Part shown: positions 1 through 21,474 of the stretch, piece by piece
Position numbering within the stretch: position 1 is the stretch's first letter
How the letters are laid out: the number at the start of each line of letters is the position of its first letter
Virus record (IMG/VR): IMGVR_UViG_3300025886_000188
Location: 1-21,474 of that record
Reading direction: 5' to 3' (one strand)
DNA: 21,474 bases
DNA from: a virus
Program-made: the position numbers and the translations under genes
Notes under the pieces: model-generated
Told to the model about the DNA's origin: nothing
The model's input: the letters and a program-made list of their open reading frames with translations, nothing else
The model's database searches: none

Positions 1-1946
1 ATACGCATGTAGGTCTTGGGCGGAATCTTCGATGCTGGCATGTCACCATACTGCTTCATTAGTTTATCATACTCAGCCTTGTCGGACTCGGTGATCTCGA
101 ATTCTTCCTTTCGCACACGACCGAACCGATCTTTCTTCAAAAAACCACTACCACCTTTCTTTGAGTAAGCAGCACCACCCTTCTTTGAGTAAACAGCACC
201 ACCCTTCTTTGAGTAAGCACTACCACCCTTCTTTGAGTAGGAGCTACCGCCCTTCTTTGAGTAGGAGCTACCGCCCGTTACCACCTTTGATAATGAAACA
301 TTCTCTTCTACTTCTTCGTTTCGCGCACGATTAAGCGTCTTTGCCATGTTTTTTCGCGATTTGACATACTGTTTTGTAAAATCGGCATCTGACGGAATTG
401 GCTCTTTGTCTTTGATGATACGACCGAACTGATCTTTGTTTCCACGGTATTTGATACCCGCGCGAGACTTGGCAGAATTTTGATTGTGCTTCTCTGTCGC
501 TTTGGCTTTCTCTTTTGCCTGATCCACTACGCGAGCCTTTGCCGCGCGAGCGATCTTTGCTAGTCGCTCCGACTTTGCATCTTCCTTCATCGGTGTACGA
601 ACAGGCTTGCCACCCTTTGAGATGATACCCTGCATACCCTCGCCACGAATCTTTTTCAGGAATGCTTGCGCTTCATCTTGTGACATAAACTTTGTAACCT
701 TGATAGGTCCGCTTTTTCGACTTGAGTATTTGACTTCAAACTCAGGCGTTTTGCCTTCAGGGAGAGTTGACTCTTCATGAGAAACCGATTCCCCAATATT
801 GTCCGGTTGACCGGGGACAACTTTACTATAGCGGTCTGCCATTTCCTTGGTTCCCCATGCAGGCGGGGCAGTATCTCGTAATCTTTTCATTGGTTTTCTC
901 CTTATAACTTTTTGTTGATCGGATTCCCATATATCAACATCTAATTTTAATCGTGAATGTCCGCCAGCAATAAATGAATTAACACGATCAAACGCATATT
1001 GATGTGCCGTCCTATTTCCATATATTGGACTGGACGCTAGGCCTCTTAAAAATACTTCTAATAACGACGAGTAAGGAAGGCGACTTTTATCAGCCTTCCT
1101 CAACAATGCATCGCGATGATCTTCAGTCATAAGAAAATCGTCATGCAACAACAATAAAAACCGACGATACAAAAGATCATCTGCCATAATATATTCCAAT
1201 GTTTTGTCTGTCACGTCAAAGATATGCTTCCTTAGTTCTTGATTGGTGCCAGACTTATTCATATCTTTGAATGATCTTTGAGTAATTGGAATATCTCGGG
1301 TCTTTACTAGACCAAAGCGAAGCATGGTATTAAACTTTCTGCCGACAATACTCTTATCAGTAATATCATGCAATTCATTCATAATACCACAAAACTCTTC
1401 ATTAATCTTCATACCACGACGAATAGCATTATAAAGTTCTTTCGGGTTCTTCATTGGAGAACCCTTCTTGAACTCTTTATAATTACCATCAACTGCAAAC
1501 TTCCGCATCTTGGATGCAGACATTCCTGTCACATCTTCGGCATCAGGATCTCGTTCCCCGGCTGAGATGATCTCTATTTCATCAAAATTATATTCTTTAC
1601 CATTATATTGATTAAGTAGCCTCTTAAACTCTTGGGCTCTGTCGGAACCCACAACAAGAGACACCTCTTGATACCTCTTGTCAAGAAATTTCATAACATC
1701 AAGAACGGTCTTGATACTCGGAGAAGCATTAATGTTCTTTGAATGTGTAGGAAAGGACTGCTTGAGAAACTTGACCTTCGTGCGGAAGGTGAGTGGATTC
1801 TTCTTGGGGTCATTGGATTTAGATGCAAATATAGCATATTCCGCTTTTCGCGACTTTGCTTCTTTTGCAACGCGGTCCATGACGACCTTATGTCCTGTCG
1901 TGGGAGGATTGAATCTTCCCCACGCAAATACAATTTTTCTTTTCAT
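1..1946 (-). CDS. (H/T)xGH nucleotidyltransferase with long Lys/Gly/Ser-rich C-terminal tail (3' end beyond window)
   Basis: The reading frame is open from ATG 1946 to the window edge (648 codons, no stop). Residues 1-150 are a cytidylyltransferase/NMN-adenylyltransferase-like domain. It shows GRFNPPTTGH at 10-19 (the (H/T)xGH nucleotide-binding signature, T-x-G-H form as in CoaD), VVGSDR in the middle and GMSASKMR at 141-148, equivalent to the ISxTxxR motif. Such enzymes transfer a nucleotide from NTP with release of pyrophosphate; the substrate (NMN, a sugar phosphate or other) cannot be read from the sequence. Residues about 180-350 look helical and are unassigned. From residue 353 the chain becomes low-complexity and Lys-rich, with two FGR motifs (KDQFGRIIK and KDRFGRVRK) flanking six eight-residue repeats. 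An AAGGG Shine-Dalgarno (SD) precedes 1946. A second good start inside the frame, at 890, suggests either an old fusion of two genes or a separate C-terminal product. It is the last visible gene of the late block. Confidence 0.8.
   Translation of the reverse strand, partial: MKRKIVFAWGRFNPPTTGHKVVMDRVAKEAKSRKAEYAIFASKSNDPKKNPLTFRTKVKFLKQSFPTHSKNINASPSIKTVLDVMKFLDKRYQEVSLVVGSDRAQEFKRLLNQYNGKEYNFDEIEIISAGERDPDAEDVTGMSASKMRKFAVDGNYKEFKKGSPMKNPKELYNAIRRGMKINEEFCGIMNELHDITDKSIVGRKFNTMLRFGLVKTRDIPITQRSFKDMNKSGTNQELRKHIFDVTDKTLEYIMADDLLYRRFLLLLHDDFLMTEDHRDALLRKADKSRLPYSSLLEVFLRGLASSPIYGNRTAHQYAFDRVNSFIAGGHSRLKLDVDIWESDQQKVIRRKPMKRLRDTAPPAWGTKEMADRYSKVVPGQPDNIGESVSHEESTLPEGKTPEFEVKYSSRKSGPIKVTKFMSQDEAQAFLKKIRGEGMQGIISKGGKPVRTPMKEDAKSERLAKIARAAKARVVDQAKEKAKATEKHNQNSAKSRAGIKYRGNKDQFGRIIKDKEPIPSDADFTKQYVKSRKNMAKTLNRARNEEVEENVSLSKVVTGGSSYSKKGGSSYSKKGGSAYSKKGGAVYSKKGGAAYSKKGGSGFLKKDRFGRVRKEEFEITESDKAEYDKLMKQYGDMPASKIPPKTYMR
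132..275 (-). repeat. Six tandem 24-bp in-frame repeats encoding GGSxYSKK
   Basis: Read on the minus strand from 275 downward, the units are GGSSYSKK, GGSSYSKK, GGSAYSKK, GGAVYSKK, GGAAYSKK and the diverged GGSGFLKK. Each is exactly 24 bases, with no spacer and no frame break. They lie at residues 558-605 of the surrounding gene. The first two units are identical at the protein level and the last is the most altered, as expected of growth by slippage or unequal exchange. The product is a flexible, positively charged segment with one aromatic residue per unit. Confidence 0.95.
888..903 (-). promoter_or_regulatory. Internal ribosome binding site and start codon
   Basis: Inside the long frame, AAGGAG (903-898) stands seven bases before an in-frame ATG (890-888). 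This is a better site than that of the full-length start. It marks the exact point where the folded nucleotidyltransferase part ends and the Lys-rich tail begins (MKRLRDTAPPAWG...). It may permit separate synthesis of the tail protein, at least 296 residues within the window. Confidence 0.6.
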
Positions 1947-1984
1947 AGCAGGTTTCCCTTAGCCTAACTGCTGTAACATACTAT

Positions 1985-2332
1985 TCAGCTTTTTGGAGCA
2001 GATGACTTCATCTGCTTAAATCTTTCGGCTTCCTTCTTCTTGATCTTTGGCAGTATCTTGACTGCCAACTTATTGATCTTTGCCTTGTGCTTTTGTAATC
2101 TCTTCTCGATTGACATCAACATTTGCTTAGATTCAATCTCACCCTTGGTCTTTCCGGCTGTCATCTTCTTGAATACAATAGCTCTTGCTGCCTTCTGGGC
2201 TCGTTTTTTTAAAGATTTGGCATCAGCAAACTTAGAAAGTTTTCGCTTGCGAGCGCGTGCAATGACGTTAGCTTTTCGCTTCATCATCTGCCCTTGCTTT
2301 CGGCGTCTTTGCATTGACCAAACTTCGTTCAT
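1985..2332 (-). CDS. Very basic 115-residue protein, probably nucleic-acid binding
   Basis: No enzyme motif is visible. About a third of the residues are Lys or Arg (39 of 115) against 7 Asp/Glu. Basic clusters such as QRRRKQ, ARARKRK and KIKKKEAER are spread over the length, and it is probably helical. The charge suggests binding to DNA, RNA or a polyanion, for example packaged DNA, but this is inference. I start it at ATG 2332 because GGAG lies six bases upstream; a longer frame begins at TTG 2344 and would contain that SD inside the gene. It sits between the ligase-like gene (stop at 2356) and the nucleotidyltransferase (start 1946, 38 bases on), all in the late transcription unit. Similar small Lys/Arg-rich proteins seem common beside these two genes in marine T4-like phages, from memory and unchecked. 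Confidence 0.75.
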   Translation of the reverse strand: MNEVWSMQRRRKQGQMMKRKANVIARARKRKLSKFADAKSLKKRAQKAARAIVFKKMTAGKTKGEIESKQMLMSIEKRLQKHKAKINKLAVKILPKIKKKEAERFKQMKSSAPKS

Positions 2333-2355
2333 TTTATTCTCCAAATATATTATAT

Positions 2356-3600
2356 TTAGGAATCCCAGTTTTTGATAGCAGTGAAATTCTGGTGTGAAAA
2401 CTCAAGACGATCAACTAATTTGATTGTCTTTCCGTCACGATCCACTGCAACAAATCCCTCGTCCCCTGTGACTCTGTATCCTGTATTAGTTTTTACAAAT
2501 GTTCTATACTGATTTGCACCACTTCCGAGCTTTTCCACAATCACATTCTTTGCATTGACTACATGCGTCTGATACTCTGCAAACGCAATCAACGTAGGTT
2601 TAACTTTTCGATATACTTTGAGATGCTCTTGTTTTGTTCGTTCTTTGGCATCCTTCGTTTTCTGCATTTTTAGACCAGCAATATGAGTATCCCACCACTG
2701 AGTAAAATAATTATAATACTCAACGGCATGTTTGCGAGGATTAGTAATTGCCTCTCCTGCACGAACCTTCGTGTTGCAATAGGTCTTATAGGAAGAACCC
2801 ACCGCAGCCGAAGGAATCTTATTCTGCATATCAATAAACAAATCTAAATCTTTTGACTTAACCTTTCGGAATGCCTTACCAGCTCGCGAAAGATGGCGAT
2901 TAAGTTCTTTGATTTCCTTGGGGGTGAATAACACGTTACCCGAAAGATCATGATAGTAGGCGTCGTCGTACCACACACTCTTTGTTTTTTTCATGCCCGC
3001 AATGTTTACACCAATAGATGCAGACATATCAGGAAGAGTATCACCAGTATATGTTGTGTGCCACACGACACCAATCTTTGATGCTTTAATTTGCTTGGCA
3101 AGTGCTGATGTCGTATCTACTGCATAGACGATTGTATTGGGTTGAAATGTAACATAGTTCACACCATCAATCGTTTCATCAGAAAGGTCACTCTTAGTGA
3201 ACATCATGTCACCCTGAATGACTCCATTGATTCCCAGCTTGGAAAGTTCCTTGAGAGCAATCTTTAACTTATCTGCAAGGCCTCCAGAATAACCATACTT
3301 CTTTAGATCGGCATTCGACTTGACCAACTTGGCATTCTTGGCAAACACGCCTTTGGTGCCTACGAAAAACTTTCCATCTTCTGGATCGGTTCCTGCGAAG
3401 ATTGCAGGTGCGCCATCCCACTTTACATGTAGATCAACCTTCTTCGTTGACTTGCCGGAAAGCATGTCCCGAATAGAACGAAGGAAGTTGATGCCAGAGC
3501 GCATACCATCAATACCATAAAAGAATACAAGATCCTCAAGATGTTCAAGGTGCAAGTTCTTGGTTGCGTCTTCTGTCAAAAATTGATTAAATGATTGCAT
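2356..3600 (-). CDS. Ligase-like covalent nucleotidyltransferase with capsid-targeting N-terminus (DUF6267-like)
   Basis: The 414-residue protein carries a plausible set of polynucleotide-ligase motifs in order. These are motif I KWDG (K60 as the candidate AMP-accepting lysine), GTKG near 81-84, motif III-like VIQGD at 127-131, IIIa-like IVYAVD at 157-162, motif IV EGFV at 381-384 and motif V IKLV at 393-396. A helical stretch of roughly 150 residues rich in Lys separates III from IV, longer than in typical ligases. The first ten residues, MQSFNQFLTE, match the capsid-targeting peptide of T4 internal proteins (MKTYQEFIAE), which the gp21 protease cuts after [L/I]-x-E. So the protein may ride inside the head and be trimmed to start at D11. 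The start is three bases after the preceding stop and the SD is weak (AAGGA, 16 bases away), so translation may be coupled. I recall this family as DUF6267, unchecked; the ligase role is inferred from motifs. Confidence 0.8.
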   Translation of the reverse strand: MQSFNQFLTEDATKNLHLEHLEDLVFFYGIDGMRSGINFLRSIRDMLSGKSTKKVDLHVKWDGAPAIFAGTDPEDGKFFVGTKGVFAKNAKLVKSNADLKKYGYSGGLADKLKIALKELSKLGINGVIQGDMMFTKSDLSDETIDGVNYVTFQPNTIVYAVDTTSALAKQIKASKIGVVWHTTYTGDTLPDMSASIGVNIAGMKKTKSVWYDDAYYHDLSGNVLFTPKEIKELNRHLSRAGKAFRKVKSKDLDLFIDMQNKIPSAAVGSSYKTYCNTKVRAGEAITNPRKHAVEYYNYFTQWWDTHIAGLKMQKTKDAKERTKQEHLKVYRKVKPTLIAFAEYQTHVVNAKNVIVEKLGSGANQYRTFVKTNTGYRVTGDEGFVAVDRDGKTIKLVDRLEFSHQNFTAIKNWDS

Positions 3601-3603
3601 GAT

Positions 3604-4701
3604 TTATATTTTAAGATCCTTTGCTGTTGACACCAATGCTTCCGGTGCAATCAAAACTCTAACCTTACTGTAAACCTCGCCATCAACAGTAAATTTTCTA
3701 TCACTTGTATATCTAGCAATAATATGAGGAACATATCCGGCGGTCTTGAAGTGATCTAGCTCACCATTAAGTTCTACGCCTTCTGTAAATTTTAATTCAA
3801 ATATCAACCCACAATCACTTAATGATGCAACCCGCCTTCCCGAATACTCTTCTAACGAGGGGGTTCCTTGTGCAATAAAATTCACATTTTCTCTAGATGG
3901 AGTAAATCTACCTTCTTTATATTCTGGACCATATATTGCCAGATTCATCAATTTCTTTCCTTCTTTAGTCCAAGGAATTTTTACTTTATATCGTTGTTTC
4001 GGAGGTGTTGTAATATCATCCAACACATTCACAAAAGCTCTCATAGATTTTTGAACTAATATATGCTCGTGTATCGCTTGCCCCGCTCCCGGAGTTGTTC
4101 CTCCATATTGCTGATAAGCTCTTGCCCCACCAGCATCTTTATGCGATATTTGACAAACTTCATTTCCTTTAGAATCTACAATGGCAAAATCAGATTTTGG
4201 TGTTCCCGGTATTGTTCTAGCACCAACACAATCTTTATAAATTTGGGCTGCTGGACCACGCCCGCCATGCTTTCTTAATACAATACAAATACCCTGCCCA
4301 CTATATTCTTTAACTCTTTTTTTAATTGCTTGGTCCAAATCACGGAGAGCAATATCTTCTTTTTCTGTTGTGCTTTTGGCACCACCCTTTTGTGGCTTTT
4401 TAATTCTATTAATAGGAATCCATCCTTTAACTTGCCCAACCTGAACATTTGCACATATTGTACTAGGATTTCTTGGTTTAGACCTCGGAATAACTTTTGA
4501 TTTATTTCCTAATAATTTAATACGAGTTCCTGCCTTTTGGACTGTAGTTAAAGAAGTTCCCGTAGCATCCTTATACAAAGCAGTATCTTTATCTACTACC
4601 ATATTACTTTCAAATGTCTTCCAATCTTTCTTCTTTTCCACATAAAAATCCCAAGAATATTTAGTCTTGTCTCTACTTGCCTTGGTTCCCATATGTGCCA
4701 T
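3604..4701 (-). CDS. Protein with SH3-like region and possible PD-(D/E)XK nuclease core
   Basis: A 365-residue protein, first gene of the late unit. Residues about 38-102 (TALYKDATG ... GWIPINRIKKP) look like a bacterial SH3-type beta barrel, often a binding domain. Residues 115-225 hold a pattern typical of restriction-endonuclease folds: a helix, then KSDFAIVD with D171, a turn, then VCQISHKD with Q184 and K188, followed by ARAYQQYGG. A D-x(12)-Q-x(3)-K arrangement fits a variant PD-(D/E)XK active site, with Q in place of the acidic residue. The C-terminal 140 residues are unassigned. ATG 4701 has an AGGAGA SD, and a T4-type late promoter lies about 30 bases further up. Expression with head and tail genes, and the binding-plus-nuclease layout, suggest a virion or packaging function, but that is inference. 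Confidence 0.7.
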   Translation of the reverse strand: MAHMGTKASRDKTKYSWDFYVEKKKDWKTFESNMVVDKDTALYKDATGTSLTTVQKAGTRIKLLGNKSKVIPRSKPRNPSTICANVQVGQVKGWIPINRIKKPQKGGAKSTTEKEDIALRDLDQAIKKRVKEYSGQGICIVLRKHGGRGPAAQIYKDCVGARTIPGTPKSDFAIVDSKGNEVCQISHKDAGGARAYQQYGGTTPGAGQAIHEHILVQKSMRAFVNVLDDITTPPKQRYKVKIPWTKEGKKLMNLAIYGPEYKEGRFTPSRENVNFIAQGTPSLEEYSGRRVASLSDCGLIFELKFTEGVELNGELDHFKTAGYVPHIIARYTSDRKFTVDGEVYSKVRVLIAPEALVSTAKDLKI

Positions 4702-4731
4702 TGCCCATCTCCTCTTAAAACAATACTATAT

Positions 4732-4739
4732 TATTTATA
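4732..4739 (-). promoter_or_regulatory. T4-type late promoter, TATAAATA
   Basis: The minus strand reads TATAAATA, the exact T4 late-promoter -10 consensus recognised by RNA polymerase carrying the phage sigma gp55 and the clamp co-activator. It lies about 30 bases before the ATG at 4701 and just after a terminator, so it should switch on the four genes from 4701 to 1 late in infection. The clamp (gp45) that T4 late promoters need is encoded in this same window. Confidence 0.75.
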
Positions 4740-4759
4740 AGAGGCAAGGGTTTCCTGCA

Positions 4760-4795
4760 AATAAAAACCCAGAGGGATTTAATGCCCTCTGGGTT
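4760..4795 (-). terminator. Rho-independent terminator closing the replication operon
   Basis: A perfect 11-bp stem (AACCCAGAGGG with CCCTCTGGGTT, 4766-4795) with an eight-base loop is followed on the minus strand by TTTTTAT. It lies 27 bases after the stop of the small membrane protein gene and separates the early/middle genes from the late unit. Confidence 0.9.
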
Positions 4796-4821
4796 CCTAT
4801 TCAAATATTAAAATGCAATGC

Positions 4822-5010
4822 TCAGATAGAAGGATCGTTGGAAGACTTTCCTACGTTCGCGCCCAGCATGTTAATTAAATTCAAAATAAAATCCATTGCC
4901 TTGTTGTCGGACTCATTAGGCGTCATCGTGGCAACCAGACTGGCAACGCCAACCAACTGAACAATGATTTCTATAATCCCACTAAGACCATCTCCTGTTA
5001 AAAAATCCAT
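4822..5010 (-). CDS. Small membrane protein, holin-like
   Basis: A 62-residue protein with one clear hydrophobic span (residues about 11-30, SGIIEIIVQLVGVASLVATM). A charged turn (NESDNK) and an amphipathic second half (MDFILNLINMLGANVG) follow. The ATG has a strong SD (AAGGAG). Size and layout fit phage holins or other inner-membrane peptides, but holins share little sequence and no function is proven. It is the last gene before the terminator and shares the transcription direction with the amidase about 6 kb upstream, which would give the phage an amidase and holin in one unit. It could equally be an unrelated small membrane protein of the kind common in marine phages. Confidence 0.7.
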   Translation of the reverse strand: MDFLTGDGLSGIIEIIVQLVGVASLVATMTPNESDNKAMDFILNLINMLGANVGKSSNDPSI

Positions 5011-5032
5011 ATATCATCTCCTTATAGTAAAT

Positions 5033-5064
5033 GTGTTTGATCAAAAACACTATACTGTATTTAG
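5033..5064 (-). promoter_or_regulatory. Possible promoter/operator region before the holin-like gene
   Basis: The short gap after the helicase stop holds an inverted repeat (GTGTTT-GATCAA-AAACAC, 5033-5050) with GATC at its centre. Upstream on the minus strand are CTAAATAC (5064-5057), six of eight matches to the late consensus, and TATAGT (5054-5049). Either could give the membrane protein timed expression separate from the replication genes. The evidence is weak. Confidence 0.3.
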
Positions 5065-6428
5065 TTCACGATGAAGTCAGAAAACCCACCACTAGACCCA
5101 CGGGAAGAACTAATAGCATTATCCTGCATTAATCCATCCTGTGCATCATCTTCGCAATCAAACAAACGCATCTTTGAACGATCTACTCCAATAACAAACC
5201 TCCGATTTCTCGTCATATCCGAATAACGATTCTTCAACTGTTTCACCATGATCTGATTCAACTCATCTAACTCATCTGTGCGAATCAAAGCAAGAAAAAG
5301 ATCCGCCGTCGCAGGAAGACCAAAACTCTCTGCCACGTTTTCCATTGAAACATCACTACTACCCGCTCCAGAACGATTGATCTGAGTAGCAGTAACGATG
5401 GGAACAACGAGTTCAACAGCCAGTCCACGAAGTTCTTCTGCGATACTTTTAATTTTCTCATAGCTATTTACACTCGCTCCCTTATATATCATAGACTGAC
5501 AAAGATTGATATAGTCAATGAATATAATACTAGGGACAAACTTTCGTTTCATTGCAAGTTCCTTCACCAAGTGACGAAAATGCCCTGCCCCAGCCTGAAC
5601 TGTTGGATACTCTTTGACAATCAAATTCCCAGTAGCCTTATGCCGAATGTCAGCTATCTTCTTATCATACGACTGCTTAGGCAAGCTCTTCAAGTCTGAT
5701 ATTGACACATTCATCAGATTAGCATCAATTCTCTCAGAGATTTTTTCTTCTGCCATTTCCATAGTAATATAGAGAACATTGTGCCCGGTTGTCATGGCAC
5801 TTGCCGCCATATGACACATTGCCAATGTTTTACCAGCTCCGGGTGCTGCCATCAAAACATTCAGTGTTTTGTTAGTTAAGCCGCCTTCTGTAATGTCATT
5901 AAGCAACGTCAAATCAAATGGAATGTGTTCCTCTTTACGATTATAATAAGCAAACCGTTCATCAGAGTCTTCAATATAATTGTGCCCAATATGTGAATCG
6001 AATGATACCGAAAGAGCTTCTGTCAAAAGATTCGGAATAGATCCCTTATCCTTCTTAGTCTTCCCTTCCAGAATTTCAATCGACTCCATGATTGAATTAT
6101 AGATTGCCTTGTCTTGACAAAACTTCTCAGTCGTATCAATCAACCACTTTTCATCATGATCCGAATCTGCCTTGGCAATCTCATTAATCAAGTCAACAAC
6201 AGAATCAAAATCTTTTCCGACATCATCCTTCTCATTAATTTCAATTATCAAAGCATCCGATGTGGGGTTACTATTATACTTATTAACATAATCCACAATA
6301 GATTCAAAAACAACCCGATCTGCATTGTTGTGGAAATATTCACCCTTGAGGAACGGAATTGTCGATTTTATAAAAGACTCGTCTTTCAAAAGACTCGTCA
6401 AGATCACCTTCTCCGTCCGTACTGTCAT
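5061..6428 (-). CDS. 41: Replicative DNA helicase, DnaB family (T4 gp41)
   Basis: This is the hexameric 5'-3' helicase that unwinds the fork ahead of gp43 and, in T4, works with the gp61 primase. The product has 455 residues (T4 gp41: 475). It shows the RecA-type core with Walker A APGAGKT at residues 195-201, LYITMEM just after, Walker B IIFIDY at 301-306, and VTATQINRSG for the polar motif-3 segment. The N-terminal part (VILTSLL...FIKSTIPFLKGEYF) follows the T4 gp41 pattern. The longest frame begins at TTG 6434; I choose ATG 6428, which has GAGGG six bases upstream. The gene overlaps the 134-residue gene by 89 bases in another frame. The C-terminus is Ser/Gly-rich and ends FSDFIVN. Confidence 0.97.
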   Translation of the reverse strand: MTVRTEKVILTSLLKDESFIKSTIPFLKGEYFHNNADRVVFESIVDYVNKYNSNPTSDALIIEINEKDDVGKDFDSVVDLINEIAKADSDHDEKWLIDTTEKFCQDKAIYNSIMESIEILEGKTKKDKGSIPNLLTEALSVSFDSHIGHNYIEDSDERFAYYNRKEEHIPFDLTLLNDITEGGLTNKTLNVLMAAPGAGKTLAMCHMAASAMTTGHNVLYITMEMAEEKISERIDANLMNVSISDLKSLPKQSYDKKIADIRHKATGNLIVKEYPTVQAGAGHFRHLVKELAMKRKFVPSIIFIDYINLCQSMIYKGASVNSYEKIKSIAEELRGLAVELVVPIVTATQINRSGAGSSDVSMENVAESFGLPATADLFLALIRTDELDELNQIMVKQLKNRYSDMTRNRRFVIGVDRSKMRLFDCEDDAQDGLMQDNAISSSRGSSGGFSDFIVN

Positions 6429-6744
6429 AATCAACCCTCACATCTTTTTTTGCATCCTTTTGAACAATGTCCATAAGAATACCAACTAATAACTGATCAA
6501 AACTTTCTTTCATATCATCAGGATATTGGACATCCCGAATCTCTTCTGGAATATCAATCACCTCAAAATGATACTCTACCGAAGGCGGATCATCTTCATT
6601 TTCTGCCCGCTTAAATTTAAAGTCTCCATATTTATAAAGAAGACCGACAAAAGGACCAGTCGTAATTTTAACCACACCCTCTTCGGCATTCGATGGATTC
6701 GGAACCAATTCATAATAATCTGAAATATCATCCTTCTCCCACAT
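6340..6744 (-). CDS. Conserved hypothetical protein between uvsX and 41
   Basis: A 134-residue, acidic protein with no catalytic motif that I recognise. It has a beta-rich opening (VVKITTGPFVGLLYKYGDFKF, then VEYHFEVIDIP) and an acidic second half (DDMKESFDQLLVGILMDIV). A small gene at this place seems usual in marine T4-like phages, from memory. The start ATG 6744 is set by GAGGAGG six bases upstream; the upstream ATG at 6759 lies deeper in uvsX. It overlaps the end of uvsX by 17 bases and runs 89 bases into gene 41. Its last residues (LDESFERRVFYKIDNSVPQG) are encoded by a short direct repeat that also encodes the helicase N-terminus. A link to recombination or helicase loading is only a guess from position. 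Confidence 0.75.
   Translation of the reverse strand: MWEKDDISDYYELVPNPSNAEEGVVKITTGPFVGLLYKYGDFKFKRAENEDDPPSVEYHFEVIDIPEEIRDVQYPDDMKESFDQLLVGILMDIVQKDAKKDVRVDYDSTDGEGDLDESFERRVFYKIDNSVPQG
6372..6399. repeat. 12-bp direct repeat, 16-base period, in the 134-aa/41 overlap
   Basis: The plus-strand sequence AAAAGACTCGTC occurs at 6372-6383 and again at 6388-6399. Since 16 is one more than a multiple of three, the same bases are read in both frames. As a result DESF appears in both the upstream protein's tail and the helicase's N-terminus. Confidence 0.9.
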
Positions 6745-7783
6745 CACCCACCTCCTCAATATCTTCGCTCATTGTAGCCTGCGTGGTTCCATATTTAAAC
6801 TCGGCCCCACATGCCTTATCAATCTTATCTAAAATATCTTTTGTAAAAATCTTCTCTGCGTTTTTTATAATATGACTTGCGAAGTGCTTGTTCCCATCCG
6901 GCAACTCAATCTTATTAGAAACCTTCTTGAAAATTTCATGAGCCACAGCAAGTTCGATCAAACCGTAATACCGATCAAGTCCTGTATCGTAACGAAGAAG
7001 AACATCAACCATCTTGTTTTCCACCGTCAAACGAGACTTATAGTTTCTGCAATGAATAACATTACCAACAACATCTGTCCCAACCTTTTCCTTTCGCTTT
7101 GAAAGAAATATAATATTGTCAGCAGAATACTTCAAGCCACTACCACCAGCAAGTTCCTTTGTTGGATACAGACTCCCGATGCTGTCGTATGTATGATTGG
7201 TGACAACCATCGGAATCCCCAACTTACCCAACTGAATAGTCAACACACGAAACGCACCCTTGATCATAGGAGCGCGAGTCATGTCCCTCTTCTCAGAACC
7301 AGATTCCACATCGGCAACTTCCTTGCTTGTTGACAACTGACCCAGACTATCCAAACAAAATAGAAGAGGATGACGACTACTTTCAGGCGTCTCCTGAACT
7401 CTCTTCAGAATAGTCATTGCCTGTGTACGAAACTCTTCAACAGTAGACACCGGAAGCATTGTTACACGCTCGCTATCAATGCCACGCTCATCAAACATAT
7501 CATGTGTAATGGCAGACTCACTCTCAAAGAAAATAACTCCACCATCTTTATGATCGTTAAGGAATTGGCGAATCATTCCCATCAGAAAGAATGTCTTGCC
7601 TGTTGCAGACTCACCAGCAAGGGCAGTAATCTTATTACCCGGAAGGCCCTTATAAATTGACCCCGAAATGAGCGCATTCAAAATATAAGAACCCGTATCA
7701 GTATATGATGTTACATCTGCATACTGATCAATAAAAGGATTCACCTTACTCAAGTCACCAAGAAAATCAAAAGTACCACTCAT
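6728..7783 (-). CDS. uvsX: RecA-like recombinase UvsX
   Basis: This is the strand-exchange protein of T4 recombination and recombination-dependent replication: it coats ssDNA and pairs it with homologous duplex. Its 351 residues compare with 391 in T4. Walker A GESATGKT is at 57-64, a FFESES segment follows at 85-90, Walker B LLFCLDS is at 140-146, and VTNHTYDS at 194-201 corresponds to the RecA motif-3 region. GGSGLKYSADNI at 213-224 matches the RecA L2/ATP-cap area. The C-terminus is acidic (SEDIEEVGDVGEG), as in other RecA-type proteins. It starts at ATG 7783, overlapping the glutaredoxin stop as ATGA, so the two are probably coupled. No uvsY or uvsW is visible in the window. Confidence 0.97.
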   Translation of the reverse strand: MSGTFDFLGDLSKVNPFIDQYADVTSYTDTGSYILNALISGSIYKGLPGNKITALAGESATGKTFFLMGMIRQFLNDHKDGGVIFFESESAITHDMFDERGIDSERVTMLPVSTVEEFRTQAMTILKRVQETPESSRHPLLFCLDSLGQLSTSKEVADVESGSEKRDMTRAPMIKGAFRVLTIQLGKLGIPMVVTNHTYDSIGSLYPTKELAGGSGLKYSADNIIFLSKRKEKVGTDVVGNVIHCRNYKSRLTVENKMVDVLLRYDTGLDRYYGLIELAVAHEIFKKVSNKIELPDGNKHFASHIIKNAEKIFTKDILDKIDKACGAEFKYGTTQATMSEDIEEVGDVGEG

Positions 7784-8040
7784 AATTTACCTTCTCCATA
7801 TCCACCTTGTTCATTTTCAAAGTGTTCAATAAGATCCTCATAACCACCAATCAAAACAGAGTCCCTAAAAATTTTAGGGACGGTCAACTTTGCATTATGT
7901 TGTTCGGTTATATGTTTAAATTCTTCTTTAGAAAGATCCTCTGGGATATTTCTCTCATTGTATGAGAGATTCCTCTTTTTGAATTCCTTCTTTGCTAGAA
8001 CACACCACTTGCAATTATCCTTTGTGATGATTGTATACAT
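7780..8040 (-). CDS. Glutaredoxin
   Basis: An 86-residue thioredoxin-fold protein with the redox motif CKWC near residue 10-13 and the cis-proline segment LTVPKIF, followed by IGGYEDL. This matches the glutaredoxin layout in order and length. It uses glutathione to reduce disulfides; in phages such proteins commonly serve ribonucleotide reductase, although none is present in this window. It lies two bases after the ClpP-like gene and overlaps uvsX by four bases, inside the replication operon. An AAGGAG SD precedes it. T4 has the related NrdC at a different location. Confidence 0.93.
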   Translation of the reverse strand: MYTIITKDNCKWCVLAKKEFKKRNLSYNERNIPEDLSKEEFKHITEQHNAKLTVPKIFRDSVLIGGYEDLIEHFENEQGGYGEGKL

Positions 8041-8042
8041 GA

Positions 8043-8663
8043 CTACTTCAACTCCTTAATTGAATCGCAGATTCCAAACTTTTTTGCTTCCTTTGCGCTT
8101 AACCAAACATCATGAGGAGGTAGCAAAGTTTCGCGAACCTTCTTCTCAGTCATACCAGAACATTTAACATAATGGTCTGTAATCATTCGTGAAGTCAATT
8201 CAAACCCCCTACTTGCAGTAAGCAACTCATGCTCCTTGCCCCACTTGCCCCAAGAATACTGATGAGACAAAATTGAAGTGTTTGGTGTCAATGTTCGTTG
8301 ACCATTTGCTCCTGCCATAAAGATCATCAAAGCTGCACTAGATACCTCACCTAAACCAATTGTATGAATGGGTATACCAGAACCTCGCATAGTATCAATA
8401 AGCGCGAATGCATCTGTCACACTACCTCCTCCAGAATTCAAAATTAAAGTAAGAAATTCCGGCTGGCTCGATGAAAGATTATTCCTAAAAATCCATTCAA
8501 TTACTGGCTTTACCGTAGCATTATTGATGTCGTCCATAATCATCATGACGCCAAGTTTATCTAAAGTATCGTCACCCCCACCAAAAAGCGCACCTAACAC
8601 ATCGCCGGGACTTGAAGCCTCCGACATTTCATCATCAACTACTTTCGACTCATTCTTCATCAT
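8043..8663 (-). CDS. clpP: ClpP-like serine protease
   Basis: Residues follow ClpP in order. An LNSGGGSVTDAFALID segment forms the oxyanion strand. It is followed by GEVSSAAL with nucleophile Ser (S109 from this start), ILSHQ with His (H134), and HDVWLSAKEA with Asp (D185). The triad is thus intact. The 206-residue length is close to bacterial ClpP. I place the start at ATG 8663, which overlaps the polymerase stop as ATGA and has GGAGAGG eight bases upstream; the frame is open up to 8714 but that would lie inside gene 43. No ClpX/ClpA partner is present here, so it would use a host ATPase, act alone on peptides, or process a phage protein. The T4 prohead protease gp21 is a different, also serine-type, enzyme, and I see no sign that this gene replaces it. 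Confidence 0.92.
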   Translation of the reverse strand: MMKNESKVVDDEMSEASSPGDVLGALFGGGDDTLDKLGVMMIMDDINNATVKPVIEWIFRNNLSSSQPEFLTLILNSGGGSVTDAFALIDTMRGSGIPIHTIGLGEVSSAALMIFMAGANGQRTLTPNTSILSHQYSWGKWGKEHELLTASRGFELTSRMITDHYVKCSGMTEKKVRETLLPPHDVWLSAKEAKKFGICDSIKELK

Positions 8664-11236
8664 CCAAAAAACCTCTCCAGTGTATTTGTTTGTTCGGACT
8701 TCCATCCAACACAATCCAACAGCACTTTAATGGGGTCAAGAAATGCCTTGACAAATTGTTTATCATAATCAACATAATCATTCAACCCAAACTCTTCGGG
8801 CAAATTATTTGTAATAGATATTACAGCTTCGTGACTCGGATTTGGCATTTTCAAATATAAGAACTTAATCTTATCACCATCCATAATTATTTGCTGCTGT
8901 TTTTCTAGATTATTCTCCCTAATCAAACGATTGTATATAATCGAACCCTTTACATGAATTGGGGTATGTTTTATATAGGAGTCGCCATTGGTATACTTAC
9001 GAACACCATTCACTCCACGAGGAAATGCAACATCCTCGGCAGGAAGAGAATAGAACTCCTGTTTAAACCCCTCAATAAAAGTTTGAGCATCGTCTTCTTT
9101 ACCATTCATAATGATATCCAAAGCATCTTTAATCTTCTGCCTACAAACTTCTGGAGTAGAAGACTTGACTGCCTCAAGACCCATAACCTTTAGTTTGGGT
9201 TCACTATAACTTACCCCCTCGTTATTATAGACACTAAGAACATATCGTTTCTTGGCTGTCCACAAACCCTTGGATGCAATGGCTTCTCGTTTCATTACCA
9301 TCTTCTGATCATATGCATTCATATAATCGGCAAGCTCATCATAGCACTCATCAATATAAGGCTCTAGCTTTTCCGAACAAACCTTGTCAAGAAAATCCAC
9401 CACCTTTTCTGTTTTAACTTCTCCAACTCCATCTCCAAAAGCCAAACTAACAAGTGAATCAAGAGTAAGATATATGCTGTCGGTATCAGAAGCCACCACA
9501 AAATCTTCATCGGTCGTCCCCAAGAGAGTATTCAAATATTTATTCATTTTACTCTCTATCCAACGAATGGAAAGCTGACCAGCTTTGGTTACAGCCTCCG
9601 CGATACGAAGATCATAGAATCTAAAGTATTGATTTCCCAAGGCACCATACGCACTATTCAACTGAACCTTACGGGCAAGCTGATCGTTATTATGCTTAGA
9701 AATCAAATTCATATATTTTTGCTTTTCGTACCCCTCTGCCGTTTGAAGTTTTTGCTGACATTCAATCATCTTCTTCTTAGAAGTCTTCCGTTTATTATAA
9801 AGATCCTCCAGAATCTCTGGAAGAAATCCCTGAGAGTCTCTCTTGAAGAACATGATGTTGGGAGCAACCGTAAGATTATCCCTCTTCAACAATGAAGTAT
9901 CAAACTCTTTATTAATCAGCTTATCATAATTGGCAATAGTATCCCACGGGCCGCGCTTTAAAGAATCTAGAAGATCCTCATTGGCTTGTTCGGGGGGCAC
10001 TAACTTCTCTGGACTTAAATTGTATTGCATCATCAAATGAGGATACAAAGAGTTCAAGTCAAAAGAAACAACCCAGTTATGAGCGCCCACTTGAGGCTCC
10101 TTAACATAGGCACCTTCAAATTGAACTGTCTTGTTTTCATATTTCCTCTGAGGAAGAACAATATCCTTTGCTACAAGATGGTGATAACAAAGACTATCCC
10201 ACATACGCACCTGCGAAAACACATCACCCAAATTAACCTTGGCTGAATACGCAAGTGCAACTGCCATCTCGATGAGTTTCATCTTATCCTCAATACGACC
10301 AACAAGCTCAACATCCTTCACATTGTATTCAATAAACTTATGGTAGTCCCTCTTATACAATGTATGCAAACTACCAAACTCAGAGTATGATAGCTTTCGC
10401 TCTCCGAGTTCTACGTTCGCAATATAGTCAAGACGATAACTTTCCCTGTTTGTATAAGTAAACTTCTTGTACATGTCGAGATAGTCTAGAGTGGCAATAC
10501 CACTAAGATCGACACTGATCTGATCTTGACCAAATCCAGATTTAAACTTTCGCACATGTGCATAATTCCAAGGCGAAAGTCTTCGGGCAACCTTCTCATC
10601 ATGAAGACGACAAAGACGATTGTAAAGATATGGAATATCGAATCCGCTTACGTTCCACCCTGTAACAATATCAGGTGAATACTCATTCCAAGTATGCAAA
10701 AATCTATCGAGTAGATCCACTTCATCATCACAAGAGACATATACAATACCCCTAGCTTTAAGAGTGTCTTCAATTTTGCACTCATCGGGTTCACCAAAAC
10801 CAAATACATAAAACGAATCATTAAACTTAACCGCAATCGAAATGACGGGAGAGGCAGCAATTTCTGCATGAGGAAACCCCTCATCAGATGCAACCTCAAT
10901 ATCAATGTTGGCAATCACCAATTTATTGATATCATATTCAATATCATCGGCATAATTATCCCCGATGAATGCAAAGGCAAAGTTGTCGTTCCCAAAAATC
11001 TTATAGTTGGATACATCTTTGTATCGTTCCATAAAATCCCGAGACTCGCGAATATTGCCGGGTTGGATGGGCTTGACGTTCATTCCGTTTAATGTTTTGT
11101 ATTTTGATTCGTCTTTAGTTGGGACGTATAGCGTGGGCGAATATTTTATTTTCTTTTGAAATCGTTCACCGATATCATCAACACCGCGAAGGAAGATTTG
11201 ATTCCCAACGGCTTTCACATTCGTATAAAATGCCAT
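8660..11236 (-). CDS. 43: DNA polymerase, family B (T4 gp43)
   Basis: The phage replicative polymerase with 3'-5' proofreading; 858 residues (T4: 898). Exo I is NIDIEVAS with D112 and E114, the same positions as in T4. Exo II is GWNVSGFDIPYLYNR, and Exo III is EYNVKDVELV with D308. Polymerase motif A is DLNSLYP at 393-399, motif B is KVQLNSAYG at 523-531, motif C is DTDS at 584-587, and KKRY is at 662-665. All catalytic residues are present, so it should be active. The C-terminus TNTLERFFG resembles the clamp-binding peptide of gp43 and should dock on gp45. The start ATG 11236 has AGGA six bases upstream and follows the amidase by 13 bases; the stop overlaps the ClpP-like start. Confidence 0.98.
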   Translation of the reverse strand: MAFYTNVKAVGNQIFLRGVDDIGERFQKKIKYSPTLYVPTKDESKYKTLNGMNVKPIQPGNIRESRDFMERYKDVSNYKIFGNDNFAFAFIGDNYADDIEYDINKLVIANIDIEVASDEGFPHAEIAASPVISIAVKFNDSFYVFGFGEPDECKIEDTLKARGIVYVSCDDEVDLLDRFLHTWNEYSPDIVTGWNVSGFDIPYLYNRLCRLHDEKVARRLSPWNYAHVRKFKSGFGQDQISVDLSGIATLDYLDMYKKFTYTNRESYRLDYIANVELGERKLSYSEFGSLHTLYKRDYHKFIEYNVKDVELVGRIEDKMKLIEMAVALAYSAKVNLGDVFSQVRMWDSLCYHHLVAKDIVLPQRKYENKTVQFEGAYVKEPQVGAHNWVVSFDLNSLYPHLMMQYNLSPEKLVPPEQANEDLLDSLKRGPWDTIANYDKLINKEFDTSLLKRDNLTVAPNIMFFKRDSQGFLPEILEDLYNKRKTSKKKMIECQQKLQTAEGYEKQKYMNLISKHNNDQLARKVQLNSAYGALGNQYFRFYDLRIAEAVTKAGQLSIRWIESKMNKYLNTLLGTTDEDFVVASDTDSIYLTLDSLVSLAFGDGVGEVKTEKVVDFLDKVCSEKLEPYIDECYDELADYMNAYDQKMVMKREAIASKGLWTAKKRYVLSVYNNEGVSYSEPKLKVMGLEAVKSSTPEVCRQKIKDALDIIMNGKEDDAQTFIEGFKQEFYSLPAEDVAFPRGVNGVRKYTNGDSYIKHTPIHVKGSIIYNRLIRENNLEKQQQIIMDGDKIKFLYLKMPNPSHEAVISITNNLPEEFGLNDYVDYDKQFVKAFLDPIKVLLDCVGWKSEQTNTLERFFG

Positions 11237-11249
11237 AATAAATCCTAAA

Positions 11250-11828
11250 TTAAAGGTCTTCGATTAGAGTTCCTAGAAACTGAACGCGCTCATTCAAAAG
11301 GTTTGTTTTTGCTTTAAGGTCCACCAAATCCTGACAAATGTCAATAATCTCTTTACGGGCTTCATCGAGAACAGGGGTGGCGGCATATTCTTTCCTTTTA
11401 ACCGACATCGCACCAAGATGATCCAGTCCCAAAACAGAACGATAATCAAAGACCGGACATTCCTTATCAGAAACTTCGCAATGACCGTGGAAAGTTACAT
11501 CAGGAATCCGGTCATCAATTTGTTCACACAAATTTCTTAACGACTCAAACTGTTCTTGAGTAAAATCGTTTTCTCTAAGTCCCGAAAGACAAATTGCAAT
11601 CGTTCCTGTATTGTGACCTCTCTGTGCTGCTGGAGTAATTTCAACATCCCTTCCTCGGTGAATAATTCCATCAAAAGTGATGTAATAGTTATAACCAATG
11701 TCACTCCAACCATTCTTGAGGTGCCAGCCACGAATCACTTCAACATTGTCATGCGATTTTAAACTTGACGCAGAACAATGAATAAAAACACGATCAATCT
11801 CTCTATCGGGCTTACTAAAAATAAACAT
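11250..11828 (-). CDS. N-acetylmuramoyl-L-alanine amidase, T7-lysozyme-like, with C-terminal coiled coil
   Basis: A zinc amidase that cuts between MurNAc and the peptide of peptidoglycan. It aligns with T7 lysozyme throughout: VFIHCSAS with H17 (zinc), EVIRGWHLKNGWSDIGYNYYI with Y46, GHNTGTIAICL, then HGHCEVSDKECPVFD with H116 and C124 (zinc) and K122 (catalytic lysine). The T7 equivalents are H17, Y46, H122, C130 and K128. There is no signal peptide, so release needs a holin. Residues about 155-192 (EARKEIIDICQDLVDLKAK...) add a heptad-like helix that T7 lysozyme lacks. It is an early/middle gene directly before DNA polymerase, an unusual place for a lysis gene. T7 lysozyme also inhibits T7 RNA polymerase, but no such polymerase is seen here. 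AGGA precedes ATG 11828. Confidence 0.93.
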   Translation of the reverse strand: MFIFSKPDREIDRVFIHCSASSLKSHDNVEVIRGWHLKNGWSDIGYNYYITFDGIIHRGRDVEITPAAQRGHNTGTIAICLSGLRENDFTQEQFESLRNLCEQIDDRIPDVTFHGHCEVSDKECPVFDYRSVLGLDHLGAMSVKRKEYAATPVLDEARKEIIDICQDLVDLKAKTNLLNERVQFLGTLIEDL

Positions 11829-11845
11829 AAAATATATCCTAGCAT

Positions 11846-11872
11846 AAAAAAGGGGAGCCGAAGCTCCCCTTT
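11846..11872 (-). terminator. Rho-independent terminator after hsp20
   Basis: A ten-base stem (AAAGGGGAGC with GCTCCCCTTT) closes a TTCG tetraloop on the minus strand, the very stable C(UUCG)G form, followed by a run of T. It is nine bases past the hsp20 stop and before the amidase start. Amidase and downstream genes therefore need read-through, antitermination or a promoter not obvious in the remaining 20 bases. Confidence 0.9.
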
Positions 11873-11881
11873 GGGTTTTGA

Positions 11882-12391
11882 TTATTCATTCAATACTTGT
11901 GGTTTTCTTGCTCGCCATAGTTTTTTCCTATCTTCACCACTGAGGGTATAGTTCTCAATTTTAATCTTTTGAGGCTTTGCCTCTTCAATCTCATTCCTCA
12001 GAAACACCGAAAGAAATCCATCCTCAAATAATGCACCCGTAACCTGAACCGTAGGACTCAGCGTCCAAGTGCGCTTGAAATTGCGCTCTGCAATTCCCTG
12101 ATGAAGTAGTTTTTCATGACCACCAGATGCACTATGATCTTTGTTAGATTCGATGGTTAACTTATCATCCAACACAGTAACGGAAAGTTCCTCCTCCTTG
12201 AATCCCGCAACTGCAAGTTCAATTCGGAATTCGTCGTCATTTACCTTTACAATGTTGTAAGGCGGATACGATGGAGTCTGTACAGACCCAGCACCCGTTG
12301 AGAGCAGTCGATCAAAGATTTGATCAAACCCTACAAGAAACGGATCGTTCCTCAGTTCGTTAAAAATACTAGCCGGTACTAATCTTGTCAT
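11882..12391 (-). CDS. hsp20: Small heat-shock protein, Hsp20/alpha-crystallin family
   Basis: An ATP-independent chaperone of 169 residues resembling IbpA. Its alpha-crystallin domain (about residues 42-145) runs from YNIVKVNDDEFRIELAVAGF through LSVTVLDDKLTIES and GIAERNFKRTWTL to GALFEDGFLSVFLRNE. The C-terminal extension is IEEAKPQKIKIENYTL. The N-terminus PFLVGFDQIFDRLL is the usual hydrophobic segment. Such genes are frequent in marine T4-like phages and may protect phage or host proteins during infection. It is effectively a single-gene unit: a near-consensus sigma70 promoter 66 bases upstream, an AAGGAG SD, and its own terminator nine bases after the stop. This points to strong expression from early in infection. 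Confidence 0.96.
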   Translation of the reverse strand: MTRLVPASIFNELRNDPFLVGFDQIFDRLLSTGAGSVQTPSYPPYNIVKVNDDEFRIELAVAGFKEEELSVTVLDDKLTIESNKDHSASGGHEKLLHQGIAERNFKRTWTLSPTVQVTGALFEDGFLSVFLRNEIEEAKPQKIKIENYTLSGEDRKKLWRARKPQVLNE

Positions 12392-12456
12392 ATTATTTCT
12401 CCTTATAGTTAAGCAAGATTTTTATTCAACAAACCCATTTGGCATTTGTTAAATCT

Positions 12457-12484
12457 ATTATAGCACTCTCGTGTTATTTGTCAA
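12457..12484 (-). promoter_or_regulatory. Sigma70-type early promoter for hsp20
   Basis: The minus strand reads TTGACA (12484-12479), 16 bases, then TATAAT (12462-12457) preceded by TGC, an extended -10. Both hexamers are perfect consensus. The predicted RNA starts near 12450, about 60 bases before the hsp20 ATG. The -35 lies just beyond the stop of the upstream gene. Confidence 0.9.
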
Positions 12485-12487
12485 GTG

Positions 12488-13078
12488 CTAATCTTCATTT
12501 TTTCTAAGTTCTTCTGCAACATCTTTTGCAATTAAAGCGAGGGCCCATTTTCCATTATACGTCATGGGCTTTGAAGCCTCTTCGTATGATTCAAAAGCAA
12601 ACTTTCTCCCCTTTACGCGAGAGAAGAATTCACCCTTAGCATCACCAAAGACAGGTTTACCGACAACTACCTTTTGACTATAATCAGGAAAAGCGTCGTC
12701 TCGTTTTGATGTTCCGTAAAGGTATCCCTTCTTTTCAAACGGAACACTCAATATACTGTCTTGATCATAAAGGCGACCCAGCTTAATCAAATCACGTTCA
12801 AGCTGACCACCATCATCGCCTTCGATCTTGTAGTTTGCAACGAAAAAGGATTCTTCTCCAACTTCTTTCTGGGTGTCGCTCCCAAAGTTTTCAAGATAGC
12901 TACCCTTCACCTTGATGACCGAGTAGTTTGCATTTAAAAGATATGCGAGAACCTTTTTGTTATTTGCCTTATTCTCTGCCTTGGTTTTGTCACCCCGAAA
13001 AGCCGTGACCGCGCCAACAGCATGGTTCTTGGTTTTCTGATAAATTCGATTTAAACTAGATTCAAGTAACGTTTCCAT
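12488..13078 (-). CDS. Conserved hypothetical protein after regA (DUF3293-like pattern)
   Basis: A 196-residue soluble protein. The pattern VGAVTAFRGDKTKAENKANNKKVLAYLLNA, then a G-Y/S-Y segment, EESFFVAN, and LGRLYDQDSILSVP reminds me of the phage and bacterial DUF3293-type family, whose biochemical role is unknown to me. I did not find a catalytic triad or metal motif. The start ATG 13078 is set by GGGAG six bases upstream. The frame is open up to 13174, but that stretch lies within regA. The gene overlaps the regA stop by 17 bases, so it is co-transcribed with regA and perhaps coupled to it. The hsp20 promoter begins immediately behind its stop codon. Confidence 0.75.
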   Translation of the reverse strand: METLLESSLNRIYQKTKNHAVGAVTAFRGDKTKAENKANNKKVLAYLLNANYSVIKVKGSYLENFGSDTQKEVGEESFFVANYKIEGDDGGQLERDLIKLGRLYDQDSILSVPFEKKGYLYGTSKRDDAFPDYSQKVVVGKPVFGDAKGEFFSRVKGRKFAFESYEEASKPMTYNGKWALALIAKDVAEELRKNED

Positions 13079-13481
13079 TGTTGCTCCCAATCGTATACTT
13101 TGCCGCAAGAGTCCATTCAGTCTTTTCTCGAAACGGAACAATCTTGATTCGGCGAAGTGTGGTTGTTTCTCCAAGGGTAGATATTACTGCAACCAACCCC
13201 CATTCGTCAAGGAGCTTGGCAATCGTGTTTCGTCGCTGCTCATCTTCTTCCGTGAAGTTAGTTCGTTCCGACTTTCCGTCGAGGATGAACAACTCTTTGA
13301 AATGAAGTATAGCATATCGCCCACGTTTATGCAAGATATGACACGATTGAAATAGTGTATTATCTCGCCGTGAAGCAACACCAATTCGAGTTAGCGTCTC
13401 TTTCACCTTTAGAAAATCTTCGTCATTCGGTAGATCAATCTCTACCCCTAATCCATTGAATATGTCGCAAACGTCGCTCAT
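13062..13481 (-). CDS. regA: Translational repressor RegA
   Basis: RegA binds start regions of early phage mRNAs and blocks ribosomes, shutting down early synthesis including its own. The 139 residues (T4: 122) match T4 RegA closely: EDFLKVKETLTRIGVASRRDNTLFQSCHIL, HFKELFILDG, FTEEDEQRRNTIAKLLDEWGL and TEWTLAAKYTIG. The N-terminus is about nine residues longer than in T4 and the tail ends SNNGNVT. AGGAG lies six bases before ATG 13481. The order 62-regA is as in T4. By analogy, targets may include its own message and the clamp, clamp-loader and polymerase messages in this window; the sites cannot be fixed by eye. Confidence 0.97.
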   Translation of the reverse strand: MSDVCDIFNGLGVEIDLPNDEDFLKVKETLTRIGVASRRDNTLFQSCHILHKRGRYAILHFKELFILDGKSERTNFTEEDEQRRNTIAKLLDEWGLVAVISTLGETTTLRRIKIVPFREKTEWTLAAKYTIGSNNGNVT

Positions 13482-13508
13482 AATTAACTCCTTTCGCGGA
13501 GTAACTAT

Positions 13509-13898
13509 TTAGCGTTTCTTGCCCCTACCGCCCATCCAGAGCTTCTGTCTCAGTTCATCCATCATATCGGGTGTCAAAAGATCCACCACTTCCATCGCCC
13601 GTTGGGCTGAATACCCATATATACGCTGAATAACCTGCACGTCATCTTCGATGCTCGTTTTGTGCCATCGACTAAATCGGCTCTTCGGCCGAATCGCCGT
13701 TCGCAAATAATCAAACTGAAGCTTCGGTTCGACCCAGTGTCGCTGATTCATCTCGTTAGCATACAGAACAGTATCCGCGAAGTAACTCAGCGTCCGGTTG
13801 ACCGGAAACACTGGATACTCTTTCTCGGCAAACTCGTCTTCGTCCATCAACGGCTTTTTGCTCTTATTAATTGATGTTAGGAAATCCCCCAGCTTCAT
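13509..13898 (-). CDS. 62: Clamp loader small subunit (T4 gp62)
   Basis: The non-ATPase subunit that joins four gp44 subunits to open and load the gp45 clamp. The 129-residue product is shorter than T4 gp62 (187) but has the pattern I associate with marine T4-like gp62: FPVNRTLSYFADTVLYANEMNQ, LQFDYLRTAIRPKSRFSRWHK, then IYGYSAQRAMEVVDLLTPDMM. The start ATG 13898 overlaps the stop of the DUF262-HNH gene as TAATG and has AGGA eight bases upstream. Further upstream frame is open but inside that gene. It is separated from gene 44 by three genes, unlike T4, where 44 and 62 are adjacent. It is followed by regA. Confidence 0.88.
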   Translation of the reverse strand: MKLGDFLTSINKSKKPLMDEDEFAEKEYPVFPVNRTLSYFADTVLYANEMNQRHWVEPKLQFDYLRTAIRPKSRFSRWHKTSIEDDVQVIQRIYGYSAQRAMEVVDLLTPDMMDELRQKLWMGGRGKKR

Positions 13899-15352
13899 TA
13901 TTTGAGTCCTAGATGCTTGACCATATGACAATTCTTATGTAGCATTTCGCAGTTCTTTTCTTCGGTATCTCCGCCCACAACAACTGGAATAATATGATGT
14001 GCATGGGCCCCGTCCAACACAAGGGGTTCATTGCACTCAGTACATACGTTCTTCTGTTTGCGCAACACTCGCAGTCTGATCGCGCGCGTGAAGAACCTCT
14101 TTACATTGTTTACCAGAGAGATGCCGCATAACTTAGGATCAAAGTTGCCGTAGTTATCTGCGAAATATTCCCGAAGAATGTCATTCTTGAGTTTCCACTC
14201 ACTTTCGTTCTTTCTACCACAAGCTCGCGAGTATCCAAGGTATTCGGTATTTTGTTCTGGGTTATCTCGCATATACTCATGAGCTTCAATGAAGCTCGCC
14301 GAGAACTGTTCGTAATTTTTAATCATTTTTCCGATCTTCTTGCCTTGCCAATGTTCTAATCCTAACATAAACATCGCAAGACCTTCAATCATAACAGGAC
14401 TCGTAAAGTCTTTGCGAGCTTTAGGTGCGGCCCGCATTACTTTGTTCAGTTCATCCAGAAATCCATAATACTCGGTTAGGATCTTCTTGCCCAAGTTATC
14501 ATCACGCTCTTGGATCAACTGCCAATATCCCCGATCACCGTCCTTGTTTCTTAGAAGACGAAGCACGCCTTGATCATTCATTGACATGCTATATGCCGAA
14601 TAGATACTTGAATCACCATTCGGGTCATTCTTCTTACAAAACACCATGAACATTTTTGATGCAAAATCAATCCGTGCCTTCAGGTTGGGCGTATTATACC
14701 ATTGACCCTTTTCAAAGCCCTCCCATAGCGGGTGACGCTGCGAACGCTTCGCAGGGAGATTATCATAAATCTCCGGGTGAAAATATTCATCTTCACCTTC
14801 CCACTTCTCCCCGAGCCCAGTAGTGACTCGAATGATATTCATAGCATCGTTCATGTACGAATTCATGTCTTCATATACAGTGAGAGATACACCAGCATTG
14901 AGTTGGCGGAATAGCCGCGCGCGTTCCTGAAAGGTTGCATTGTAGTACACATAAACGTCGAGTTTATATTCTAGAAAACGCTCTCGTACCGACTTCGGCA
15001 AATCACGAAAATACCGATCTTCGCCTTTCCACTTAATTGTGTACTTGTTTTGCAAAAACAACATGATATGCATTCGACGATGGTTCCCATCCTCGACCCA
15101 ATACCTACCCTGCTGCGCTCTATACTTTCCAGTCTTGCCGGTGAGCGCCCGGAGCATATCTACAATATGTATCGTATTGATCGGCTCCCCGCGAATAATC
15201 GCTTGAATGATCGGCTCACGAAGAAATTTCTTTGCCAGCGAATCCAAATATGCACGCTGATTCAATGATGCCTCTAGGTACCAGGCAGACAAAGGATCGC
15301 CAATAAACTCACGAATACTAATATCAATTCTCTTCCATTCATGTAGACTCAT
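13898..15352 (-). CDS. DUF262 (ParB-like) plus HNH endonuclease protein
   Basis: A 484-residue protein with two recognisable parts. The N-terminal DUF262-like domain shows NQRAYL at 31-36, VEDGNHRRMHIM at 86-97 (the DGxxR motif, D88-R92) and FRQLNAGVSLTVYE at 148-161. This matches the nucleotide-binding/hydrolysing half of GmrSD-type restriction proteins. After a helical middle, the C-terminus is an HNH nuclease: CTEC (C437, C440), AHHIIPVVVGG (H452, H453), N467 and NCHMVKH (C475, H476). Both active sites look complete. Related DUF262 enzymes cut modified DNA of rival phages, so exclusion of competitors is one possibility; mobile, homing-like behaviour or DNA processing is another. The gene has its own promoter and couples (TAATG) to gp62, splitting the clamp-loader genes. 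Confidence 0.88.
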   Translation of the reverse strand: MSLHEWKRIDISIREFIGDPLSAWYLEASLNQRAYLDSLAKKFLREPIIQAIIRGEPINTIHIVDMLRALTGKTGKYRAQQGRYWVEDGNHRRMHIMLFLQNKYTIKWKGEDRYFRDLPKSVRERFLEYKLDVYVYYNATFQERARLFRQLNAGVSLTVYEDMNSYMNDAMNIIRVTTGLGEKWEGEDEYFHPEIYDNLPAKRSQRHPLWEGFEKGQWYNTPNLKARIDFASKMFMVFCKKNDPNGDSSIYSAYSMSMNDQGVLRLLRNKDGDRGYWQLIQERDDNLGKKILTEYYGFLDELNKVMRAAPKARKDFTSPVMIEGLAMFMLGLEHWQGKKIGKMIKNYEQFSASFIEAHEYMRDNPEQNTEYLGYSRACGRKNESEWKLKNDILREYFADNYGNFDPKLCGISLVNNVKRFFTRAIRLRVLRKQKNVCTECNEPLVLDGAHAHHIIPVVVGGDTEEKNCEMLHKNCHMVKHLGLK

Positions 15353-15383
15353 TTTATTCTTTCTCTTCTCAGTTAATATATAA

Positions 15384-15411
15384 AGTATAGCACATTCTCA
15401 TGATACTGCAA
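15384..15411 (-). promoter_or_regulatory. Early promoter for the DUF262-HNH, 62, regA unit
   Basis: TTGCAG (15411-15406), 16 bases, then TATACT (15389-15384) preceded by TGTGC. It has the same extended -10 and spacing as the promoters before hsp20 and gene 45. It stands in the 64-base gap between two genes. Confidence 0.7.
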
Positions 15412-15416
15412 CTACA

Positions 15417-15761
15417 TCACGCTGAATTATGGGGCATGTAGTAATCATCACCACCCATCACATCTCCGTTGACTTCGATCTTGCGGTCTTCGTATGCCGC
15501 GAGTTGCCGTCGATACAGTTCCATCTTCGCACACTCAAGCGCTCCAATAACCGCATTGTAGTCGCCATATCGCGGGCTCTTGCCAAGCCAGTATAGGCAA
15601 ATCTTCGTGATGATGTAGTTTAGGTTGCCAATATCTTCTGTTATGTTGGTGACAGCAAGACCAAGGTTCTCGTCCTTGGTATGTTCTAGTCCTTCAAGAA
15701 ACTGATCAAGCCCAGCTTGGTATCCAATGATTTGTCGGACAACCTTTCTCACATACGGCAT
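15417..15761 (-). CDS. DUF6899-like conserved phage protein
   Basis: A 114-residue protein with the pattern NLNYIITKICLYWL, GDYNAVIGALECAKMELYRRQLAAYEDRKIEVNGDV. I associate this with a widespread phage and bacterial family (DUF6899), the C-terminal YRR..A.YED.KI..NGDV signature being the clearest part. The function is unknown; the first half is helical and no catalytic motif is seen. ATG 15761 overlaps the stop of the preceding gene as TAATG, with AGGA upstream. It belongs to the three-gene block between 44 and 62. A promoter begins right after its stop, so downstream genes need not depend on it. Confidence 0.85.
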   Translation of the reverse strand: MPYVRKVVRQIIGYQAGLDQFLEGLEHTKDENLGLAVTNITEDIGNLNYIITKICLYWLGKSPRYGDYNAVIGALECAKMELYRRQLAAYEDRKIEVNGDVMGGDDYYMPHNSA

Positions 15762-16042
15762 TACAAAATCCTTTCAAATAGGTGATCATAAACCAGAAGG
15801 GCATAGTCATGTTGAAGTGTTAGCGTTTGCTGATGCTTCACATTACCCGTCTTCGTTTTCTGCAAATGGAGGCCTGCCATTAATTCACCGAGTGTGAATA
15901 TCGCATCCTTAGTGTCGCAGTGGCCAATCTTCTCTGCAATAAACTCGCGCATCTTCTTATCAAGAGATTTCCACTGATCATTAGTTAGTGTTCCATCAAA
16001 CTGACTCTTTTTTGGCCACTTAACATACTTGATCGCTGACAT
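15761..16042 (-). CDS. Hypothetical 93-residue protein
   Basis: I do not recognise this protein. It is soluble, mixed charge and mostly helical by eye (LTNDQWKSLDKKMREFIAEKIGHCD, FTLGELMAGLHLQ, LQHDYALLVYDHLFERIL), without Cys pairs or nucleotide motifs. I start it at ATG 16042 because GAGGTG lies five bases upstream, just behind the gp44 stop; a longer frame to 16066 would lie inside gene 44. It overlaps the next gene by one base (TAATG). Tight packing suggests it is translated with gp44 and DUF6899. Confidence 0.75.
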   Translation of the reverse strand: MSAIKYVKWPKKSQFDGTLTNDQWKSLDKKMREFIAEKIGHCDTKDAIFTLGELMAGLHLQKTKTGNVKHQQTLTLQHDYALLVYDHLFERIL

Positions 16043-16049
16043 CACCACC

Positions 16050-16997
16050 TCACTTAAACTTCGCATCGACCATTATTTCGGTCAGACACGCAACTAGGTT
16101 TAGTTCGCCGTCTGCACAAAAGGCATGTTTATAACTGTAATCGGCGAGCGTGATCACAGTCTGCGGAATACTTTCCGGCTCGATATACTCATATAGAGAA
16201 TCGTAGATCTTGCGAAAGATTCGAGTTGGGTCATTGTCAATATTCTCAACAACCCACTTTCGCATCGCCTTGAAGTCCTTATCTTTAAGGGACTTAATTA
16301 GTTCTTTGACAGAGACATCAGCAACTTGTACCAAGATGCCTGTATCAATAGTCCCACCCGCCGAATATCGTTGTAGTTCATTGATAACTCGCCTAAAGTC
16401 AGGGAAGTGCTTCTTGATAAGCTCCGCGATGACCCTACGATCAAAATTGATCCCTTCGGTATTCAGAACATGTTCCATGCGGGCCATGAACTGGCCAGCA
16501 ATATGGGGCTTGTCTGTGTTGTTGATACGAAAGTCTATCACGCTGCAACGGGAATGTATAGGATCAATAATCCGGTTCTTGTAGTTACAAGTAAAGATGA
16601 AACCACAGTTACCAGAAAACTCTTCAATGAATCCGCGAAGAGCCGGCTGTGTCGAAGCCGGATTTAGATAATCAGCTTCATCGAGAATGACCATCTTCCT
16701 TCCGCCACTGAAACTAACCGTAGACGCAAACTGCTTGATCTTCGTTCTCAGAACATCGATGCCGCTTTCTTCTGACCCGTTGATGATGATATAATCCGCG
16801 CCGGACTGCTCACACAGAGCGCGCGCTACTGTGGTCTTCCCAGTCCCAGCAGTACCAGCCAACAGAAGATTAGGAAGATCCCCAGTCTTGAGGATTTCAT
16901 CGAAAGTGGTTTTGATGCTCTCTGGTAAGATACAGCCATCAATCGTTTTAGGTCGATATCGTTCAACCCAGAGAAATTCTTCATTATTCAAACTCAT
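16050..16997 (-). CDS. 44: Clamp loader large subunit, AAA+ ATPase (T4 gp44)
   Basis: The ATPase that, with gp62, loads the gp45 clamp at primer ends. Its 315 residues match the T4 length (319). Walker A GTAGTGKT is at 48-55, Walker B VILDEAD at 103-109, FTCNYK (sensor 1) at 135-140, and the arginine finger SRC at 149-151, as in RFC-type loaders. A collar domain fills the rest. It follows gene 45 by 21 bases, with AGGA eleven bases before ATG 16997. The normal partner gene 62 comes only after three inserted genes. Confidence 0.97.
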   Translation of the reverse strand: MSLNNEEFLWVERYRPKTIDGCILPESIKTTFDEILKTGDLPNLLLAGTAGTGKTTVARALCEQSGADYIIINGSEESGIDVLRTKIKQFASTVSFSGGRKMVILDEADYLNPASTQPALRGFIEEFSGNCGFIFTCNYKNRIIDPIHSRCSVIDFRINNTDKPHIAGQFMARMEHVLNTEGINFDRRVIAELIKKHFPDFRRVINELQRYSAGGTIDTGILVQVADVSVKELIKSLKDKDFKAMRKWVVENIDNDPTRIFRKIYDSLYEYIEPESIPQTVITLADYSYKHAFCADGELNLVACLTEIMVDAKFK

Positions 16998-17018
16998 TAT
17001 GTTATTGATCCTGATTAT

Positions 17019-17693
17019 TTAGTTGAACTTCGATTCGGATTGCTCCACTGCAACAAAATAACGCGCAGTATTACCAACAAACTCTGAGATACCAGATTGC
17101 GAGATTCCGACAACATAATCATCCTGAATGATTTTTAGGTTGTCGAGCCGAAATACCATAGAGAATCGGTGATCAGGAACAGTCACAACATCCTCGTCCG
17201 CAAGCGCGAGCGCAATCTCATTTGACGTACTGTTTTTCACGTCCGTAGCAAGAATCTCAACATCGCCCTGCTCGTCGCCGGAGATGACGATATTAGGAAG
17301 ACCAAGAACATTCGCAGCCTTGATTGCCTTCTGAAGATTTTCCTTCTTGATGATGACCTTGATGTCCGCATCAATCTCCAGTTCGCGCTCAGGAACAGTC
17401 ACGATCGTATTTGGGTCAGCATAAACATACTTGACCGTACTATTGCCATCTTTGATTGTCATCCACGCAGACCCAAACTTCAGTTCGGGTTCATTGAACA
17501 GAGACATCGTTCCGAGAAACTGGCTCAGATCGTAGACACAAAAGTCTTCGAATGTCTCCGCGACCACCGCGCTGGCAACGACCGTCTTGCCGGGAGAGAT
17601 CGTCTGAAGCACATTGCCCGCTTTGACCTGAAGCCCGTTATTGATAGTTGCAAAGTTCTGAAGAACCGCAATCGTTTCATTTGAAATCTTCAT
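17019..17693 (-). CDS. 45: Sliding clamp (T4 gp45)
   Basis: The trimeric ring that tethers gp43 to DNA and, in T4, activates late transcription with gp33 and gp55. Its 224 residues (T4: 228) show the clamp pattern MKISNETIAVLQNFATINNGLQVKAGN at the start, then FEDFCVYDLSQFLGTMSLF, and a C-terminus ending ARYFVAVEQSESKFN. It is the first gene after a near-perfect sigma70 promoter, fitting the high amounts of clamp needed. The late promoter at 4732 implies that this clamp also serves late transcription, by analogy with T4. Confidence 0.97.
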   Translation of the reverse strand: MKISNETIAVLQNFATINNGLQVKAGNVLQTISPGKTVVASAVVAETFEDFCVYDLSQFLGTMSLFNEPELKFGSAWMTIKDGNSTVKYVYADPNTIVTVPERELEIDADIKVIIKKENLQKAIKAANVLGLPNIVISGDEQGDVEILATDVKNSTSNEIALALADEDVVTVPDHRFSMVFRLDNLKIIQDDYVVGISQSGISEFVGNTARYFVAVEQSESKFN

Positions 17694-17740
17694 TATCTAA
17701 ATTACCTTTCGACTCGTTAAAGTCTCACGTTATTGAATAT

Positions 17741-17768
17741 ATTATAGCACATTAAACTGAGATGTCAA
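17741..17768 (-). promoter_or_regulatory. Sigma70-type early promoter for the 45-44 unit
   Basis: TTGACA (17768-17763), 16 bases, TATAAT (17746-17741), with TGTGC before the -10. The -35 covers the stop codon of the DUF3310 gene. The predicted start is about 40 bases before the gene 45 ATG. Confidence 0.9.
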
Positions 17769-18097
17769 TCGACATTTTCTGTTACAAATACAAATTCTTC
17801 CTGACCGAGCGTCTTTTCTGATATATCATCCTCAAAATACATCAACAGGATCGCGTAGTGAAGTGCCTTCAAAAGATCTTTTCGATTCCTGCCACCTTTT
17901 TTTCCATACCTGGCAATATACTTAATCGCATTAGCCTGACAGAATGGTACAGCAATGCCGATCGAATGGAATAACTCCTGAATTTGAAGACCATTCGTTC
18001 CACCGTCACCACCAACATAATGTTGACCATATGTAGATTCGATATATTCTCGAAGTTCTTCCATTAACTCATCTTCACGAAACTTAAAATCACTCAT
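17765..18097 (-). CDS. DUF3310-like protein
   Basis: A 110-residue protein whose centre (ESTYGQHYVGGDG, then CQANAIKYIARYGKKGGRNRKDLLKALHYAILLMYF) is the DUF3310 signature. The family includes T7 gp1.7, reported as a nucleotide kinase, so a role in nucleotide metabolism is possible, although no Walker motif is visible. It overlaps the preceding gene by eight bases, with GGAGG eleven bases upstream of ATG 18097. Its stop codon is part of the -35 of the clamp promoter. Confidence 0.85.
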   Translation of the reverse strand: MSDFKFREDELMEELREYIESTYGQHYVGGDGGTNGLQIQELFHSIGIAVPFCQANAIKYIARYGKKGGRNRKDLLKALHYAILLMYFEDDISEKTLGQEEFVFVTENVD

Positions 18098-18515
18098 CGG
18101 ATAAAAAATCCTCCATTAATATAAATTGCATAGGGATGTTAAGATCTTCACATACAGTTTCATTGTGCATCCAAACTTTCTGATTATTAGTTACGAAAAG
18201 ATGTGGGCGCAGTTGCTCTAACTCGTACCCAACACTCAAGTCATCTCTTTCATGTTCAGTGAAAGGGGGATATCTAAAATCATATCCATGCGTAGTGATC
18301 GTCACAGAATCAATGCAATCAAGATTATCAAGTTGTTGCACTCTTGCTCCACTACGCTTGCCGCGAAACGTTCTACCCAAGTCGATTCGATGGTCATTGT
18401 ATAATATAACACTTAACTCATCTCCAAGGGATCGTGCGTGTTCAAGAAACTTAATATCAATATCAGTTAGATTATCAAACTTACCAGTCGTCGCGATGAC
18501 TTTATGAAGAATCAC
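18090..18515 (-). CDS. Nucleotidyltransferase-fold protein lacking the HxGH motif
   Basis: The first 41 residues follow the glycerol-3-phosphate cytidylyltransferase/RfaE pattern (G11-x-F-D14, then FLEHARSLGDELSVILYND at 23-41). The four positions that should read HxGH (17-20) are TDID. The middle (RTFRGKRSGARVQQLDNLDCIDSV) fits the following R..QL..L..V segment of the fold. Without the histidines it should not catalyse normal nucleotidyl transfer; it may bind a nucleotide, regulate, or do other chemistry. The start is GTG 18515, overlapping the glycosyltransferase stop (GTGA), with GGAGG eight bases upstream. Neighbours suggest a sugar or surface modification context. The C-terminal 45 residues are unassigned. 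Confidence 0.75.
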   Translation of the reverse strand: MILHKVIATTGKFDNLTDIDIKFLEHARSLGDELSVILYNDHRIDLGRTFRGKRSGARVQQLDNLDCIDSVTITTHGYDFRYPPFTEHERDDLSVGYELEQLRPHLFVTNNQKVWMHNETVCEDLNIPMQFILMEDFLSDE

Positions 18516-19513
18516 GCAGTCGCCTCCGAATCCACCTCGGCTGAACTCTTCTTGCTCTTTCGGTCTTCTCGGCGCTTCTTCGCAGCCTCACGTCGCCGCG
18601 CGGCGCGATTGGCCAATCCTTCTTGATCCTTGGGATTAATTGCAGGTGGAGGGGTCAATGTCGGCACACTCGGGACTGGCTGGTTTAGCATACCACCATG
18701 AGTAGCATTCGGGACTGCACTAATCGCAGGAAGATTTCCGTTGAATCCATACGCGCCCTGATGTGACATAACCATCCACGGGCACATCCAGATCTTCAGA
18801 CCAATATTTCGAGACCATTGGCAGAACATATAATCTTCAGAAAGATATCGATTATGTTCCCGCTCGATCACCGTGTCGAAATAGCACATAATCTCACGCT
18901 CGCCTGTAAAGTGTTCGGATCGATTATGATCAGGAACATATTTCTGCTCAGGATACGCTTCGTCCCACTTCTCAAAGACGTGTCGCTGGATCATCATAAA
19001 TCCAGTGCCACCCTCAAGCACTTCAACTGGCTCACCGAGATCGATAGAACTTCCACCCTGAACAGGATTGAAGACGAAATCGCCGACGATATTCTCAAGC
19101 CATTGCGCGCCATGTTGATCAGTAAGACCAGACTTGACCGCAGCAACGACGCGCTCCCACGCAATACACTTCTTCGGATACGGGCCACACACGATATCAT
19201 AGTCTGTTCCCTGTTCGGCAATAGCAGCCAGGGCAAGAACATCATTCGGATTGAAACCGATGTCTGAATCAATGAACATCATATGCGTACAATCAGATCG
19301 AAGGAACTCATCAACGAGATAGTTACGGGCCCGCGTAATCAGACTCTCATTGAATAGATAGAAGAATCTAAGATCCATGCCATAACGAGCGGCAAGACCA
19401 GCCAAGTCCGTTGATGACTTGGTATACATTCCATGACACTGCCCACCGTACATTGGAGTTGCCACAAAAATCTTTCGTGTCTTCAACTCTTCTACTGTAA
19501 TTTCTTTCTTCAC
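18512..19513 (-). CDS. Glycosyltransferase-like protein, GT-A fold
   Basis: A 333-residue protein. KIFVATPMYGG at 14-24 opens a GT-A Rossmann fold, and MMFIDSDIGF at 78-87 supplies the metal-binding D-x-D (D82, D84). GGTGFMMIQRHVF and YLSEDYMFCQW with an ED pair supply the later acceptor/catalytic region. It would transfer a sugar from a nucleotide-sugar to DNA, protein or glycan; the acceptor is unknown. After residue about 270 comes a Pro-rich linker and a Lys/Arg-rich tail (RAARRREAAKKRREDRKSKK), which may bind nucleic acid or a charged surface. The start is GTG 19513 with GGAGG six bases upstream. Linked by a GTGA overlap to the degenerate nucleotidyltransferase. Confidence 0.85.
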   Translation of the reverse strand: MKKEITVEELKTRKIFVATPMYGGQCHGMYTKSSTDLAGLAARYGMDLRFFYLFNESLITRARNYLVDEFLRSDCTHMMFIDSDIGFNPNDVLALAAIAEQGTDYDIVCGPYPKKCIAWERVVAAVKSGLTDQHGAQWLENIVGDFVFNPVQGGSSIDLGEPVEVLEGGTGFMMIQRHVFEKWDEAYPEQKYVPDHNRSEHFTGEREIMCYFDTVIEREHNRYLSEDYMFCQWSRNIGLKIWMCPWMVMSHQGAYGFNGNLPAISAVPNATHGGMLNQPVPSVPTLTPPPAINPKDQEGLANRAARRREAAKKRREDRKSKKSSAEVDSEATA

Positions 19514-19545
19514 GTCAATCCTCCATAATTAATATGCTCATAATA

Positions 19546-19554
19546 TATATAGCA
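19546..19554 (-). promoter_or_regulatory. Possible extended -10 promoter for the glycosyltransferase unit
   Basis: TGTGC-TATATA on the minus strand, the same extended -10 as three better promoters in the window. It lies 32 bases before the GTG start. There is no TTGACA-like -35 at the right distance. Confidence 0.5.
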
Positions 19555-19582
19555 CAATGTGATCGGGTTTTTCGATGCCATT

Positions 19583-19888
19583 TTACTTCGGCATCATGAT
19601 TTTTAGATATAAATCCTCCATCAGAATCTCACAAACCTTTGAGTGGATGATATTGATGCCGTCGGGGGCTGAGCCATAAAGCTCCGCGTTAGGTACATGG
19701 ATGTATTTCACTATCCCATCACGCCGGGTCACAAGTCGTTCGGTGGACTCATGAACCATTTGGGTAACTTGTTTCGCAATCTGCCCAGATACCTGAGTAA
19801 TAAGTTTCTCCAGAACATCGGACAAGTTTTCTATATGATCAGGATCGCCGTCCGTTACTACAGACGCAATGCTAGTATTGGCGGGCAT
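19583..19888 (-). CDS. Hypothetical 101-residue protein
   Basis: I do not recognise it. The N-terminal half is acidic and helical with heptad-like spacing (ENLSDVLEKLITQVSGQIAKQVTQMVHESTERLV), perhaps a short coiled coil. The second half is mixed (DGIVKYIHVPNAELYG...) and ends LYLKIMMPK. AGGAG lies nine bases before ATG 19888. It comes 21 bases after the 229-residue gene in the same direction and is the last gene before the glycosyltransferase promoter. Confidence 0.65.
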   Translation of the reverse strand: MPANTSIASVVTDGDPDHIENLSDVLEKLITQVSGQIAKQVTQMVHESTERLVTRRDGIVKYIHVPNAELYGSAPDGINIIHSKVCEILMEDLYLKIMMPK

Positions 19889-19909
19889 ACATAAAGTCTC
19901 CTATGAAGG

Positions 19910-20599
19910 TCATTTATTTAGTGAGTGGCCAATACCAGGCGTTGTGCGGGATGGAGCAGGACGCCCCTTATCAATATTATGTGGAGATTTTATCGAACAA
20001 AACATATTTTCAACGTCCCATTCATTATGAGTATATCGCCAAATGTCTATCGGCTCAGACTTGGTGATATCCCAACACCGTGAGGGATCTTGCAGCCGCT
20101 CCCCATCGCGACCAGCATCGGCACGCGGCGGGGCATACCACTTGAGTTCCAAATCTGGCGAGTCGCCCAGTTGTCCATTGTCGGTGCCGACATCTTTATC
20201 CCTCGAAACTGAGACATACCAATGGGTCAGTGAGTACGAACGCGATAAAGTCCAACCATCGTCGGTTGCCGCACGGTAATAGAAATCAGTAAGATCATGC
20301 GTCCAATACCAACGAGAGTCGCGCCCTCTCGATATTCGATGATGAATTGTGTCATCGACGAATATGATTGAGTGGATATTATGCTTGTCGGCCTGCTCTA
20401 CTAAAAGTGTACCACAAGGCCTTATGTATACTGCCGGATCTGGCTCGCCCACTTGCCATTTCGCAGCAAGCGACCCATAGTCCGTCCAGTTCGATGTCCA
20501 GTCGGGATGAGCGAATCCTTTATACTGGATGCTACGATCTACGAATGAATTAAACATATTCCGAAAATGTTGTTTTGAAATTGCCCACGACTCCCCCAT
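19910..20599 (-). CDS. Hypothetical Trp-rich 229-residue protein
   Basis: I do not recognise it. It is unusually rich in tryptophan (12 of 229), with many Asp/Arg/Tyr, as in WTSNWTDY, RWYWTHDL, HWYVSVSRD and IWRYTHNEWD. No signal peptide or transmembrane span is present. Such aromatic content is typical of carbohydrate-binding or beta-sandwich folds, but no family is evident. The start is well supported: GAGGAGG eight bases before ATG 20599, overlapping the end of the preceding small gene. Its codons are more GC-rich than those of the polymerase operon, so recent acquisition is possible. Confidence 0.7.
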   Translation of the reverse strand: MGESWAISKQHFRNMFNSFVDRSIQYKGFAHPDWTSNWTDYGSLAAKWQVGEPDPAVYIRPCGTLLVEQADKHNIHSIIFVDDTIHHRISRGRDSRWYWTHDLTDFYYRAATDDGWTLSRSYSLTHWYVSVSRDKDVGTDNGQLGDSPDLELKWYAPPRADAGRDGERLQDPSRCWDITKSEPIDIWRYTHNEWDVENMFCSIKSPHNIDKGRPAPSRTTPGIGHSLNK

Positions 20600-20602
20600 G
20601 AT

Positions 20603-20722
20603 CTAAACCTCCTCAAACAGATCAAAAATCGACTCAACTTCAAGCCAGTCGGCCACAAATGCGTTGACGCGATCTTGGTCTGCGTTAGCTAATCTCTCAA
20701 GATGAAACTCAAGTTCGTCCAT
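20603..20722 (-). CDS. Small acidic 39-residue protein
   Basis: A short frame from ATG 20722 to TAG 20603 reads MDELEFHLERLANADQDRVN followed by AFVADWLEVESIFDLFEEV. It has 11 Asp/Glu-type residues in its body and a likely amphipathic helix, and contains no rare feature. GGAG stands 12 bases upstream, a little far; an alternative in-frame ATG at 20740 would add six residues. Its stop codon lies between the SD and the start of the next gene, which is typical of coupled phage genes. It fills an otherwise empty 130-base gap in the right direction and frame. Function unknown. Confidence 0.5.
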   Translation of the reverse strand: MDELEFHLERLANADQDRVNAFVADWLEVESIFDLFEEV

Positions 20723-20729
20723 AATAAAA

Positions 20730-21059
20730 TTATTCTCCATCTACTTCTCGCACAAGTTTTGATATCCACTCATGTCGTTCTTCGCGACTCAACTCAACAA
20801 ACTCAAAATCAGGATGCGGAGGTACCGGAGGTGCATCTGGAAGCTCGCGGTATAGATCAGAATATATTTCGTGATCCACGCGCACCTGAAGCTTCTCAAT
20901 AACATTCAGAGCTGCCGGACTATCCCCGGAGTATCCGCGCTGATTTAGCACATGCCGAACAGCATCGGAAAACTCACACACGGTATCGGTCTCCCATGTA
21001 TGACGCTGGTAATCGATTGCTTCTGTGTATATCGTTTCTAGCCCGTATCCAAGTAACAT
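20730..21059 (-). CDS. Hypothetical 109-residue protein
   Basis: I do not recognise it. The protein is acidic: an N-terminal helical half (GLETIYTEAIDYQRHTWETDTVCEFSDAVRHVLNQRG), a Pro-rich link (PDAPPVPPHPDFEF), and a charged end (LSREERHEWISKLVREVDGE). ATG 21059 has no close SD; AGGA is 16 bases upstream. It is the first gene after the terminator at 21100, so it should have its own promoter, but the 40 bases between show only a weak TATACT (21095-21090) without -35. Confidence 0.65.
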   Translation of the reverse strand: MLLGYGLETIYTEAIDYQRHTWETDTVCEFSDAVRHVLNQRGYSGDSPAALNVIEKLQVRVDHEIYSDLYRELPDAPPVPPHPDFEFVELSREERHEWISKLVREVDGE

Positions 21060-21095
21060 TATAAATCTATGAATATCCTAAATGGGAAAAGTATA

Positions 21096-21147
21096 AAAAC
21101 GTAACCCGCCCTGGAGAGGAACCCAAAAAACCTCTCAACAGGGCGGG
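21096..21147 (-). terminator. Rho-independent terminator
   Basis: A nine-base outer stem (CCCGCCCTG with CAGGGCGGG) and a six-base inner stem (GAGAGG with CCTCTC), with a two-base bulge and an A-rich loop, lie between 21105 and 21147. On the minus strand TTACGTTTTTATAC follows. It closes the gene at the right end of the window. The U-run starts five bases after the stem, so some read-through is likely. Confidence 0.8.
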
Positions 21148-21148
21148 G

Positions 21149-21170
21149 AGCAGCGCACTAGTGCGTTGCT
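21149..21170. repeat. 22-bp near-perfect palindrome AGCA[G]CGCACTAGTGCG[T]TGCT
   Basis: Two half-sites of eleven bases with a single mismatch surround the symmetric centre CACTAGTG. It lies between the stop codon of the right-end gene and its terminator. It might be a protein-binding site or a second, U-less hairpin protecting the mRNA 3' end. Confidence 0.7.
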
Positions 21171-21173
21171 CTA

Positions 21174-21474
21174 TTAGAACGGAACGTCGTTCGGAACGTC
21201 GTTAGGGATCTCAGTGTCCCCAGCGACATCCTCACCGACCAGCTCATCACCAGAAACCTTCTCATAAAGATCAAGGAACGATTCCTTGGTTTCATCGTCG
21301 AAGCGATTCAGAGAAAGCTCGACAGCCTTGCGCTTCTCACCGAAGATGGCATACGCTTCAGCAATCTTCTCAAGTCGCCGAGTTGCGATCAACTCATCGG
21401 ACACACCCTCAGAGAAGCAAGCGCGAGTGATACCCGCCCAAGTGACGAGCTGCTTTGCCCACTCGGGATCAGCG
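21174..21474 (-). CDS. C-terminal part of a gene with SSB-like acidic tail (5' end beyond window)
   Basis: The frame is open from the window edge (first full codon at 21473) to TAA at 21174, 99 residues; a GTG at 21404 is inside it and is not needed as a start. After a helical region (WAKQLVTWAGITRACFSEG, then LIATRRLEKIAEAYAIFGEKR) the end is strongly acidic and closes with PNDVPNDVPF. Acidic tails ending in P-F or F are the protein-docking tips of single-stranded DNA-binding proteins (DDIPF in E. coli SSB; T7 gp2.5 also ends in F), so a replication ssDNA-binding protein is a reasonable guess. The fragment does not look like T4 gp32 to me. The gene is followed by a palindrome and terminator. 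Confidence 0.6.
   Translation of the reverse strand, partial: ADPEWAKQLVTWAGITRACFSEGVSDELIATRRLEKIAEAYAIFGEKRKAVELSLNRFDDETKESFLDLYEKVSGDELVGEDVAGDTEIPNDVPNDVPF

Follow-up and report, generated by a model that had tools for sequence, protein, structure and literature searches.

The N-terminus of a 414-residue phage protein, MQSFNQFLTE, likely constitutes a T4-type capsid-targeting sequence (CTS) borne by an adenylyltransferase of the nucleic-acid ligase superfamily, DUF6267; this is the explanation that we favor as a whole, by analogy with the internal proteins of phage T4. Because T4 loads proteins into its head by means of such a peptide, we propose that tagged DUF6267 is probably packaged in the virion and that the enzyme probably travels in the particle and reaches the cell along with the DNA. 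The stretch of DNA analyzed here, referred to as the window, is the whole IMG/VR record IMGVR_UViG_3300025886_000188 (21,474 nt), a 21-kb fragment without the prohead protease and major capsid genes. The DUF6267 gene lies at positions 2356–3600 on the minus strand, near replication genes (DNA polymerase, UvsX, helicase, and clamp). Its product was assigned to the family by profile searches (PF19782, E = 3e-101, 340 bits against a Pfam gathering cut-off of 27; phrog_455). Using tblastn, we found DUF6267 in 463 phage records, mostly of T4-like cyanophages, together with phages of Methylophilales, Pelagibacter, and Stenotrophomonas, and nearly all of these records annotate it as hypothetical. A pattern scan of IMG/VR yielded 431 DUF6267-related stretches, and the best 80 of these 431 were retrieved. 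The name DUF6267 was not found in the open-access literature that we searched.

A conserved N-terminal tag of the T4 type

The tag occupies positions 3571–3600 (minus strand), read from 3600 to 3571 as ATG CAA TCA TTT AAT CAA TTT TTG ACA GAA, with predicted cleavage after E10. Behind it lies a linker (3559–3570, minus strand) that varies in length across relatives and precedes an invariant N-[LVT]-HLEH. The start codon is sound, because the DNA upstream of the ATG diverges between relatives and conservation starts at the ATG itself. We took a T4-type CTS to be an extreme N-terminal peptide of approximately 10–19 residues; in T4 IPIII, residues 4 and 7 are most important to targeting and residues 8 and 10 to processing, and the protease gp21 cleaves after L/I-x-E (PMC9026906). 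The initial annotation stated that T4 internal proteins begin with MKTYQEFIAE. Reading the T4 record (NC_000866), we found this to be correct for ipII and ipIII, which start MKTYQEFIAEA, and incorrect for ipI, which starts MKTFKEFTSTTTPVSTITEA, a longer propeptide. The claimed resemblance to IPII and IPIII holds position for position: in the extreme N-terminus MQSFNQFLTE, positions 4 and 7 are aromatic, position 8 is L/I, and position 10 is E, so that LTE at 8–10 supplies the closing [L/I]-x-E, followed by the linker of variable length.

To describe conservation in the clade of the window, we compiled 28 distinct N-termini. The N-termini of nearly all complete relatives fit M-x(0-2)-F-x-x-[FYH]-[LI]-x-E, exactly or nearly so, and the order is the same throughout, with the tag, a variable-length linker directly after the E, and then the invariant N-x-HLEH domain. 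One relative that is 88% identical (L019) carries a 3-residue insertion immediately behind the tag. This pattern, in which the tag is kept and the linker changes in length after the E, agrees with the earlier prediction that the first ten residues would be conserved and those behind them would drift. Chance matches are rare: a fraction of 1.3e-4 of shuffled N-termini reach the T4 IPIII score, and an N-terminus fits the plain T4 rule, M-x(1,2)-[FY]-x-x-[FYH]-[LI]-x-E, with a frequency of 1.9e-4. A search for the same N-terminus in further genes, as had been suggested, recovered only two tagged ORFs in a near relative with a 98% identical DUF6267 (84 kb covered) and four in a 172-kb relative, with 0 and 1, respectively, in the reversed sequences. 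The second tagged ORF of the near relative (G002:C1:83906-84268, at the end of L187) is cut at the contig end and reads MKRFKDYITEAPAWTKSASEHIFFTDIHVP. When the tag was left out of tree building, tagged DUF6267 proteins formed approximately one clade, requiring 1–2 changes; the tag thus arose on DUF6267 in roughly one evolutionary event, and the many tagged sequences do not count as many independent cases. Judging from the sequences of DLP_6 and HTVC008M, the tag is maintained across deep divergence. Overall, we consider it almost certain that the tag on DUF6267 is real and conserved.

A matching protease is encoded in one relative: the prohead protease (PF03420) is present in the 172-kb record with a tagged DUF6267 (G005), and PF03420 was not found in five shorter fragments, near relatives included. 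The major capsid proteins of G005, S-CREM2, and S-SZBM1 contain MINE-A, LLTE-A, and ILTE-A, respectively, near residue 50, and such capsid propeptides ending in [LI]xE-A are consistent with an enzyme that cuts at [LI]xE. As a side observation, a window gene beside the DNA polymerase (8043–8714, minus strand) encodes a ClpP-like serine protease that matches phrog_94, among the head maturation protease PHROGs, with E = 1.5e-24.

A ligase-like core in DUF6267

The body of the protein is very likely an adenylyltransferase core of the ligase superfamily, interrupted by a helical insertion at about residues 227–360. We compared its motifs in two alignments, A1 (31 sequences) and A3, which includes 300-residue forms that are ~30% identical. 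Motif I, K60-W-D-G63 (3412–3423, minus strand), contains the candidate adenylated lysine K60, and its K, D, and G are invariant in A1 and A3. It is followed by a motif III-like Q129-G130-D131 (3208–3216, minus strand; invariant in A1, with Q and D invariant in A3), a motif IV-like E381-G-F-V384 (2449–2460, minus strand; E, G, and V invariant in A1 and A3), and a motif V-like K394-L-V-D-R398 (2407–2421, minus strand; K, D, and R invariant). The conserved motifs run in the ligase order I, III, IV, V, with a motif V that lacks the second lysine of KxK.

Structure comparisons are consistent with such a core. The AlphaFold models of the window protein and of a compact relative have pLDDT values of 82.5 and 82.3. 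In the VIA comparison, the window model matched Naegleria Rnl best (Z 6.8, rmsd 4.0, 181 aligned), followed by REL1 (6.3) and T4 Rnl2 (6.0), with RNA ligases ranking best and unrelated helical proteins mixed in. For the compact relative, the 50 matches listed were all RNA or DNA ligases (top Z 7.6, rmsd 4.0, 174 aligned). A Foldseek search of the DUF6267 models against the PDB gave no significant match, and no ligase was found when PDB sequences were searched with a DUF6267 profile. Z scores below 8 are no proof by themselves; taken together with the motifs, these matches make it very likely that DUF6267 belongs to the nucleic-acid ligase superfamily. The earlier description of the protein as ligase-like is accordingly supported by the near-invariant KWDG, QGD, EGxV, and K-x-VDR and by the fold resemblance of the compact relative.

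A further observation concerns one relative (L010:4-2360) in which the DUF6267 gene is split by an intein exactly after K-W-D-G, the tag being kept on the N-terminal half; a separate ORF (512–1216) lies between the two halves in a fractured-gene arrangement. Inteins favor active sites, and the split at motif I is an oddity that supports the ligase-like reading.

Tagged enzymes in the virions of related phages

The mass-spectrometric support for packaging is indirect and comes from other tagged enzymes of related phages. The initial annotation regarded homologues without the peptide as evidence against its reading. Such homologues do exist in the cyanophage branch, where DUF6267 begins with MxKNTHLEHLEDD and has no tag, and the clade of the window keeps the peptide. 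In cyanophages with an untagged DUF6267, the tag is usually found on the neighboring NMNAT/cytidylyltransferase, and this transferase has been detected by mass spectrometry in virions of S-SM1 (T4-GC190; PMC3037559), S-SZBM1 (S-SZBM1_140; PMC9146016, Table 1), S-SCSM1 (SSCSM1_91, listed as S-SCSM1_91; PMC9602691 and record notes), and S-CREM2 (gp154; PMC10665884, Table 3). The N-termini of these four virion proteins are MKKFSAFLNEA (S-SM1_190), MRFRQFIIEA, MKSFLQFLKEA, and MKNFSSFLTEA, respectively. Because the tag thus sits mostly on the transferase found in virions, the untagged cyanophage DUF6267 does not contradict targeting but fits the idea that the tag marks the member of the cassette to be packaged.

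Unrelated virion proteins carry the peptide as well. The S-CREM2 virion also contains gp6 (SAM hydrolase), gp13, and gp14 (kinase) (PMC10665884), which begin with MKDFDSFLEEF, MKDLHSFLTEQ, and MKRFDAFLTEE, and the kinase of S-CRM01, cited as a virion protein in that study (PMC10665884), begins with MISFDQFLSEK. For S-CREM2 gp12, a virion protein annotated as 'Cas9' (L180:7704-10313, minus strand), we observed LRFASFMAEA 16 residues inside the annotated start, with the L encoded by CTG; the sequence suggests that the annotated start is wrong or that the tag is internal. The window encodes a member of the S-adenosylmethionine lyase family (12488–13174, minus strand; PF23780, E = 1.9e-11) that has no tag and whose S-CREM2 homologue is the tagged virion protein gp6.

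We then quantified the association with a weight matrix trained solely on DUF6267 tags and T4 IPII/IPIII, run on 708 annotated N-termini from three phages with proteomes, 129 of which (18%) belong to virion proteins. At scores of at least 8, five of eight proteins were virion proteins (Fisher p=0.0066), and at scores of at least 4, eight of 14 (p=0.0011). The plain T4 rule matched seven N-termini where 0.14 were expected, and virion proteins accounted for five of them. Of the eight top-scoring proteins, three were undetected in virions; each is 105–165 residues long and encoded among the head genes, and inspection by eye indicates that one has a C-terminal part in common with the virion protein SSCSM1_29. 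The untagged DUF6267 of S-SZBM1 (S-SZBM1_141) is not among the published virion proteins of that phage, that of S-SCSM1 (SSCSM1_257, MQNKHQEHPED) has no virion label, and the S-PM2 transferase was counted as undetected in S-PM2 virions (PMC3037559). The untagged S-PM2 protein, a fusion with DUF6267, and the untagged DUF6267s outside the virion lists fit the rule that the tag means packaging, absence from mass spectrometry being weak evidence. Two virion proteins considered as candidates for DUF6267 were rejected: T4-GC15 of S-SM1 is a tail protein, and SSCSM1_89 is not the DUF6267 of S-SCSM1, which is SSCSM1_257.

These virion data also bear on other readings of the tag. One is that the tag does target the prohead, and that the protein contributes there to the core or to DNA packaging instead of being ejected as an active enzyme. 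T4 IPIII influences head morphogenesis (PMC9026906), and two tagged families that escaped detection are encoded among the head genes, adjoining virion proteins; against this, most tagged proteins of at least 200 residues are enzymes with no evident structural role (SAM hydrolase, kinase, NMNAT-like), and DUF6267 retains all ligase motifs, so we consider this reading unlikely. Slightly less probable still is that the peptide is a docking motif for an intracellular partner, such as a member of the replisome or of the cassette, unrelated to the capsid. This would suit a gene located by replication genes, for which expression in the cell is expected anyway, but it does not account for the exact layout of the T4 internal proteins including the [LI]xE site, for the finding that virion proteins are enriched in this peptide, or for its presence in S-CREM2 and S-CRM01 on enzymes that are unrelated. 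Finally, we consider it improbable that the tag is incidental and the supporting detections reflect abundant enzymes that co-purified with CsCl-banded virions, as the authors of the S-CREM2 (PMC10665884) and S-SCSM1 studies cautioned, since untagged proteins of replication and nucleotide metabolism (recombinase, NrdA, and single-strand binding protein) are outside the virion lists, tagged enzymes are inside them, and the tagged transferase was detected in four phages. Taken together, we think there is a good chance, by analogy with T4, that the tag acts as a capsid-targeting signal and that DUF6267 is packaged.

The DUF6267 cassette and a proposed mechanism

In the cassette that encodes DUF6267, an upstream protein comes first, then DUF6267, a small protein (basic or otherwise), and the transferase; we observed this order in the window, Melnitz, DLP_6, and HTVC008M, and, minus the small gene, in S-SZBM1; the upstream genes are not all mutually homologous. 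In the window, the upstream neighbor (3604–4701, minus strand) is an untagged protein of 365 residues that looks PD-(D/E)XK-like by eye, with a match to phrog_27473 (E = 3.5e-51) and a homologue in DLP_6 gp65. The basic neighbor of 119 residues (1985–2344, minus strand) has a Melnitz homologue, gp17, that begins with MKKFSELTSELIE. The NMNAT/cytidylyltransferase-like protein (2–1946, minus strand; PF01467, E = 1.8e-5) is cut at the window end and untagged, and its cyanophage homologues are the tagged proteins present in virions according to published mass spectrometry. A 24-bp tandem repeat within this gene (148–276) encodes (A/S)YSKKGG units. Elsewhere in the window, a 484-residue protein (13898–15352, minus strand) has a C-terminal HNH domain (E = 1.1e-8) and an N-terminal part that looks like ParB/DUF262 by eye.

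In S-PM2, DUF6267 and the transferase form a single untagged polypeptide of 591 residues. Across cassettes, we counted 34 with the tag on DUF6267 only, 82 on the transferase only, 11 on both, and 1 on neither. We dropped this complementarity as a statistic, given that the DUF6267 tag is approximately one clade and that S-PM2 and ACG-2014e tag neither protein. In a 172-kb relative, a tagged transferase (MKFLDFLEE; L188:9298-11568) and a P-loop kinase of the zeta-toxin/PNK-like type (PF06414, 2e-11) form one protein, a fusion that would fit a heal-and-seal set with DUF6267.

We propose the following course of events. On the model of T4 internal proteins, the tag peptide would bind the prohead core during assembly, and the prohead protease would cut behind LTE, so that the mature enzyme would begin at D11; cleavage after E10 is likely. 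The mature DUF6267 would remain in the head alongside the DNA and pass with it into the cell. We judge it likely, at about the same level, that DUF6267 is a virion-delivered enzyme of the ligase family, somewhat less so that it enters the host cell, and an even bet that it is an active nucleic-acid ligase or adenylyltransferase. Once in the cell, it may act on nucleic-acid ends, probably in partnership with the NMNAT-like nucleotidyltransferase of its cassette, to which it is fused in S-PM2; sealing or adenylating RNA or DNA that has been damaged would be its most plausible use during the first minutes of infection. We speculate more tentatively that the ligase-superfamily enzyme, its NMNAT-like partner, and sometimes a zeta/PNK-like kinase domain form a packaged, ready-made kit for nucleic-acid repair or counter-defense in aquatic T4-related phages. 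An equally tentative detail is that the tag would mark whichever cassette member gets packaged, and RNA or DNA breaks inflicted by the host, or NAD depletion, would be countered before phage genes are expressed.

Comparison with known systems

Metabolic and regulatory enzymes occur in cyanophage virions, and the proteomics papers left undecided whether they are cargo or contamination; the tag rule may explain them, and it allows additional cargo to be predicted from sequence alone. DUF6267 gains a likely fold and location. Should tagged DUF6267 prove to be packaged, we know of no earlier case in T4-related phages of a nucleic-acid ligase superfamily member delivered by the virion. In the open-access literature, we found no paper linking capsid targeting to cyanophage or DUF6267 enzymes, and the sole match for capsid targeting with cyanophages was a T4 review (PMC9026906). 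Capsid targeting is already known from T4, and the DUF6267 case would add a new cargo enzyme family.

The tag is like that of T4 IPII and IPIII in its layout, M-x-[ST]-[FY]-x-x-F-[IL]-x-E, and in its gp21-type [LI]xE site. T4 IPI, IPII, IPIII, and Alt are CTS-bearing proteins processed by gp21, whereas the putative cargo here belongs to an unrelated ligase-superfamily family of aquatic T4-related phages. In its core, DUF6267 resembles ATP-dependent RNA ligases (Naegleria Rnl, T4 Rnl1, T4 Rnl2, REL1, and Trl1), with a KxDG motif I and motifs III, IV, and V in order, and these ligases are the best structural matches of its models. Unlike the solved ligases, it has no match to them at the sequence level, one motif V lysine instead of two, and a helical insertion of ~130 residues. 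Finally, the virion transferase of S-SM1, S-SZBM1, S-SCSM1, and S-CREM2 shares the cassette and the tag with DUF6267 of the window clade, but it is a different enzyme and, in those phages, is itself tagged in place of DUF6267.
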